64,000 bases of DNA, taken from contig CALWLS010000006.1 of assembly GCA_944381575.1 (NCBI GenBank), positions 62,001-126,000 on the forward strand, given 5' to 3'. Made by a program: the position numbers and the translations under genes. Origin of the DNA: an uncultured Lachnospiraceae bacterium (GTDB lineage Bacteria; Bacillota; Clostridia; Lachnospirales; Lachnospiraceae). This document shows positions 1 through 64,000 of the stretch, in pieces. Numbering within the stretch: the first letter of the stretch is position 1; every line of letters begins with the position of its first letter. The notes beneath the pieces were generated by a model. The model was not told the origin of the DNA, searched no databases, and saw nothing but the letters and a program-made list of their open reading frames with translations.

Positions 1-1
1 C

Positions 2-643
2 ATCAGCTTTTCCGAATATGTGAGGAACAGGGGCTTAAGCGGAGAGCGTTACCTTAAAATGGTGGGTACCATAACGGTGGATCCGGATTATGTGGATAAT
101 TTTACCGGAGGCAGGTTCAGATCCGTAGGAGGAGGCTGGGGCGATGACTGGATGGCCTATGACGCTTCCAACATAACGGTTTCTAATTTTGAGACGGCCT
201 CAAAGCAGGCCCAGTGCGGGCATGTATCTTGGAGCTATACCTCAAACGGGGCGGGAGGACATAAGGCTGTGTGCAGTTCCTGCGGCTATCAGAAAAACGA
301 AAGTCACAGCATGTCCGGCGGGAAATGCTCGAAATGCGGATATGTGAGCAATATCAGCCTCACAATAAGATATGTCATGACCGGAAGGACAGAAACAGAG
401 ACCATACAGATAGCGCCGGGAGCTTCATACCAGCCAAAGTCATTTACGGGATACCGCAAACCGGCAGGCATTACGGCTCCGCAGTCAGATAAGACCATCG
501 ATATAGTAATGGTACCGATAGTGTATACGCTGACTGACGGAGAGTATACCTACAGTATAAAATATGACGAGAGCTTTCAGCTTCCGGTTAAAGAACCTAA
601 AGGCTATGAACATACGGCTTACAGAGTGGAGGGCGTATCGTAG
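2..643 (+). CDS. Surface/secreted protein, C-terminal part only (5' end outside window)
   Basis: The frame is open to the left edge of the window, so this is the last 213 residues of a longer protein. The visible part starts with a domain I cannot name, then has a small cysteine-rich segment ([25 protein letters not shown], about residues 70-115) that looks like a zinc-ribbon knuckle pair. A beta-rich tail follows with two short repeats ([13 protein letters not shown] and [12 protein letters not shown]), like MucBP or InlB-B type domains of Gram-positive surface proteins. There is no LPXTG or other anchor at the C terminus, so any anchoring would lie upstream. The last 8 codons overlap the 3' end of uvrB on the other strand by 25 bp. 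Function is not assignable; an extracellular binding role is inferred from composition only. Confidence 0.6.
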
Positions 644-2616
644 ATGGCCTTTCTTACCTCGGTGAGCTTGTCACGCAGAGCTATCGCCTCCTCGAAATTG
701 AGCTCCGCAGCGGCTGCCCTCATACGTTTATTGAGCGTGGTCTCAAGAGCCTTGAGCTCCTTTAAGCTCATGGATTCGATATCCTTTTCGAGGGATTCAC
801 TGGTGCCGGTTTCTACGGCCTTCGATATGGCCATGAGCTCGCGTACGGCCTTCTTTATGGTTTTAGGAGTTATGCCGTGTTCAATGTTGTAGGCGTTCTG
901 AATGCTGCGGCGGCGGTTGGTCTCATCAATGGCCCTTTTCATGGAATCGGTTACGGTATCGGCGTACATGATGACCCGGCCGTTTTCATTTCTTGCCGCG
1001 CGGCCTATGGTCTGGATGAGGGAGGTCTCGCTTCTTAAAAAGCCTTCCTTGTCAGCGTCGAGTATGGCTATAAGCGATACCTCCGGAATGTCGAGGCCTT
1101 CCCTTAACAGGTTGATGCCCACGAGGACGTCGAACACGTCGAGACGCATATCGCGGATTATCTGGCTTCGTTCGAGGGTATCTATATCCGAGTGGAGATA
1201 TCTCACCCTTATGCCTATATCCTGCATGTATTTCGTGAGATCCTCCGCCATCTTTTTGGTGAGGGTGGTTACAAGTACCTTGTCCCCGCGTTTTGTCACC
1301 TGGGATATCTCGCTTACAAGGTCGTCTATCTGGCCCTTTACAGGGTGTATCTCCACCACAGGGTCTAAAAGCCCGGTAGGACGGATGATCTGCTCCGCCC
1401 TTAAAAGCTCATGCTCTGCCTCATAGACATTAGGCGTTGCCGAAACAAACAGCATCTGGTCGATCTTCTGCTCGAATTCCTCAAAATTAAGAGGCCTGTT
1501 GTCAAGGGCTGAAGGAAGCCTGAAGCCGTATTCCACCAGTACGGATTTCCGTGAATGGTCGCCGGCGTACATGCCCCTGACCTGAGGCAGGGTTATATGG
1601 GACTCATCCACTATGATCAGGAAATCCTTTGGAAAATAATCTATCAGTGTGTAAGGCGGCGCCCCTGCGGGCGAACCGGAAAGATGTCTGGAGTAATTTT
1701 CAATGCCTGAGCAGATACCGGTCTCCCTAAGCATCTCTACATCGAAGTTTGTGCGTTCCTCAATGCGCTGGGCTTCGATAAGTTTATCCTCCGACTTGAA
1801 AAACCTGACGCGTTCCTCCATTTCCTTTAAGATCTCATTGCAGGCCCGTTCCATCTGGTCCTTGGGAACGACATAATGGGATGCCGGGAAAACTATGCAG
1901 TGGCTTAATTCGGCGCGGACATGTCCTGTGACGGAATCTATGGAGGTGATGCGGTCCACCTCATCTCCGAAAAACTCTATGCGGTAGGCCTCGCCGCCGG
2001 AATAGGAGGGATATATCTCCAGTACGTCCCCGTGCACCCTGAAGGAGCCTCTCTTAAAATCCATCTCGTTACGGGAGTACTGCATATCCACTAACCTGCG
2101 CATGATATCCCGCATATCCCTGACCTGGCCGGGCCTTAGGGACACGGTCATGTTCTTATAGTCTATGGGGGAGCCGAGGCCGTATATGCAGGATACGGAG
2201 GCAACGATTATGACGTCGTCGCGTTCTGACAGCGCGGCGGTCGCGGAATGCCTGAGCTTATCTATCTCATCATTGATGGCCGAATCCTTTTCTATATAGG
2301 TATCGGTAGACGGGACATAAGCCTCAGGCTGGTAATAATCATAATAGGACACAAAATACTCCACCGCGTTTTCAGGAAAAAACTCCTTGAATTCACCGTA
2401 GAGCTGTGCTGCAAGAGTTTTGTTATGGGCGATGACGAGGGTAGGACGTCCAAGCTCCTTTATGACGTTCGCCATGGTAAATGTCTTACCGGAGCCGGTG
2501 GCGCCAAGGAGCGTCTCAAACTGGTTGCCGGCCCTGAACCCGTCCACAAGCTGTTTTATCGCCTGGGGCTGATCGCCCGTAGGCTCATATTCGGAATGTA
2601 AAATAAAATCTGCCAT
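619..2616 (-). CDS. uvrB: UvrABC system protein B
   Basis: UvrB is the damage-verifying helicase-like subunit of nucleotide excision repair; it is loaded by UvrA and then recruits UvrC. The 665-residue product begins [20 protein letters not shown] and has Walker A GATGSGKT (38-45), the aromatic beta-hairpin region [14 protein letters not shown] that clamps DNA, the [10 protein letters not shown] Walker B box, helicase motif QTIGRAARN near the C-terminal third, and a terminal UVR domain ([12 protein letters not shown]) for UvrC contact. Length is normal for the family. The open frame runs on upstream to 3147, but that extension lies antisense to gpmI and has no UvrB similarity, so I use the ATG at 2616. 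It is divergent from gpmI with a 90-bp gap. Its stop overlaps the end of the convergent surface-protein gene. Confidence 0.97.
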
Positions 2617-2656
2617 AAAAATAAGTATAACATAACGGATTGCTTTAAAATATATG

Positions 2657-2704
2657 CTTTTGTAAATTCTGCTGTCTGATATAATCAGAGCATATGGAGG
2701 TGGG
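2657..2704 (+). promoter_or_regulatory. Sigma-A promoter and ribosome binding site of gpmI
   Basis: CTTTTG (2657-2662), a 17-bp spacer and a perfect TATAAT (2680-2685) precede GGAGGTGG (2697-2704) and the ATG at 2707. The expected transcription start lies only a few bases before the ribosome binding site, so the leader is very short. A TATACT-like -10 for divergent uvrB is visible on the minus strand around 2625-2630, without a clear -35. Confidence 0.65.
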
Positions 2705-2706
2705 CC

Positions 2707-4260
2707 ATGAATAAAAAACCGGCGGTACTGCTTATATTGGATGGACTCGGACTCAGAGAGGAAAAGGAAGGAAACGCCGTAGCGGCGGCAAGGACTCCTG
2801 TCCTTGACAGACTGATGGCTGACTGTCCGTTTGTAAAGGGATATGCATCGGGTGAAAGCGTCGGGCTTCCCGGGGGACAGATGGGTAATTCCGAGGTCGG
2901 CCATCTTAATATGGGCGCGGGAAGGATCATATATCAGGAGCTTACGCATATCACTAACTGTATAAAGGACGGCAGTTTTTTTGAGATACCTGAATTTAAG
3001 GAATGTATCGAAAACTGCAGAAAATACGGTTCTGATCTGCATCTGTTCGGCCTGCTTTCGGATGGAGGCGTACACAGCCACATCGGGCATCTGTACGGCC
3101 TGCTTGAGCTCGCGCGTAAAAACAACATAAAAAATGTATTCGTACACTGCTTTATGGATGGAAGGGATACTCCTCCGGAAAGCGGGATAAACTATATAAG
3201 AGCCCTCGAGTCAGAAATGGACAGGATAGGAGTCGGCAGGATAGCCTCTGTTATCGGCAGATACTACGCCATGGACAGGGACAAAAACTATGACAGGACA
3301 GAGAAAGCCTACAGGGCTCTTGTCATGGGAGAGGGCGTAAAGGCCGGTTCAGCCGAGGAGGCCGTTCTTGATTCCTACAGAAACGGCGTTACGGATGAGT
3401 TCATACTTCCTACAGTGATCATGGACGGGGACAGGCCGACGGCCGTGATAAAGGAACATGATTCAGTAATATTCTTTAATTTCAGGCCCGACAGGGCAAG
3501 ACAGATAACGAGGGCCTTCTGTGACGAGGATTTCCCGTATTTTGACAGGGGAAATGAAAAAAGAGGGCCAAGGGTGGATTATGTCTGCTTTACAGATTAT
3601 GACGAGACAATAACGGATAAAGGGGTGGCATTCAAAAAGACCTGTCCGGCCAATACCTTCGGCGAGTATATATCGTCCCTTGGAAAAAGGCAGCTCCGCA
3701 TAGCGGAAACGGAGAAATACGCCCATGTTACATTTTTCTTTAATGGAGGCAGGGAGGAGCCTTACGAGTTTGAGGACAGGATACTGATACCTTCAAGGAA
3801 GGATGTGGCCACCTATGATCTGCTTCCGGAAATGAGCGCCTATCAGGTGTGCGACAAGCTCTGCGACGCCATAGAGCACGGCGGTTATGACGCGGTGATC
3901 TGCAATTTGGCCAACCCTGACATGGTTGGACATACCGGCGTTATGGAAGCGGCAATAAAGGCCGTAGAGGTGGTGGACGAATGCCTTGGAAGGATATGCA
4001 GCTCAGTAAAGAGAGCAGGAGGCGTCATGTTTATATGCGCCGATCACGGTAATGTGGATACCATGGTCTATCCTGGCACAGACAGGCCTCACACCTCCCA
4101 TACCACAAGCCCGGTGCCTTTTATCCTCTATAACGCCGATAAAGAGCTCAGCTTAAGGGAAGGCGGAGTGCTGTCGGATATAGCTCCTACCATGCTCGAG
4201 CTTATGGGGCTTGATAAGCCGGCGGAAATGACGGCGGGATCGCTTATAATCAGAAAATAA
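2707..4260 (+). CDS. gpmI: 2,3-bisphosphoglycerate-independent phosphoglycerate mutase
   Basis: Interconverts 3- and 2-phosphoglycerate in glycolysis; cytosolic, Mn2+-dependent, alkaline-phosphatase superfamily. The 517-residue length is typical. Visible signatures are LLILDGLG (8-15, metal aspartate), the phospho-acceptor serine in [13 protein letters not shown] (Ser62), [36 protein letters not shown] for the substrate phosphate, [20 protein letters not shown] and [11 protein letters not shown]. The start is fixed by GGAGGTGG seven bases upstream. It has its own promoter and is followed by a strong hairpin, so it is probably monocistronic. The usual Firmicute neighbours (gap, pgk, tpiA) are not here. 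Confidence 0.97.
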
Positions 4261-4276
4261 TTTCAGCAGGAGCCTG

Positions 4277-4324
4277 TAAAAACAGACCGCCTTATCATTC
4301 TATATCTTAAGGCATCTGTTTTTA
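4277..4324 (+). terminator. Long hairpin downstream of gpmI
   Basis: TAAAAACAGA-CC-GCCTTA (4277-4294) pairs with TAAGGC-A-TCTGTTTTTA (4308-4324) around a 13-nt loop. The stem is about 16 bp with one internal bulge, and the 3' arm carries the T-run. It can act on either strand because of the A-tract/T-tract ends. It probably ends gpmI transcription ahead of comEC. Confidence 0.7.
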
Positions 4325-4456
4325 TGGGCCCGGGTCGTTACTTTGAGGCTATCAATTACTCATTTTTCAGAATGTTTTGATTTTCCGTCTTTATAAGGCG
4401 GATGCTGCTTTTCTCAAGCCTGTTCAGGCGTTTATCAGAATCTTTAAAATTTAAAA

Positions 4457-6742
4457 ATGAAAAGACCGGTATTTATGGCTGCGGTAATGGCAGCGGCAGG
4501 AGTACTGTGCGGGATCAGCGAAGCTCCGGGCCTGATAAGGCTTATGGCTTTTATTTCGGCGCTTTTATTTACAGCCTTCTATATTGATAAGGACATGCGG
4601 GACTTAAGAAAGAGGCCGGTAAGATACATAAGGTCGATAAGCCTCGGCCTTGTGTTTTTTATATTTCTTATAAGGGGAGCCGTGGTATGTCAGGGGTTAA
4701 ATGACAGCGGGAGCCTTGAGTTTTTTTCAGGCTTTGAGCCGACAGTTCCAGGACAGTTTGATTACGGGACCTACCTTAAGTCCATGGGAGTAGGTACTGA
4801 AGCTGAATATGAAGCATTTATGGATGAAAAAGAAAACGGTTCGGATTCATTTGCCGGCAGGGTCAGGGATAAGCTTTCGCGGGAAATAGACGAGGCGGTG
4901 CCGGCAGGGGACGCCGGACTGTACAGGGCCATACTGCTTGGAGATAAGGAAGGCCTTGATGAGGAAACGGAAGAGCTGTATCAGAAGGCCGGGATAGCGC
5001 ATATACTGGCGGTAAGCGGCCTGCACACAGGGATAATAGGCATGGGCTTTTACAAAATGTCCGTAAGACTCGGGCTTGGAAAGCGCCCGGCTGGGATCAT
5101 TTCATCGATGCTCCTCTTATTTTACATGAATATGTGCGGCATGCAGAGCTCAGTGATGCGGGCGGCGGTAATGCTCATTTTAAGCTTTGCGGCGGCCGTG
5201 GGCTTCAGGAGCTATGATATGCGGACCGCCCTGTCCTTTTCATTCCTCATCATACTTTTCTGGAGGCCCTATCAGATATTGTTCAGCGGCTTTCAGCTGT
5301 CCTTTGCGGCCGTAGCCGCCATAACATTTGCGGGAAATGAACTTATACGGGGGATAGAAAGGCTTAAGGCAAAGGGGAAAAATTCCGGAAGACATAAATA
5401 TATCTCAGGAAGATACAGGCTTAAGGGATACGTTAAGACCGTACTAATAAGCCTTTCCATACAGCTTGTCATGCTCCCGATACTTGCCTGGAATTTTTTC
5501 ACATTTCCTGTATACGGCATACTCATTAATTTTATAGTCATTCCGCTTATGGGCCTGATTGTGATGTCAGGAATGGCGATGCTGTTTTTTGCCCTGCTTT
5601 TGGACATTGCGGGTCTCCCGGGGACCATTGCCTCATTGGCCTCCGCTACGGGACACTATCTGCTGCTGTTTTATAAGCTTTTATGTGAATGGAGCCTCAG
5701 GCTTCCCGGGGCTGTAATGGTTACAGGAAGGCCGTCTATAAAACAGATCATACTTTATTATCTGCTGCTGATCCTGATGATACTCATGATAAAGAAAGCT
5801 CATAAAAAGACGGCTGCCGTTACGGCGGCCATCGTCATGCTCATTAATGCGGCTTTGCTTAAGGCATATGACACTGAAAGGTTTTATGTAGCGGCGATAG
5901 ATGTGGGACAGGGTGACGGATTTGTCATAAAGGCATACGACAGGTATCTGACCGTGGATATGGGCTCCTCCTCCAACTTAAGCCTCGGGGAAAGGGTGAT
6001 AGAACCGTATCTATTGTCAAAACGCATAACGGCTATAGACCTTGCTGTGGTGAGCCATGCGGATCAGGACCATATCAGCGGGATAAGCTATTTATTAAAT
6101 GAAAGCGAGTATATCGATGTAAGCCTGCTGGCGCTGCCGGAGGCTGCCGCGGATAATGAGAAATACGACGGGCTGAAACAGTCCATGGCAAAAGCGGGAG
6201 GCGGCATAGCTTATCTTACCGGCCTTGAACGGATATTTGAGTACAGGGACGTGAAGCTTACATGCATCTATGGAGGGAGTGCTGATGCGAATGACGCCAA
6301 CAGACATTCTTCCATACTGCTGTTGGAAAAGGGAGACGGGTTTTCGATGCTTTTTACCGGGGACGCCGGAGTGGAGGATGAGGCCGTCATCGCAGGGCTG
6401 TATAAGGAGTATGAGGAGCTTTCAAATGAGCAGCTTTCAGGGGAGAAAATTTCAGGAGAAAAGCCTTCAGAAGGGAAATTTATCGGGAATGAAAAGGAAA
6501 CAGGGATAACGGTATTAAAGGCGGGCCATCACGGAAGCGCTACCTCCACCTCAGAGCTGCTGCTGGATACGGTGAACCCCTCAGTGGTCCTTTTATCCTA
6601 TGGCAAAAACAACAGATACGGGCATCCTGCGGCAGAAACACTTTCACGCATCGAAAAAAGAGGAATACCGGCAATATCCACCTGCAAAAACGGGACTCTT
6701 ATCATTACAGAAGACGGGATAAGGCCTGCGATGACTAAGTGA
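4457..6742 (+). CDS. comEC: ComEC/Rec2-type DNA uptake channel protein
   Basis: Polytopic membrane protein proposed to form the channel that carries single-stranded DNA into the cytoplasm during natural transformation. The 761 residues contain N-terminal membrane helices, a short DUF4131-like segment (PGQFDYGTYLKSMGVG), the Competence core (LLGDKEGLDEETEELYQKAG, IAHILAVSGLHTGII) with many helices from about 190 to 470, and a C-terminal metallo-beta-lactamase domain starting AIDVGQGDGF. The latter has SHADQDHISG (about 532-541), LFTGDAG and KAGHHGSAT. Between the last two motifs lies a loop of imperfect five-residue SGEK-like repeats (about 655-676). The start ATG at 4457 is the first in frame after a stop at 4394 but lacks a good ribosome binding site. 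Clostridia commonly keep comEC without proven competence. Confidence 0.92.
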   Translation: MKRPVFMAAVMAAAGVLCGISEAPGLIRLMAFISALLFTAFYIDKDMRDLRKRPVRYIRSISLGLVFFIFLIRGAVVCQGLNDSGSLEFFSGFEPTVPGQFDYGTYLKSMGVGTEAEYEAFMDEKENGSDSFAGRVRDKLSREIDEAVPAGDAGLYRAILLGDKEGLDEETEELYQKAGIAHILAVSGLHTGIIGMGFYKMSVRLGLGKRPAGIISSMLLLFYMNMCGMQSSVMRAAVMLILSFAAAVGFRSYDMRTALSFSFLIILFWRPYQILFSGFQLSFAAVAAITFAGNELIRGIERLKAKGKNSGRHKYISGRYRLKGYVKTVLISLSIQLVMLPILAWNFFTFPVYGILINFIVIPLMGLIVMSGMAMLFFALLLDIAGLPGTIASLASATGHYLLLFYKLLCEWSLRLPGAVMVTGRPSIKQIILYYLLLILMILMIKKAHKKTAAVTAAIVMLINAALLKAYDTERFYVAAIDVGQGDGFVIKAYDRYLTVDMGSSSNLSLGERVIEPYLLSKRITAIDLAVVSHADQDHISGISYLLNESEYIDVSLLALPEAAADNEKYDGLKQSMAKAGGGIAYLTGLERIFEYRDVKLTCIYGGSADANDANRHSSILLLEKGDGFSMLFTGDAGVEDEAVIAGLYKEYEELSNEQLSGEKISGEKPSEGKFIGNEKETGITVLKAGHHGSATSTSELLLDTVNPSVVLLSYGKNNRYGHPAAETLSRIEKRGIPAISTCKNGTLIITEDGIRPAMTK

Positions 6743-6773
6743 CATTTATATTCTGATATTATCTCAGATCATT

Positions 6774-6826
6774 AAGGCACGGGCTGACATAAGGACGGCA
6801 TGATGATATAATTATCCATGTGCCTT
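6774..6826 (+). promoter_or_regulatory. Promoter flanked by inverted repeat, upstream of yggS-holA
   Basis: CTGACA (6784-6789), 17-bp spacer and TATAAT (6807-6812) form a good sigma-A promoter. AAGGCAC (6774-6780) and GTGCCTT (6820-6826) are exact inverted repeats that bracket it almost symmetrically. The bracket could be a repressor site or a weak hairpin; the promoter itself is the firmer call. Confidence 0.6.
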
Positions 6827-6904
6827 CCAGGCTCATATGCAGGGCAGGCTCGAACATTTAAGATTTACATATACGAGATTTTGCTTTTACGGGGAGATGA
6901 TTAG

Positions 6905-7603
6905 ATGAGCAGGATCACTGACAATATCGATCATGTTGAAAAAAAGATAGCGGAAGCCTGTGAGAGGGCAGGCAGGCCAAGGGAGAGCGTGCAGCTCATA
7001 GCAGTCAGCAAGACCAAGCCGGTGCCGGATCTTATGGAGGCGCTGAACTATGGACATAATGTTTTTGGAGAGAATAAGGTCCAGGAGATCAGGGATAAGG
7101 TGGAGGCCATGGGCACTGAAGGTATCCACTGGCATATGATAGGCCACCTTCAGGCCAATAAGGTGAAGTACCTCATTGGGGTCGTGGATCTGATACATTC
7201 CGTGGATAACGACAAGCTTGCGGCAGAGATAGAAAAGCAGGCGGCAAAGCATGATGTAGTCATGGACGTGCTTTGCGAGGTCAATATGGCCGGCGAGGAG
7301 ACAAAATTCGGACTTAAGCCGGAGGAGACCATGGATTTTGTAAAAAGGATATCTGAGCTCCCTCATCTTAAGGTCAGGGGACTTATGACCATTGCGCCTT
7401 ATACTGAGGACCCGGAGTCCAACAGAGTGTATTTTAAGGGGCTCAGGGAGCTTAAGGACAGGATAAACGCGGAGCATATCCCGGGAGTGGATATGGATAC
7501 TCTATCCATGGGCATGACGGGAGACTATGAGGTCGCCATAGAGGAAGGCGCCACTCTTGTAAGGGTAGGCACGGGAATATTCGGAGAAAGGCATTATGCC
7601 TGA
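6905..7603 (+). CDS. yggS: YggS/PROSC-family pyridoxal-phosphate homeostasis protein
   Basis: PLP-binding alpha/beta-barrel protein (COG0325) that controls free PLP and affects amino-acid balance; no enzymatic activity is established. The 232 residues show the PLP lysine in LIAVSKTKP (Lys36), NVFGENKVQE, WHMIGHLQANK, LCEVNMAGEETKFGL, VRGLMTIAP and the phosphate loop LSMGMTGDYEVAIEEGATLVR. GGGGAG (6892-6897) sets the start at 6905. In many Firmicutes yggS sits beside sepF and ylm genes in the division cluster; here it stands alone with holA, with which it overlaps by 8 bp, so the two are translationally coupled. Confidence 0.95.
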   Translation: MSRITDNIDHVEKKIAEACERAGRPRESVQLIAVSKTKPVPDLMEALNYGHNVFGENKVQEIRDKVEAMGTEGIHWHMIGHLQANKVKYLIGVVDLIHSVDNDKLAAEIEKQAAKHDVVMDVLCEVNMAGEETKFGLKPEETMDFVKRISELPHLKVRGLMTIAPYTEDPESNRVYFKGLRELKDRINAEHIPGVDMDTLSMGMTGDYEVAIEEGATLVRVGTGIFGERHYA

Positions 7604-8690
7604 GCCTTCAAAGCATAAAAATCTTATACTTATCTGCGGCAGAGAGGATCTGTTAAGAGAAAACAAAAGGGACGAGCTGCTAAAGCTGTACAAGGCTTAC
7701 GGCAGCATGAATTTCAATGCCTTTTCCGGAAGCTCCATAGATCTTTTGGAGATAAGACGGCTTATCGATACCGTGCCAATGTTTGAGGATAAGAGAAAGA
7801 TACTTATTACGGACTCAGGGCTCTTTAAGAGATCGGGAAAAGCCGCGGCAAAAAATGATGATGCAGCGGATGAGGAAGAGGATGCAGCTATAACGGAAAC
7901 CGCTGCAGCGGAAGCGGCGGATGCATGGCGCGGCAGTATTCAGGAGGGAGATCCGAGAGAAACATTTTCGGACATACCGGACAGCACCGTGGTCATATTC
8001 TGTGAGCGCAGCGTAGACGCCTCAAGTCCAATGTACAAATTCCTGCAGAAGCAGGGAGAGGTATTCAGGTTTGACAGCTCAGGAGAAAAGCGGGGAGCCG
8101 ACAGGAAGAAAAACGAATCCGACATACGCAGATGGGCCCTTGAATACCTTAAGAGAGAAAAAAGGGATATCGGAGGTATTGAGCTTAACCGGCTTTTACA
8201 GATAACGGGCTACGATATGATGAATCTTTCCACGGAGCTGGAAAAGCTCGTATGCTATACCATGGCAAAGCCGGCGGGCTACAGGATCACGTCGGCGGAC
8301 ATCGACGGGATAACCTCCCGCACGCTGTCGGACAGGGTTTTTTCCATGATAGATCTTAAGCTGAAAGGAAGGACCGCCGAAGCCCTTAAGGTATTGGAGG
8401 AGCTGTTTGCGGTAAAGACGCCTCCAATGAAGGTGCTTTACCTCCTTGTAAGGCAGTATGAGCAGGCCTTATGCGTAAGGGAGTGCCTGTCCGCGGGCAT
8501 GAGCGATGCCGCGGTATTATCCAGGATGGAGCTCAGGGACTGGCAGCTTAAGCAGATAAAGGAGCAGATAAGAGGCGTCGGTGCGGATGAGCTTAAGGCA
8601 AGGCTTGAAAACGCGGCGGAGACGGAGTACAGGGTAAAGCGCGGAGATCTCCCGGACAGGCTCGCGGTGGAGCTGATGGTGATACAGTGA
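7596..8690 (+). CDS. holA: DNA polymerase III delta subunit
   Basis: Clamp-loader subunit that opens the beta sliding clamp during replication. The 364 residues fit HolA: N-terminal AAA-like fold without a working Walker A (LILICGREDLLRENKRDEL), LIDTVPMFEDKRKILI, then DSTVVIFCERSVD, and a helical C-terminal collar domain (VFSMIDLKLKGRTAEALKVL, LYLLVRQYEQAL). An acidic Ala/Glu/Asp-rich insertion (about residues 85-115) interrupts the N-terminal domain and is not part of the conserved fold. The gene overlaps yggS and is followed by rpsT, a holA-rpsT order common in Firmicutes. Confidence 0.93.
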   Translation: MPEPSKHKNLILICGREDLLRENKRDELLKLYKAYGSMNFNAFSGSSIDLLEIRRLIDTVPMFEDKRKILITDSGLFKRSGKAAAKNDDAADEEEDAAITETAAAEAADAWRGSIQEGDPRETFSDIPDSTVVIFCERSVDASSPMYKFLQKQGEVFRFDSSGEKRGADRKKNESDIRRWALEYLKREKRDIGGIELNRLLQITGYDMMNLSTELEKLVCYTMAKPAGYRITSADIDGITSRTLSDRVFSMIDLKLKGRTAEALKVLEELFAVKTPPMKVLYLLVRQYEQALCVRECLSAGMSDAAVLSRMELRDWQLKQIKEQIRGVGADELKARLENAAETEYRVKRGDLPDRLAVELMVIQ

Positions 8691-8764
8691 GCTAAGGTTT
8701 CCGGCGATTTAAAGGGGACCGCTAAAAATACAAAATAAAATCACTTTAAAGGCGATTTCATGCC

Positions 8765-8793
8765 TTGACACGGAGAGAGTTTATATATAGAAT
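8765..8793 (+). promoter_or_regulatory. Strong promoter of rpsT
   Basis: Consensus TTGACA (8765-8770), 17-bp spacer and TAGAAT (8788-8793). The transcript would carry a leader of about 70 nt before the TTG start; no convincing stem was seen in it. Confidence 0.75.
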
Positions 8794-8869
8794 GTCTATG
8801 TTTGCACAAAACTGTCCGTGTCCGGGATTAGTGGAAACATCTAAAATTGGAAGAAGGAGGTGTAACACA

Positions 8870-9133
8870 TTGGCAAACATTAAATCAGCTAAGAAAAGAG
8901 TGCTTGTAGCTCAGACAAGAGCAGATCGCAATAAAGCTATCAGATCAAAGGTTAAGACTTATGTGAAGAAGGTACTTGCTGCTATCGACGCTAATGACAA
9001 GGCAGCAGCCGAGGCCGCACTTAAGGTAGCGATCTCAGAGATCGATAAGGCCCAGACCAAGGGAGTATATCACGCAAATACAGCATCCAGAAAGGTTTCA
9101 AGACTTTCAAAGGCTGTTTCTTCAATGCAGTGA
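8870..9133 (+). CDS. rpsT: 30S ribosomal protein S20
   Basis: Small basic protein that binds 16S rRNA early in 30S assembly. The 87-residue product reads ANIKSAKKRVLVAQTRADRN and continues with the usual helical, lysine-rich pattern, ending near KVSRLSKAVSSMQ. Translation starts at a TTG codon (8870) placed 9 nt after AAGGAGG (8854-8860). The frame stays open upstream to 8765, but that part overlaps the promoter and has no S20 similarity. Its own strong promoter and terminator make it a single-gene unit. TTG starts are also known in other bacterial rpsT genes, where they limit expression. Confidence 0.96.
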   Translation: MANIKSAKKRVLVAQTRADRNKAIRSKVKTYVKKVLAAIDANDKAAAEAALKVAISEIDKAQTKGVYHANTASRKVSRLSKAVSSMQ

Positions 9134-9160
9134 TCTTGAATTTGATCTTTAATATTATGG

Positions 9161-9195
9161 AGCCCCCGGGAATAACCCACCCGAGGGCTTTTATT
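9161..9195 (+). terminator. Rho-independent terminator of rpsT
   Basis: AGCCCCCGGG (9161-9170) pairs with CCCGAGGGCT (9180-9189) with one mismatch, 9-nt loop, followed by TTTTATTA. Confidence 0.9.
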
Positions 9196-9215
9196 AGCTA
9201 AATGAACAGGCGGAT

Positions 9216-11039
9216 ATGGAGAGAGATTTACATTTTGATCAGGATAAGATAAGGAATTTCAGCATAATAGCGCATATAGATCACGGCAAGTCCACTCTTG
9301 CGGACCGTATCATAGAGATGACCGGACTTTTAAGCGAGAGGGAAATGCAGGATCAGGTCCTCGACAACATGGATCTTGAACGTGAAAGAGGCATAACCAT
9401 CAAGGCGCAGACCGTCAGGACCATATATAAGGCCGACGATGGAAATGAATACGTATTCAATCTTATCGATACCCCGGGCCATGTGGATTTTAACTATGAG
9501 GTGTCGAGAGCCCTTCATGCCTGCGACGGGGCGATACTCGTGGTGGATGCTGCCCAGGGTATAGAGGCCCAGACGCTTGCGAATGTATATCTTGCGCTGG
9601 ATAATGATCTTGAGGTATTTCCTGTTATAAATAAAATAGACCTGCCAAGTGCGGATCCGGACAGGGTGGCCCATGAGATAGAGGACATAATCGGACTTGA
9701 AGCCATGGACGCTCCGAGGATCTCCGCCAAAAAGGGAATAAACATACACGAGGTGCTGGAATTAATAGTAAATAAGATGCCGGCGCCGAAGGGGGACGTC
9801 AACGCGCCTTTAAAAGCCCTGATATTTGACTCCGTATACGATCAGTACAGGGGAGTCGTTGTATTCTGCCGCATAAAGGAGGGCTCGGTGAGCCGCGGCA
9901 TGAAGATACGCATGATGGCCACCGGAGCCGAATACGATGTTGTGGAGGTAGGCTATATGGGAGCCGGTACCTTCGTTCCCTGCGATGAGCTGAGGGCAGG
10001 AGAGGTAGGCTACATCACGGCAAGCATCAAAAATATCCAGACCACGAGGGTCGGAGATACAGTTACGGAAGCCTTGAGGCCTGCGGACGAGCCGCTTCCT
10101 GGCTACAAGGCGGTCACCCCTATGGTATACTGCGGGCTTTATCCTGCGGATAACGCAAAATACCCTGACTTAAGGGACGCCCTGGAAAAGCTAAAGCTGA
10201 ACGACGCCTCACTGTTTTACGAGCCTGAGACCTCTGTGGCACTGGGCTTTGGATTCAGATGCGGCTTCCTTGGGCTCCTGCATCTTGACATAATACAGGA
10301 GAGGCTGGAGAGAGAGTATAACCTGGATCTTGTGACGACGGCCCCTTCCGTTATATATAAGGTCCATAAGACGGACGGCACGGTCATCGATCTTACCAAC
10401 CCGACCAATCTTCCGGACCCGTCCCAGATAGAGTACATGGAGGAGCCGGTGGTGACGGCTGAGATAATGGTGACCACGGAATATGTGGGCTCCATAATGA
10501 AGCTCTGTCAGGAGAGACGCGGCGTATATCTCGGCATGGAGTACATGGAGGAGACAAGGGCCCTGCTGAAATATGATCTTCCATTAAATGAGATCATATA
10601 TGACTTTTTCGACGCTCTTAAGTCCAGGAGCCGCGGTTACGCATCCTTTGACTATGAGTTCAAGGGCTATGTAAGATCAAAGCTGGTAAAGCTGGATATA
10701 CTTGTTAACAGGGAGACGGTGGACGCGCTTTCATTTATAGTATTTGCGGACAGCGCCTATGACCGGGGACGCAGGATGTGTGAAAAGCTTAAGGACGAGA
10801 TCCCGAGACAGCTTTTTGAGATACCTATCCAGGCTGCCATAGGCGGAAAGATCATAGCGCGGGAAACGGTAAAGGCCTTAAGGAAGGACGTCCTTGCCAA
10901 GTGCTATGGAGGAGACGTATCCAGAAAGAAAAAGCTTCTTGAAAAACAGAAGGAAGGAAAGAAGCGCATGAGGACCTTCGGCTCGGTGGAGATACCGCAG
11001 CAGGCGTTCATGAGCGTTTTGAAGCTGGACGACGAATAA
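9216..11039 (+). CDS. lepA: Elongation factor 4 (LepA) GTPase
   Basis: Ribosome-associated translational GTPase that back-translocates or remodels stalled ribosomes and helps 30S biogenesis. The 607 residues have G1 AHIDHGKST (19-27), the switch region [14 protein letters not shown]3 DTPGHVDF, G4 [10 protein letters not shown], an EF-G-like domain II, domains III and V ([13 protein letters not shown]), and the LepA-specific C-terminal domain ending [20 protein letters not shown]. Length is normal. The ribosome binding site is weak (AGGCGG at 9208-9213). rpsT and lepA are adjacent in many Firmicutes. hemW, often next to lepA, lies 7 kb downstream next to hrcA. Confidence 0.97.
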
Positions 11040-11097
11040 AGGAATGAAGATATAAACGTATATTTATACTAAATTTATGAATAAATATAAAAATATC

Positions 11098-11159
11098 TTG
11101 ACAAAACATTCCATAATAGTATAATGCATACATGTTTAGACATAACGGATAGATATCCG
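11098..11159 (+). promoter_or_regulatory. Promoter and 14-bp palindrome of the amino-acid transporter operon
   Basis: TTGACA (11098-11103), 16-bp spacer and TATAAT (11120-11125) form a near-consensus promoter. CGGATA-GA-TATCCG (11146-11159), a perfect palindrome, begins about 14 bases after the expected transcription start, a usual place for a repressor operator. No regulator gene lies next to it. Confidence 0.65.
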
Positions 11160-11200
11160 ATATGCCTTAAGATCAAGAATTAAAGGGAGAACGGATAATT

Positions 11201-12250
11201 ATGAAAAAGTTTTTTGCAGCTGCTTTATCGGCAGCCATGATAGCGTCACTTGCCGCATGCGGATCAAGTACGGAGGAGACAACCGCAGCAGCAGAGACAA
11301 CTGCAGCAGAGGAGAGCGAAGAGACTGAGGCTGCGGACACTGAGTCTGAGGCAGGAGAGGCAGATCTTTCCGCAGTGGAGACAGTAACTCCGGGCAAGCT
11401 TACGGTAGCTACCAGCCCTGACTTTGCTCCTTACGAGTTCTATGCCATCGACGAGAACGGTGAGCCTCATCTTGCAGGCTTCGATATGTCCCTCGCTCAG
11501 TACATAGCTGATTATATGGGACTTGAGCTCGAGGTCATCCCTATGGATTTCGACGGAACCATCATGGAGCTTTCACAGGGTAATGTAGACCTCGGTATGG
11601 CAGGCTATTCACCTGATCCTGACCGTGAGGAGGTAATGGACTTCTCCGATATCTATATCACCGGCGGACAGTCTTTTGTATGCCTTGAGGAGAACAAGGA
11701 TATGTTTGCATCCTTAGAGGATACAAATAACCCTGACTACACCATCGGAGCACAGGTAGGTTCCATCCAGGCAGATCTTGCCCATGAGAATTCTCCTGAG
11801 GCTGATATCATCGAGATGGCAAAGGTAACGGACATCATCGCCGAGCTCGTTTCAGGCAAGATGGATGGAGCTTACATCGAGACCATGGTAGCAGAGAGCT
11901 ACGCAAAGAATTATCCTGAGCTCTGCCTTGTGCTCGAGGTGCCTTACGATGCAGCCGGATCAGTTATCGGTATCAACAAGGGCAATGAGGGTCTTAAGAG
12001 TGCGGTAAATGCAGCCATCGCTGAGTGCATAGAGTCAGGTGAGTTCGATGATTACGTTCTTGAGGCAAATGAGCTTGCAGGCGGAGACATCATCGAGGGT
12101 CTTGTAGATGATACTGCAGACGCAGCAGCAGAGGCAGAGACTGAAGCTGCAGACGCAGCAGAGGAACCAGAGGCTGCTGAGACAGAAGCCGCTGAGGAAG
12201 CTGAGACCGAGGCTGCAGCTGAGGAGACCGAGGCAGCAGAGGCTGAGTGA
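11201..12250 (+). CDS. Amino-acid ABC transporter, substrate-binding lipoprotein
   Basis: Extracellular solute-binding protein of the polar amino-acid family (SBP_bac_3). A signal peptide with lipobox LAAC makes Cys20 the lipidation site. A Thr/Ala/Glu-rich linker (about 22-65) precedes the binding domain LTVATSPDFAPYEFYAIDENG, with FDMSLAQYIADYMG, MDFDGTIMELSQGNVDLGMAGYS, DFSDIYITGGQS and IGAQVGSIQADLA. Residues about 300-349 are a low-complexity Ala/Glu tail that is not part of the fold. The permease and ATPase follow in the same direction. The specific amino acid cannot be read from sequence; the downstream amidohydrolase suggests coupling to cleavage of an acyl-amino acid or small peptide. 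Confidence 0.92.
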   Translation: MKKFFAAALSAAMIASLAACGSSTEETTAAAETTAAEESEETEAADTESEAGEADLSAVETVTPGKLTVATSPDFAPYEFYAIDENGEPHLAGFDMSLAQYIADYMGLELEVIPMDFDGTIMELSQGNVDLGMAGYSPDPDREEVMDFSDIYITGGQSFVCLEENKDMFASLEDTNNPDYTIGAQVGSIQADLAHENSPEADIIEMAKVTDIIAELVSGKMDGAYIETMVAESYAKNYPELCLVLEVPYDAAGSVIGINKGNEGLKSAVNAAIAECIESGEFDDYVLEANELAGGDIIEGLVDDTADAAAEAETEAADAAEEPEAAETEAAEEAETEAAAEETEAAEAE

Positions 12251-12327
12251 TTATTTTAAAGCAGGTTCTTGCATAATATTGCAGTAACAAGTATAATTCT
12301 GCATATACAGCTGCATTATAAACGATT

Positions 12328-12357
12328 CCTCTCCCGGTCTGATCCGGGAGAGGATAT
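12328..12357 (+). terminator. Perfect hairpin between binding-protein and permease genes
   Basis: CCTCTCCCGG (12328-12337), loop TCTGAT, CCGGGAGAGG (12344-12353), then ATATTATATTTT. It may be a partial terminator or an mRNA stabiliser giving more binding protein than permease. Confidence 0.75.
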
Positions 12358-12404
12358 TATATTTTATGAAAATGCGGCAATATGTCTACGGAGGTAGTCA
12401 GACA

Positions 12405-13181
12405 GTGTTCACCGCTGCGGGATTTGAAAAAACATTTGAGTACATTCAGCTTTTTAAGGAAGGCCTTATATGTACAGTGGCCCTGTCACTTTTCACGGTC
12501 ATATTCGGATTTATATTCGCTCTGGTATTAAGCACCATGAGGCTTTCGGATATCAGGCCTTTCAGGTTCCTCGCCATAGATAAGGAGGGCAGGGAGCTTG
12601 AGGACGGATTCCCTGCCATGCTCGGCAGATTCAATCCTATAAGCTTTATCGCCACCGTTTATGTCGAGGTATTCAGGGCGACGCCTATGCTCGTTCAGTT
12701 ATTCATAATGTATTATGTAGTGCTGGCTGACGTGCAGTTTCCTGAGATCAAGATATTAGGATTTATAAGGGCCGACAGATTCATACCGGGAGTGGTTGCA
12801 CTGTCTATGAATTCAGCCGCCTATCTCTCGGAGATAATAAGGGCGGGCATACAGTCGATAGACGGCGGACAGACAGAGGCGGCGAGATCTTTAGGCCTGT
12901 CGCAGTTTGAGACCATGAGGTACATAATCCTTCCCCAGGCCATCAAGAACATACTGCCTCCTATAGCGAACGAGTTCGTTACCATCATAAAGGAATCTTC
13001 CATATGCTATACCATAGGCGTTCAGGAGATAATGTACGCGGTATCGGCTACAAAGGGAGCTACATACAGGATAGCGGAGCCTCTGGTAGTCGCGACGGTA
13101 GTTTACTTCTGCCTCACGTTCCCTACATCTAAGATCATTGCATATTGTGAGAGGAGGATGAGACGTGGAGACAAGAGGTGA
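12405..13181 (+). CDS. Amino-acid ABC transporter, permease
   Basis: Inner-membrane permease of the HisM/GlnP type (HEAAxxLG-like loop [20 protein letters not shown] contacts the ATPase). Hydrophobic helices start at [22 protein letters not shown] place the start at GTG 12405, 9 nt after GGAGGT (12390-12395), giving 258 residues; an ATG at 12366 is in frame but has no ribosome binding site and follows the hairpin directly. A segment of about 35 residues between the first two helices ([20 protein letters not shown]) is longer than in GlnP. It overlaps the ATPase gene by 17 bp. Confidence 0.9.
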
Positions 13182-13944
13182 TGTGCTGATCTCTGTAAGA
13201 GACCTGCAGAAATACTATAACAAGGGAGCCATCAGGGCTCTGGACGGTATATCCGTAGATATAAACCGCGGGGATGTAATGGTGGTGATCGGGCCGTCAG
13301 GTTCGGGAAAATCCACGTTTTTAAGGAGCCTCAACCTCCTTGAGCATCCGACCGGCGGGAATATAATTTTCGACGGAGTTGATATAACAAAGAAAAAGAT
13401 AAAGGACGCCTTCGGCAACTGGAAGAAGCTGGACATAGACCTTCACAGGCAGAAGATGGGCATGGTCTTTCAGCATTTCAATCTTTTTCCTCATATGACG
13501 ATACTTGACAATATCACTCTTGCACCGATAAAGGTCAAGGGTATAAAGAAGGAGGAGGCGGAGGAACTTGCCTTAAAACTTCTTGACAGGGTCGGCTTAA
13601 AGGGAAGGGCCAATGATTATCCAATACAGCTTTCCGGAGGACAGAAGCAGCGTGTCGCAATAGTAAGGGCTCTTGCCATGGAGCCGGAGGTCATGCTGTT
13701 TGATGAGCCTACCTCGGCTCTGGATCCGGAAATGGTAGGAGAGGTCCTGGACGTTATAAAGGAGCTTGCCAAGGATGGGATGACGATGGTCGTCGTCACT
13801 CACGAGATGGGCTTTGCGAGGGAAGTAGGAAACCGAGTGCTGTTTATGGCGGACGGAAAGCTCCTGGAGCAGGGGACGCCGGAGGAGGTATTTGAACATC
13901 CTCACAATCCGAGGCTGCAGGATTTCTTAAGCAAGGTACTTTGA
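13165..13944 (+). CDS. Amino-acid ABC transporter, ATP-binding protein
   Basis: Energises uptake by the preceding permease. The 259 residues carry Walker [10 protein letters not shown] (43-51), Q-loop [13 protein letters not shown], signature LSGGQKQR (about 155-162), Walker [14 protein letters not shown] and switch histidine VVTHEMG, all of the GlnQ/HisP subfamily. A lysine-rich insert ([20 protein letters not shown]) precedes the Q-loop and is common in clostridial members. GAGGAGG (13152-13158) supports the GTG start at 13165, inside the end of the permease gene. Confidence 0.95.
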
Positions 13945-13983
13945 TTTAAAAGTAAATTCATTATTAATGGAGGGTATGTCCAT

Positions 13984-15435
13984 ATGGACATGAAGGAAGC
14001 AAAAAAGATCGCGGTCGATGCCGTGGAGGCAAAGAAGGATAAGATATACGGGCTCGCGGATGAGATTTGGTCTCATCCCGAGCTTTCTTTAAAGGAATAC
14101 GGTTCCTGCGAGACATATGTGAATTTATTAAAGGAAGAGGGCTTCGAGGTCGAAAAGGGCATACTGGGGATAGAGACCTCCTTTAAGGCAAGCTATGGCA
14201 GCGGACGTCCGGTCATAGCTATGCTTGCGGAGTATGACGCGCTCACCGGATTGTCCCAGAAGGCCGGCTCCGTGATAAGAGAGCCAAGGGATAACGGAGA
14301 TACGGAGTCTGACTGCGGACACGGCTGCGGCCACAATCTCCTGGGCTCGGGAGCCCTTGCAGCTGCTATTGGAGTAAAGGCGTTTCTTGAACAGACAGGG
14401 GCGGAGGGAACTGTTGAGCTCTATGGCTGTCCTGGAGAGGAGGGCGTTGCCTCCAAGGCGTTTTTTGCAAGGGACGGCCTGTGGCAGTCGGTGGATGCGG
14501 CCCTTACCTGGCATCCTGAGGACTGCAATGAGGTGGTCACGGGAAGCTCCAACGCCTGCATTCAGATAAGATATGATTTTAAGGGCAAGGCTGCCCATGC
14601 CAGCGGCAACCCGGATATGGGAAGGAGCGCCCTTGACGCCGCGGAGCTTATGAACGTCGGGGTACAGTTCTTAAGAGAGCATATGAGCACAAGAGCGCGC
14701 ATACATTATTCCATCATCGACGCCGGCGGCAAGAGTCCTAATGTGGTGCAGGCGAACGCATCGCTTCTGTATATGATAAGATGCGACAAGGTAAAGGAAG
14801 CGCTGGAATTAAAGCTCAGGGTGGATAAGATAGCGGAGGGCGCGGCCCTCATGACTGAGACTGAAGTTTCTCAGACCTTTGTGGACGGGCTTTCGGAGCT
14901 GGTGCCGAACCATGCTCTGGAAAAACTGCTGTACAGGAATTTTGAGAGCCTCGGAGTCCCTCACTATACGGATGAGGAAAGGAAGTTCGCCGACGGGCTT
15001 ATAGCTACCTATGACCACGCAGGTCATGTTCCCGGCCTTGCAAGTCCATACAGCGATGATTATTCGGAAAATGTAAAGGCGATGATGCAGGGAAGCTTAA
15101 ATGAATTCCTTCTGCCGCTTTATGACAGGGAGACCTTTGAGCCGGGCTCTACGGACGTGGGAGACGTCAGCTGGAACACGCCTACCGCCCAGATACATGT
15201 GGCGGCATGGCCTGACGGCTGCGCCGGCCATTCCTGGCAGAGTACTTCTTCCGCAGGGACATCCATAGGAAGGAAGGCTGCTCTCCACGCCGGCAAGGTC
15301 CTTGCAGCTTCGGCGGTGGAGCTGATGCTCGATGACAGCGAGCTTAAAAAGGCCAGAGAGGAATTTATTAAGAGGACCAGGGACGGCTACAACTGTCCTA
15401 TCCCTGACGGCGCGGTGGCTAAAGCCGTGATATGA
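13984..15435 (+). CDS. M20-family amidohydrolase (AbgB-like)
   Basis: Metal-dependent hydrolase of the M20 family, closest in pattern to AbgB, which helps cleave p-aminobenzoyl-glutamate, and to aminoacylases. The 483 residues show LAEYDAL, the metal motif CGHGCGHNLLGSG (about 113-125), GCPGEEGVASKAFF (catalytic Glu), LTWHPED, the dimerisation-domain motif GKAAHASGNPDMGRSALDA, and the late metal region STDVGDVSWNTPTAQIHVA with HSWQ. It follows the transporter ATPase by 39 bp with its own GGAGGG site, so it is probably cotranscribed and acts on an imported N-acyl amino acid or dipeptide. The substrate is inferred, not seen. Confidence 0.88.
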   Translation: MDMKEAKKIAVDAVEAKKDKIYGLADEIWSHPELSLKEYGSCETYVNLLKEEGFEVEKGILGIETSFKASYGSGRPVIAMLAEYDALTGLSQKAGSVIREPRDNGDTESDCGHGCGHNLLGSGALAAAIGVKAFLEQTGAEGTVELYGCPGEEGVASKAFFARDGLWQSVDAALTWHPEDCNEVVTGSSNACIQIRYDFKGKAAHASGNPDMGRSALDAAELMNVGVQFLREHMSTRARIHYSIIDAGGKSPNVVQANASLLYMIRCDKVKEALELKLRVDKIAEGAALMTETEVSQTFVDGLSELVPNHALEKLLYRNFESLGVPHYTDEERKFADGLIATYDHAGHVPGLASPYSDDYSENVKAMMQGSLNEFLLPLYDRETFEPGSTDVGDVSWNTPTAQIHVAAWPDGCAGHSWQSTSSAGTSIGRKAALHAGKVLAASAVELMLDDSELKKAREEFIKRTRDGYNCPIPDGAVAKAVI

Positions 15436-15498
15436 TGTTTAAGCAAGCTTAAAATTTGCTGACAATAAGTTTAACCGGATTGAACACTAAATGGCCAT

Positions 15499-16617
15499 AT
15501 GATAAAGTTTCATAATATGAAATACCATGCAATGAAGATCAGACCATTAAGTATAATAGCTGCGGCAGCACTCCTTATGGCGCTGCCGCTTAACGGCGTG
15601 AGCGCAAGGGCCGAGGAGGCTCCGGATATCCTGTACAGTGATGAAGACGGCGTAAAGGACTTAAGCGAAGCTTCGGGCGCGGTGGAGAGCCCTGTGGCGG
15701 AGGTCATAACCGATACCTCGGGCACTGGATCCTTCATAGCCCTTACCAGCTCCTTCAGCATACTTCAGGCTGAAAAATATGACAATCTCGACGAGGAGCC
15801 GGTGCTTTCAGGAGGAGAGGTAAGATTCCTTGCCAATCTCGGCAGCAGCGCTCAGCAGCTTTCCGCGGTGTTTAAGAGCAGCGACGGCAGCGTGGTAGTA
15901 GTGGACGGGGGCCAGGAGGCTGATACGGAGCATCTGGTAAATGTCATTAAGGGAGCCGGCGGACACGTGGACGCCTGGCTCATTACCCATCCTCAGACGG
16001 ATCATGTGGGAGCGCTGTACGGCATACTTTCCTCCGGGAGGAAAGACATTTCCATAGGTTCGATATATTATAATTTCTTTGAGCAGGAATGGTATGATGA
16101 GCATGACGCTGATGAGAGCGGCATGGTCTATAACATAAGGAACATACTGTCTGAGCTCGATAATATCAGAACGGTCTCTGACGCCGGAAGAGGGGACGAG
16201 GTCATACTCTCAGATAAACTGAGCTTTAAGGTATTGAACGATCCCATTAAGACGGAGGGCATATTTGCCGGAAACGGTTCGGGCCTTATGTATGACATAA
16301 GCATGGACGGTAAGCACTTTATAATCCTTGGAGATATGTCCAGAACTGCCGGCGACATACATATGGCGGAGGGCGTGCTTGATGACATAGTCTGCGACTA
16401 TGTGCAGATATCCCACCACGGCCAGACGGGGGTGAGCAATAATTTCTACGCGGCCCTTGATCCAAAGTACTGTATCTGGCCTACAAATGAGTATATATAT
16501 AATACCACCGGCGTTGAAAACAGCGGCCTTGGCACCAACAGGACCAAGCTGTGCATTTCAAAGCTGAATGTCAAAAGCAATTATGTCACTCTCGGAAGAG
16601 ACGTGATCATAAGATAA
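15499..16617 (+). CDS. Secreted metallo-beta-lactamase-fold protein (ComEC C-terminal domain-like)
   Basis: An N-terminal hydrophobic stretch (about residues 14-37, ending SARAEE) is a signal peptide. After a Ser/Asp-rich linker the MBL fold starts at EVRFLANLG, with VVDGG, metal motif ITHPQTDHVGAL (about 162-173), IILGDMS and ISHHGQTG (about 303-310). The order matches the extracellular ComEC-like MBL family (COG2333) rather than hydrolases with GloB signatures. The substrate is unknown; nuclease, phosphodiesterase and phosphorylcholine esterase activities are all found in secreted relatives. The next gene, 15 bp on, is another MBL protein of a different subfamily. Confidence 0.85.
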   Translation: MIKFHNMKYHAMKIRPLSIIAAAALLMALPLNGVSARAEEAPDILYSDEDGVKDLSEASGAVESPVAEVITDTSGTGSFIALTSSFSILQAEKYDNLDEEPVLSGGEVRFLANLGSSAQQLSAVFKSSDGSVVVVDGGQEADTEHLVNVIKGAGGHVDAWLITHPQTDHVGALYGILSSGRKDISIGSIYYNFFEQEWYDEHDADESGMVYNIRNILSELDNIRTVSDAGRGDEVILSDKLSFKVLNDPIKTEGIFAGNGSGLMYDISMDGKHFIILGDMSRTAGDIHMAEGVLDDIVCDYVQISHHGQTGVSNNFYAALDPKYCIWPTNEYIYNTTGVENSGLGTNRTKLCISKLNVKSNYVTLGRDVIIR

Positions 16618-16632
16618 AACGGAGAGGATATT

Positions 16633-17265
16633 ATGTTGAATGTTTCGATATTAGTCGTCGGACCGGTCCAGACTAACTGCTATATAGTCCATAACGGTCC
16701 GGGAAAATGCGTGGTGATAGATCCGGGCGACGAGCCGGCAAAGATACTTTCAAAGCTTGACTCCCTGAAGGTCACTCCTGAGGCCATACTGCTGACCCAT
16801 GGACATTTCGATCACATAGGAGCAGTAAGGGAGCTTCAGGAAAAATTCCCGGAGGCTCCGGTATACGCCTATACCAAGGAGGAGCTTTTACTTAAGAGCC
16901 CTGAGCTTAACGAAAGCTCATCGATGGGGCCGGAGGGCATAGTGCTTGAAGGCGTTACATATCTTGAGGACGGGGCTGAATTAAAGCTTGTGGGAGAAAC
17001 CTGGAAGCTCATATATACTCCGGGACATACCATAGGCAGCTGCTGTTATTATGTGGAGAGCGCCCCGGTGCTTTTTTCCGGCGATACGCTTTTTGCCGAC
17101 AGCTGCGGAAGGACGGATCTTGCCACAGGCAATATGAAGGACATGATAAACAGCATCAGGAACGTGCTCATGAAGCTTCCGGATAAGACCATGGTGCTTC
17201 CGGGACACGGGCCTAACACCTCCATAGGTATAGAGCGCAGGCAGAATTTCATAATGCGCATGTGA
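16633..17265 (+). CDS. MBL-fold hydrolase, glyoxalase II-like (YcbL type)
   Basis: Cytosolic 210-residue metallo-beta-lactamase-fold hydrolase. Metal ligands are in THGHFDH (55-61), YTPGHTIGS, SGDTLF and LPGHGPNTS, with GRTDLATGN typical of the YcbL/GloB-related group. It lacks the C-terminal substrate domain of true glyoxalase II. It has GGAGAGG before the ATG and lies 15 bp after the secreted MBL gene, so both are probably on one transcript. Confidence 0.9.
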   Translation: MLNVSILVVGPVQTNCYIVHNGPGKCVVIDPGDEPAKILSKLDSLKVTPEAILLTHGHFDHIGAVRELQEKFPEAPVYAYTKEELLLKSPELNESSSMGPEGIVLEGVTYLEDGAELKLVGETWKLIYTPGHTIGSCCYYVESAPVLFSGDTLFADSCGRTDLATGNMKDMINSIRNVLMKLPDKTMVLPGHGPNTSIGIERRQNFIMRM

Positions 17266-17434
17266 CGGATAACCTTACGATTTTGGTAAGAATAATTTAC
17301 AATAAGAGCCTTTAACTTGACTAAACCGTATACTGTAAATATCATAATTGCAGAAAAATCCCATATAATGGCCTGTATTGTGTGATAAAGGCAGATAAAG
17401 TGGGATATGCATTCAATATACGGAGATTATTCAA

Positions 17435-18097
17435 ATGATTAAGACTATAAGATCTATATTGATATGGGCGGCTGTGGCAGCGGCGTGCATACTCGCCTTA
17501 AATTTCAGCTCCTTTGCAAAGGCGGCAGTGGCAATAGACCCTGACCTTATCGGAGTCACAAAGCCGGGACCGGGCTCAGAGATCACGGCTGAAAGCGGCG
17601 CCGCTAAGAAGGAAGCGTCTGAGACAGCTTTGGAAGCAGCGGTTTCATATGACCTCAGCGGCAGCGGGACAGGCGCCATATCCGATGTGCCTGAAGCGGC
17701 TTCATATACTGAGGAGATCATTGACGGAAACACCATATATACATTTGAGGGAAAACAGTATAAGGCCGGCGCTTCATACGGAGTGCACAGGCTTACGGGC
17801 TACAGCCCGGTAGAAAACGGCAGCGCCATGACGTATTCCGGCAGACAGGCCAGGGCAAAGCATACGGTGGCGGCTGCATCGGATCTTCCTATAGGGACGG
17901 TGATCATCCTTAAGGGAGTCTCCGGACCGTACAGTTCTGATTATGACGGGCTCTATGTGGTAGAGGACAGAGGCGGAGCCATGATAGAGCAGGATAAGAT
18001 GATAGACATATTCTTCGATACATATGCGGAAGCAGCGCGTACCACCGACGCAGGCTGGAACTATGCGGAGGTGTGGATCGCGGAACCGGTGGAATGA
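17435..18097 (+). CDS. Secreted 3D-domain (double-psi beta-barrel) protein
   Basis: 220 residues with a signal peptide (hydrophobic 7-27). A linker rich in Ser/Ala/Glu is followed by a C-terminal domain with RLTGYSP, AKHTVAAASDLPIGTVIIL, GLYVVEDRGGAMI and MIDIFFDTYAEAA. These match the 3D/RlpA-like double-psi barrel found in lytic transglycosylase-related proteins such as YabE/YocH, with the family aspartates in ED and D-IFFD. A role in peptidoglycan binding or turnover is inferred. Its stop codon overlaps the ATG of hemW. Confidence 0.8.
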   Translation: MIKTIRSILIWAAVAAACILALNFSSFAKAAVAIDPDLIGVTKPGPGSEITAESGAAKKEASETALEAAVSYDLSGSGTGAISDVPEAASYTEEIIDGNTIYTFEGKQYKAGASYGVHRLTGYSPVENGSAMTYSGRQARAKHTVAAASDLPIGTVIILKGVSGPYSSDYDGLYVVEDRGGAMIEQDKMIDIFFDTYAEAARTTDAGWNYAEVWIAEPVE

Positions 18098-19293
18098 AGC
18101 AGGAATTAGAAATATACATTCACATACCTTTTTGCGTTAAAAAATGCAATTATTGCGACTTTTTATCCTTTCCATGCAGCAGTGAAGTACATGACGTTTA
18201 TGTCAAAAAGCTCATGGAGGAGCTTATCTACAGATCAGTCTGGTGCAGGGAGTACTCAGTAAGCTCCGTATTTATCGGAGGAGGGACTCCCTCATCGATC
18301 CACGAAAGATACATCGCAGACATCCTTGAAACATTAAATAAATACTATTACACGAGGCCGGATATGGAGATAACCATCGAATGCAATCCGGCTTCTGTCA
18401 TGCGCCATAAATTCTCAACATATAAAAAGGCCGGGGTGAACCGTTTGAGCATAGGGCTGCAGTCGGCGGATAATGCGGAGCTTAAGATGCTCGGCAGGAT
18501 ACACTCCTTTGAGGAATTTTTAAAGGCCTATCAGTCGGCGAGGATGGAGGGCTTTGATAACATCAACGTGGATCTTATAGATTGTATTCCGATGCAGAGT
18601 CTTAAGACCTGGAAAAAGACCCTGAGGAACGTGCTCATGCTCAAGCCGGAGCATGTATCGGTCTATAACCTTATCGTTGAGGAAGGCACGCCGTTTTATG
18701 AGATGCAGCAGAAGGGGCTTCTTTTAATGCCCTCTGAGGAGGAGCAGTCGGCCATAGACTTATTTACAAAGGAGTGCATGGATAAATACGGCTATAAGAG
18801 GTATGAGTTCAGCAATTATTCAAGGCCGGGGCGGGAGTGCAGGCATAATAAGGGCTACTGGACCGGCGTTCCCTATATAGGCTTTGGAATAGGGGCGGCT
18901 TCTTCATTTGCGGGAGTGAGATGGAATAATATCAGGGACATACAGAAATATCTTGCCCTAAATCTGAAAAATACCGATGGGCCTGATCCGGACCTTAAAT
19001 CAGTGGCGGAACCGGTGGATGAAGCCGATAGTGTGCTCAGGACGGATATACAGAAGCTCAGCCGTACCGACAGGATGGAGGAGTACATGTACCTTGGCAT
19101 GCGCCTTACCGAGGGAGTATCCGCAGAGGATTTCAGAAGGGAGTTTGGCGCCGGGATAGAGGAGATATTCGGGGAGCCGTTAAAAAAACACGCAGCCTCA
19201 GGATTCATTATAAAGGATGGGGAAAGATACAGGCTTTCGGACCGCGGGATAGACTTAAGCAATATTGTGTTGAGTGATTTTCTGCTGCATTAG
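18094..19293 (+). CDS. hemW: HemW, radical SAM heme chaperone-like protein
   Basis: Radical SAM protein of the HemN-related group (YggW). The 399 residues begin MKQELEIYIHIPFCVKKCNYC with the CxxxCxxC cluster ligands Cys14, Cys18 and Cys21, then FIGGGTPS, ECNPAS, INRLSIGLQS-type VNRLSIGLQS, NVDLIDCIP, VYNLIVEEGTPF and the HemW C-terminal domain (YMYLGMRLTEGV). HemW lacks coproporphyrinogen oxidase activity and inserts heme in species studied; the name is by homology. I use ATG 18094, which overlaps the preceding TGA; a GTG 21 bases earlier is possible. hemW before hrcA is the standard Firmicute order. Confidence 0.93.
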   Translation: MKQELEIYIHIPFCVKKCNYCDFLSFPCSSEVHDVYVKKLMEELIYRSVWCREYSVSSVFIGGGTPSSIHERYIADILETLNKYYYTRPDMEITIECNPASVMRHKFSTYKKAGVNRLSIGLQSADNAELKMLGRIHSFEEFLKAYQSARMEGFDNINVDLIDCIPMQSLKTWKKTLRNVLMLKPEHVSVYNLIVEEGTPFYEMQQKGLLLMPSEEEQSAIDLFTKECMDKYGYKRYEFSNYSRPGRECRHNKGYWTGVPYIGFGIGAASSFAGVRWNNIRDIQKYLALNLKNTDGPDPDLKSVAEPVDEADSVLRTDIQKLSRTDRMEEYMYLGMRLTEGVSAEDFRREFGAGIEEIFGEPLKKHAASGFIIKDGERYRLSDRGIDLSNIVLSDFLLH

Positions 19294-19338
19294 GCGGGCT
19301 TTAAAATCACAGATTTTTAACACATTTAATTAATGAGA

Positions 19339-19360
19339 CCACTTGACTTTTGTCAGGTGG
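19339..19360 (+). terminator. Hairpin at the end of hemW, overlapping the heat-shock -35
   Basis: CCACTTGAC (19339-19347), loop TTTT, GTCAGGTGG (19352-19360); nine pairs with one G-T. It is followed by TATTATATTAT. It contains the -35 element of the next promoter. Confidence 0.55.
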
Positions 19361-19405
19361 TATTATATTATAAATGCGTTAGCAATCAGACGAGTTGAGT
19401 GCTAA
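19343..19405 (+). promoter_or_regulatory. Heat-shock promoter with CIRCE operator (HrcA binding site)
   Basis: TTGACT (19343-19348), 17-bp spacer and TATTAT (19366-19371) form a sigma-A promoter. TTAGCAATC-N9-GAGTGCTAA (19379-19405) matches the CIRCE consensus TTAGCACTC-N9-GAGTGCTAA with one change in the left arm. HrcA, encoded next, represses from such sites until heat shock removes its GroE-dependent activity. Confidence 0.96.
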
Positions 19406-19469
19406 CAAAACTGGCAGAGGCCATACTGATGCAATGCCGGACCTTTAAGGTCCTGGCCGGAGATTAACA

Positions 19470-20570
19470 TTGGGCGAGTTGGATGAGAGAAAAATAATAA
19501 TACTTAAAGCTATCATCAAGAACTATCTTGAGACTGGTGAGCCGGTTGGATCAAGGACGATATCCAAGCTCAGCGGTCTTAACTTGAGCTCGGCTACCAT
19601 AAGGAATGAGATGAGCGATCTTGTGGATATGGGCTATATAATACAGCCTCATACCTCGGCGGGACGCATACCGAGCGACAAGGGCTATAAGTTCTATGTT
19701 GACTGTATAATGCAGGAGTACAGCGACAGCATGACGTCTGTCACCGCGCAGATGACGAAGCGCATAGACAAGCTGGAGCTGCTGTTAAAGGACATGGTCA
19801 GGATGATAGCCGTGGATACCAACTATGCGGCGCTCATAAGCGGCCCGAATACATCCACCACCAAGATCAAATATCTGCAACTGAGCATTCCGGCGGAACG
19901 CCAGATGCTGCTCATACTCGTGCTGGACGGCAACGTGATAAAGAACGAAGTGCTGGAGACAGTGGAGGAGATCGATTACCAGACCGTCATGAATATCACG
20001 GTACTGCTCAACAATTACCTGAGCGGGCTGAGCCTTAAGGACATATCCCCTAAGACTATAACAGATATAATGGTACAGGCAGGAGCCCAGCAGGGCAATG
20101 TCAAGCTGGTGCTGGACGCTGTGGTGGAGATGCTGGAAAACGGCGAGAACAAGAGGGACATATTTACATCAGGAGCAAAGAACCTGTTTAAGTACCCGGA
20201 ACTTGCAGATGTGGACAAGGCCTCAAAGCTGATCACTGCATTTGAGGAAAAGGAAGCCCTAAATGAGATGGTCAACGAGGTAACAAGCCTTACGGCCGTG
20301 GATGGCGGCAGCGGCAACGTTCAGGTATTTATCGGCGACGGGCCGGTAAAGAACATGGAGGACTGCTCGCTGGTGACCGTAAACTACGATCTCGGCGAGG
20401 GTATGAAGGGCGTCATAGGAGTCATAGGACCTAAACGGATGGATTATGAAAAGGTCATGAATACCCTTAAGAACCTTGGAGACCAGATGAACAACGAGCT
20501 TGCGGATAAGCAGCCGGAGGCCGGGAAAAAGAAAAAACAACAGTCCGGAAGCGTCGATAAACAGGATTAA
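19470..20570 (+). CDS. hrcA: Heat-inducible transcription repressor HrcA
   Basis: Repressor that binds the CIRCE element just upstream and so controls its own operon. The 366 residues have the N-terminal winged helix (ERKIIILKAIIKNYLETGEP, then VGSRTISKL, LSSATIRNEMSDLVDMGYI, HTSAGRIPSDKGYKFYVD), followed by the GAF-like and dimerisation domains (NYAALISGP, GMKGVIGVIGPKRMDYEKV). A charged Lys/Gln-rich tail is extra. The start is TTG 19470, 7 nt after GGAG; the DNA-binding domain begins immediately. First gene of hrcA-grpE-dnaK-dnaJ. Confidence 0.96.
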   Translation: MGELDERKIIILKAIIKNYLETGEPVGSRTISKLSGLNLSSATIRNEMSDLVDMGYIIQPHTSAGRIPSDKGYKFYVDCIMQEYSDSMTSVTAQMTKRIDKLELLLKDMVRMIAVDTNYAALISGPNTSTTKIKYLQLSIPAERQMLLILVLDGNVIKNEVLETVEEIDYQTVMNITVLLNNYLSGLSLKDISPKTITDIMVQAGAQQGNVKLVLDAVVEMLENGENKRDIFTSGAKNLFKYPELADVDKASKLITAFEEKEALNEMVNEVTSLTAVDGGSGNVQVFIGDGPVKNMEDCSLVTVNYDLGEGMKGVIGVIGPKRMDYEKVMNTLKNLGDQMNNELADKQPEAGKKKKQQSGSVDKQD

Positions 20571-20591
20571 TTGATAAGGAAGCGTAAGGAT

Positions 20592-21326
20592 ATGTCAGAG
20601 GAATTAAAAGAAAAAAAACAGTGCGCGGGAGATCCCGAAGCAGGGCAGACTGAAAAGAAGCCTGACATTCACAGTGAAAAAGGCCGTGAGGAAGGCCTGA
20701 AGAAGGAACATACAGCCGATACGGCAAAGGATTCCGGAAATATAAATGAGCCGGAAACGGAAAAGGCCGGCGGCTCTGCCAAGGCGGCTCAGGCTGAAAC
20801 TCCTGATGCCGGCGATGCTGCAGGCGGAAAGCAAACTGAAACAGCTGAAGGAAGCGGCAGCGATAAGGACAGCGCAGAGTCTAAGCTGGATAAAAAGGAT
20901 CAGAAGATCGCAGAGCTTAATGATAAATACTTAAGGCTGTTCGCGGAGTTCGATAACTTCAGGAAACGTTCGGAAAACGAAAAGGCGGCCATGTTTGCCG
21001 AGGGAGAGAAAACAGTACTGCTGACGGTACTGCCCCTCATAGATAACTTTGAGAGAGCCCTTGATTCCATTCCTGAGGAGGATAAGGATTCTCCGTTTGC
21101 GGAAGGAATCAGGAAGGTATATAAGGCCTTTACCGATCAGCTTAAGGAGCTTGGGGTAACCCACATAGAGGCGGTTGGCAAAGAGTTCGACGCCAATTTC
21201 CATAACGCCGTCATGCATGTGGATGACGAGAATGAAAAGGAAAATGTAATAGTAGAGGAATTCCAGAAAGGCTATATGTTCGGAGACAAGGTCTTAAGGT
21301 ATTCCATGGTAAAGGTAGCAAATTAG
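20592..21326 (+). CDS. grpE: Nucleotide exchange factor GrpE
   Basis: Releases ADP from DnaK and acts as a thermosensor. The 244 residues have a long, low-complexity N-terminal arm (about 1-105, Glu/Lys/Ala rich), the dimer coiled coil (KIAELNDKYLRLFAEFDNFR), the four-helix region and the beta-wing (VGKEFDANFHNAVMHVDDEN, GYMFGDKVLRYSMVKV). The arm is longer than usual. I take ATG 20592 as start; the frame is open to TTG 20571, right after the hrcA stop. Confidence 0.95.
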   Translation: MSEELKEKKQCAGDPEAGQTEKKPDIHSEKGREEGLKKEHTADTAKDSGNINEPETEKAGGSAKAAQAETPDAGDAAGGKQTETAEGSGSDKDSAESKLDKKDQKIAELNDKYLRLFAEFDNFRKRSENEKAAMFAEGEKTVLLTVLPLIDNFERALDSIPEEDKDSPFAEGIRKVYKAFTDQLKELGVTHIEAVGKEFDANFHNAVMHVDDENEKENVIVEEFQKGYMFGDKVLRYSMVKVAN

Positions 21327-21379
21327 AATGCATCCGCCTGCGGGCGGTTCATTATAAAAGGTAATAAGGATTTAACTGA

Positions 21380-23290
<1,911 letters not shown>

Positions 23291-23317
23291 TGGCTTCACG
23301 ACCAGATAAATAAAAAA

Positions 23318-23354
23318 CACTTTAATGGCGAAGCGTATACTTCGCCGTTAAGTG
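23318..23354 (+). terminator. Hairpin between dnaK and dnaJ
   Basis: CACTTTAATGGCGAAG (23318-23333), loop CGTATA, CTTCGCCGTTAAGTG (23340-23354), about 15 pairs with one bulge, preceded by A6. It probably lowers dnaJ relative to dnaK by partial termination or mRNA processing. Confidence 0.7.
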
Positions 23355-23385
23355 TGTTTAGGAATGTATTCAGGAAAGAGAAGAT

Positions 23386-24516
23386 ATGGCTGAAAAAAGA
23401 GATTATTATGAGGTGCTCGGCGTAGATAAAAACGCCGATGATGCCGCTATCAAAAAAGCATACAGGCAGCTGGCCAAGAAATACCATCCGGACGCAAATC
23501 CAGGCAACAAGGACGCCGAAGCCAAGTTCAAGGAAGCCGGGGAGGCCTATGCGGTACTGTCTGATCCTGAAAAGCGCGCAGCCTATGATAAGTACGGCCA
23601 TGCGGCTTTCGATCCTAATTCCGCCGCCGGAAGGGCTTCGGGATTCGGCGGCTTCGATTTCGGAGGAATGGACTTTACCGATATATTCTCGGATCTGTTC
23701 GGTTTTGGAGGCGGATTTTCACGCGGCGGCTTTTCGAGCTACGGCGGCAGCGCTACGGCGGCAAGGCGCGGCGCTGACGTAAGGGCTCTTGTCCGCATAA
23801 GCTTCATGGAGGCCGTGAAGGGCTGTGAAAAAGAGGTTGAGATAAACTATAAGGAGACCTGCAGCTCCTGCGGCGGAAGCGGAGCAAAGAAGGGGACATC
23901 TCCTGAGACCTGTCCAAGGTGCGGAGGCCGCGGTAAGGTAACGGTTACGCAGAACAATCCGTTCTTCGGACAGATGCAGACGGTGACCATATGTCCTGAC
24001 TGTCAGGGCAAGGGTACCATCATCAAGGAAAAATGTCCTGACTGCCGCGGCACGGGTTACATACAGACCAAGAAAAAGCTCAAGGTCTCCATACCTGCCG
24101 GCATAGACGACGGACAGGCCATCAGGCTGTCGGGAGTGGGCGAACCGGGCTCTAACGGAGGACCGAGGGGAGATCTCCTTGTGGAGGTCGCAGTTTCCGA
24201 GGACCCAAAATTCAAGCGTCAGGGAAATACCATATTTACGACCGTATCGGTACCGTTCTCCAAGATGGTGCTCGGCGGTCCGATACATATCAATACCGTC
24301 GACGGCATGATAGAATATCAGATAAAGCCGGGTACTCCTACCGATACCAAGGTAAGGTTCAAGGGCAAGGGAGTCCCTTATGTCAATAACAAAAACATCC
24401 GGGGAGATCAGTATGTGACCCTTATGGTAAATGTACCTACGACCCTTAACGGAGAGCAGAAGGAGGCCTTAAAGAAGTTCTCCAAGCTCTGCGGCGTGGA
24501 TCCGGATAAGCCTTAA
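23386..24516 (+). CDS. dnaJ: Chaperone protein DnaJ (Hsp40)
   Basis: Co-chaperone that delivers substrates to DnaK and stimulates its ATPase. The 376 residues have the J domain with YHPD (about 33-36), a Gly/Phe-rich linker ([20 protein letters not shown]), four zinc-binding CxxCxGxG repeats ([32 protein letters not shown]), and the C-terminal barrel ([20 protein letters not shown]). This makes it a type I DnaJ. Last gene of the CIRCE operon. Confidence 0.98.
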
Positions 24517-24595
24517 ACCGGGAAACTGTGGTCGATGTCACTTTTTGACATGCAGTTTTCAGGGTCAATTACTTGCAAGATTTTAAGTATAATTG

Positions 24596-24638
24596 AAAAT
24601 CCCATCGTATAAAAATATTTCTTATACGGTGGGATTTT
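24596..24638. terminator. Bidirectional terminator between dnaJ and ychF
   Basis: AAAATCCCATCGTATAA (24596-24612), 9-nt loop, TTATACGGTGGGATTTT (24622-24638); 17 pairs with one wobble. A-tract and T-tract at the two ends let it serve both convergent genes. Confidence 0.92.
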
Positions 24639-24669
24639 GATAGTTTCAGTATTATTTAGACACTATTGC

Positions 24670-25767
24670 TTATACATTAAACCTGAACAGTATGGTATCC
24701 CCGTCCTGCACTACGTAGTCCTTACCCTCAGAGCGCACAAGCCCCTTTTCCCTGGCGGCTGAAAGGGAGCCGCAGTCCAAAAGATTCTGATAGTTAATGA
24801 CCTCGGCGCGGATAAAGCCTCTCTCAAAGTCGGAATGTATCTTGCCGGCTGCCTGAGGAGCCTTGGTACCCTTTTTGATGGTCCATGCGCGGGTCTCCTT
24901 TTCACCGGCAGTAAGGAAGCTCATAAGACCGAGAAGATCATAGCTGGCTTTGATAAGTTTATCAAGTCCTGATTCCTTAAGGCCAAGGGTCTCAAGATAT
25001 TCGGCTTTTTCATCGTCGTCGAGATCGGCGATCTCCTCCTCTATGCGGGCAGAGATGACGAATACGCCGTTATGTGTGGATTCGGCATGCTCTCTTACCT
25101 CCTGTACATATTTATTGGAGGCGCCGTCGTCAGCCAGATCGTCCTCAGCTACGTTTGCGGCAAATATTACAGGCTTTTCAGTGAGAAGATAGAGGGAGTC
25201 TATAAATTTTGCCTCGTCCTCATCCTCGGGCTCATAGGAGGAAGCCATTTTGCCTTCCTCGAGTACAGCCTTGAGCTTCTTTAAGGTCTCAAGTTCCTTT
25301 TTGGCGTCCTTGGAGTTATTGGCAAGCTTTGCCGTGCGGGAGATCCTCTTATCCAGGGTATCCATATCCGCGAAAATGAGCTCCAGATCAATGGTCTCTA
25401 TATCCCTTACGGGATCCACGCTTCCCTCTACATGTATTACATTTGGATCCTCAAAGCATCTTACTACATGGACTATGGCGTCGCATTCACGGATATTTGC
25501 AAGAAACTGGTTGCCGAGACCCTCGCCCTTGGAGGCGCCCTTTACGAGTCCGGCTATATCCACGAATTCGATGACTGCCGGAGTTATCTTTTCTGAATTA
25601 TAGAGGGCAGCAAGCTTATCAAGCCTCTCATCGGGAACGGCGACAACGCCGACGTTGGGGTCGATGGTGCAGAATGGATAATTGGCTGACTCAGCCCCTG
25701 CCTTTGTAATGGAGTTAAACAGTGTGGACTTCCCTACGTTCGGAAGCCCTACGATTCCTAATTTCAT
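24670..25767 (-). CDS. ychF: Ribosome-binding ATPase YchF (OBG family)
   Basis: Obg-family P-loop protein that prefers ATP over GTP, binds ribosomes and modulates stress responses. The 365 residues have GLPNVGKST (7-15), the G2 region [31 protein letters not shown], a coiled-coil insertion (about 130-200), NVAEDD and SARIEEE in place of classical G4/G5, and the TGS domain at the C terminus ([30 protein letters not shown]). AAGGAG precedes the ATG at 25767. Convergent with dnaJ and divergent from lgt. Confidence 0.97.
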
Positions 25768-26279
25768 ATATCTCTACATCTCCTTAAAAATGCTGTATTT
25801 ACAAGGCTTTTCACGCTTTTGTATTTTGGCTGCTGCGCCATTTTTACGTCATTTACGTATCTCATCCCTTGAGATTCTTTCCCATGGACGAATTCCTTCC
25901 CCACAGAGAAGAAAAGAGCATACTAATACACTATATAGTGTAGCGCATGGTGCTCTTTTCCTCAAGGCTTCTCCGCGAATTTTTCAAATGCAATGTCAGA
26001 TCATGAATACCTGACTGATGTACTGTTCAAACTCTTTGCGCTTCACTTATTTCCTGCTGCCTGCAATAAAGCATGAACGGTCAGTTTGAAGAACGCAGCA
26101 TACTGTCCTGAACAGCTGCAGGGCGTCTTTTTTTGACAAGTAATATGCCCGGTGATAAGATATCTATTGTAGCTTTTTGTGATTTCGCATTTTCATGTCA
26201 GGAAGCTTTCGCAATACAGCGGTGAGAGAACCGGCCTCGAAAGCACTGACCGTGAAAGAACTGACACAGGGGTATATGG
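25768..26279. other. 512-bp intergenic region with nested inverted repeats; possible structured RNA
   Basis: No convincing ORF. GAAAAGAGCA (25911-25920) pairs with TGCTCTTTTC (25951-25960). Inside is the perfect 14-bp palindrome ACACTATATAGTGT (25928-25941), and outside are CCTTGAG/CTCAAGG (about 25867 and 25961). Further on, TTCAAACT (26026-26033) pairs with AGTTTGAA (26083-26090). A weak CCTG/CAGG stem then T7 (26107-26134) runs into a promoter. This amount of pairing is more than leaders of ychF or lgt need; a small RNA is possible but unproven. Confidence 0.4.
26133..26161 (+). promoter_or_regulatory. Promoter upstream of lgt
   Basis: TTGACA (26133-26138), 17-bp spacer, TAAGAT (26156-26161). 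The leader to the lgt start would be about 110 nt. Confidence 0.6.
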
Positions 26280-27149
26280 ATGAGCTATAACGGAGCGGAT
26301 CTTATATTTCCGCATTTAAATATAGTCATAGAGACTATGAAGGACCATATCACGGTCTTTGGGGTGGACATAGCCTTTTACGGCATCATAATAGGGATTG
26401 GCATGCTGATGGCCCTGCTGATCGCGGAGCGTATACTTGCCCGCCATGGGGAAGACACCGGCGTAATTTATGATTTTTTTATCGCCGCTGTCATATTCGG
26501 CGTGATAGGGGCGAGGCTCTACTATGTCATATTTGAGTGGGACCAGTACCGGGGAGATATTTTAAAGATACTTAATATCAGGCAGGGAGGCCTTGCAATA
26601 TACGGAGGGATCATAGGCGGAGTGCTGGCGGGGCTCGTATTTTCCAGGATAAGGAAATATCCGTTCTTAAAGCTTGCCGACTGCTGCATGCCGGGAGTGA
26701 TATTTGCCCAGGCCGTAGGCAGATGGGGCAATTTCTTTAACTGCGAGGCCTTCGGCGGATACACGGATTCCCTGTTTGCCATGCGCATAAGGCAGTCCAT
26801 AGTAAATCCGTCCATGATAAACCGGGATCTCCTTGAGCATATCATTACGGATAACGGCATACCATATATACAGGTACACCCGACATTCCTCTATGAATCC
26901 TGTTGGAATCTCCTGTCATTTATATTTTTATACAGATATGCCGTAAAGCACGACATAGGCACCGGGGACGTGACCGTAAGATATTTCCTTCTGTACGGAA
27001 TAGGCAGGTTCCTTATAGAGGGACTTAGGACGGATCAGCTGAGGCTTCCTGGGACCTCCATAGCGGTTTCGCAGCTTTTATCCCTGCTGTTAGCCATAGC
27101 CATGCTCGTCATAATCATCCTGAAACATAAAAGGCCTGCTGTAAAATAA
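26280..27149 (+). CDS. lgt: Prolipoprotein diacylglyceryl transferase
   Basis: Membrane enzyme that moves diacylglycerol from phosphatidylglycerol to the lipobox cysteine of prelipoproteins, such as the two ABC binding proteins in this window. The 289 residues have seven hydrophobic helices, an N-terminal YGIIIGIG (helix 1), GARLYYVIFEW, GGLAIYGGIIGG, the Lgt signature GRWGNFFNCEAFGG (about 146-159), HPTFLYESCWN and GRFLIEGLRTDQL. Start at ATG 26280 with AGGGG upstream. Single gene with a strong terminator. Confidence 0.95.
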   Translation: MSYNGADLIFPHLNIVIETMKDHITVFGVDIAFYGIIIGIGMLMALLIAERILARHGEDTGVIYDFFIAAVIFGVIGARLYYVIFEWDQYRGDILKILNIRQGGLAIYGGIIGGVLAGLVFSRIRKYPFLKLADCCMPGVIFAQAVGRWGNFFNCEAFGGYTDSLFAMRIRQSIVNPSMINRDLLEHIITDNGIPYIQVHPTFLYESCWNLLSFIFLYRYAVKHDIGTGDVTVRYFLLYGIGRFLIEGLRTDQLRLPGTSIAVSQLLSLLLAIAMLVIIILKHKRPAVK

Positions 27150-27211
27150 GAGCTATAACAGCAGGATAGGGATGATAACATAAATAATTTATAACGAATT
27201 GTGCCTGTCAG

Positions 27212-27247
27212 GCCCGACTACACTATATGTTGTGGCGGGCTTTTTTT
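27212..27247 (+). terminator. Rho-independent terminator after lgt
   Basis: GCCCG (27212-27216) with inner CTACAC region pairs to CGGGC (27236-27240) through a bulged stem of about 10 pairs, followed by T7. Confidence 0.85.
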
Positions 27248-27293
27248 GTTTGTCTTTTTTTGTTTTTTATCCATAAAACAGCGGCTATCTGCA

Positions 27294-27370
27294 TTGACAA
27301 TCATGGAATAAACGGTAAAATTAATACAAAAGTGTCAAAAAGTGGAACTTAGTGTCAGAAAGTGTCAGAA
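27294..27370 (+). promoter_or_regulatory. mraZ promoter and four-repeat MraZ operator
   Basis: TTGACA (27294-27299), 16-bp spacer, TAAAAT (27316-27321). Four direct repeats with exact 10-bp spacing follow (27331-27370): AGTGTCAAAA, AGTGGAACTT, AGTGTCAGAA, AGTGTCAGAA. MraZ rings in other bacteria bind GTG-centred repeats of this period upstream of mraZ and repress the division cluster; the assignment here is by that pattern. Confidence 0.88.
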
Positions 27371-27384
27371 CAGGGAAACGAATT

Positions 27385-27822
27385 ATGTTGATCGGCGAGT
27401 ACAACCATACAGTGGATGCGAAGGGCAGGGTTACGATACCTGCCAAATTCCGCAGCGAGCTCGGCGACCGTTTCGTTGTCACGAGGGGACTTGAGGACTG
27501 TCTGTCGGCCTATTCATTTGAAAGGTGGCAGAGGATAGAAAATAACCTTAAGTCCATTTCCCTTACCAACAAGGCCGGGATGAAGCTGACGAGGCTTATC
27601 ATGGGTAACGCCATTGAGTGCGAGGTGGACAGGATGGGCCGCATACTTATCACTCAGGCCTTAAGATCCAAGGCCGGACTTATCAAGGACGTGGTAGTCG
27701 TGGGGCTCGGAGACAGGATAGAGATCTGGGACAAGGATAAATGGGAACAGGTCAACGCTCCTGACGCATTTGACAACATGACCGATGAAGAGCTTGAGAA
27801 GCTGGAAGGGCTGGAGCTCTGA
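27385..27822 (+). CDS. mraZ: Transcriptional regulator MraZ
   Basis: DNA-binding autorepressor of the division and cell-wall cluster, with two AbrB-like SpoVT halves. The 145 residues show [34 protein letters not shown] and the second half [32 protein letters not shown]. The frame is open to a GTG at 27352, but that codon lies inside the operator repeats; ATG 27385 follows AGGGAA. Stop and rsmH start overlap (TGATG). Confidence 0.96.
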
Positions 27823-28757
27823 TGGGATTTGAACACATACCGGTATTACTTAACGAGGTCATAGAGGGACTGAACATAGATCCAGATGGGATATATGTGG
27901 ACGGGACCTTAGGCGGGGCCGGACACTCATATGAGATAGCAAAAAGGCTTAAGGAGGGCGGCAGGCTCATAGGCATAGACAGGGATGAGGACGCCATAGC
28001 CGCGGCGTCAGAGAGGCTTGAGCCGTTTTCCGACAGGGTCACGATCGTAAGAGGCAACTACGGGGACATGGCTGATATCCTTGGAGATATCGGGATATCG
28101 GAGGTGGACGGCATACTGCTGGATCTCGGGGTATCATCTCATCAGCTCGATGAGGCGGAGAGAGGCTTTTCCTACAGGGAGGACGCTCCACTCGATATGA
28201 GGATGGACCGGAGGGATGAGCTTACGGCTTATGACGTTGTAAATACCTACACCGAGGCTGAGCTTACAAGGATCCTAAAAGATTACGGCGAGGAGAGATT
28301 TGCCGGAAGCATCGCAAGGCACATCGTAAGGGCCAGAGCGGAAAGACCTGTCAGTACCACCTTTGAGCTTTCAGACATCATAAAGGCGTCCATACCTGCG
28401 AAGTACCGGGACAAAAAGGGACACCCGGCCAAGCGTTCCTTCCAGGCGATACGCATAGAGGTAAACCACGAGCTGGACATTTTGAGGGATTCACTAAATG
28501 GGATGATAGACATCCTTAAGCCCGGAGGAAGGCTGTGTGTCATCAGCTTCCACTCGCTGGAGGACAGGATAGTCAAGCAGGCCATGCGCACTGCCGAGGA
28601 TCCCTGCATATGCCCGAAGGATTTCCCTGTATGCGTCTGCGGCAGGAAACCAAAGGGAAGATGCGTAAGTAAGAAAGCCATTACGGCAGCCGATAACGAA
28701 CTTGATACAAATAACAGGGCTCACAGCGCAAAGCTGAGGATATTTGAAAAGACATAA
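27822..28757 (+). CDS. rsmH: 16S rRNA (cytosine(1402)-N(4))-methyltransferase
   Basis: S-adenosylmethionine-dependent methyltransferase acting on C1402 of 16S rRNA in the P site. The 311 residues start [17 protein letters not shown] and have the SAM loop [48 protein letters not shown], and [18 protein letters not shown] with [11 protein letters not shown]. Translation is coupled to mraZ. Confidence 0.96.
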
Positions 28758-28786
28758 GCTAAAGAGCTTATGAGCGGGAGCAAAAA

Positions 28787-29311
28787 ATGGGAGTAAGGAC
28801 AGGCCGTACGGCCTACGGAGGCAGAAATGCCCAGGCCGTGTCAACTGAATATTATACTGACGGCAATACGGTCAGGGTAAGACGTCCGGAACCAGTCAGA
28901 GTGCCGGCAAGGCGCAGGATCTCCCGTAAGGAGTACGAGAGGCGTGTTAAGCTGTGGCAGGACGCGGAAAAAACTGAGAGCGTTTCCATGAGTCTTCCCC
29001 TTACGCTTATACTTGCCCTCATGGTGGCTGCAGTCCTGTTTGTAGGATATAATTATCTGTGCTTAAGGTCCTCCATAGACATGCACATGGATAAGGTCAA
29101 CAGCCTTGAGACTGAGCTTGAAAATATGAAAACGGAGAACGATGCTTTAGAAAGGAGCATAGATACCTCCGTGGATCTTAATCATGTTTATGATGTGGCG
29201 GTAAATGAACTCGGCATGGTACGCGCCGGGCAGAATAACGTCATAACCTACGATAAAACTGAAAGTGAGTATGTAAGGCAGTATGAGAGCATCCCGGCCG
29301 CAGAACGGTAA
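28787..29311 (+). CDS. ftsL: FtsL-like cell division protein
   Basis: 174 residues: a basic cytosolic N terminus of about 60 residues (RRISRKEYERRVK), one transmembrane helix (LPLTLILALMVAAVLFVGYN), then a coiled coil (NSLETELENMKTENDALERS) and NHVYDVAVNELGMVRA, the FtsL/DivIC leucine-zipper layout. Position between rsmH and the penicillin-binding protein is diagnostic because sequence conservation is low. FtsL bridges the divisome to FtsI/FtsW. It overlaps the next gene by 29 bp. Confidence 0.8.
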   Translation: MGVRTGRTAYGGRNAQAVSTEYYTDGNTVRVRRPEPVRVPARRRISRKEYERRVKLWQDAEKTESVSMSLPLTLILALMVAAVLFVGYNYLCLRSSIDMHMDKVNSLETELENMKTENDALERSIDTSVDLNHVYDVAVNELGMVRAGQNNVITYDKTESEYVRQYESIPAAER

Positions 29312-31598
29312 GAACGGCAAAAAGAAAGGCCGGATAAAATCATATATGAAAAACAAATTGTCAGTCGCTTATGGAATTATAGCACTGGCATTATTTGCTT
29401 TAGCCGCACATATCTTTTTCATACAGAACAACAACTCCGACGAATACAACAAAAGGATAATGAGCCAGAGGCAGTCCAGGTATGAATCCAGGACCTTAGC
29501 TTACAGGAGAGGCGATATATACGACAGGAACGGCACAAGGCTTGCCTCCAGTGAAAAGGTATATATCATGATCCTTGACCCGAGCCAGATGAATCAGGCC
29601 GAGTACCCCACAGAGGGCGGCGAGAAGGTAAGGAATGTCATAGAGCCTACCATACAGGCCTTAAGCGAGTTCTTCGGCTTTGATCCGGAGGATCTGAGAA
29701 AGCAGATAACGGAGCATCCGGATTCTGCCTATATCAGATATAAGAGAGACATAAGCTATACGGATAAGCAGGATTTTGAGGCCTATGCGGCGGAGCTTAA
29801 TTCCCAGTACGCGGCCAGTGATGACGCTACCGTAAGGATGAACAGAGTTGACGGAGTCTGGTTTGAGGAGACCTATAAGAGGGTTTACCCTTATGGCTCC
29901 CTTGCCTGCAACGTCATAGGCTTTTCATCCTCAGACGGTACCGTCGGCACCGGCGGAGTGGAGCAGTATTATAACAGCACCCTCATAGGCACCAACGGCA
30001 GGGAGTACGGATATCTGGACGATGAGGCCGATCTTGAAAAGGTCATAAGGCCGGCAACGGACGGGGATAATCTTGTGCTCACCATAGACTCCACGGTCCA
30101 GAATATCGTCGAGAAATATCTGGATGAATGGAAAAACGGAGATATAGGCTCCAAATCCGCGGCCTGCATAGTGATGAACGTCAAAAACGGCGAGATCTTG
30201 GGCATGGCAAGCACAAGGACCTTTGACCTCAACGATCCGTATACGCCTGGAGATTTTACCGAGGAGGAGATATACGAATACGGCATAGATGAGGCGGTCT
30301 CTGATTACAGGCTGAAGCATCCTGATCTTGAACCCATAACTTCGGCCCAGGTACCGGAATACTACAGCCACGATGAGATAATGGAGCTCGGTGAGACCAT
30401 AGCCATGTACCAGAACTGGCGTAACCTCACCATAAGCGATACCTTTGAGCCAGGCTCAACTCAGAAGATATTTACGGTAGCCGGAGCCCTCGAGGAAAAT
30501 ATCATATCGGAAAACACCTCCTTTGACTGTACTGGAAACGTCAGGCTTTCAGATGGTGTCAATTCATGGAGGATAAACTGCGTAAACCGCAACGGACACG
30601 GCATACTTGACGTAAAGGGCGGCATTACACAGTCCTGCAACGTCGTCATGATGAATATAGGTTTCGCCGAAGGTTCCGAGACATTTATGAAATATGAAAG
30701 GATATTCGGATTTGGAGGCTATACCGGCATAGACCTTCCGGCAGAAGCCAATACCCTTGAGCTTGGATTTACGACAGATTCAATAGGGCGTACTCAGCTC
30801 GCCACCAATACCTTCGGACAGAACTATAACTGCACGATGATACAGATGGCAGCTGCCTATGCTTCGGTCCTCAATGGCGGATATTACTATAAGCCGCATG
30901 TGGTTAAGCAGATACTTTCTGCTGACGGCGCTCTGAAAGAGGACGTTCAGCCGCTGTTAGTAAGAGAGACGGTATCTTCCTCAACCTGCGACTTTATAAA
31001 GGACGCCCTCGTGGAGACTGTGGAAAGCGGAACAGGATCTGCAGCCAAGGTGCCGGGCTATACCGTGGGCGGAAAGACCGGGACAGCCCAGAAACAGCCG
31101 AGGTCTGATAAGACCTATGTGGTAAGTTTTTGCGGCTACGCTCCGGCAGACGATCCGACCATACTCTGCTACGTGGTAATAGACGAGCCTGCGCTTCCAG
31201 GTGAGGAGGCAGCCCACAGCTCATTTGCATCGGAAATATTTTCAAAGATAATGTCTGAGGTGCTGCCTGCCATGAATATCTACCCTGAGGACGGTTCAGA
31301 GATAGAAGCCATGACTCCGGACACACTGCTTCCGGAGGATGAAGGAGACGGTATGGTAGCCATGGGGTCAGCAGCAGCTGCGGGAGAGGAAGGCACCGAG
31401 GCAGAAACTGAAGGCGTGCAGATACTTACCAATAATAACGGAGAACCGGTAAGCGAGACCATTACGCCTGAGGAGGCCGCGGCAGCGTCCCCGCCGGCGA
31501 CGGAGGAATATATACAGGGAACGGATGAGGAAGGCGGCGAGCTTCCGGATCTGTTACCTGATGACATCGAGGCGGGAGTGGCGCCTCAGCCTGAGTAA
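29283..31598 (+). CDS. Class B penicillin-binding protein (FtsI/SpoVD type)
   Basis: Membrane-anchored transpeptidase that cross-links peptidoglycan at the septum. The 771 residues have a basic start, one transmembrane helix (LSVAYGIIALALFALAAHIF), the dimerisation domain (RRGDIYDRNGTRLASS), and the transpeptidase domain with catalytic SxxK in FEPGSTQK (Ser about 393), SCN in TQSCNVVMM and KTG in VGGKTGTAQ (about 597). There is no PASTA domain; instead a Glu/Ala/Pro-rich tail of about 100 residues follows. ATG 29283 overlaps ftsL; an internal ATG at 29346 is an alternative. SpoVD or FtsI cannot be told apart here. Confidence 0.93.
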   Translation: MRASRPQNGKNGKKKGRIKSYMKNKLSVAYGIIALALFALAAHIFFIQNNNSDEYNKRIMSQRQSRYESRTLAYRRGDIYDRNGTRLASSEKVYIMILDPSQMNQAEYPTEGGEKVRNVIEPTIQALSEFFGFDPEDLRKQITEHPDSAYIRYKRDISYTDKQDFEAYAAELNSQYAASDDATVRMNRVDGVWFEETYKRVYPYGSLACNVIGFSSSDGTVGTGGVEQYYNSTLIGTNGREYGYLDDEADLEKVIRPATDGDNLVLTIDSTVQNIVEKYLDEWKNGDIGSKSAACIVMNVKNGEILGMASTRTFDLNDPYTPGDFTEEEIYEYGIDEAVSDYRLKHPDLEPITSAQVPEYYSHDEIMELGETIAMYQNWRNLTISDTFEPGSTQKIFTVAGALEENIISENTSFDCTGNVRLSDGVNSWRINCVNRNGHGILDVKGGITQSCNVVMMNIGFAEGSETFMKYERIFGFGGYTGIDLPAEANTLELGFTTDSIGRTQLATNTFGQNYNCTMIQMAAAYASVLNGGYYYKPHVVKQILSADGALKEDVQPLLVRETVSSSTCDFIKDALVETVESGTGSAAKVPGYTVGGKTGTAQKQPRSDKTYVVSFCGYAPADDPTILCYVVIDEPALPGEEAAHSSFASEIFSKIMSEVLPAMNIYPEDGSEIEAMTPDTLLPEDEGDGMVAMGSAAAAGEEGTEAETEGVQILTNNNGEPVSETITPEEAAAASPPATEEYIQGTDEEGGELPDLLPDDIEAGVAPQPE

Positions 31599-31701
31599 AG
31601 CTTAAACAGTATAAAGGCTCGGAAAAATGAGCCTGAAAGCATCAGGCAGTAAAACGGGCTAAAATAAATAAACACAAATACGGTTTTCGGAGCAAATATA
31701 C

Positions 31702-32733
31702 ATGGTTATATCCTTTGATCTAAATAATATGATATCGGCGGCGCTTATTGCAGGCCTTTCCTTCCTGATCACAGTGGCCCTGATGCCCTGGTTCATAAAG
31801 ACGGTAAAACGCATCAAGTTCGGCCAGGAGGTAAGAGAGGACGGGCCTGAGGCGCATCTCAAAAAACAGGGGACGCCGACTATGGCGGGAGTGGTATATG
31901 TGAGCGCAGCCGTTATTGCCTGCCTTGCCGGGATGCTGAGATCGGGAGCCATGTATACCGGGACTCTGCAGATTATGTTCCTGACCCTTGGCTTTGGCAT
32001 AGTCGGCTTTATGGACGACTATCTTAAGATCACAAGACACAATACGGACGGACTGAGCCCTAAGCAGAAGCTCATGATGCAGCTTATATTTGCGCTGATA
32101 TTTGTCATATGGGTGTATATGAGCGGCACGGGCGAAGGTGCGTCTGGAAGGGTGTACATACCATTTACAGGAAACTTTGATACGGCGGTCTATCTGGATC
32201 TTCCGATATGGCTATTCATACCCTTTGCCCTCTTTGTGATACTGGGAGCAGATAACGGCGTTAATTTCACCGACGGGCTGGACGGTCTCTGCGGATCCGT
32301 TACGGCCGTGACTTCGGCGCTGTTCGTATTTGTGGGCATAATAAACGGCGAGCCGGACATCTCCTGGATGGCGGCGGGCATATTAGGAGGCCTTTTGGGA
32401 TTCCTTATATTTAACGTTTATCCGGCAAAAACATTTATGGGAGATACGGGTTCACTTGCTCTCGGCGGTTTTGTGGCCGCCTCTGCAGTGGTCAGCGGCA
32501 TGGAGCTGTATATTATCGTATTCGGCTTTATTTATCTCGTAGAGGTCGTTTCGGTAATAATACAGGTGCTGTATTTTAAAAAGACCCACGGAAAGAGGTT
32601 TTTCAGGATGGCGCCGATACACCATCACTTTGAGCTCTGCGGAAATTCGGAGACAAGGATAGTGGCTGCGTTTACCATAGTTACATTATTATTAAGCATG
32701 ATCTCGCTCATAGGCGTGACCTATGTGCGTTGA
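31702..32733 (+). CDS. mraY: Phospho-N-acetylmuramoyl-pentapeptide-transferase
   Basis: Transfers phospho-MurNAc-pentapeptide to undecaprenyl phosphate to make lipid I. The 343 residues are polytopic, with KKQGTPTMAGVV, the DDY motif GFMDDYLKI, DNGVNFTDGLDGL (catalytic/Mg aspartates), YPAKTFMGDTGSLALGG and the APIHHHFELCG histidine loop. It follows the PBP by 100 bp and precedes murD, the usual order, but murE and murF do not come before it. Confidence 0.97.
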   Translation: MVISFDLNNMISAALIAGLSFLITVALMPWFIKTVKRIKFGQEVREDGPEAHLKKQGTPTMAGVVYVSAAVIACLAGMLRSGAMYTGTLQIMFLTLGFGIVGFMDDYLKITRHNTDGLSPKQKLMMQLIFALIFVIWVYMSGTGEGASGRVYIPFTGNFDTAVYLDLPIWLFIPFALFVILGADNGVNFTDGLDGLCGSVTAVTSALFVFVGIINGEPDISWMAAGILGGLLGFLIFNVYPAKTFMGDTGSLALGGFVAASAVVSGMELYIIVFGFIYLVEVVSVIIQVLYFKKTHGKRFFRMAPIHHHFELCGNSETRIVAAFTIVTLLLSMISLIGVTYVR

Positions 32734-32775
32734 TATAAGGCCGTAAGAGGCTGATCATATACGGGGAAAAGGGCG

Positions 32776-34143
32776 ATGGCAATGAAAGAAAGCAGAAAGG
32801 TATTTATCGGAGGAACGGGAAAAAGCGGCATAGCCGCAGCAAAAATGATTTTGGAGATGGGAGGCGAAGCGCTCCTTTATAACAGTGATGAAAATACCGA
32901 TGCGGGAAACGTCCTATCCTCATTTAAGGAGACCGATAAGGTTGAGCTGGTTACGGGAGAGCTAAGACCTGTGCATTTGAGGGGAGTCCATCTTGCAGTT
33001 TTAAGCCCGGGAATACCTTTAAGTGCTGATTTTATAAATGTGCTGGACAGGGCGAAGATACCTGTAATAGGAGAGCTGGAGCTTGCATATCAGGCCTCCA
33101 AGGGAAGCCTTGCGGCTATAACCGGGACTAACGGCAAGACCACTACCACGGCAATAGTGGGAGAGATATTTAAGACGTTTTTTGACGACGTTCATGTGGT
33201 GGGCAATATTGGAAACCCGTTTTCAGCCGAGGCTTTATCGACTACTGACGAATCTGTAACGGTAGTCGAGGTTAGTTCGTTTATGTTAGAAACAATTAAC
33301 GATTTCAGACCTCATGTGAGCGCTATCCTCAATATAACTCCGGATCATCTGGACAGACACTTAAGCATGTCGAACTATGTCAGGTGCAAAAAGGCCATAG
33401 CCATGAACCAGACGGAGAGCGACTATATAGTACTTAATTATTCGGATACCATATTAAGGGAATTTGGGGAGAGTAAGGAGCTTAAGCCTGAGGTCATCTG
33501 GTTCTCGTCAAAGGAGGAGCCTAAGGGAAACGGATTATATCTTTTGGACGGAGACATTTTTATAAAGGAAAATGACAGCGTCACAAAGCTCATAAATGTG
33601 AGCGAGCTTAATCTCCTTGGCACCCACAATTATGAAAATGTCATGGCCGCAGCTGCGGTAGGACTTAAGATGGGCGTACCGGTGGATAATATCAGGAAGG
33701 CCCTTAAGGCCTTTAAGGCGGTGGAGCACAGGATAGAGTTCGTAAGGGAGCGCTGTAAGGTAAAGTATTACAACGACTCCAAGGGAACTAATCCGGACGC
33801 GGCGATCCAGGCCTTAAACGCCATGCCGGGACCTACGCTGCTCATAGCCGGAGGTTACGACAAGCACAGCGAATACGACGAATGGGTAAAGCTCTTTAAG
33901 GGAAAGGTCAAAAAGCTGGTGCTCATAGGGCAGACCAGGGACAAGATAAATGAATGCTGCAAGAAATACGGCTTTGATGAGGTCTCCTATGCCGAGGACA
34001 TGAACGAGGCAGTCAAGACCTGCGCCTCCTATGCGGACGAGGGAGACTATGTGCTTTTAAGCCCGGCCTGCGCAAGCTGGGGCATGTTCAAGGACTATGA
34101 GGAGCGCGGCAGGATATTTAAGGAATGTGTTATGGCCCTGTGA
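32776..34143 (+). CDS. murD: UDP-N-acetylmuramoylalanine--D-glutamate ligase
   Basis: Adds D-Glu to UDP-MurNAc-L-Ala in the cytosol. The 455 residues have an N-terminal Rossmann-like UDP-binding domain (VFIGGTGKSGIAAAKMI), the ATP loop ITGTNGKTTTT (about 115-125), VVEVSSFMLE, LNITPDHLDRH, NYENVMAAAAVGL, VEHRIEFV and the C-terminal DSKGTNPDA. A start GTG/ATG choice is clear because AAAAGGG precedes ATG 32776; ATG 32782 is also possible. Confidence 0.97.
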   Translation: MAMKESRKVFIGGTGKSGIAAAKMILEMGGEALLYNSDENTDAGNVLSSFKETDKVELVTGELRPVHLRGVHLAVLSPGIPLSADFINVLDRAKIPVIGELELAYQASKGSLAAITGTNGKTTTTAIVGEIFKTFFDDVHVVGNIGNPFSAEALSTTDESVTVVEVSSFMLETINDFRPHVSAILNITPDHLDRHLSMSNYVRCKKAIAMNQTESDYIVLNYSDTILREFGESKELKPEVIWFSSKEEPKGNGLYLLDGDIFIKENDSVTKLINVSELNLLGTHNYENVMAAAAVGLKMGVPVDNIRKALKAFKAVEHRIEFVRERCKVKYYNDSKGTNPDAAIQALNAMPGPTLLIAGGYDKHSEYDEWVKLFKGKVKKLVLIGQTRDKINECCKKYGFDEVSYAEDMNEAVKTCASYADEGDYVLLSPACASWGMFKDYEERGRIFKECVMAL

Positions 34144-34255
34144 TCAGGGTAGAGTGGTTTTCCAAGAGACACTGAGGAAAAAAGTATGCAGCGGCTTGGA
34201 AAGCTTGAGCATTCATGCAGTTTAAGGATATGTTTATACAGCGGAGAGACAGGAT

Positions 34256-35542
34256 TTGCCAGGTATAAGAACGGGAAATGTAAATACTGACGTAAGAGCG
34301 GGCGCAGGGGCAAAAGGAACTACAGCTGTGCGCTTAAGGAACGGCAAGACCGTGGTAAAGGGCGCCGGAGTCGTGGAAGCGCCCCATGCCGGAGCGGTTA
34401 AAAGGCAGAGGAATTACTATGACTTCAGCCTCCTCAGTACGCTTATATTTATATTTGCCATAGGCCTCTTAGTGATCTATTCGAGCTCCCAGTACCTGGC
34501 AGCGCAGGAGCATGGCAGCGCGTCCTATTACTTCAGCCGCCAGCTTTTGATAGGCGGTCTTGGGATAGTGGTCGCGATAGCTGTGTCGGTACTTCCGTTT
34601 AATTATAAATGGCTTAAAACAGGAAACGGATTTGTTGCCAAGATCGTCTATGCGGGTGTTCTTGGCCTTTTGCTGCTCACTCAGGTGATGGGTATAGCCT
34701 CCCACGGAAAGACCAGATGGATCGAGATCGGAGGAGTTACCTTCCAGCCTACGGAGCCCGCAAAGATCGGTCTCATATGTATCATAGCCTATGTAATATC
34801 AAAATACGGACCTGAGATCAATAAGTGGAAAAACTGGAAGCAGGTGGTTCTGTGGACGCTGCCGATAGCGGTGCTGATAGGCTCACAGAACATAAGCTCC
34901 GGCTTCATTGTTATAATGATAGCGGCCATAATGCTGTTTGTGGCCATGGATAACTACAAGGTATTCATGGGGCTTTTGGCACTGTTTCTTGGAGCTGTGC
35001 TGGGCTTAAAGCCGCTGCTGCACCAGATCATACTTACGGCTGGGATAACGGAAAGACCTGAGCATTATGCATTAAGGAGAGTATTCGGCTGGGCCGCGCC
35101 GGAGATATTTACGACGGACGCCTACCAGACCCAGCAGGCCATATACGCCATAGGCTCAGGAGGGATATTCGGCCACGGACTTGGGGACAGCCTCCAGAAA
35201 TACGGGGCCATTCCAGAGGTCCAGAACGATATGATTTTTTCCATAGTCTGTGAAGAATTTGGATTTATAGGGGCTATGGCCATAATCATTATTTACATGT
35301 ATCTTCTGTACAGGATATATAAGATCGCGGTAAATGCCGAGGACCTTTTAGGCAGCATGCTCTGTACCGGTGTCATGGCCCATATAGGCATGCAGGTGGC
35401 CCTAAATATAGCCGTGGTGACGGGGATCATACCTAACACGGGAGTTACGCTTCCTTTCATAAGCTACGGCGGATCGGCAGTGTTTTTCACCATGTGCGAG
35501 ATGGGGCTTGTCCTGAACGTCGCCCACAAGATAAAGGTGTGA
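34256..35542 (+). CDS. ftsW: FtsW-type septal peptidoglycan polymerase
   Basis: SEDS-family glycosyltransferase that polymerises lipid II at the septum with the class B PBP. The 428 residues start with a basic, glycine-rich cytosolic arm of about 60 residues, then about ten helices. Conserved parts are FAIGLLVIYSSSQY, GKTRWIEIGGVTFQPTEPAK, the large extracellular loop with GWAAPEIFTTDAYQTQQ and IGSGGIFGHGLG, NDMIFSIVCEEFGFIG and TGVTLPFISYGGSA. The start is TTG 34256 after GGAG; no ATG fits. Placement after murD supports FtsW over RodA. Confidence 0.93.
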   Translation: MPGIRTGNVNTDVRAGAGAKGTTAVRLRNGKTVVKGAGVVEAPHAGAVKRQRNYYDFSLLSTLIFIFAIGLLVIYSSSQYLAAQEHGSASYYFSRQLLIGGLGIVVAIAVSVLPFNYKWLKTGNGFVAKIVYAGVLGLLLLTQVMGIASHGKTRWIEIGGVTFQPTEPAKIGLICIIAYVISKYGPEINKWKNWKQVVLWTLPIAVLIGSQNISSGFIVIMIAAIMLFVAMDNYKVFMGLLALFLGAVLGLKPLLHQIILTAGITERPEHYALRRVFGWAAPEIFTTDAYQTQQAIYAIGSGGIFGHGLGDSLQKYGAIPEVQNDMIFSIVCEEFGFIGAMAIIIIYMYLLYRIYKIAVNAEDLLGSMLCTGVMAHIGMQVALNIAVVTGIIPNTGVTLPFISYGGSAVFFTMCEMGLVLNVAHKIKV

Positions 35543-35559
35543 TACAGGCGGAAACACGG

Positions 35560-36330
35560 ATGATAAAAAAACAGGACGACATAATCTATATCAGAAAAAG
35601 GAAAATTAAGCACTGGATAATAGTGCTTATTTTTCTTGTCCTGGTGCTCGCTGCGGTCAAGACTGAGATAAGGACCGTCAATGTCATAGGCAATGACCGC
35701 TATACTGCGGAGCAGGCCGAGTCCATGGTCTTTAACGGCAGATGGGACAGAAATACGCTTCTCTGCCTTGTGAATAACATAAGAAACAAAAAAAAGAGCC
35801 TGCCCTTTGTGGCGGATTACAGGATCAGGCTTAAAAGCCCTGTGAGCTGCGACCTCATAATATACGAAAAGGACCCGGTGGGCTGTATAAAGTATATGAG
35901 CAGTTACATGTATTTTGACGGGGACGGGATAGTGGTGGAAAGCTCCAATGAAAGGCTTGCCGGAGTGCCGGTGATAGAGGGAGTGGAGTACGGCCACATA
36001 GTGCTCGGGGAAAAGCTTCCCGTTAATAACAGTCTGATATTTTCAGACATACTGAACGTTACCCAGCAGATGGAGCTCTATGAGATCGGCTGCGACTGTA
36101 TAAGCTTTGATGAGCTTATGAACATAACGGTGAGACTTACGGAGCCTGAGATAACGGTGGAATTTGGGACAAACGAAGACATCTCCGCCAAGATCTCAGT
36201 GCTTAAGGATATGCTGCCGGGAATAACCGAAAGGGGTCTTAGGGGGACACTTGACCTCAAGAATTATAAGGACGGCCAGAGCGGTTCATCAAGCAGCTTT
36301 AAGCTTGAAGATGACACTGATACAGAGTGA
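35560..36330 (+). CDS. ftsQ: FtsQ/DivIB-type cell division protein
   Basis: Bitopic divisome protein. The 256 residues have a basic N terminus, one transmembrane helix (WIIVLIFLVLVLAAV), then a POTRA domain (EIRTVNVIGNDRYTAEQAES), and an extracellular beta domain. A frame upstream to 35494 overlaps ftsW and is not supported; ATG 35560 sits 18 bp after the ftsW stop. Sequence is weakly conserved, so the name depends on topology, POTRA and position before ftsZ. Confidence 0.85.
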   Translation: MIKKQDDIIYIRKRKIKHWIIVLIFLVLVLAAVKTEIRTVNVIGNDRYTAEQAESMVFNGRWDRNTLLCLVNNIRNKKKSLPFVADYRIRLKSPVSCDLIIYEKDPVGCIKYMSSYMYFDGDGIVVESSNERLAGVPVIEGVEYGHIVLGEKLPVNNSLIFSDILNVTQQMELYEIGCDCISFDELMNITVRLTEPEITVEFGTNEDISAKISVLKDMLPGITERGLRGTLDLKNYKDGQSGSSSSFKLEDDTDTE

Positions 36331-36382
36331 AAGCGCGGCAAATAATTAAGAGAGTCTGTCAACTCATTTAAAACTGCGTAAA

Positions 36383-36436
36383 ACTTGTTCAAGTAAGACA
36401 AAATTACTTGAAAAAATAAGGGGAACAGCTTATATT
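36383..36436 (+). promoter_or_regulatory. ftsZ promoter with overlapping inverted repeats
   Basis: TTGAAA (36408-36413), 17-bp spacer, TATATT (36431-36436). Overlapping the -35 are ACTTG-TT-CAAGT (36383-36394) and CAAGTAA-N7-TTACTTG (36390-36410), so ACTTG/CAAGT occurs three times. The arrangement looks like a protein-binding operator. Confidence 0.6.
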
Positions 36437-36467
36437 TAATAAGAATACTTTAAAGGGGACAAATATA

Positions 36468-37736
36468 ATGTTAGAAATAGTAGTTCCGGAGAATGAATCG
36501 GCAGCAAGGATAATAGTAGTCGGAGTCGGCGGAGCCGGCAATAATGCGGTAAACCGCATGATAGACGAAGATGTGGCCGGTGTGGAATTCATTGGAGTCA
36601 ATACGGATAAGCAGGCCCTTACCTTATGCAAGGCGCCTAATCCTATGCAGATAGGCGAGAAGCTCACTAAGGGACTTGGAGCCGGAGCTAAGCCTGAGAT
36701 CGGTGAAAAGGCAGCGGAAGAGAGCGCTGATGAGATACAGAACGCGTTAAAGGGTGCGGACATGGTATTCGTTACCTGCGGTATGGGAGGCGGTACCGGT
36801 ACCGGAGCTGCTCCTGTCATAGCGGGCATAGCCAAGGATATGGGCATCCTTACCGTGGGCATAGTTACAAAGCCTTTCAGGTTCGAGGCAAAGCAGCGTA
36901 TGCAGAACGCCATCCAGGGTATAGAGAACCTGAGAGAGCATGTGGACGCTCTCATAGTGATACCTAACGATAAGCTTCTGGAGCTTGTAGACAGGCGCAC
37001 CACCATGCCTGAGGCGTTGAAGAAGGCAGATGAGGTACTGTTACAGTCAGTTACCGGTATAACGGATCTTATAAATGTTCCGGGACTCATAAACCTTGAC
37101 TTTGCCGATGTACAGACAGTCATGAAGGACAAGGGCATAGCTCATATAGGCATAGGCAAGGCCAAGGGGGACGACAAGGCTCTTGAGGCAGTAAAGCAGG
37201 CGGTTTCATCACCTCTTCTTGATACATCCATCGAGGGAGCTTCCGATGTCATAATCAGCGTCAGCGGAGATATAAGCCTGATCGAGGCCAACGAGGCGGC
37301 AAGCTATGTCGAGGAACTGGCAGGAGAGAACGCCAACATCATATTCGGCGCCATCTATGACGAAAAGGCTACCGATGAGTGTACCATAACCGTCATTGCC
37401 ACCGGCATAAACGAGAATCCTAACGCTGCATCCGCAGACAAAAAGCCTCAGAGGGCGGGCAATCTTTTCGGAGGACAGAGATACACGGCTCAGACAAGGA
37501 GCCAGTTCACTCCGTCCGAGAACCCTACCATCAAGAGGGACCGCGGCATACAGATAGGCTGGGATCAGGAGAGACCGGCAGCTCCGCAGTTCACGGCGCC
37601 TCAGCCAAGACAGCAGCAGTTTGCTGCTCAGCCTGAGGAGCAGCATGAGGAGCCTAAAAAGGAATTTCCGTTCAGGTCTCAGATGAATAAGGACATGACC
37701 ATAGATATCCCTGATTTCCTGAAAAACAGGAGATGA
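36468..37736 (+). CDS. ftsZ: Cell division GTPase FtsZ
   Basis: Tubulin homologue that forms the cytokinetic ring. The 422 residues have [23 protein letters not shown], the tubulin signature [25 protein letters not shown], the T7 loop [11 protein letters not shown], and a variable linker rich in Gln/Pro (about 330-400) leading to the C-terminal peptide [13 protein letters not shown] that binds SepF or EzrA-type partners. It has its own promoter. No ftsA is present before it, as in other Lachnospiraceae-like genomes. Confidence 0.99.
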
Positions 37737-37764
37737 TCTTAACAATAAGAACAGCAATGGGGCT

Positions 37765-37811
37765 GGCCTATAGAGCGGAAGAGCTTCCGCTTTATAAGCC
37801 GGCTCTTTTTT
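37765..37811 (+). terminator. Terminator of ftsZ and the division cluster
   Basis: GGCCTATAGAGCGGAA (37765-37780), 4-nt loop, TTCCGCTTTATAAGCC (37785-37800), then GGCTCTTTTTT. Sixteen paired positions with two imperfect. Confidence 0.9.
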
Positions 37812-37864
37812 GTTATTGAACAGGGTCTTCTATTGTGGTAGACTTTGGGATAAACGTGCAAGAA

Positions 37865-37899
37865 ATAAAACTGATCGTTACGATTGATAAAACTGATCG
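37865..37899 (+). repeat. Two perfect 13-bp direct repeats upstream of asd
   Basis: ATAAAACTGATCG occurs at 37865-37877 and 37887-37899, 22 bp apart, two helical turns. Likely a binding site for a regulator of asd; the regulator is unknown. Confidence 0.6.
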
Positions 37900-37987
37900 G
37901 TGATATTGGGTCATAGGTTCGAATTATAAGACAGACTTGATTTTCGGGTGCTGAAGGCCCGGACAGATATAAGGAGGAAGGGGCAGT

Positions 37988-38995
37988 ATGAAAAAGTATA
38001 ATGTTGCTATCCTTGGCGCTACAGGCGCGGTAGGCCGTGAGATGATCAAGGTCCTTAAAGAGTATGAGATACCGGTGGGAGAGCTTAAGCTGCTGGCCTC
38101 CAAAAGGAGCGCCGGACAGAAGATCACATTTGACGGCAGGGAGATAACAGTGGAAGAGGCTGCTGAGGACAGCTTTAAGGGTATGGATTTTGTCCTCGGA
38201 GCGGTCAAAAATCCAATGTCAAAGAAATTTGCCCCATTCATCAAGGCTGCCGGAGCAGTATATATAGACAACAGCTCAGCCTTCAGGATGGATCCTGAGG
38301 TGCCTTTAGTTGTGCCGGAGATCAACGGAGACGACGCTTTAAGTAATAACGGCATCATCGCAAATCCTAACTGCTCCACCATCATAACCATGATGGCGGT
38401 CGCAGGTATTGCCAGGATATCTCCTATAAGGACAATGGTGGCAGCTACATATCAGGCGGTCTCAGGAGCCGGAAAGGAAGGCTTTGACGAGCTTGAGGAG
38501 CAGACGAGGGCCATAGTGAACGGCGGCGGGATAGAGCCTAAGATATTCCCTACGCAGATAGCCATGAACGTTATACCGTTCATAGGCAGCCTTACGGATA
38601 ATCTCTATACCGATGAGGAAATGAAGATGCAGAACGAGGGAAGGCGCATACTGCACAGCCCTGAGCTTAAAGCTACCTGCACCTGTGTCAGGGTGCCGGT
38701 TATGCGTTCCCACTCCATAGCCGTAACAGTACGTACGGAGAAAAGGATAAGCGTGGAGGAGGCTAACGAGGCCATAAGGAATTATCCTGGAGTAAGGCTC
38801 ATAGACGATTATCAGGGACGCTGCTATCCTACGCCTCTTGACACCTCGGATCAGGACATAGTCTGGGTCGGCAGGGTAAGGGAGGACCTTACGGACAGCC
38901 ACGGGCTCACTCTCTGGTGCTGCGGAGATCAGGTGCGTAAGGGGGCTGCCAGCAACGCGGTGCAGATCATGAAGTACATTATAGATAAAACGTGA
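37988..38995 (+). CDS. asd: Aspartate-semialdehyde dehydrogenase
   Basis: NADPH-dependent reduction of aspartyl phosphate to aspartate semialdehyde, the branch point for lysine/diaminopimelate, threonine and methionine. The 335 residues start MKKYNVAILGATGAVGREM (NADP loop) and have IDNSSAFRM, the active-site cysteine in NPNCSTI (about 128), TYQAVSGAGKEG and the late VPVMRSHS with the catalytic histidine. AAGGAGG precedes the ATG. Single gene with a strong terminator. Confidence 0.97.
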   Translation: MKKYNVAILGATGAVGREMIKVLKEYEIPVGELKLLASKRSAGQKITFDGREITVEEAAEDSFKGMDFVLGAVKNPMSKKFAPFIKAAGAVYIDNSSAFRMDPEVPLVVPEINGDDALSNNGIIANPNCSTIITMMAVAGIARISPIRTMVAATYQAVSGAGKEGFDELEEQTRAIVNGGGIEPKIFPTQIAMNVIPFIGSLTDNLYTDEEMKMQNEGRRILHSPELKATCTCVRVPVMRSHSIAVTVRTEKRISVEEANEAIRNYPGVRLIDDYQGRCYPTPLDTSDQDIVWVGRVREDLTDSHGLTLWCCGDQVRKGAASNAVQIMKYIIDKT

Positions 38996-39060
38996 TCTGA
39001 TAAAGGATGAGATCTATTTTAGATCATAAACTGATAAAAGAAAAATGAACAGATAAGTAA

Positions 39061-39108
39061 GGGGCTTAAGCATCTGCCTGGTGAAGGGCAGAGCCTAAGC
39101 CCCTTTTT
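39061..39108 (+). terminator. Terminator of asd
   Basis: GGGGCTTA (39061-39068) with inner TCTGCC pairs with GGCAGA and TAAGCCCC (39096-39103), then TTTTT. Confidence 0.93.
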
Positions 39109-39166
39109 AAGAGGTGCAGTAAACAAACAGTATGCTGAACATACCGCATGCATACTTGTAAATTTA

Positions 39167-39199
39167 AAACTGCCGGTGGGTATTACTCACTGGCAGTTT
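39167..39199 (-). terminator. Hairpin closing the MntR-like gene, overlapping its stop codon
   Basis: AAACTGCC (39167-39174) with GTG pairs with CAC and GGCAGTTT (39192-39199). On the minus strand it is followed by TTTTAAATTT. Confidence 0.75.
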
Positions 39200-39581
39200 A
39201 ACTGTTGGATTCGTTAGTCTTGACAAACTCCGTTATCCTCTGTATGCTCTCATCACTTAATACGTGCTCTATCCTGCAGGCGTCATCGGCAGCGGATTCC
39301 TCGCCTACTCCGAGCTGCTTAAGGAAGGCTATGAGGATCTTATGTCTTGTGTATACGGATTCGGCTATCTTCCTTCCGTCGTCCGTAAGCTCTATGTATC
39401 CGTTACGGTTCATGGTGATGAGGCCGTCGGTCCTTAAGATACTCATGGCACGGCTGATGCTTGGACGGGAATAATTAAAATAGTCGGCAATGTCGATACT
39501 GCGGACTGCGCCGTATTTCTTCTTTAATATAAGTATCGACTCGAGGTAATCCTCTCTGGATTCATTATGTTCGTTATGCAA
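39198..39581 (-). CDS. DtxR/MntR-family metal-dependent transcriptional regulator
   Basis: 127 residues: N-terminal winged helix (SREDYLESILILKKKYGAVR, SIDIADYFNYSRPSISRAM, GLITMNRNGYIELTDDGRKI) and the start of the dimerisation/metal domain (RHKILIAFLKQLGV, DACRIEHVLSDESIQRI). The Asp/Cys/Glu/His set in DACRIEH and the earlier His of RHKIL resemble Mn/Fe ligands of MntR. It lacks the SH3-like third domain of DtxR, as MntR does. Start is TTG 39581, 7 nt after AAGGAGG. No metal transporter adjoins it in the window, so its targets lie elsewhere. Confidence 0.85.
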   Translation of the reverse strand: MHNEHNESREDYLESILILKKKYGAVRSIDIADYFNYSRPSISRAMSILRTDGLITMNRNGYIELTDDGRKIAESVYTRHKILIAFLKQLGVGEESAADDACRIEHVLSDESIQRITEFVKTNESNS

Positions 39582-39808
39582 ACTTAAGCCTCCTTGAACA
39601 TAAATAATTCATAAATCGCTGTAAAGCATTCTATCAATTTGTTAAGAAAAAGTCAATGTACCTTGTGGGGTATATCGGGCATGTATAAAATAATATATTA
39701 ATAAGACAGGTATATGATATGTAAAAACAGTTGGTGGAGATCAGGGCAGCCGTTATGGGATTTTAGAATTTTAAATAAGCTCCTGTGTATGGTATAAAGG
39801 AAAACAAA

Positions 39809-41524
39809 ATGGATAAATGGTATGTTTACGCTAAAAAGGCGGATTTTAAGGGTATATCGGAAAGATTCGGCATCGATCAGGTGACGGCAAGGATATTGAG
39901 GAACAGGGATATAGTCACGGATGAGGAGATAGACTATTTTCTTAACGCCGGTCTTGACGACCTGTATGATGAAAGGCTCATTCCTGACCTTGAAAAAGCC
40001 GCGGCTATTATATATGAAGCAATAGTCTCTGAAAAAAGCATACGCATCATAGGAGACTATGATATAGACGGTGTCTGCGCTACCTATATACTTATGTCAG
40101 GGCTCTCAGCCGCAGGAGCGAGAGTCGATCACCGCATTCCGGACAGGATAAACGACGGCTACGGCATCAATATCAATCTGATCAGGGAAGCCGCTAAGGA
40201 TGGTATCGACCTGATAGTGACCTGCGATAACGGGATAGCCGCTGTGGATGAGATACGGGCCGGAAGAGAGCTTGGTATAGATATAGTAGTAACGGATCAT
40301 CATAATGTGAGAAAGGATGATGCGGGAAATGATATACTGCCGCAGGCTCTTGCAGTGGCGGATGTAAAAAGATCCGACAGCCGCTATCCTACGGAAGAGA
40401 TATGCGGGGCCGTTACGGCATGGAAGCTTATAAAGCTTATATATGAGCTTGCAGGGACAGGTAAGGAGGAGTGGCTTAAATATATTGAATTTGCCGCTCT
40501 TGCTACCGTGGGGGACATCATGGAGCTTAAGGGCGAGAACCGGGTCATAGTTAAGGAAGGGCTTAAGCGCATGAGCTCAGGCAGCCGTAATATCGGCCTT
40601 AAGGTGCTTATAGACGAGCTCGGCCTTACGGGAAAGGATATAAATACCTATCACGTGGGATTTGTCATTGGCCCATGCATCAACGCCGGCGGCAGGCTCG
40701 AGACCGCGGAGAGTGCTCTTAAGCTCTTCATGACCGAAGATGAGGGGGAAGCTGAGATACTTGCAGGACACCTTAAGTACCTTAATGAGGAACGGAAGGC
40801 CATGACGGAAAAAGGCGCGAAGGAAGGCATAGCCATGGTTTCAGACCATATGCAGGACGACAGGGTGCTGGTAGTATATATACCGGAGCTCCATGAATCC
40901 CTCGCTGGCATAGTGGCGGGGAGGATAAAGGAGCATTTTAATAAGCCCTGCTTTGTCATAACCAGGGCCAGGGAGGGACTTAAAGGCAGCGGACGCTCCA
41001 TAGAGGCCTATGACATGTTCAGCGCCCTTTGTGAGGCGGATGAATATCTGCTAAAATACGGCGGACACAGGATGGCTGCGGGCCTCAGCCTTAAAGAGGA
41101 GATGCTGGACAATTTCAGGATATTTCTTAATGAGCATTCCGGGCTTAAGGAGGAGGATCTTATAAAAAAGATATGGATAGACGTGCCTGCCCCCATATCC
41201 TATATGAGCGGAAGGCTTATCAATGAGATCGAGAACCTGAAGCCCTTTGGCAATGGATTTGAACGGCCGCTTTTTGCTGACAGGGGACTTATGATATCGG
41301 ACATGAGGGTCCTCGGCAGTGCAAGGAATGCGCTTAAAGTACGGCTTAAGAGCAGCTCTGGCGCCATACTGGAGGGTATAATGTTTGGCGAGGCTGACGG
41401 CATGAGAGAGGAGCTATCCCATTACAGGGCCGTGGACATACTTTATTCTCCTGAGATCAACAGCTTCAGGGGTACGGAGACCATACAGATAAATATAAAG
41501 GGCTACAGGGAGACCAGGACATAA
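39809..41524 (+). CDS. recJ: Single-stranded-DNA-specific exonuclease RecJ
   Basis: 5'-3' ssDNA exonuclease of the DHH superfamily used in recombination and mismatch repair. The 571 residues have motif I IRIIGDYDIDGVCATYI, VTCDNGIAA, motif III VVTDHHNV, GAVTAWKLI, and the DHHA1 region GIVAGRIKEHF and GSGRSIEAYDMF with GGHRMAAGLSL, then an OB-fold tail. The chain is at the short end for RecJ. I use ATG 39809 after AAGGAAA, not the GTG at 39785. Confidence 0.93.
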   Translation: MDKWYVYAKKADFKGISERFGIDQVTARILRNRDIVTDEEIDYFLNAGLDDLYDERLIPDLEKAAAIIYEAIVSEKSIRIIGDYDIDGVCATYILMSGLSAAGARVDHRIPDRINDGYGININLIREAAKDGIDLIVTCDNGIAAVDEIRAGRELGIDIVVTDHHNVRKDDAGNDILPQALAVADVKRSDSRYPTEEICGAVTAWKLIKLIYELAGTGKEEWLKYIEFAALATVGDIMELKGENRVIVKEGLKRMSSGSRNIGLKVLIDELGLTGKDINTYHVGFVIGPCINAGGRLETAESALKLFMTEDEGEAEILAGHLKYLNEERKAMTEKGAKEGIAMVSDHMQDDRVLVVYIPELHESLAGIVAGRIKEHFNKPCFVITRAREGLKGSGRSIEAYDMFSALCEADEYLLKYGGHRMAAGLSLKEEMLDNFRIFLNEHSGLKEEDLIKKIWIDVPAPISYMSGRLINEIENLKPFGNGFERPLFADRGLMISDMRVLGSARNALKVRLKSSSGAILEGIMFGEADGMREELSHYRAVDILYSPEINSFRGTETIQINIKGYRETRT

Positions 41525-41565
41525 CAAATTGGAAATAGTGCATTATTTATAAAAAAAACAAAAAA

Positions 41566-41638
41566 TTGCTGTATTTATTGTCGATTGTATACTAAACTTT
41601 ATTAATATATAATCATAACCAAGATGTCGATTGTATAC
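41566..41638 (+). promoter_or_regulatory. Promoter of the peptide-type transporter with duplicated 14-bp element
   Basis: TTGCTG (41566-41571), 16-bp spacer, TATACT (41588-41593). TGTCGATTGTATAC occurs exactly twice (41579-41592, overlapping the -10, and 41625-41638). The core GTATAC is a palindrome of the type bound by GntR/FCD repressors, one of which is encoded at 50135. Confidence 0.65.
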
Positions 41639-41677
41639 AGTACACAACATTTAAAAACCAAGGAGGGACATTAGGTT

Positions 41678-43291
41678 ATGAAAAAGAAACTTTCACGCAT
41701 CCTGGCAGTGACGCTGGCACTCTCACTGACTGCAGCGCTCGCAGGCTGCGGAAGCTCATCTTCGACAGGAGATACAGCCTCTACTGAAGCTGCCGGGGGG
41801 GGTACTGGAGATTCCTCATCTGACAGCGGTTCAGAGGGCAAAGATTCAATAAAATTCCTTATCTCTTACGAGCCTCAGGGCGTGAGCCCGGGAGCAGCCA
41901 GCAAGGGCGTGGACTTCACCATAAGCGGAAATATCTATGACACTCTTATAAGAGAGATGCCGGATAACCGTTCGGAGTTCAGAGAGGGCCTTGCTACGGA
42001 GTGGACATTGAGCGAGGACGGTACCGAACTTTTATTTACCATCCGTGACGGCGTTAAGTTCCATGACGGCTCGGATCTTACGGTAGAAGACGTAGTCTTC
42101 TCACTTCAGTGGGACCTTGAGCAGGCACCTAATGCAGCGGCACAGCCTGTTATCAAGTCCATCGAGGCAGTTGGCGACAATCAGGTAAAGGTTACATGTA
42201 ACTATGCATATAAGCCTCTTATCAACCTGTTTGCAACACCTGGCTTCGGAATATTCTCAAAGGCATTCTATGAGCAGTGCGAGGCTGACGGCACTAACTT
42301 CTTAAGAGTTGAGTGCGGTACAGGCCCATACATCCTTGACGAGTGGGTATCCGGTTCTTCACTTACACTGCACGCAAATGATGAATGGTGGGGCGGAGAG
42401 CCTGAGATCAAGAATGTAACCTTCGAGGTTGCTCAGGACTCAACGACAGCAGCACTTATGATGCAGAATGATCAGGCGGATGCATATTTCTGCCCTGCTG
42501 CAGCTGATACACAGATGCTGGATGAGCTGGATAATGTTAATTACAATTATGCTCCGTCATCCTTCATTTATTACATGATCTTCAATACTACAAGGGCTCC
42601 ATTTGATGACCCTGCAGTAAGAGAGGCTATATCTTACGCTATTGACAGAGAAGCAGTTCTTCAGGGAGGTGTTGCAGGTGTTGGACAGGTTACTCCATTC
42701 TGCGTTGCACCGGGATTCTTCGGATATGATGAGGATTATGAGGCAAATCCTTATGATCCTGATAAGGCCGTTGAGCTCCTTTCAGCAGCAGGCTATAACG
42801 AGGGAGATATCACCTGCACCATGGTAACATCTTCCGAGACCTGGTATCAGAACCCTGCCCAGGTAGTACAGGCAAACCTTCAGGAGATCGGTATCAACTG
42901 TGAGATAGAGATCCTTGAGCCGGCAGCCTTCAAGCAGCAGGTACTTACCCAGAAGGACTTCGACCTGAGCTTCTATAACTCAGGCGCACCTATATCAGAT
43001 GCTGACCCTGTTCTCTGGGGCAACTACCATACGACAGGCGACTATAACCTTGCAGGCGTAAATGATCCTGAAGTAGACGCTATTCTTGAGCAGGCAAGAC
43101 AGTCCCTTGACGATGCTGAGCGTGAAGAACTCTACAGCCAGATCGGAGAGCTCAATAAGGAGAACAACTGGTACATCTATACTCATACAGGATATAACGG
43201 CGCTGCATATAATACGCACATAAAGAACGGATTCTATGAGTGCAATAACTACGCTATTTACAACAATATAGCTGAGTGGACATGGGAATGA
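41678..43291 (+). CDS. Peptide/nickel-type ABC transporter, substrate-binding lipoprotein
   Basis: Family 5 extracellular binding protein (DppA/OppA group), 537 residues. Signal peptide with lipobox LAGC (Cys about 24) and a Ser/Gly-rich linker to residue 60. Fold motifs are IKFLISYEPQG, NIYDTLIREMPDN, the family signature region FREGLATEWTLSEDGTELLF, TIRDGVKFHDGSDLTVEDVVFSL, YTPP-like VECGTGPYILDEW and AISYAIDREAVLQGG. AAGGAGG precedes the ATG. First of five transporter genes. The substrate may be a peptide or a sugar-acid/amino-acid-derived compound; the downstream enzymes suggest something other than ordinary dipeptides. Confidence 0.93.
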   Translation: MKKKLSRILAVTLALSLTAALAGCGSSSSTGDTASTEAAGGGTGDSSSDSGSEGKDSIKFLISYEPQGVSPGAASKGVDFTISGNIYDTLIREMPDNRSEFREGLATEWTLSEDGTELLFTIRDGVKFHDGSDLTVEDVVFSLQWDLEQAPNAAAQPVIKSIEAVGDNQVKVTCNYAYKPLINLFATPGFGIFSKAFYEQCEADGTNFLRVECGTGPYILDEWVSGSSLTLHANDEWWGGEPEIKNVTFEVAQDSTTAALMMQNDQADAYFCPAAADTQMLDELDNVNYNYAPSSFIYYMIFNTTRAPFDDPAVREAISYAIDREAVLQGGVAGVGQVTPFCVAPGFFGYDEDYEANPYDPDKAVELLSAAGYNEGDITCTMVTSSETWYQNPAQVVQANLQEIGINCEIEILEPAAFKQQVLTQKDFDLSFYNSGAPISDADPVLWGNYHTTGDYNLAGVNDPEVDAILEQARQSLDDAEREELYSQIGELNKENNWYIYTHTGYNGAAYNTHIKNGFYECNNYAIYNNIAEWTWE

Positions 43292-43352
43292 TAAACAGCT
43301 TATAAATTACAGCCTATAAAACTTTGATCAGCATATTGCTTTTGAGGTAATG

Positions 43353-43384
43353 ACGATATCCCGGGCTTATGCCTGGGATATCGT
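43353..43384 (+). terminator. Strong hairpin between binding protein and permease genes
   Basis: ACGATATCCCGGGC (43353-43366), loop TTAT, GCCTGGGATATCGT (43371-43384); 14 pairs with one wobble. No T-run follows, so mRNA stabilisation or partial termination is likely. Confidence 0.75.
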
Positions 43385-43416
43385 TCTCTAAAAAAACGAA
43401 ATGAAAGGGTAAAAAT

Positions 43417-44346
43417 ATGGTCAAATATATAGTCAAAAGACTGATCCTCATAATACCGATCATTTTCGGAATCTCCATCATATTGTTTACGATAATGAAC
43501 CTTACACCGGGAGATCCGGCGCAGATGCTCATCGGTGATACATATACAGAGGAAGCTCTGGATCAGCTGAGAGCTGAACTGGGGCTCGATAAACCGTTCT
43601 TCCAGCAGTATATCGATTATATATGGAATGCGCTTCATGGAGATTTCGGCATTTCATACAGAACAAGGAACCCGGTTTTCGATGAGGTATTCTCAAGATT
43701 CCCTCATACGGTAGCCATAACATTTCTTTCAATAATAATACAGGTCGTTGTGGGAGTTATCGTAGGCATTGTCGCAGCGGTTAAGCAGTACAGCCTTCTT
43801 GATACTGTTTCCCAGGCCATAACCATGGTGCTTGCCAGCGTTCCGGATTTCTGGATAGGACTTATGCTCCTTCTGCTGTTCTCCGTAAAATTAGGTCTCC
43901 TTCCGCTTTCAGGAATCGAGAACTGGACCGGATACATACTTCCTGCAGTGGCAGTAGCCCTTCCGTATATGGCAAACCTGATACGACTTACGAGGTCCAC
44001 GATGCTGGACGTCATGAGGATGGATTACATAGACACCGCCAAGGCTAAGGGCGTGCCTAAGAAAAAGATAATCTTCAAGCATGCCTTAAAGAACGCACTG
44101 CTTCCGGTCGTTACCCTTGCAGGCGTAAACATCAGCTGGATGCTCGGCGGAACGATAGTTATAGAGCAGGTATTCAATATACCTGGAATAGGCTCCCTTA
44201 TGATCACGTCCATACGTAACAAGGATACGCCTGTGGTCATGGCGACCGTAATGTTCATAGCAGTGCTCTCATGTCTTATCAACCTGGCTACCGATCTTAT
44301 ATACGCAGCCATCGACCCGAGAGTAAAAGCTCAGATAAAGGGATAA
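43417..44346 (+). CDS. Peptide-type ABC transporter permease (DppB-like)
   Basis: 309-residue inner-membrane permease. Hydrophobic segment LIIPIIFGISIILFTIMN, the DppB motif LTPGDPAQMLIGD, QYIDYIWNALHGDFGISYRT, the coupling loop TAKAKGVPKKKIIFKHALKN and GTIVIEQVFNIPGIGSLM. AAAGGG precedes the ATG. Partner of the following permease. Confidence 0.95.
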   Translation: MVKYIVKRLILIIPIIFGISIILFTIMNLTPGDPAQMLIGDTYTEEALDQLRAELGLDKPFFQQYIDYIWNALHGDFGISYRTRNPVFDEVFSRFPHTVAITFLSIIIQVVVGVIVGIVAAVKQYSLLDTVSQAITMVLASVPDFWIGLMLLLLFSVKLGLLPLSGIENWTGYILPAVAVALPYMANLIRLTRSTMLDVMRMDYIDTAKAKGVPKKKIIFKHALKNALLPVVTLAGVNISWMLGGTIVIEQVFNIPGIGSLMITSIRNKDTPVVMATVMFIAVLSCLINLATDLIYAAIDPRVKAQIKG

Positions 44347-44359
44347 GGGGAGGTTACAC

Positions 44360-45262
44360 ATGTCAGAAAAAAATACAGTTAATGTATCGGCGGCCGCTCC
44401 GAGAAAGTTTAAGAGAAAGAGCCAGCTGGAGATGGTGTGGATACGCTACCGCAAAAATAAGCTCGCACTGTTCGGGCTGGTAGTATTCCTTATCATAGTA
44501 ATAGTTTCCATATCTACGCCGCTGTTTATAGATTATAAGGAGCAGGTAATAAAGCAGAACATAATGGATAAGTTTCAGACGGCGAGCGCCGCCCATCCAT
44601 TCGGAACAGACCAGTTCGGACGAGACGTACTCTGCAGGCTGTTATGGGGAGCGAGATACTCAATACTCTGCGGACTCGGCGTTATGGCACTGTCCCTTTC
44701 AGTGGGCGCGGTGCTCGGAGCCTCGGCCGGATATTTCGGAGGAGCCTATGACCAGATCATAATGCGTATCCTCGATGTATTCTTTGCTATACCTATGACC
44801 CTTATGGCCATCTCCATAGTTGCAGCCTTCGGTAATTCCATACCTAACCTTATAGTTGCGATCTCCTTAGGCCAGATACCTAAGATGACCAGGATAATCA
44901 GATCCTCTGTCATAACACTTAAGGATCAGGATTTCATAGAGGCGGCAAGGGCCTGTGATACAAAGAAATCACGTATCATATTCAAGCACATACTTCCTAA
45001 CGCCATGGGTACGCTTATAGTCGAGGGAACCCTTACAATGGGTAAGTCCATAATCCTTATCGCAGGCTTGAGCTTTATAGGAATGGGCATACAGCCTCCT
45101 GCACCTGAGTGGGGAGCAATGCTTTCAGAGGCAAAGAACTACATGCTCAACTATCCGTATCTCATGTATGCTCCAGGTATCGCCATAGTGCTTACGGCTT
45201 TGTCCATAACCCTTATAGGCGACGGCCTCAGAGATGCGCTTGACCCTAAGATGAAGAACTGA
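44360..45262 (+). CDS. Peptide-type ABC transporter permease (DppC-like)
   Basis: 300-residue permease. Basic N terminus, helix LALFGLVVFLIIVIVSIST, HPFGTDQFGRDVLCRLLWGAR (the DppC signature), coupling loop EAARACDTKKSRIIFKHILPN and GIQPPAPEWGAMLSEAKNYM. GGGGAGG precedes the ATG, 13 bp after the first permease. Confidence 0.95.
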   Translation: MSEKNTVNVSAAAPRKFKRKSQLEMVWIRYRKNKLALFGLVVFLIIVIVSISTPLFIDYKEQVIKQNIMDKFQTASAAHPFGTDQFGRDVLCRLLWGARYSILCGLGVMALSLSVGAVLGASAGYFGGAYDQIIMRILDVFFAIPMTLMAISIVAAFGNSIPNLIVAISLGQIPKMTRIIRSSVITLKDQDFIEAARACDTKKSRIIFKHILPNAMGTLIVEGTLTMGKSIILIAGLSFIGMGIQPPAPEWGAMLSEAKNYMLNYPYLMYAPGIAIVLTALSITLIGDGLRDALDPKMKN

Positions 45263-45280
45263 TGAGGGAGGATTTCTTAA

Positions 45281-46273
45281 ATGGCTGAAAAATTACTTGA
45301 GATAAAGGATCTGTGGGTGGAATTCAAGACTGACGACGCCCTGGTCCACGCCCTTAACGGAGTAAACCTTACGGTCAATAAGGGAGAAGCCTACGGTCTT
45401 GTAGGAGAGACCGGCGCCGGCAAGACCACCACATGTAAATCCATACTGCAGCTTCTGCCTGAGAGGGTAGGAAAGATAACCAACGGCGAGATACTGTTTG
45501 AGGGCAAAAACATACCTGATTTTACAGAAAAGGAGCTGGAGGATTTCAGAGGCTCAAAATGCGCCATGATCTTCCAAGACCCGATGACATCCTTAAACCC
45601 GGTGCTTACGGTAGGCGACCAGGTAGCTGAGGAGATAGAGCTGCATAACCCGGGAATGTCAAAGGAGGACATAGATAAGAGAGTGGACGACATGTTCAAG
45701 CTCGTAGGACTCCTTCCTGAGAGAAAGGGAGAATTCCCGCATCAGTTTTCCGGAGGCATGAAGCAGCGTATAGTCATCGCCATGGGACTTGCCTGCCAGC
45801 CGGACCTGCTGCTTGCCGATGAGCCTACAACGGCCCTTGACGTTACCATACAGCTTCAGATCCTTAAGCTTATGAAGGACCTTAAGGAACAGATGAACAC
45901 CGCCATGATCATGGTCACCCACGACCTCGGCATAGTTGCCAAGATATGTGACAGGGCCGGTATCATGTACGCAGGTGAGATCATAGAGGATGGAGATATA
46001 GAGGATATATTTGAGAGCAAATACCACCATCCATATACAGTTGGACTGTTCGGTTCAATACCGGATCTTACGGTAAAGACAGACAGGCTTAACCCTATAC
46101 AGGGACTTATGCCTGATCCGGCGGATCTTCCTACCGGCTGCAAGTTCCACCCTCGCTGCCCTAAGTGCTACGAGGAGTGCGTGAACGTTGAGCCTAAGGT
46201 TTATCAGCTTTCGCCTTCTCATATGATTAAATGCCATCTGTTCAAGGATATCAAAGAAGGAGGTAATGAGTAA
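45281..46273 (+). CDS. Peptide-type ABC transporter ATP-binding protein (DppD-like)
   Basis: 330 residues with Walker [11 protein letters not shown] (about 48-57), Q-loop [14 protein letters not shown], signature FSGGMKQR, Walker [14 protein letters not shown], switch MVTHDLG and the C-terminal oligopeptide domain ([18 protein letters not shown]) with clustered cysteines, usual for Dpp/Opp ATPases. Its stop overlaps the ATG of the next gene by one base. Confidence 0.96.
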
Positions 46274-47220
46274 TGCCAACTCCTCTTTTACAGACAATAG
46301 GATTAAAGAAATATTTTAAGACCAGCAAGGGCGTGCTCCACGCCGTGGACGATGTCAATTTTACCATAGAAAAGGGACAGACCCTCGGAGTAGTAGGAGA
46401 GTCCGGATGCGGCAAGACGACCCTTGGAAGGACCATCTTAAGGCTCACTGAGCCAACGGAGGGCCGCATAATGTTTGGCGGTAAGGATGTAACACATGCC
46501 GCGGGTAAAGAGATGCACGAATTCAGGAAGAACGCCCAGATCATTTTCCAGGATCCGTCCTCATCCTTAAATCCGCGTATGTCCGTCGGTGATCTGATCG
46601 CTGAGCCGATGAAGGTCATGAAGACCATAACGGGTAAAAAGGCCCTTGAGGAAAGAGTCTATGAGCTGATGAACATAGTCGGACTTGACGACAGGTTCTA
46701 CGTATCTTATCCTCATGAGCTGGACGGCGGCCGCCGCCAGAGGATAGGAGTGGCAAGAGCCCTTGCCCTTGAACCGGAATTTATCGTCTGTGATGAGCCG
46801 GTATCCGCACTGGACGTATCTATACAGGCGCAGATATTAAACCTGCTTATGGATCTGCAGGATAGGATGGGTCTTACATACATGTTCATTACCCATGACC
46901 TCTCAGTGGTTAAGCATATATCTACTGACATAGCGGTCATGTACCTTGGACAGTGTATAGAAAAGGCTCCTACGGATGAGCTGTTTGAAAAACCGCTGCA
47001 TCCGTATACCCAGGCCCTGCTGCAGGCCATACCTGTACCGAACCTAAAGAACAGGACGATAGAAAGCACCATAAAGGGCGAGATATCGAGCCCGATCGAT
47101 CCTAAGCCGGGCTGCCGTTTCGCCACAAGATGCCCTTATGCAAAGCCGGAATGTACCGGACATGACCTTGACCTTAAGGAAGTAGCGCCTAACCATTTCG
47201 TTAAGTGCGTGCTTGTATAA
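46273..47220 (+). CDS. Peptide-type ABC transporter ATP-binding protein (DppF-like) with altered signature
   Basis: 315 residues: Walker A GESGCGKTTLG, Q-loop IIFQDPSSSLNPRM, Walker B FIVCDEPVSALDV, switch FITHDLS and C-terminal PGCRFATRCPYAKPEC. The ABC signature reads HELDGGRRQR where most relatives have ELSGGQRQR: Ser becomes Asp and Gln becomes Arg. The signature serine contacts ATP gamma-phosphate, so this half-site may be degenerate while the DppD site stays active; asymmetric sites are common in heterodimeric ABC ATPases. Last gene of the transporter. Confidence 0.95.
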   Translation: MPTPLLQTIGLKKYFKTSKGVLHAVDDVNFTIEKGQTLGVVGESGCGKTTLGRTILRLTEPTEGRIMFGGKDVTHAAGKEMHEFRKNAQIIFQDPSSSLNPRMSVGDLIAEPMKVMKTITGKKALEERVYELMNIVGLDDRFYVSYPHELDGGRRQRIGVARALALEPEFIVCDEPVSALDVSIQAQILNLLMDLQDRMGLTYMFITHDLSVVKHISTDIAVMYLGQCIEKAPTDELFEKPLHPYTQALLQAIPVPNLKNRTIESTIKGEISSPIDPKPGCRFATRCPYAKPECTGHDLDLKEVAPNHFVKCVLV

Positions 47221-47231
47221 TAAATATTGTT

Positions 47232-47313
47232 TCCCATCCGTTTTTCTTCCCCACTGTCCGCAGGCAGCATATTGACCGGATCGTTCCGGAAATGCCTGCG
47301 GGCGGGGATGGGA
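47232..47313 (+). terminator. Large multi-tier hairpin after the transporter genes
   Basis: TCCCATCC (47232-47239) pairs with GGATGGGA (47306-47313); inside, CCGCAGGCA (47258-47266) pairs with TGCCTGCGG (47293-47301); the tip is CCGGA-TCGT-TCCGG (47276-47289). It has no T-run. It separates the transporter from the next genes and may be a terminator or a structured leader. Confidence 0.6.
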
Positions 47314-47416
47314 GAGAAAATCATTAACAGTAATGCAGGACACATTTTGGATAATTTTCTGGACAAATTGGCTTGCATTCGAATCGAAATAGTAGTAAAA
47401 CAGGATTAAATATAAA

Positions 47417-47438
47417 TGTCGACAAAATACTGTCGACA
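47417..47438 (+). promoter_or_regulatory. Tandem TGTCGACA palindromes (candidate operator)
   Basis: TGTCGACA occurs at 47417-47424 and 47431-47438, 14 bp apart, about 80 bp before the next gene. The TGTCGA half matches the repeats before the transporter at 41579 and 41625. A possible promoter is TTGCAT with TAAAAC 17 bp later, around 47373-47401. Confidence 0.55.
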
Positions 47439-47517
47439 AATAATAAAAAGTATAGTCTTTTAGGCCAAGACGCCGGGACATTAAGCTTATTTCTTATCAT
47501 GAAAGGAGCAAAAAGCA

Positions 47518-47895
47518 ATGAAACTGATGCACACAAAATTGCCTGATTTCCTTAAGAAGGCAGTAGCAGCGGGCAAGAAGATCAACCCGGACACCCAGGT
47601 AACGATCGAAGGCTTCGAGAGCATGAAGTCGGCTAAGCTGGCATCCTTAAGAGTCGGAAGGATCGAAGATGAGATAGTGGAGCTCACAAGCCAGAACCCT
47701 AAGATCAAGAGGATCGAGATCCAGATGATACCGAGAGTTGCAGAGACCATCAATACGGTCATCATCAAGGGTATAGAGGAAGACGGAAGCTGCCCTAAGG
47801 CTATCATGGATACCATGTTCCTTACGGTGCCTGGCGAAGAGGTGTATCTTGAAGGCGTCGGCGAAGTAAGCGACAGACGCGCTCCGCTTGATTGA
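47518..47895 (+). CDS. Unknown 125-aa protein of the LarA-like cluster
   Basis: I do not recognise this family. It is a soluble protein with no signal or membrane helix. Sequence: a basic start (KLPDFLKKAVAAGKKINPDT), a Lys/Ser-rich middle (SMKSAKLASLRVGRIEDEIV), then hydrophobic beta-type strands (INTVIIKGIEEDG, MFLTVPGEEVYLEGVGEV). No obvious catalytic motif; one cysteine in GSCPKAIMD. AAAGGAG precedes the ATG, and the next gene begins 22 bp after its stop, so the two are cotranscribed and probably work together. It could be a small subunit of the following protein. Confidence 0.8.
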   Translation: MKLMHTKLPDFLKKAVAAGKKINPDTQVTIEGFESMKSAKLASLRVGRIEDEIVELTSQNPKIKRIEIQMIPRVAETINTVIIKGIEEDGSCPKAIMDTMFLTVPGEEVYLEGVGEVSDRRAPLD

Positions 47896-47917
47896 TATAG
47901 AAGAGAGGTATAAAGAC

Positions 47918-48946
47918 ATGAAATTAAAATACAGGATCATCGAAAGAGGCGTAGCTGACGGACTTGTACCGTTCCCTCTCGTATTTATCGACAAGAAGGA
48001 CGTTGAGGCCTGCGGTCTTACATATCTTGAGGCTTTCCAGAAGATAGCAGATGAGTACAAGGACGACTGCATGGCAGCCGATATTATTGATATGAACGCC
48101 GTGACCGTAAGCTCCGACGGCATCATGGGCGATGCAGCAGTAGTTGCATTTGCATCCCTTGATCACGGTAAGATCAACAAGGACTTTGGTTTCATCAATG
48201 TCAGCGAGATCCCTTACTATCCGGAGATCGTCAAGGATGAGCCTCACATGAAGCAGTGGGAGCTGGACGGATTCGTAGGAAAGAGGCTCTACAGAGGCCC
48301 TAATATGGAAGACAGAGGCTTCAGGAACGTTCATAACGAGAACATGACAATGACCGGACGCATCGCAAACAACAACACAGGTTCTGAGATGATGAACCTT
48401 GTGGAGATGACGGAGATCCTTGTTCCGTGCTTCGGAATGAACCAGATCATGAAGGACGGAGACGTGCTTGTGGGAATCGCAGGCGCAGAGATCTCAGTCG
48501 GAATCGGAATGGTCGTAAGAGAGAAGCTCGGACGTATATTCAACTGGTCCTACGGCGCAGGCCAGACGGCCCATAACTCAGCTAAGTATGCTAAGACCGT
48601 TAAGTCAGACTATCCTGCTATCGTAGCTCCTAAGCCGGTACACGCTGAGCATGTATTAAAGGCTCTGGATGCAGGTCTTGTAGTAGGAAGAGATCTTGGC
48701 TGCTCACCTGTAAACCTTGCCATCGCTCATGCTGGCGGATATGAGATAGATCTTGATAACATCACTGAGAGAGCATGGATCGAGCTCGAGTCTGTAGGCT
48801 GCTCAAAGGATGAGTTAAGCAAGCCTTCACCTAAGATGTCAAGGGAAGAGATCATAGCAAAGGCTGATGAGATACTTCCTGGAATCCCTACGGCTAAGCT
48901 GTATAAGGCAAGCGAGATCGTTACAAAGAAGGAGCTTGAGGTCTGA
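47918..48946 (+). CDS. Unknown 342-aa protein, possible enzyme
   Basis: I cannot place this in a family. It is a soluble protein of 342 residues with a high density of conserved-looking charged and polar motifs: ASLDHGKINKDFGFINVSEI, FRNVHNENMTMTGRIANNNTG, EILVPCFGMNQIMKDGDVLV, AGAEISVGIGMVVREKLG, GAGQTAHNSAKYAKTV and GRDLGCSPVNLAIAHAGGYE. Histidines (HNEN, TAHNS, IAHAGG) and cysteines (PCFG, LGCSP) could bind metal or act in catalysis. The start is ATG 47918 after GAGAGG; the frame is open 30 bp further to TTG 47888 but that overlaps the upstream gene. Followed by terminators. A racemase, lyase or dehydratase role in the pathway is only a guess from context. Confidence 0.85.
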   Translation: MKLKYRIIERGVADGLVPFPLVFIDKKDVEACGLTYLEAFQKIADEYKDDCMAADIIDMNAVTVSSDGIMGDAAVVAFASLDHGKINKDFGFINVSEIPYYPEIVKDEPHMKQWELDGFVGKRLYRGPNMEDRGFRNVHNENMTMTGRIANNNTGSEMMNLVEMTEILVPCFGMNQIMKDGDVLVGIAGAEISVGIGMVVREKLGRIFNWSYGAGQTAHNSAKYAKTVKSDYPAIVAPKPVHAEHVLKALDAGLVVGRDLGCSPVNLAIAHAGGYEIDLDNITERAWIELESVGCSKDELSKPSPKMSREEIIAKADEILPGIPTAKLYKASEIVTKKELEV

Positions 48947-48993
48947 TCACAAAACCTTGATGGGTCGATCAAACCAGTCCGTATAATCAATAC

Positions 48994-49019
48994 CGTTTCC
49001 CCGCTGAAGCGGGGAAACG
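48994..49019 (+). terminator. Perfect hairpin after the 342-aa protein gene
   Basis: CGTTTCCCCGC (48994-49004), loop TGAA, GCGGGGAAACG (49009-49019); 11 perfect pairs, but no T-run; followed by the hairpin at 49039. Confidence 0.75.
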
Positions 49020-49038
49020 ATAAAGATAAAACTATCAA

Positions 49039-49067
49039 AAAACACTGGATAAAGGATAGTGTTTTTT
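49039..49067 (+). terminator. Rho-independent terminator before the second part of the cluster
   Basis: AAAACACT (49039-49046), 11-nt loop, AGTGTTTT (49058-49065) continuing as a T7 run. ACTATC/GATAGT (49031, 49055) gives an alternative pairing. A TATAAT at 49146-49151 suggests a new promoter, with no clear -35. Confidence 0.85.
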
Positions 49068-49216
49068 TGTGCTCAAAAATGCCGCCCGTATGAATTTTCA
49101 GAATATCTCACAGGGCGTTGGTAAAATGTGTAGTGCAAAATCCCGTATAATTTGGTAATATTAAATGTACTGCAAAGAGAATTGCCGTAATTACACGGGA
49201 AATCAAAGGAGACATT

Positions 49217-49579
49217 ATGTCAGAGGAATTTATTATAGCGTATGCCGACAAATCCGTACTTAAGATATCAGGACTTAATATCAAAGGTATGAGCACTACC
49301 GAGGTCGAGGATCTGTTATCGGATAAGCTCAAGGCGTTTGTAAGAGTCATAGGCGTTACAGGAAGCTCGATAGAGATGGACGTGTATGACATCGACCCGG
49401 AGCAGGTAAGAAAGAACGCCGATGGAGTCATAGATACCATCGCTCTTGCGGAGGGCATCTCTGTAAGCGATGTCACAAGCTTAAGCTGCAGCGACAGGAT
49501 CGTTCCGGTGGATTTCAACAACATACCTGACGAGCCTATATCGGACTGCCCTATGGAAAGGTGGATCAAGAGAGGATGA
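49217..49579 (+). CDS. Unknown 120-aa protein upstream of the MoaB-like gene
   Basis: I do not recognise this protein. It is acidic and soluble, with FIIAYADKSVLKISGLNIKG, TTEVEDLLSDKLKAFVRVIG, VTGSSIEMDVYDIDPEQ and a C-terminal DCPMERWIKRG. No signal peptide. AAAGGAGA precedes the ATG. Its TGA overlaps the ATG of the MoaB-like gene (ATGA), so translation is coupled and a physical partnership is likely. Confidence 0.8.
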   Translation: MSEEFIIAYADKSVLKISGLNIKGMSTTEVEDLLSDKLKAFVRVIGVTGSSIEMDVYDIDPEQVRKNADGVIDTIALAEGISVSDVTSLSCSDRIVPVDFNNIPDEPISDCPMERWIKRG

Positions 49580-50112
49580 AGGCATATATACTTCCTACCG
49601 GAAATGAGATACTTGAGGGGATAGTAAGGGATCTTGACGCTCCTGAGATCATGAGACAGATAGTAGCCGAGTGGCCTGCTGCGGAGGTGACCAGGGTATC
49701 GCCGATAATAGATGAGGAAGACGCCATATTCAAAAAGATCTGTGATGCTGCAGAGACCGGGGCTGATCTTATCGTACTAATAGGCGGCAGCGGAGGAGGA
49801 CACAGGTTTTCAAATTCCCTCGGACGTGATTTTACGCACACCGCCCTTGTAAGATACCTTGACGAGTATTCGGCAAGGGAGATATACGGCAAGAACGGAC
49901 ACATGTGGAGCAAGTTAGTATGCGGGAAGAAGCATAACGCATTGTTCATAAATGTACCCGGGCCGTTCCAGGAGGCCAAGGCCGCCATGGAGGCATGTGT
50001 AGCAAAGATGCATGAGGGAGCCGGGGTAGAGGATATAAGTAAGGCAATGGCTCAGGCAGTATTTGAGAAATATCCAAAGGGAGCCGCATCCTTTGAGGAA
50101 AGCGGCAAGTAA
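49576..50112 (+). CDS. MoaB/MogA-like molybdopterin-binding-fold protein
   Basis: 178 residues with the MoCF-biosynthesis fold of MoaB/MogA/CinA: YILPTGNEILEGIVRDLDAP resembles the TGDEI/DxN N-terminal motif, LIVLIGGSGGGHRFSNSLGR the GG(T)G loop, and INVPGPFQEAKAAMEAC the NxPGxP late loop. It is shorter than CinA and has no MoeA domains. No molybdenum-cofactor gene is in the window and no molybdoenzyme adjoins it, so the fold may be reused to bind another phosphorylated or nucleotide-like ligand. The start is ATG 49576 (coupled to the previous stop) rather than GTG 49561. Confidence 0.75.
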   Translation: MKAYILPTGNEILEGIVRDLDAPEIMRQIVAEWPAAEVTRVSPIIDEEDAIFKKICDAAETGADLIVLIGGSGGGHRFSNSLGRDFTHTALVRYLDEYSAREIYGKNGHMWSKLVCGKKHNALFINVPGPFQEAKAAMEACVAKMHEGAGVEDISKAMAQAVFEKYPKGAASFEESGK

Positions 50113-50134
50113 AATATAAGGAGCTGATTTATCT

Positions 50135-50818
50135 ATGACAGGGGGGCTTAGCAGGCTTTCATCGGTCGGGTTTACATCTTTAAGCCAGCAGGTGACCAAC
50201 GAACTGAGAAAATCCATAATCGAAAACAGGCTGAAGGCAGGGACAAGACTGACTGAGAGTGAGCTGAGTACAACCCTCGGGGTCAGCCGCACGGTCATAA
50301 GGGAGGCTATAGCCGTCCTTAATAAGGATGGATTTCTTGAAAAGGAATCCAGCCACTGTACAAGAGTGGCGAGCTATTCGGCAAAGGACATAAGCGAGAT
50401 CTATGATATGAGGGCCTGCCTCGAGTCCGGAGCGCTGGAACTCATGGAGGATCCGAGGCTTATAGTCGATGAGCTTAAGGCCATAAATGAAAAGGCTAAA
50501 GCCATAGCCCTTACGGAGCCTTTTGACGGGCTTGCCTTTGTTGAGGCGGACATGGATTTCCATACATGCATAATCAAGTATGCCGACAACAGCATAATGA
50601 TGGATTCATGGCACCGCATCATAGGCCCGCTTCAGGTACTTTTGCACAGATATATTTTCTTTATCGTCAATAATACCGTGGAAAAGAGAGCCTCCTATGA
50701 CCATAACCGCATCATAGAAAAATTCGGAACCGGTGATAAAAAGCTTATAAATGAAGTTTTAAAGGATCACAGCATGGTCATGAAGCAGATCCTTTTGGAA
50801 AAGCTGCTGGAAGCATAA
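50135..50818 (+). CDS. GntR-family regulator with FCD domain
   Basis: 227-residue DNA-binding repressor or activator. N-terminal winged helix (SLSQQVTNELRKSIIENRLK, GTRLTESELSTTLGVSRTVI with REAIAVLNKDGFLE) and a C-terminal FCD ligand domain with ADMDFHTCIIKYADN and further histidines (HRIIGP, YDHNRII, KDHSMVM) that may hold a metal and an organic acid. FadR/LldR-type members sense carboxylates such as lactate or sugar acids. AAGGAG precedes the ATG. It sits inside the cluster and is the natural candidate for binding the TGTCGA/GTATAC repeats at 41579, 41625 and 47417. Confidence 0.92.
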   Translation: MTGGLSRLSSVGFTSLSQQVTNELRKSIIENRLKAGTRLTESELSTTLGVSRTVIREAIAVLNKDGFLEKESSHCTRVASYSAKDISEIYDMRACLESGALELMEDPRLIVDELKAINEKAKAIALTEPFDGLAFVEADMDFHTCIIKYADNSIMMDSWHRIIGPLQVLLHRYIFFIVNNTVEKRASYDHNRIIEKFGTGDKKLINEVLKDHSMVMKQILLEKLLEA

Positions 50819-50867
50819 GCTTTTATGAGCTGCATTGCCTTAAAATTATTTGTTTTGAGGTAACAGC

Positions 50868-52148
50868 ATGTCGACTTCCACAAAATTAGTAGAGAACGTA
50901 AAACTGCCCAGGTTTGTAAGGGTAAGACAGGAATTTCCCCACTCCGAGCTTACGGATGAGGAAGTATTAAAGATTTTTAACGAGCAGATAAAGGCCATGG
51001 AGGGCAGGGTAAAGCCCGGCCAGAGGATCTGTATAACGGCTGGAAGCCGCGGCATAGATCATATGCCGATGATTTTAAAGGCAATATCCGACTGGGTGAA
51101 GTCCAAGGGCGGATCGCCGTTTATTGTTCCTGCCATGGGTTCTCATGGAGGCGCGGTGGCAGAAGGGCAAAAGGCGCTTTTAGCAAGCCTTGGTATCACG
51201 GAAGAGACCATAGGCTGCCCTATACTGTCATCCATGGAGACGGTGCATATCGATACCGTGGACGGCCTTGAGGTGCATATAGATAAGAATGCCTATGAAG
51301 CCGACGGCATAATCCTGTGCAACCGCATAAAGGCTCACACGAGCTTTAACGGGCCTTTTGAATCAGGCCTTATGAAGATCATAGCCATAGGGCTTGGCAA
51401 GCAGCACGGAGCCTATACCTGCCACGCCATGGGCGACGATCATATGTCCGAGAGGATAGAGGCTATAGGAAAGTCTGTCATAAGGAATGCAAATGTTTTG
51501 TTCGGCACGGCTCTCCTTGAAAACGCCTTTGACAGGACATTTAAATTAGAGGTCATAACCTCCGAGGACATAGAAAAGAGAGAGCCGGAGCTGTTAAAGG
51601 AAGCAAAGGCTGCCATGGGCAGGCTGTATTTCGACGACTGCGATATCCTTGTGGTAAGGGCCATAGGCAAAAACTACACGGGAGCGGGCATGGACCCGAA
51701 TGTGGTCGGACGCTGCGTCAATCCAAAGCTTAAGATGGGCATAGAGTCACAGCGTCTGTGTATACTGGACTTAAGCGATGAATCACACGGCAACGCTACC
51801 GGCATGGGCAGGGCCGACTTTGCGCCAAAGAGGTTCTTTGACAAGATAAGCATGGATGATACCTATCCTAACGGCATCACCAGCTACAGCATATCGGCCT
51901 ACAGGATACCTATGATCATGGATAATGATAAGGAATCCATCCAGGCCGCTGTAGTAAGCTCATTAAATATCAACTATGATGATCCGAGGATCATAGTGAT
52001 AGATAATTCCCTTGAGATAGAGGAGATCCTTATCTCTGAGGCTATGATAGAGGAAGCCCGCGGCATAAAGGAGCTTTCCATAACAGGCGAGCCGTTTGAG
52101 CTTGAATTCAGTGAGAGCGGAGAGCTGCTTACGACAGCCCGCGCATAA
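50868..52148 (+). CDS. LarA-like (DUF2088) protein, candidate nickel-pincer 2-hydroxyacid racemase/epimerase
   Basis: 426 residues of the LarA superfamily. LarA of Lactobacillus is a lactate racemase with a nickel-pincer nucleotide on a lysine. Visible here are PAMGSHGGAVAEG (His93, in place of the GTHRP loop of LarA), NRIKAHTSFNGPFESGLMK (His157, Lys170) and IGLGKQHGAYTCHAMGDDH (His180, His186, His192). These could be the metal histidines and the cofactor lysine, although the spacing differs from LarA. Cofactor genes larB, larC and larE are absent from the window. GAGG precedes the ATG. A racemase, epimerase or dehydratase acting on the imported compound is inferred. Confidence 0.82.
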   Translation: MSTSTKLVENVKLPRFVRVRQEFPHSELTDEEVLKIFNEQIKAMEGRVKPGQRICITAGSRGIDHMPMILKAISDWVKSKGGSPFIVPAMGSHGGAVAEGQKALLASLGITEETIGCPILSSMETVHIDTVDGLEVHIDKNAYEADGIILCNRIKAHTSFNGPFESGLMKIIAIGLGKQHGAYTCHAMGDDHMSERIEAIGKSVIRNANVLFGTALLENAFDRTFKLEVITSEDIEKREPELLKEAKAAMGRLYFDDCDILVVRAIGKNYTGAGMDPNVVGRCVNPKLKMGIESQRLCILDLSDESHGNATGMGRADFAPKRFFDKISMDDTYPNGITSYSISAYRIPMIMDNDKESIQAAVVSSLNINYDDPRIIVIDNSLEIEEILISEAMIEEARGIKELSITGEPFELEFSESGELLTTARA

Positions 52149-52167
52149 AAACAAACAGGAGCAAACT

Positions 52168-52890
52168 ATGCTTAAGACAGGCATATTGGGAGGCACCTTC
52201 GATCCGCCACACAATGCTCATATAATGATGGCTGTCGCTGCCATTGAGGAGGCGGGCCTTGACAGAGTCATACTTATGCCTAACGGAGACCCGCCGCACA
52301 AAAAAGCGCGGGTCTCCGCTTCATGCAGGCTGAAAATGACAAGGCTTGCGGCAGAAGAGATACTTAAGCTGCTCAATAAGGCAGGCAAAGCGGCTGCCGG
52401 GGATGTAAACGGCTTTATTAATGAAAATGAAGATATCGGAAAGGCAAACGACTGCGGCTGCGGCAAAAATGAGCCCGCCGCAGGTAAGAAAACGGAGATA
52501 CTCGTAAGCGACCTTGAGATCGTAAAAACCGGCCCGAGCTTCCTGGCTGATTCCATTGAGGAGATAAGCCGGCTTTATCCGGAGGACGAGCTGTATTTTA
52601 TTGCGGGAGGCGACGCCATTTCCAGTATGGCTTCCTGGTATAAGGCGGAGAGGATATTTGAGAAGGCTTCCATACTCGCATTTAAAAGAAAGGGGCCTTT
52701 AAACTTGAATATTGAGCCGGCAGTAAGATATCTTGAAAGACGCGGGGCAAAAGTTGTTTTAGTCGATTGTGAGCTTCCGGATATCTCCTCGACTGAGATA
52801 AGAAGGCTGATAACCGATGGCAGGCCCTATGAGAAATATCTGCCGGAAACAGTCAGCCGCTATATAAAAGAAAATAAATTGTATTCTTGA
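52168..52890 (+). CDS. nadD: Nicotinate-nucleotide adenylyltransferase
   Basis: Forms deamido-NAD from nicotinate mononucleotide and ATP. The 240 residues have GGTFDPPHNAH (His15, His18; the usual HxGH is HNAH here), MPNGDPPHKKARVSASCRLKM, FIAGGDAISSMASWYKAERI, ILAFKR and ISSTEIRRLI. A hydrophilic insertion of about 40 residues (70-110) with DCGCG interrupts the domain and makes it longer than the usual 200. AGGAG precedes ATG 52168; the frame extends upstream into the LarA-like gene but without similarity. Its last codons contain the -35 element of the tRNA promoter. Confidence 0.93.
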   Translation: MLKTGILGGTFDPPHNAHIMMAVAAIEEAGLDRVILMPNGDPPHKKARVSASCRLKMTRLAAEEILKLLNKAGKAAAGDVNGFINENEDIGKANDCGCGKNEPAAGKKTEILVSDLEIVKTGPSFLADSIEEISRLYPEDELYFIAGGDAISSMASWYKAERIFEKASILAFKRKGPLNLNIEPAVRYLERRGAKVVLVDCELPDISSTEIRRLITDGRPYEKYLPETVSRYIKENKLYS

Positions 52891-52915
52891 CATGGCATCA
52901 TGATTTATCTATAAT
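52887..52915 (+). promoter_or_regulatory. Consensus promoter of tRNA-Arg
   Basis: TTGACA (52887-52892), 17-bp spacer, TATAAT (52910-52915), both elements perfect. The TGA of the -35 is the stop codon of nadD. Confidence 0.93.
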
Positions 52916-52939
52916 ATCAAATGCGCCGTAACTGGCCGT

Positions 52940-53013
52940 GCACTAGTAGCTCAATTGGATAGAGCGTTCGGCTACGGACCGAAAGGTTGGGAGTTCGAGC
53001 CTTCTCTGGTGCA
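52940..53013 (+). tRNA. tRNA-Arg (anticodon ACG)
   Basis: Full cloverleaf. Acceptor GCACTAG pairs with CTGGTGC, discriminator A at 53013, D-arm AGCTCAATTGGATAGAGC, anticodon stem TTCGG/CCGAA around loop CTACGGA (anticodon ACG, A34 presumably edited to inosine by TadA), variable loop, and T-arm with GTTCGAGCC. CCA is not encoded. Reads CGU, CGC and CGA codons. Confidence 0.97.
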
Positions 53014-53017
53014 TGAT

Positions 53018-53061
53018 AAAAGCCGGGTCTTGACAGTTATCTGTCGGGATCCGGCTTTTTT
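53018..53061 (+). terminator. Terminator of tRNA-Arg, inside the end of hicB
   Basis: AAAAGCCGG (53018-53026) pairs with CCGGCTTTT (53051-53059), with inner TGACAG/CTGTC, then T-run to 53061. On the minus strand the same DNA encodes the last HicB codons. Confidence 0.9.
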
Positions 53062-53423
53062 AATGCATATTCGGCGTCAGCTTTTGACAAAAGATATATG
53101 CAGTATTGATTCATACTTATATTTTCCTGTCTGGAATGTTCTGCAAGGCTTAAGTGCAGACTCTTTGGCATGCGCAGCTTAAATTGCCCGGAGTAATCAT
53201 TGATCCGCTTAGGTTCCGGTATCTCAATGCCTTCTTCAATGGCTGCCATGAGCCATTCTTTTTTTGCATCAAGAGCATTTTGTGCAGTGTCAGCAATATT
53301 CTCTCCGCAGGTAATGCAGCCTGGAAGTTCCGGAAATGAAGCAGTAAACCCGCCCTCAGAAAGATCCTCAATTATTTCCATTTTGTACGGGAGGTTCATA
53401 TAGTATTTAAGATCTTTTATCAT
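53037..53423 (-). CDS. hicB: HicB-type antitoxin
   Basis: Antitoxin of a type II HicAB system: binds HicA and represses the operon. The 128 residues have a partial RNase H-fold HicB domain (KMEIIEDLSEGGFTASFPEL, PGCITCGENIADTAQNALDA) and a C-terminal ribbon-helix-helix/Arc-like DNA-binding part (FKLRMPKSLHLSLAEHSRQE, NISMNQYCIYLLSK). GAGGAGGAG sets ATG 53423, overlapping hicA by 17 bp. The C-terminal DPDR is encoded by the loop side of the tRNA terminator. Confidence 0.92.
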   Translation of the reverse strand: MIKDLKYYMNLPYKMEIIEDLSEGGFTASFPELPGCITCGENIADTAQNALDAKKEWLMAAIEEGIEIPEPKRINDYSGQFKLRMPKSLHLSLAEHSRQENISMNQYCIYLLSKADAEYALKKPDPDR

Positions 53424-53661
53424 TTTGCTCCTCCTCTTCAATAATTTGTTTAATAAGCTCTATGTATACTCTCTTTATTGGTCTGTGTTTCGGTATGGTT
53501 ACGGGAAAGTGTCCGTCTTTACGGAATGTATAATGACTGTTTCCGCTGCCGGGCCTGGTAAGTTTATAACCATAATGATTCATTATTTTGGTTATTTCCT
53601 CGAATCTGATATCATTTGAGAGGGAATTGAATTTTGAAATTAATTTATCAAATTTTGACAT
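53407..53661 (-). CDS. hicA: HicA-type mRNA interferase toxin
   Basis: 84-residue double-stranded-RNA-binding-like toxin that cleaves mRNA, released when HicB is degraded. NHYGYKLTRPGSGNSHYTFRK contains the conserved active-site histidine (SHYTFR), and HFPVTIPKHRPIKRVYIELI follows. It precedes hicB on the minus strand, in the hicA-hicB order, with AAGGAG before ATG 53661. The pair is slightly AT-richer than the housekeeping genes. Confidence 0.9.
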   Translation of the reverse strand: MSKFDKLISKFNSLSNDIRFEEITKIMNHYGYKLTRPGSGNSHYTFRKDGHFPVTIPKHRPIKRVYIELIKQIIEEEEQNDKRS

Positions 53662-54088
53662 TATTTACTCCTTAATTATAAATGGTGTCATATATGGTGT
53701 CAATTACAAGAAATGAATAAGTTAGAATTATATATAGGGTGTTTCAGGAAAAGAGAAAAATAATAGAAATAAGAGTATAGAAAATGAAATAAGATTATAT
53801 TTCTATATTATAAACGGTTATTTATTAATTATTTCTTAAAAATGCATCGTAATATTTTCGTAAGAATTTGAAAAGTAAAAGTAATAGCTAAAATAGGAGA
53901 CAGCAAATATAATAGGCGACAGTAGGATAAAGCATAGCCTCTTAGCCACATCTTGTATGTGAAATCGATACAGTATACAAAAAAGTATTGATTTATAGCT
54001 CACAGAGTAGTAAACTATGCAACGTAATTATTATCATACTCGCGTAATGTATAGTTACACGGGTAAAGAAAAAGGAGAGTGCATTCAA
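53662..54088. promoter_or_regulatory. AT-rich intergenic region with promoter of the choline-binding-type surface gene
   Basis: TTGATT (53988-53993), 17-bp spacer and TAAACT (54011-54016) form the likely promoter. AAATCGATAC (53962-53971) and GTATTGATTT (53985-53994) form an inverted repeat overlapping the -35. A GTATAC lies in between. The rest is AT-rich and has no ORF or RNA I can recognise. Confidence 0.5.
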
Positions 54089-55540
54089 ATGAGAAAGCAG
54101 ACAAAATTAGCTGTTGGAGTTTCAGCAGCTGCTCTGTTAGCTATCGGTGCATCAATGACATCATTCGCAGAGACTCGTGGATGGGTTAACGAGGGTGATG
54201 CTTGGTACTACTACGATAACAGCGGAGACTATGTAACAGACAGATGGAAGAGCTACAATGGTAACTACTTCTACCTTGGCGATGAGGGTTACATGCTCAC
54301 AAACCAGCTCGTAGAGGATGGCGACAACTACTACTATGTAGATGCTAACGGTGCTATGGTTAGAAACACATGGGTAGCTATCGCAGCTGACGAGGACGAG
54401 GAAGAGGATGTAGATTACAGATGGTACTACTTCGGATCATCAGGTAAGGCTTACAAGGACTCAACAGGAAAGACCATCAACGGTAAGAAGTATGGCTTCG
54501 ATGAAGAGGGTAAGATGCTCTTCGGATTCGTAGATGCTAACGGTGCTTCAATCAATACCGAGGACGACGCAATCCTTAACTGCACATACTACTATGGGAC
54601 CAATGATGACGGAGCACGTCACTCAGGCTGGTTAAGGTATGAGGATGGTTTCGATACAACTGACTATGACGAGCTTGATTATGCATACTACTGGTTCAAC
54701 TTCGATTCAAACGGAAAGAAGAGAACAAGCATAACAAAGAAGATCAACGGTGAGTGGTACAACTTCGACGAGAACGGCGTTATGATCACAGAGTGGGCTG
54801 ACGGAGCTGCAACAGCTTCAGAGTCAAGGTACTTCAATGACAACCTTGAGAATGGTTCACTTGAGAAGAACGCTTGGATCTGGTCAGAGGCTTCAGAGGA
54901 CTGGGCAATCTATGAGGATGACTCAGATGAGCACTGGTTCAGAACTGATAACAAGGGTTACATCCTTACAGATCAGACAAAGAAGATCAACTCTAAGTGG
55001 TATGTATTCGATGAGTGGGGAATCATGCAGTATGGTCTTGTAGAGCTTGACCAGGCTAAGGTAAGCGGAGCACACCTCGTTCAGGCATTCAATGAGGATA
55101 ATGTTGAGGCTGAGGATCTTTATGCATTAAGCGGTAACTTCTTCTACTTCTCAGACAACGAGGAGACAGATGGAGCTATGAAGACAGGTTCTTCAATCAA
55201 GATCTCTCTTGCTGACGATGACTACACATTCGGATTCACAAAGACAACCGGTGAGGCATTCTGCGGCGTTGAGAACAACAAGGTATACAGAAATGGTATC
55301 CGTCAGGAAGCTGAGGATGACAAATACGCTGTAGTTCTCGGTGGTAAGGGTACAGAGGTTAACGAGTATCTTGTTAACTCAACAGGTACACGTATGAAGG
55401 CTCAGAAGTACTACAAGGACGACAACGATGAGTACTATGTAGTAATGAGCGGTTCTGACAAAGAAGGATACGACATCAGACACGTTGATACTCTTGAAAA
55501 GGCTAAGGCATTCGTTGCTGAAGCTAAGGATGCTGACTGA
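54089..55540 (+). CDS. Secreted choline-binding-type repeat protein (expressed copy)
   Basis: 483-residue exported protein. Signal peptide MRKQTKLAVGVSAAALLAIG ending near SFAE. The mature protein is mostly tandem aromatic repeats of the cell-wall-binding type (PF01473-like): AWYYYDNSGDYVTDRWKSYN, GNYFYLGDEGYMLTNQLV, NYYYVDANGAMVRNTWV, KKYGFDEEGKMLFGFV, EWYNFDENGVMITEW, KWYVFDEWGIMQYGLV. Such repeats bind choline or glucans. It is very acidic (DEDEEEDVD). A C-terminal part with KKYYKDDNDEYYVV repeats is less typical. AAGGAG and ATG 54089; an upstream frame to 54017 overlaps the promoter. A 5'-truncated, inverted second copy lies at 58108-59436. Confidence 0.92.
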   Translation: MRKQTKLAVGVSAAALLAIGASMTSFAETRGWVNEGDAWYYYDNSGDYVTDRWKSYNGNYFYLGDEGYMLTNQLVEDGDNYYYVDANGAMVRNTWVAIAADEDEEEDVDYRWYYFGSSGKAYKDSTGKTINGKKYGFDEEGKMLFGFVDANGASINTEDDAILNCTYYYGTNDDGARHSGWLRYEDGFDTTDYDELDYAYYWFNFDSNGKKRTSITKKINGEWYNFDENGVMITEWADGAATASESRYFNDNLENGSLEKNAWIWSEASEDWAIYEDDSDEHWFRTDNKGYILTDQTKKINSKWYVFDEWGIMQYGLVELDQAKVSGAHLVQAFNEDNVEAEDLYALSGNFFYFSDNEETDGAMKTGSSIKISLADDDYTFGFTKTTGEAFCGVENNKVYRNGIRQEAEDDKYAVVLGGKGTEVNEYLVNSTGTRMKAQKYYKDDNDEYYVVMSGSDKEGYDIRHVDTLEKAKAFVAEAKDAD

Positions 55541-55576
55541 TTAGTAGCATAAATATTCATAAAGAATGTTCTAACC

Positions 55577-55606
55577 AAAAGCGACTCGGGAAACCGGGTC
55601 GCTTTT
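55577..55606 (+). terminator. Terminator of the expressed surface gene
   Basis: AAAAGCGACTCGG (55577-55589), loop GAAA, CCGGGTCGCTTTT (55594-55606). The same stem, with two base changes, ends the inverted copy at 58051. Confidence 0.93.
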
Positions 55607-55870
55607 AATTATTCCGAATCTTATAAACTCTGAATATAGGGATATACCTCTGCAACATTGGTATCTTTCCACTGGGGAATATTTTATGCCAAAATTATAT
55701 AAAAATGCTCCCCAATGTTTAATGATAATCAAAACAATGGAGATATACAAAATACGTTTGATACTTTGAGCCCAAAAAATGGAGATTACTTGAAAATCGC
55801 CCTTATAAACCCTATAATAAAGACAAGAAAAGGCATCACCGATGACGGTTAGCCTTAGTATATTCAGTGT
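55607..55870. other. Noncoding stretch between surface gene and AAA gene
   Basis: AT-rich, no ORF of note. TGGGGA and TCCCCA (about 55673 and 55711) could form a weak stem with inner TTTTAT/ATAAAA. Nothing else recognised. Confidence 0.3.
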
Positions 55871-55912
55871 AAAAACACTAACCTACTTTAGCACGGGCGG
55901 TTAGTGTTTTTT
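55871..55912. terminator. Bidirectional terminator beside the AAA ATPase gene
   Basis: AAAAACACTAACC (55871-55883), 15-nt loop, GGTTAGTGTTTTT (55899-55911); 13 perfect pairs, with A- and T-runs on both sides. It ends the minus-strand ATPase gene. Confidence 0.9.
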
Positions 55913-55962
55913 ATTTGTGAATGTATATACAGCTAAATTATCATATGCTCAATAATAGTTTT

Positions 55963-57237
55963 TCAAAACAGTTCCACACGTCCAAGCAGCATATCTATCA
56001 GATTACAATGTAGGATTCCGTTATCATCGAAAAAATTATGTGGGATATCCATACGGATAACTATTTTTTTGAAAAAATCTTTTGTAAGCATTAATGATGC
56101 AAGCTCGGAAGATTCCTTTTTATCAGTATCCATTTTGAAAGCTGACTGGATATAAATTTTTCTGTCTGCATCATTTACAACAAAATCGATCTCTTTTTGC
56201 AAATTTGCTCCACCGGTACGATCAGTTACAACCCCAACATCAACAGAATATCCTCTAATTATCAATTCGTTATAAATGATATTTTCCATTATGTGTCCAG
56301 GATCATATTGACGATAATTAAGCCTTGCGTTACGAAGTCCAATATCTGTGTAATAATATTTGTTTGGATATTTGAAATATGTCTTTCCTTTTACATCGTA
56401 ACGTTTTGCCATGGATATGAGAAATGAATCAATAGCATACTGCACATAATTGGACACCAACGTGGAGTTTATCTTTTCCTTTCTCATGCCGGTCAATGCA
56501 TTGGAGATATTAGTAGGATTAGTCAGCGAACTGATTTGCGAGGCAAGGAAATCCAGAATTTCATTTAAAATATCCTCACGTTCTATCCCATTACGCTCCA
56601 CTATATCCTTTATATACAATTCACTGAATAATGACGAAAGATAATCTTTTTTATCCTTTACATCTGTTAATGCCAATATACGAGGCATGCCACCATACAG
56701 CATATATGTATCAAGAGCTTTTTGTTCATCTCCTCCGACATAGGAATAAAATTCCATAAAAGATAATGGATATACATGGATCTGAGTAGCGCGGCCGCGA
56801 AATTCTGTAGCAATATCTTTTGACAGTCCTTTTGAATTGCTGCCGGTAACATACACATCCAGATTTTTATATGCCTTAAGTTCATTCAGCATATCGTAAA
56901 TGGTAACTTCAATATTGCCATTTTCATTATCAATGACTTTTGTGGTAAGTTGAACTTCATCGATAAATAGATAAAATCTGTCACTATGATTCTTTGAAAC
57001 GATAGACTCAACATATTCACAAAGCTTAATAGGATCTCGAAATTTATAATAACGTCTCTGATCCAGCTCAATTTTAATTACGTGATCTGCCTGAACACCC
57101 TGTGAAAGAAGATAGTCATAAAATAAATCAAAAAGCAGTACTGACTTCCCACAACGGCGGATGCCAGTGATTACCTTAACCTCATCATTCCACATATTAT
57201 GGATAATTCTATTTAAGTAATAATCCCGTTTAATCAT
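55963..57237 (-). CDS. AAA-family ATPase with DUF4143 domain
   Basis: 424 residues: AAA_14 ATPase domain with Walker A GIRRCGKSVLL (about 25-35), Walker B FYLFIDEVQL, sensor VTGSNSKGLS, then DIATEFRGRATQIHVYPLSF, YMLYGGMPRIL and a C-terminal DUF4143-type winged-helix/nuclease-like part (YTDIGLRNARLNYRQYD, ENIIYNELIIRGYSVDVGV, QKEIDFVVNDADRKIYIQ with the E-IDFV-Q pattern of PD-(D/E)XK folds). Function is unknown; members are common in mobile regions. Base composition is AT-rich against the flanking housekeeping genes, so acquisition by transfer is likely. It lies between the two surface-gene copies. Confidence 0.85.
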   Translation of the reverse strand: MIKRDYYLNRIIHNMWNDEVKVITGIRRCGKSVLLFDLFYDYLLSQGVQADHVIKIELDQRRYYKFRDPIKLCEYVESIVSKNHSDRFYLFIDEVQLTTKVIDNENGNIEVTIYDMLNELKAYKNLDVYVTGSNSKGLSKDIATEFRGRATQIHVYPLSFMEFYSYVGGDEQKALDTYMLYGGMPRILALTDVKDKKDYLSSLFSELYIKDIVERNGIEREDILNEILDFLASQISSLTNPTNISNALTGMRKEKINSTLVSNYVQYAIDSFLISMAKRYDVKGKTYFKYPNKYYYTDIGLRNARLNYRQYDPGHIMENIIYNELIIRGYSVDVGVVTDRTGGANLQKEIDFVVNDADRKIYIQSAFKMDTDKKESSELASLMLTKDFFKKIVIRMDIPHNFFDDNGILHCNLIDMLLGRVELF

Positions 57238-57417
57238 ACCGCTTACCTTATACTTAAGACGTTTACGTCGTAACTTTCATGTATAGAATATCGTTCTTTT
57301 TATTAAATATCAATATTTTTTATAATGAATGATAATTTCAATTAAATAAAGTAACAGTAAATCGTGTATTATCCAATTAAAAATATTCTCCATATCATTT
57401 CAGTCAAGCATTTCGAT

Positions 57418-57454
57418 ATTTACCATTTTTACAAAAACCTTAAAAATGGTAAAT
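57418..57454. repeat. 13-bp perfect inverted repeat
   Basis: ATTTACCATTTTT (57418-57430), 11-nt loop, AAAAATGGTAAAT (57442-57454). It could be a terminator on either strand or a remnant repeat of a mobile element. Confidence 0.65.
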
Positions 57455-57502
57455 ATAGTATAATTAAATGATAGAGGCTAACTATAGTAGTTAAAAATCA
57501 TA

Positions 57503-57927
57503 ATGGCAGTAACTCTGGATATTTATGCTGTGTATGCAGATAATACTCGGCATAATAAAGAAATACAGAAGGCATTATGGCATGTGTAAAAAGGGCAAGG
57601 TATCATTCAATCCTTATATATGCAAGCTTACTTAAGAAGGGAAATGGTACAGAAAAGCTGACAGAACCTATATAATATTTTTTATCGAAGAATAATTATA
57701 AGATACTCGCGGATAGAACAGAGCATTTTAAGAAAGATATGTAAGGAGTAAGAAATATGAACAGCGTTGTTGATGAGATTAGGGAAGAAGGAAGGTTAGA
57801 GAGCAGCATTCAAGCAGCTAAAAGAATGCTTAAGCTTGGGAAATTAACATACGAGGATATCGCAACTTGTACGGATCTTCCATTAAGTGAAATAATTAAA
57901 CTTGCTCAAGAGAAAGACGCCAAATAA
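57503..57927 (+). pseudogene. Decayed PD-(D/E)XK nuclease family transposase-like gene
   Basis: Three remnants in order: AVTLDIYAVYADNTRHNKEI from 57503 (like the LDVYAEDxxGxxYNIEIQ core of Rpn/PDDEXK_2 proteins), stopped by TAA near 57582; then ILADRTEHFKKDM with an in-frame TAA where relatives read on; then an intact 56-codon ORF (57757-57927, ATG after AAGGAG) MNSVVDEIREEGRLESSIQA, KRMLKLGKLTYEDIATCT, the usual C-terminal tail of that family. The central catalytic part is missing, so it is inactive. The short ORF alone might still be translated. Confidence 0.65.
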
Positions 57928-58050
57928 TGAATAAATTTTAGAGCTACAAGTATGTATTGATAAAGTGTGTAAAATTTTTTCTATTTCAGCAGCTTGGCGA
58001 TATTTTATTTGTGGCAAAAACACTCTAAGGCGTCTATTAATAATTATTGT
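57928..58050. other. Short noncoding stretch
   Basis: AT-rich; no feature recognised before the terminator at 58051. Confidence 0.3.
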
Positions 58051-58080
58051 AAAAGCGACTCGGGAGACCGAGTCGCTTTT
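58051..58080 (-). terminator. Terminator of the inverted surface-gene copy
   Basis: AAAAGCGACTCGG (58051-58063), loop GAGA, CCGAGTCGCTTTT (58068-58080); 13 perfect pairs. Matches the terminator at 55577. Confidence 0.93.
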
Positions 58081-58107
58081 GATTATTAGATTATAATATG
58101 ACTGAAA

Positions 58108-59436
58108 TTACTTAGCGATAGAAACGCTTTCCTTCTCCTCCAGCGCATCCTTAGCAGCATCTAAGTCATCTACATGGATGATATCGTATCCCGTATCATC
58201 GTCACCGCTGAGAACTACATAATATTCATCATTGTCATCCTTGTAGTACCTGTCAGCCTTCATGCGTGTACCTGTTGAATTAACAAGGAACTCGGCATCT
58301 GATTCAACAAGGTTTCCACCATTATCATAAATGTCTATGACAACTATTTCATACTTATCATCATCAGCTTCCTGACGAATACCATTGAAGTATACCTTGT
58401 TGTTTTCAATTCCGCTGTATGCCCTACCAGTTGATTTATCAAATCCGAATGTATAGTCATCATCAGCAAGAGAGATCTTGATTGAAGAACCTGTCTTCAT
58501 TGCGCCGTCATTCTCCTCATCATCAGAGAAGTAGTAAACGTTAGCGTTATCAAGTGCATATATATCCTCTGCATCAACTTCATCTTCATCAAATGCCTGA
58601 ATCATATAAGCATTGCTGCCGTTTACCTTAGGAGTAGACAACTGTACAAGACCATACTGCATGATACCATTCTCATCGAATACATACCACTTAGAGTTGA
58701 TCTTCTTTGTCTGCTTTGTAAGGATCTGGCCCTTGTTGTCCGTTCTGAACCAGTGATCATCCTCATCATCAAGGCCCCAATCCTCATTAGCTGCGGTCCA
58801 AATCCAAGAATTCTTCTGGAGAGAACCATTCTCAAGGTTGGAATTATAGAACTTTGAGGTTGTTGACCATGTGGAACCTGCCCACTCAGTGATCATAACG
58901 CCGTTCTCATCGAAGTAGTAGCTATTGCCGTTAATCTTCTTTGGATTTGTAACATTGTTTGCTGTTCTCTTTACACCATTAGATCCGAAATTGAACCAAA
59001 AGTACTCATAATCAAGATCATCATAGTCGGTGGTATCGAAACCATCCTCATACCTTAACCAGCCTGAGTGACGTGCTCCGTCATCGTTGGTTCCGAAATA
59101 GTATGTGCAGTTAAGTACAGCGTCATCTTCGTTGTTCAGTAATGCACCATTCTCGTCTACGAATCCGAAGAGCATCTTACCCTCTTCATCGAAGCCGTAC
59201 TTCTTACCGTTGATGGTCTTTCCAAGAGAATCGGTGTATGCCTTACCTGATGATCCGAAGTAGTACCATCTGTAGTCTACATCCTCTTCCTCATCCTCGT
59301 CAGCTGCGATAGCTACCCATGTGTTCCTAACCATGGCGCCGTTAGCATCTACATAGTAGTAGTTGTTTCCGTCTTCTACGAGCTGGTTTGTGAGCATGTA
59401 ACCGATATATAAAACAACAAATGAAATTAAAGACAT
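58108..59436 (-). pseudogene. Inverted, 5'-truncated copy of the choline-binding-type surface gene (silent cassette?)
   Basis: 442-codon frame on the minus strand. From GYMLTNQLVEDG on, it aligns along its whole length with the expressed copy at 54089; about the first 90 residues differ at only a few places, and the C-terminal half diverges by substitutions and small insertions (for example GSTWSTTSKFY against GAATASESRYF). Signal peptide and first repeats are missing: the twelve residues before the match (MSLISFVVLYI) are unrelated, and no ribosome binding site is seen. The junction is abrupt at GGTTACATGCTCAC (about 59400). It keeps its own terminator. Likely not expressed as it stands, but the frame is fully open, which argues for use as a cassette. 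Confidence 0.85.
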
Positions 59437-59650
59437 TACGACAAAGTCGACGACATTAAGCCCAAAATCAACTGACAGATTTCGGTGAAAAAATAAGCTT
59501 CGGCAGAAAAATATTTAAACAAATTAAATAATTAAATTTTATAGTTTTTTACACCATTCATCCTGCACGAAAATATCTGCTAATATGAGTCTGAACGCCT
59601 TACCGGGAAGCACAAGGACCGTCAGAATTTAACTATAAAGGACATTAATT
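59437..59650. other. Intergenic region between silent copy and recombinase
   Basis: AT-rich. GTCGAC (59447-59452) within an ACGACAAAGTCGACGAC stretch lies near the 5' boundary of the copy. No clear promoter; AAAGGA (59636-59641) serves the recombinase. Confidence 0.4.
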
Positions 59651-60766
59651 ATGAAAAAAAGAAAAGACGGAAGATATGAAAAAAAGATCAGATATAACGG
59701 CAGGAGATATTCTGTTTATTCCAGCACCATCAAGGGACTTAATGAAAAAGAGGACGCCCTGAGGAGGCAGCTTGCAGCAGCGGAGCATAAGGAGTCGGCG
59801 GTCACCCTCGATGACTATTATGAAAAATGGAGTACTTCGCGCAAGAACACGGTGGCGGGAGCTACAGTAAGGCAGCAGTATTTCTTGTACAGGACCATGG
59901 CGGAGGTGACGGTAAGAAACGGAGTAAAGTTCGGTACACTGAGGCTGAATGAGATCGAGAGGAGAGATATACTGGAGTTGCAAAAGCGGCTGTACAGCAT
60001 CAGGCGCAGCGGTGGAAGGTTTGGCTACAGCACCATGACCGTCAATAACATGATAGCCATAGTGAGCCACATAATGTCCGACGCTGTGATGGAACGGCTT
60101 ATAAGCTGGAATCCGGCTAAGGGCGTGAAGCCCTTAAAAAAGACGGGGCCCATGGCAAGGGATACCATTCACAGGGCCTTAACGGTAGATGAAACAAAGG
60201 CGTTTTTTGCCGCTGCAAGGGGAGAATGGTATGAGCCGCTATTTGAATTCCTGCTCTTTACAGGCTGCCGCATAGGGGAGGCTTCAGCTATCAGATATTC
60301 AAATATCAATAATAAAAGCCTTACCATCAAAAATACGGTCTCAAGGGATGAGCACGGCATATATTATGTCAGCGATACGGCAAAAACGGCCGCGGGAGTG
60401 AGGACCATACCTATGACAGAGGATATGAGGATGGCTATCAGGGCTCAGAGATCGTTAAATAAGGAGGCCTTTGGAAGAGCTGAGGAAGGATATGTTTTCA
60501 GATCCAAAAGCGGAGGCATAGTAAGAGAGAGCGTGGTGAACAGAAATATAACTGCAATATGCTTAAGGGCTGGAATAGACAGGTTCACGGCCCACGCCTT
60601 CAGGGATACCTTTGCCACCAGGGCGCTGGAAAGCGGTATGAAGCCCAAGACCCTGCAGGAGATACTGGGGCATTCTGATATTGGCATGACCATGAATCTT
60701 TACGCCCATGTGATGGAAACGACAAAGGTAAAGGAGATGCGTATGATCAGGATCTCAATAACATAA
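59651..60766 (+). CDS. Tyrosine recombinase (phage-integrase family)
   Basis: 371-residue site-specific recombinase. N-terminal AP2-like arm-binding part (KRKDGRYEKKIRYNGRRYSV), SAM-like core-binding domain (DDYYEKWSTSRKNTVAGATV), and catalytic domain with Arg in TGCRIGEASA, Lys in TAKTAAGVRTIPM, HxxR in AHAFRDTFATR, His in LGHSDIGMT and the nucleophile Tyr in NLYAHV. All catalytic residues are present, so it should be active. No excisionase, phage or conjugation gene adjoins it. It faces away from the silent surface-gene copy, 214 bp away, and may act on it. Confidence 0.94.
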   Translation: MKKRKDGRYEKKIRYNGRRYSVYSSTIKGLNEKEDALRRQLAAAEHKESAVTLDDYYEKWSTSRKNTVAGATVRQQYFLYRTMAEVTVRNGVKFGTLRLNEIERRDILELQKRLYSIRRSGGRFGYSTMTVNNMIAIVSHIMSDAVMERLISWNPAKGVKPLKKTGPMARDTIHRALTVDETKAFFAAARGEWYEPLFEFLLFTGCRIGEASAIRYSNINNKSLTIKNTVSRDEHGIYYVSDTAKTAAGVRTIPMTEDMRMAIRAQRSLNKEAFGRAEEGYVFRSKSGGIVRESVVNRNITAICLRAGIDRFTAHAFRDTFATRALESGMKPKTLQEILGHSDIGMTMNLYAHVMETTKVKEMRMIRISIT

Positions 60767-60892
60767 ACCTGGAAATCGGATAAATGTGTGAATTTCAGCC
60801 CATATCCAAATGCGGGACAGGATCAGGATGCGTTGACGACAGCGCTGACGACATTTATAAAAGCCATATGTATTTGTTCATAATAATGTAAT

Positions 60893-60921
60893 TTGACTTA
60901 ATAAATGTACACTACTATAAT
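60893..60921 (+). promoter_or_regulatory. Strong promoter of the second choline-binding-type gene
   Basis: TTGACT (60893-60898), 17-bp spacer, TATAAT (60916-60921). It gives a leader of about 110 nt. Confidence 0.85.
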
Positions 60922-60945
60922 CAAGACATAAGCGTGGATATGGCG

Positions 60946-61009
60946 AAAAGCCTGTCTGCCAGAGGCTTTTTACAGTAAGATAAATGCAGATATCGTATAG
61001 TAACGATAT
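60946..61009 (+). promoter_or_regulatory. Structured 5' leader with terminator-like hairpin (candidate attenuator)
   Basis: AAAAGCCT (60946-60953), 9-nt loop, AGGCTTTT (60963-60970) and one more T form a terminator-like stem only 25 bases after the promoter. ATATCGT-ATAGTA-ACGATAT (60990-61009) forms a second perfect hairpin 15 bases before the GGGAG site. It does not match a riboswitch class I know. Confidence 0.55.
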
Positions 61010-61039
61010 GTCACATTTCATACGGGAGTGTATTACATC

Positions 61040-62344
61040 ATGAAAAAAAGATCAGTATTTTCATTAATCCTTCTGACATTCATGGCGGCGATATCCATCA
61101 CCTCCTTTGCCTACTATACCAAGACAAGAGGGATTCCGAATGTAAGGATAACTATTGATACGGGGGCGCTGGAGCCTGGAGATGATCTATCTGACGACGC
61201 TGAGGCCTATGTAAGTGTGCCGGAGAGCAACATATATTACGAACTGGACGACGCGGAATGGATAGATGACATTACCGAGCTCAAGGTGGGGGATGCTCCG
61301 CGTATGAGAGTATGGCTCTATGCGATACCAAGAGAGGTCGAGAGCAAGAATTACAGTACGATATATCTGTTTAACGGAAGCTACAGCCCGAGTAATGTAA
61401 GAGTTAACGGCGGAGAGCTTATATCTGCTGATAAAAGAGATTCGGGCTATGCGCTTATGGTCACGCTTAGGGTCGATCCGGTAGAGGGAACCTTCTCGGA
61501 TCCGATATCCGCCAACTGGTCGTCTCCGATAGGCAAGGCTACCTGGGATGTAGATTATAATGACTCGGGGTATTATGATGTGACCTGCTACAGGGGATCA
61601 AAGGTGGTCAAGAGACTTTATGATTACCATGGTAATTACTATAATTTCTACCCGTATATGACTGAGCCGGGAGAGTACTCGTTCAGGATAAGGACAGTTG
61701 CTAAGCCTGGAGTGTCCGGAGGCAAGGCTTCCGGTTGGACTGAGTCGTCGATACTCACGGTAAATGCCGACAAGGTATCAAATGGAAGCGGACAGACCAC
61801 CGCAGATGAGCACGGCGGATCCTCAGCAACTTCCGGGACCGTCAGCAGCATAAACGGACAGAATCTCGGAACCCAGTATGGCTGGATCACTTCGGGAAGC
61901 GACAGATATTTCCGCTATCCGGACGGACAGCTTGCAACGGGCTGGCTCAACTTAAACGGGGTGTATTACAGATTTGACGCCACTGGCAAGATGCTCAAAG
62001 GATGGCAGAAGAATGACTACGGCAGCTGGTTCTACCTTGATCCTAATACCGGAGCCATGAAGACAGGCTGGTTCAATGATAACGGCAGCTATTATTATCT
62101 CCGCACTGATAAGGGTGATTATGAGGGCGTGATGGTGACCGGCTGGGCCGATATTGGAGGCAAGAGATATTATTTCAATGAGAGTGGAATGATGGTGACC
62201 GGCTGGAGAGGCATCGATGGAAAGTATTATTATTTCTATCCGCAGGGCAGCGCCACGGCTGACGGAAGCTATGGCTATATGGCTGTAAATACCACGATAG
62301 ACGGGGTGTTCGCTGTTGGAGCGGATGGAGCCTGGATCCACTGA
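61040..62344 (+). CDS. Secreted protein with C-terminal choline-binding-type repeats
   Basis: 434 residues: signal peptide ([20 protein letters not shown]), an N-terminal beta-rich module (about 30-245) of unknown type, in two parts ([20 protein letters not shown], then [20 protein letters not shown]), a Ser/Gly/Thr linker, and at the end at least five cell-wall-binding repeats: [79 protein letters not shown]. The pattern is a standard surface-anchored effector. ATG 61040 is preferred over GTG 61028. Followed 20 bp later by pgi. Confidence 0.9.
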
Positions 62345-62364
62345 TAGATTTAAGGAAGTGCATT

Positions 62365-63720
62365 ATGCAAAAGGTGTTTTTTGATTACAGCGGCATACTT
62401 GATGAGGTGTCCGCTGAGGAAGTAAACGCATGCCTGAAAAAGGCAGTATCAGCAAGAGATAAGCTGATCAACAAAACAGGAGAAGGAAATGAATTTACGG
62501 GGTGGGTGGACCTCCCCGTAAATTTTGATAAGGAGGAGTTTGAGAGGATAAAAAAGGCTGCTTTGAGGATAAGGCAGGATTCGGATGTCCTTATAGTCAT
62601 AGGCATAGGCGGAAGCTACCTTGGGGCAAGGGCCGCCATAGAGTTTTTGGGAAACTCGTTTTATAACGAAAAGGACGGCCTGAAGGTATATTTTGCCGGA
62701 AATTCCTTAAGCCAGAAATATCTCAGCGATCTTATCAGCCTTGTTAAGGATAAGGATATTTCCGTAAACGTGATCTCAAAATCAGGAACTACTACGGAGC
62801 CTGCCATAGCCTTCAGGGTATTTAAGGATCTGTTGGAGGAAAAATACGGACCTGAAGGTGCGGCAAAGCGCATATACGCCACCACTGATAAGGAAAAGGG
62901 CGCGTTAAAGGAGCTTGCTGATAAGCAGGGCTATGAAACATTTGTGGTTCCGGATGATATAGGCGGAAGGTATTCAGTGCTTACGGCAGTTGGACTTTTA
63001 CCGATCGCAGCGGCAGGCTTTAATATCGACAGACTGATGGAGGGGGCCGCTGAGATGAGGGATATCTCCTTAAGCCGCAGTATGGATATCCCGGCGTTGA
63101 ATTATGCCGCTGCAAGGAACGCCCTGTACGCAGCAGGCAAGAAAATAGAGATAACTGCTGACTATGAGCCGTCCTTCCACTATATGAATGAATGGTGGAA
63201 GCAGCTTTTTGGAGAGTCTGAGGGTAAGGGTCATAAGGGTATCTTTCCTGCTTCTGTGGACCTTACTACGGATCTTCATTCTATGGGACAGTATATACAG
63301 GACGGAGAGCGCCTTATTATGGAGACCGTGGTGGAGATACTGGATCAGCCGGGAGATATAGTCATACACAGAGAAGAGGACGATACGGATAAGCTTAATT
63401 ATCTCGCGGGTCGGGATATGGAATATGTAAACTCCAGAGCTCTTGAGGGTACCATGCTGGCCCATATAGAGGGCGGGGTACCATGCATGAGGGTCACCAT
63501 AAGGGATCAGAAGGAGTATACCCTGGGACAGCTTATATATTTCTATGAATTTGCCTGTGGCGTAAGCGGATATATGCTCGGTGTCAATCCTTTCGATCAG
63601 CCGGGCGTGGAGAGCTATAAACGGAATATGTTTGCCCTTTTGGGAAAGCCGGGCTATGAGGCGCTGCTTAAGGAGATCACCGAAAAGGCGGCCGCAAGGT
63701 CAAAAGAGGCAGCAAAATGA
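62365..63720 (+). CDS. pgi: Glucose-6-phosphate isomerase
   Basis: Interconverts glucose-6-P and fructose-6-P. The 451 residues are the Gram-positive short form, with [75 protein letters not shown] (catalytic Glu and His) and a late [27 protein letters not shown] precedes the ATG. Its stop overlaps the next ATG (ATGA). Confidence 0.97.
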
Positions 63721-64000
63721 ATAAAGAAGTAATACTTCTTAGAAATATTATAGAAAACGACAGGATAACACAGAGAGAGCTGGCGAAGGCAGCAGGCCTT
63801 TCACTTGGAACGGTAAATAAGCTTATAAGGAAGTTTCTTGAGGGAGGTCTTATTGAGTACAGCGGCGAATATGGTCCGGTTAAGACAGATGCGGGAAAAA
63901 CCCGATCAGGCAGTAAAACAGAGCCGGGCCTGAGATACGCGGTGACAAAAAAAGGCTATGAGTTCCTTAAGCCGTATAAGGTGGACTGCGCTGTAATAAT
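63717..64000 (+). CDS. Winged-helix protein, N-terminal part (3' end outside window)
   Basis: The first 94 residues form a winged helix ([60 protein letters not shown]) with a loop rich in Lys/Ser/Gly. The last codons read DCAVI at the edge. In Lachnospiraceae a winged helix ending in 'Y-V-A-I-I' is often fused to an NTP-transferase of the LicC (CTP:phosphocholine cytidylyltransferase) type; that would fit the choline-binding-type proteins upstream. The fusion is an inference, since the rest lies outside. Coupled to pgi by ATGA. Confidence 0.7.

Follow-up and report, generated by a model that had tools for sequence, protein, structure and literature searches.

At the vsa locus of M. pulmonis, as portrayed in the passages of PMC2268961 that concern it, a promoter, a ribosome site and a 5' coding part are joined to the 3' end of a silent gene, and a tyrosine recombinase gene (HvsR) is placed in the vicinity. 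The slpA/slpB pair of L. acidophilus comprises an expressed and a silent S-layer gene on a 6-kb segment, the silent gene being described as promoterless in the slp passages of PMC6015585, and that the segment inverts is given by the title of a paper in the reference list of the same source (Boot 1996). A cell-wall protein of C. difficile, encoded by cwpV, is switched by DNA inversion through the tyrosine recombinase RecV; the parts of PMC2784873 that treat this system locate a 195-bp on/off switch 5' of the gene and recV elsewhere in the genome.

Here we describe a locus within a 64,000-nucleotide stretch of Lachnospiraceae DNA (the window) that, in our best reading, would work in the same way as the vsa and slp loci just described. 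None of the literature titles found is on this locus. Milman, Yelin and Kishony are said to have described, in 2023, gene-altering programmed inversions as pairing a gene with a partial copy in inverted orientation, close to a recombinase, and the locus in the window fits this general class. With vsa and HvsR, as far as they are described in the passages mentioned above, it would share a fixed promoter and 5' part and a silent 3' partner, and it has a recombinase nearby; it differs from that mollicute gene family in that the window holds one silent copy, another type of protein, an integrase-type enzyme and an inversion that is putative. From slpA/slpB it differs in protein family, and the slp passages of PMC6015585 name no adjacent recombinase. 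Unlike at cwpV, as that switch appears in the parts of the source cited, the ends of a protein would be swapped in the proposed inversion. The published switching systems that we found come mostly from pathogens, and the genus to which the window belongs, in which both named relatives were assembled from metagenomes as Lachnospiraceae, one being of goat rumen origin, would give a chance to ask about other drivers of switching, such as phage, neighbours or host.

The expressed gene and its inverted partial copy

The features of the locus, in window coordinates, are as follows.

53989-54017, + strand: promoter-like element, TTGATT (53989-53994), 17 nt and TAAACT (54012-54017), proposed from likeness to relatives
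54070-54079, + strand: ribosome binding site AAAAGGAGAG, by eye; relatives carry GGAGAGTGC
54089-54169, + strand: signal peptide of the expressed copy, MRKQTKLAVGVSAAALLAIGASMTSFA, by eye
54089-55540, + strand: expressed copy, a complete open reading frame of 483 aa with domain matches to a choline-binding-repeat protein (PF19127/PF19085)
54287-54315, + strand: candidate crossover block, 29 nt equal to the silent copy, from codon 67 onward
55577-55613, + strand: terminator-like hairpin 3' of the expressed copy, by eye
55963-57237, - strand: AAA_14/DUF4143 ATPase (domain match), inside the would-be invertible segment
58051-58087, - strand: terminator-like hairpin 3' of the silent copy, by eye
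58108-59403, - strand: putative silent copy, whose 431 codons have homology with the expressed copy starting at its residue 67; the mechanical open reading frame extends to 59436
59375-59403, - strand: candidate crossover block in the silent copy, 29 nt
59404-59650, no strand: spacer between silent copy and recombinase, unique in comparison with the loci of other genomes
59651-60766, + strand: intact tyrosine recombinase of 371 aa with PF00589; among solved sequences it is closest to the 6emy 'Int protein'

The product of the expressed copy, which carries both PF19127 repeats and, by eye, a signal peptide, is predicted to be a choline-binding-repeat surface protein. The sequence-only reading had credited this gene with a promoter, a ribosome binding site and a signal peptide; the latter two were recognised, and the promoter is identified only by its likeness to relatives, the 276-nt region that contains the promoter-like element being 81% identical to that of the expressed copy in G023. 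A scan for consensus promoters and terminators returned 22 sites against 22.5 expected from shuffles, with the promoter of the expressed copy not among them, and picked up neither of the terminator-like hairpins, which are 92% identical to each other.

The partial copy on the opposite strand has no related promoter region and, by eye, neither a ribosome site nor a signal peptide; along its strand, from 58353 to 60800, the consensus scan gives no promoter-like site, and we predict that the copy is silent. Its frame is open over 431 codons and, just as the earlier reading had it, its homology to the expressed copy starts abruptly, at GGTTACATGCTCAC, running from 59403 inward, and each of three 10-nt bins upstream of this point matches at 3/10 positions. 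From this onset 29 nt are exact, 243 of the first 270 nt are identical, and similarity then declines in a patchy manner with a longest exact run of 53 nt, so that to call the first 270 bp nearly identical was an overstatement. The inverted arm (54287-54727 and 58963-59403) is 88% identical over 441 nt (386/441), far beyond chance. Both start points are in phase by their coordinates, 54287 opening codon 67 and 58108-59403 comprising 432 codons including the stop. The 29-nt block occurs at 54287 and at 59403 as two sites inverted relative to each other, and a search within it for a palindromic core yielded weak candidates only. The 18 contigs of this genome hold these two strong copies and no further ones.

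We lean, modestly, towards inversion by the adjacent tyrosine recombinase as the explanation for the window, the inversion event and the role of the enzyme both being putative. According to this proposal, the promoter region, the ribosome site, the signal peptide and the first 66 codons (to 54286) would remain in place, while recombination of the 29-bp blocks at 54287 and 59403 would invert about 5.1 kb. The silent 3' part would then land in frame behind the fixed 5' part and the previous 3' part would fall silent, giving two alternative versions of one strongly codon-adapted surface protein. The catalyst would most likely be the adjacent tyrosine recombinase. Exchange between an expression site and a silent copy could also proceed by general homologous recombination or gene conversion over the entire 1.2-kb homology, with the recombinase a bystander. 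We regard this as unlikely, though the homology in the window does span the gene and is made up of patchy near-identical stretches, as such exchange would have it.

Copies and recombinases across the genus

At a threshold of 0.001 all 25 genomes of the genus match, in many cases through the repeats only, and 35 places reach 100 bits. None of 16 genomes of other families matches, and a sample of 246 genomes from the order includes three that match at 1e-15, the genome of the window and two from a sister genus. In 11 genomes GGAGAGTGC and a related promoter region were found by eye, variants included, 5' of one copy; the variants are TTGCTT in G011 and a different -10 in G013 and G022. The copy in G019 is cut too close for a promoter call, and the copies of the other genomes lack the element. 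Seven of the 11 promoter-bearing genomes hold a further ten copies without that promoter (in three of the ten the -35 alone is missing), which we term silent in the sense that they are without the related promoter, other promoters being possible.

Genomes with a promoter-bearing copy: G000, G001, G002, G005, G006, G011, G013, G014, G020, G022, G023
Silent copies per genome: G000 1, G005 1, G006 2, G013 1, G020 1, G022 3, G023 1

The points at which homology starts in the silent copies recur between genomes. ATAAA in the promoter spacer is the start point, at the same base, in G005 and in G006:C3, and G006:C5 starts 4 nt further in; these three copies have lost the -35 and kept the -10 and the ribosome site. 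TTATG is common to the G013 and G022 silent copies, and the remaining start points lie near codon 52 in G023, at codon 67 in the window and near codon 112 in G020. Beyond the start point similarity falls at once, except in G013 and G023, where 7/10 positions match in the next 10 nt and similarity fades over about 10 nt, with no sharp stop, which we counted against the proposed inversion. The expressed copy of G022 is exact over 199 and 129 nt with two of its silent copies and then falls to about 65%, and the third silent copy in that genome has a diverged block. The sequence TTACT-TATCGGT-AGTAA in the promoter-spacer block is an inverted repeat that by eye resembles a recombinase core, and purine stretches that may be weak ribosome sites accompany the G013 silent copy and one of those in G022.

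Convergent inverted pairs are found in G005, G006 and G022, in an orientation comparison that leaves out G013, G020, G023 and G006:C3 on grounds of linkage. One G022 silent copy is direct to the expressed copy, and simple inversion therefore cannot swap it. Searches from the contig ends of G023 and G020 returned already known copies only, and the viral contigs gave no match to a 23-mer or to the surface protein. Judged from these sequences, an isolated duplication is contradicted by the similar copies in relatives, which lend good support to a predicted system of recombination between an expression site and silent cassettes.

Of 36 copies, 9 have a tyrosine recombinase at a distance of 3 kb or less, against 0.76 expected (Poisson 1.2e-7, under a model that ignores gene clustering). 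Counted as copies were the 35 places of at least 100 bits together with G023:C13, which a contig end truncates and which scores 62 bits, and 116 of 120 PF00589 rows were used, four below the cut-off having been dropped. The recombinases concerned are 8 distinct enzymes in 7 genomes, one of which serves two copies. Seven of the 10 silent copies have one nearby, as do two of the 26 remaining copies (Fisher 0.0004 in a post hoc test); that 3 of the 10 have no recombinase within 3 kb on their contig, one of them being 216 nt from a contig end, was counted against the proposed inversion. The enzymes group as follows.

Family I: G006 and G014, 74% identity, PF00589
Family II: G013 and two in G022, 46-53% identity, with G020 at about 30%, PF00589
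Window and G023 enzymes: 37% identity to each other, PF00589

Both family I members at 74% or above lie near copies, and the same holds for the four matches that rank best for family II within the genus; each count includes the queries, which had been chosen for their position. The case that families I and II are dedicated recombinases is a good one. Counted against the proposed inversion by an adjacent enzyme are G005, in which no close family I enzyme was found, and G023, with its start point at codon 52 and the opposite turn of its recombinase.

It is quite possible, though we put it forward tentatively, that within the genus no fewer than three tyrosine-recombinase families, only distantly related to one another, captured one and the same surface gene in separate events, each family using a site of its own. 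These sites would be the promoter spacer, the start codon and the coding region, so that, on an equally tentative footing, the switch may have been reinvented while the gene stayed unchanged. If it is true that several recombinases hit one gene at different points, the locus would show a repeated origin of switches. General homologous recombination would not lead one to expect start points that coincide between species, nor an enrichment of recombinases beside silent copies.

Codon usage and selection

Among the 49 open reading frames of at least 150 aa in the window, the expressed copy ranks first in codon adaptation and the silent copy second. Of seven silent copies tested, six, including that of the window (0.72, against neutral maxima of 0.58 and 0.69), lie above every one of the 200 neutral simulations whichever of the two branch models is used; the G022 47407 copy is above neutral under one of the two, which was counted against the proposed inversion. 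The test covers seven of the ten silent copies, the pairs in G013, G020 and G023, of which one or both members are truncated at contig ends, having been left out. The window pair has a dN/dS of 0.18 versus 0.25 for pairs of expressed copies. We counted against regular use the effective codon number (ENC) of the silent copy, 43.2 versus 32.0 for the expressed copy, a relaxed bias from which it follows that the silent copy, if used, is used seldom or was used in the past. Gene conversion could be another keeper of high codon bias in silent copies. Codon bias in promoterless copies offers a way to detect past use from one assembly.

These values bear on the idea that the inverted copy is a static duplicate which lost its 5' end, perhaps through insertion and decay of an integrase-bearing element, and takes no part in switching. 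We consider this improbable. A frame kept open over 431 codons, a dN/dS this low and a codon adaptation in excess of neutral drift are at odds with it, even if the partial relaxation of the silent codon bias and the mobile-element type of the integrase speak in its favour. Comparable silent copies in six other genomes also speak against it, and an element that split the gene should have left the 5' part at its far end, whereas the genome contains no close fragment. For the window we accordingly rank inversion ahead of homologous recombination, and the static copy last. The broader proposal of the sequence-only reading, recombination with a silent copy, has gained from the recurrence of silent copies, their shared start points, the recombinase enrichment and codon selection, but its near-identical crossover region is exact over 29 bp only.

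The window recombinase and exchange elsewhere

The residues R, K, HxxR, H and Y of the window recombinase align with those of the 6emy 'Int protein', which we take to be the Tn1549 integrase. The enzyme is intact, as had been claimed, and the 214 bp said to separate it from the silent copy count from the open frame, the distance from the start of homology being 247 bp. Compared with the loci of other genomes, the spacer gave no match save one 32-nt hit (E 0.046). Eight proteins were scanned around the locus and the recombinase alone is of a mobility type; among repeats of at least 18 nt in the 52-64 kb region no convincing direct repeat flanks an element. Some relatives of the window recombinase sit, by eye, among mobile-element-like genes, and repeats near six relatives follow no general pattern. 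Its nearest counterparts in the genus (51% and 46%; G005 and G010) have no surface-gene copy in the surrounding stretches that were compared, which was counted against its involvement. Because the enzyme is of a mobile-element type and the start point is common to no relative, the recombinase link is weaker for the window, whose enzyme, unlike those of families I and II, does not look dedicated.

A pair of close genomes in the sister genus bears on exchange by homologous recombination. They are 93-99% identical in the flanking blocks and 98-100% identical over the opening 200 nt of one such gene, and most of the remainder of the gene differs, together with an adjacent polysaccharide-type cluster. 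A tblastn search of these loci (108 and 92 kb) with the recombinases of the genus finds none. Since exchange occurs there with no related recombinase found, the 3' part appears exchangeable without such an enzyme close by, as homologous recombination would have it. Within the genus, the nearest neighbour of a copy lies in the same genome for 13 of 25 heads and 13 of 25 tails, and this absence of a difference was counted against the proposed inversion.

Traces of rearrangement may also be left in the assemblies. For five of the 11 copies with the promoter the contig breaks off within the gene, and the two 5' ends in G013, one expressed and one silent, both stop on one 55-mer, as contigs do where an assembly graph forks, which suggests several joins at this point; the 55-mer is present in the two known contigs only, and no third contig continuing it was found. 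The DUF4143 ATPase was considered as a part of the system and set aside; the same genome contains 12 DUF4143 matches, and the ATPase of the window is probably a bystander. The G005 pair also flanks an ATPase that by eye is similar.

Possible rearrangement traces in the genus

In G022, a genome of the same genus as the window, a two-gene pair that looks similar by eye follows the expressed copy of the choline-binding-repeat surface gene and recurs before a silent copy (9013-10369 and 15942-17250 of the surrounding stretch, L048); its repetition suggests a past rearrangement in this genome. The second surface-gene copy of another member of the genus, G006, lies near a contig end, which falls 216 nt upstream of the start codon; a short frame at this end (L038 9957-10156) may be the last part of a different gene.

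Polysaccharide-type neighbours

Two close genomes of a sister genus differ in the 3' part of one such surface gene and, together with it, in an adjacent polysaccharide-type cluster. Genes that we named by eye as sugar-nucleotide or polysaccharide type adjoin some surface-gene copies (L039 4980-7229; L051 621-2772; L123 and L125).

Other genes around the two copies

53037-53661 (-), HicA/HicB-type toxin-antitoxin pair, immediately upstream of the expressed surface gene
57757-57930 (+), small open frame between the two copies
61040-62344 (+), additional choline-binding-repeat protein, immediately past the tyrosine recombinase

By eye, the small frame resembles the end of an Rpn/PD-(D/E)XK-type protein; a Pfam scan of it assigned no family. 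Several relatives carry choline-binding-repeat genes of the kind found past the recombinase upstream of their expressed copy.
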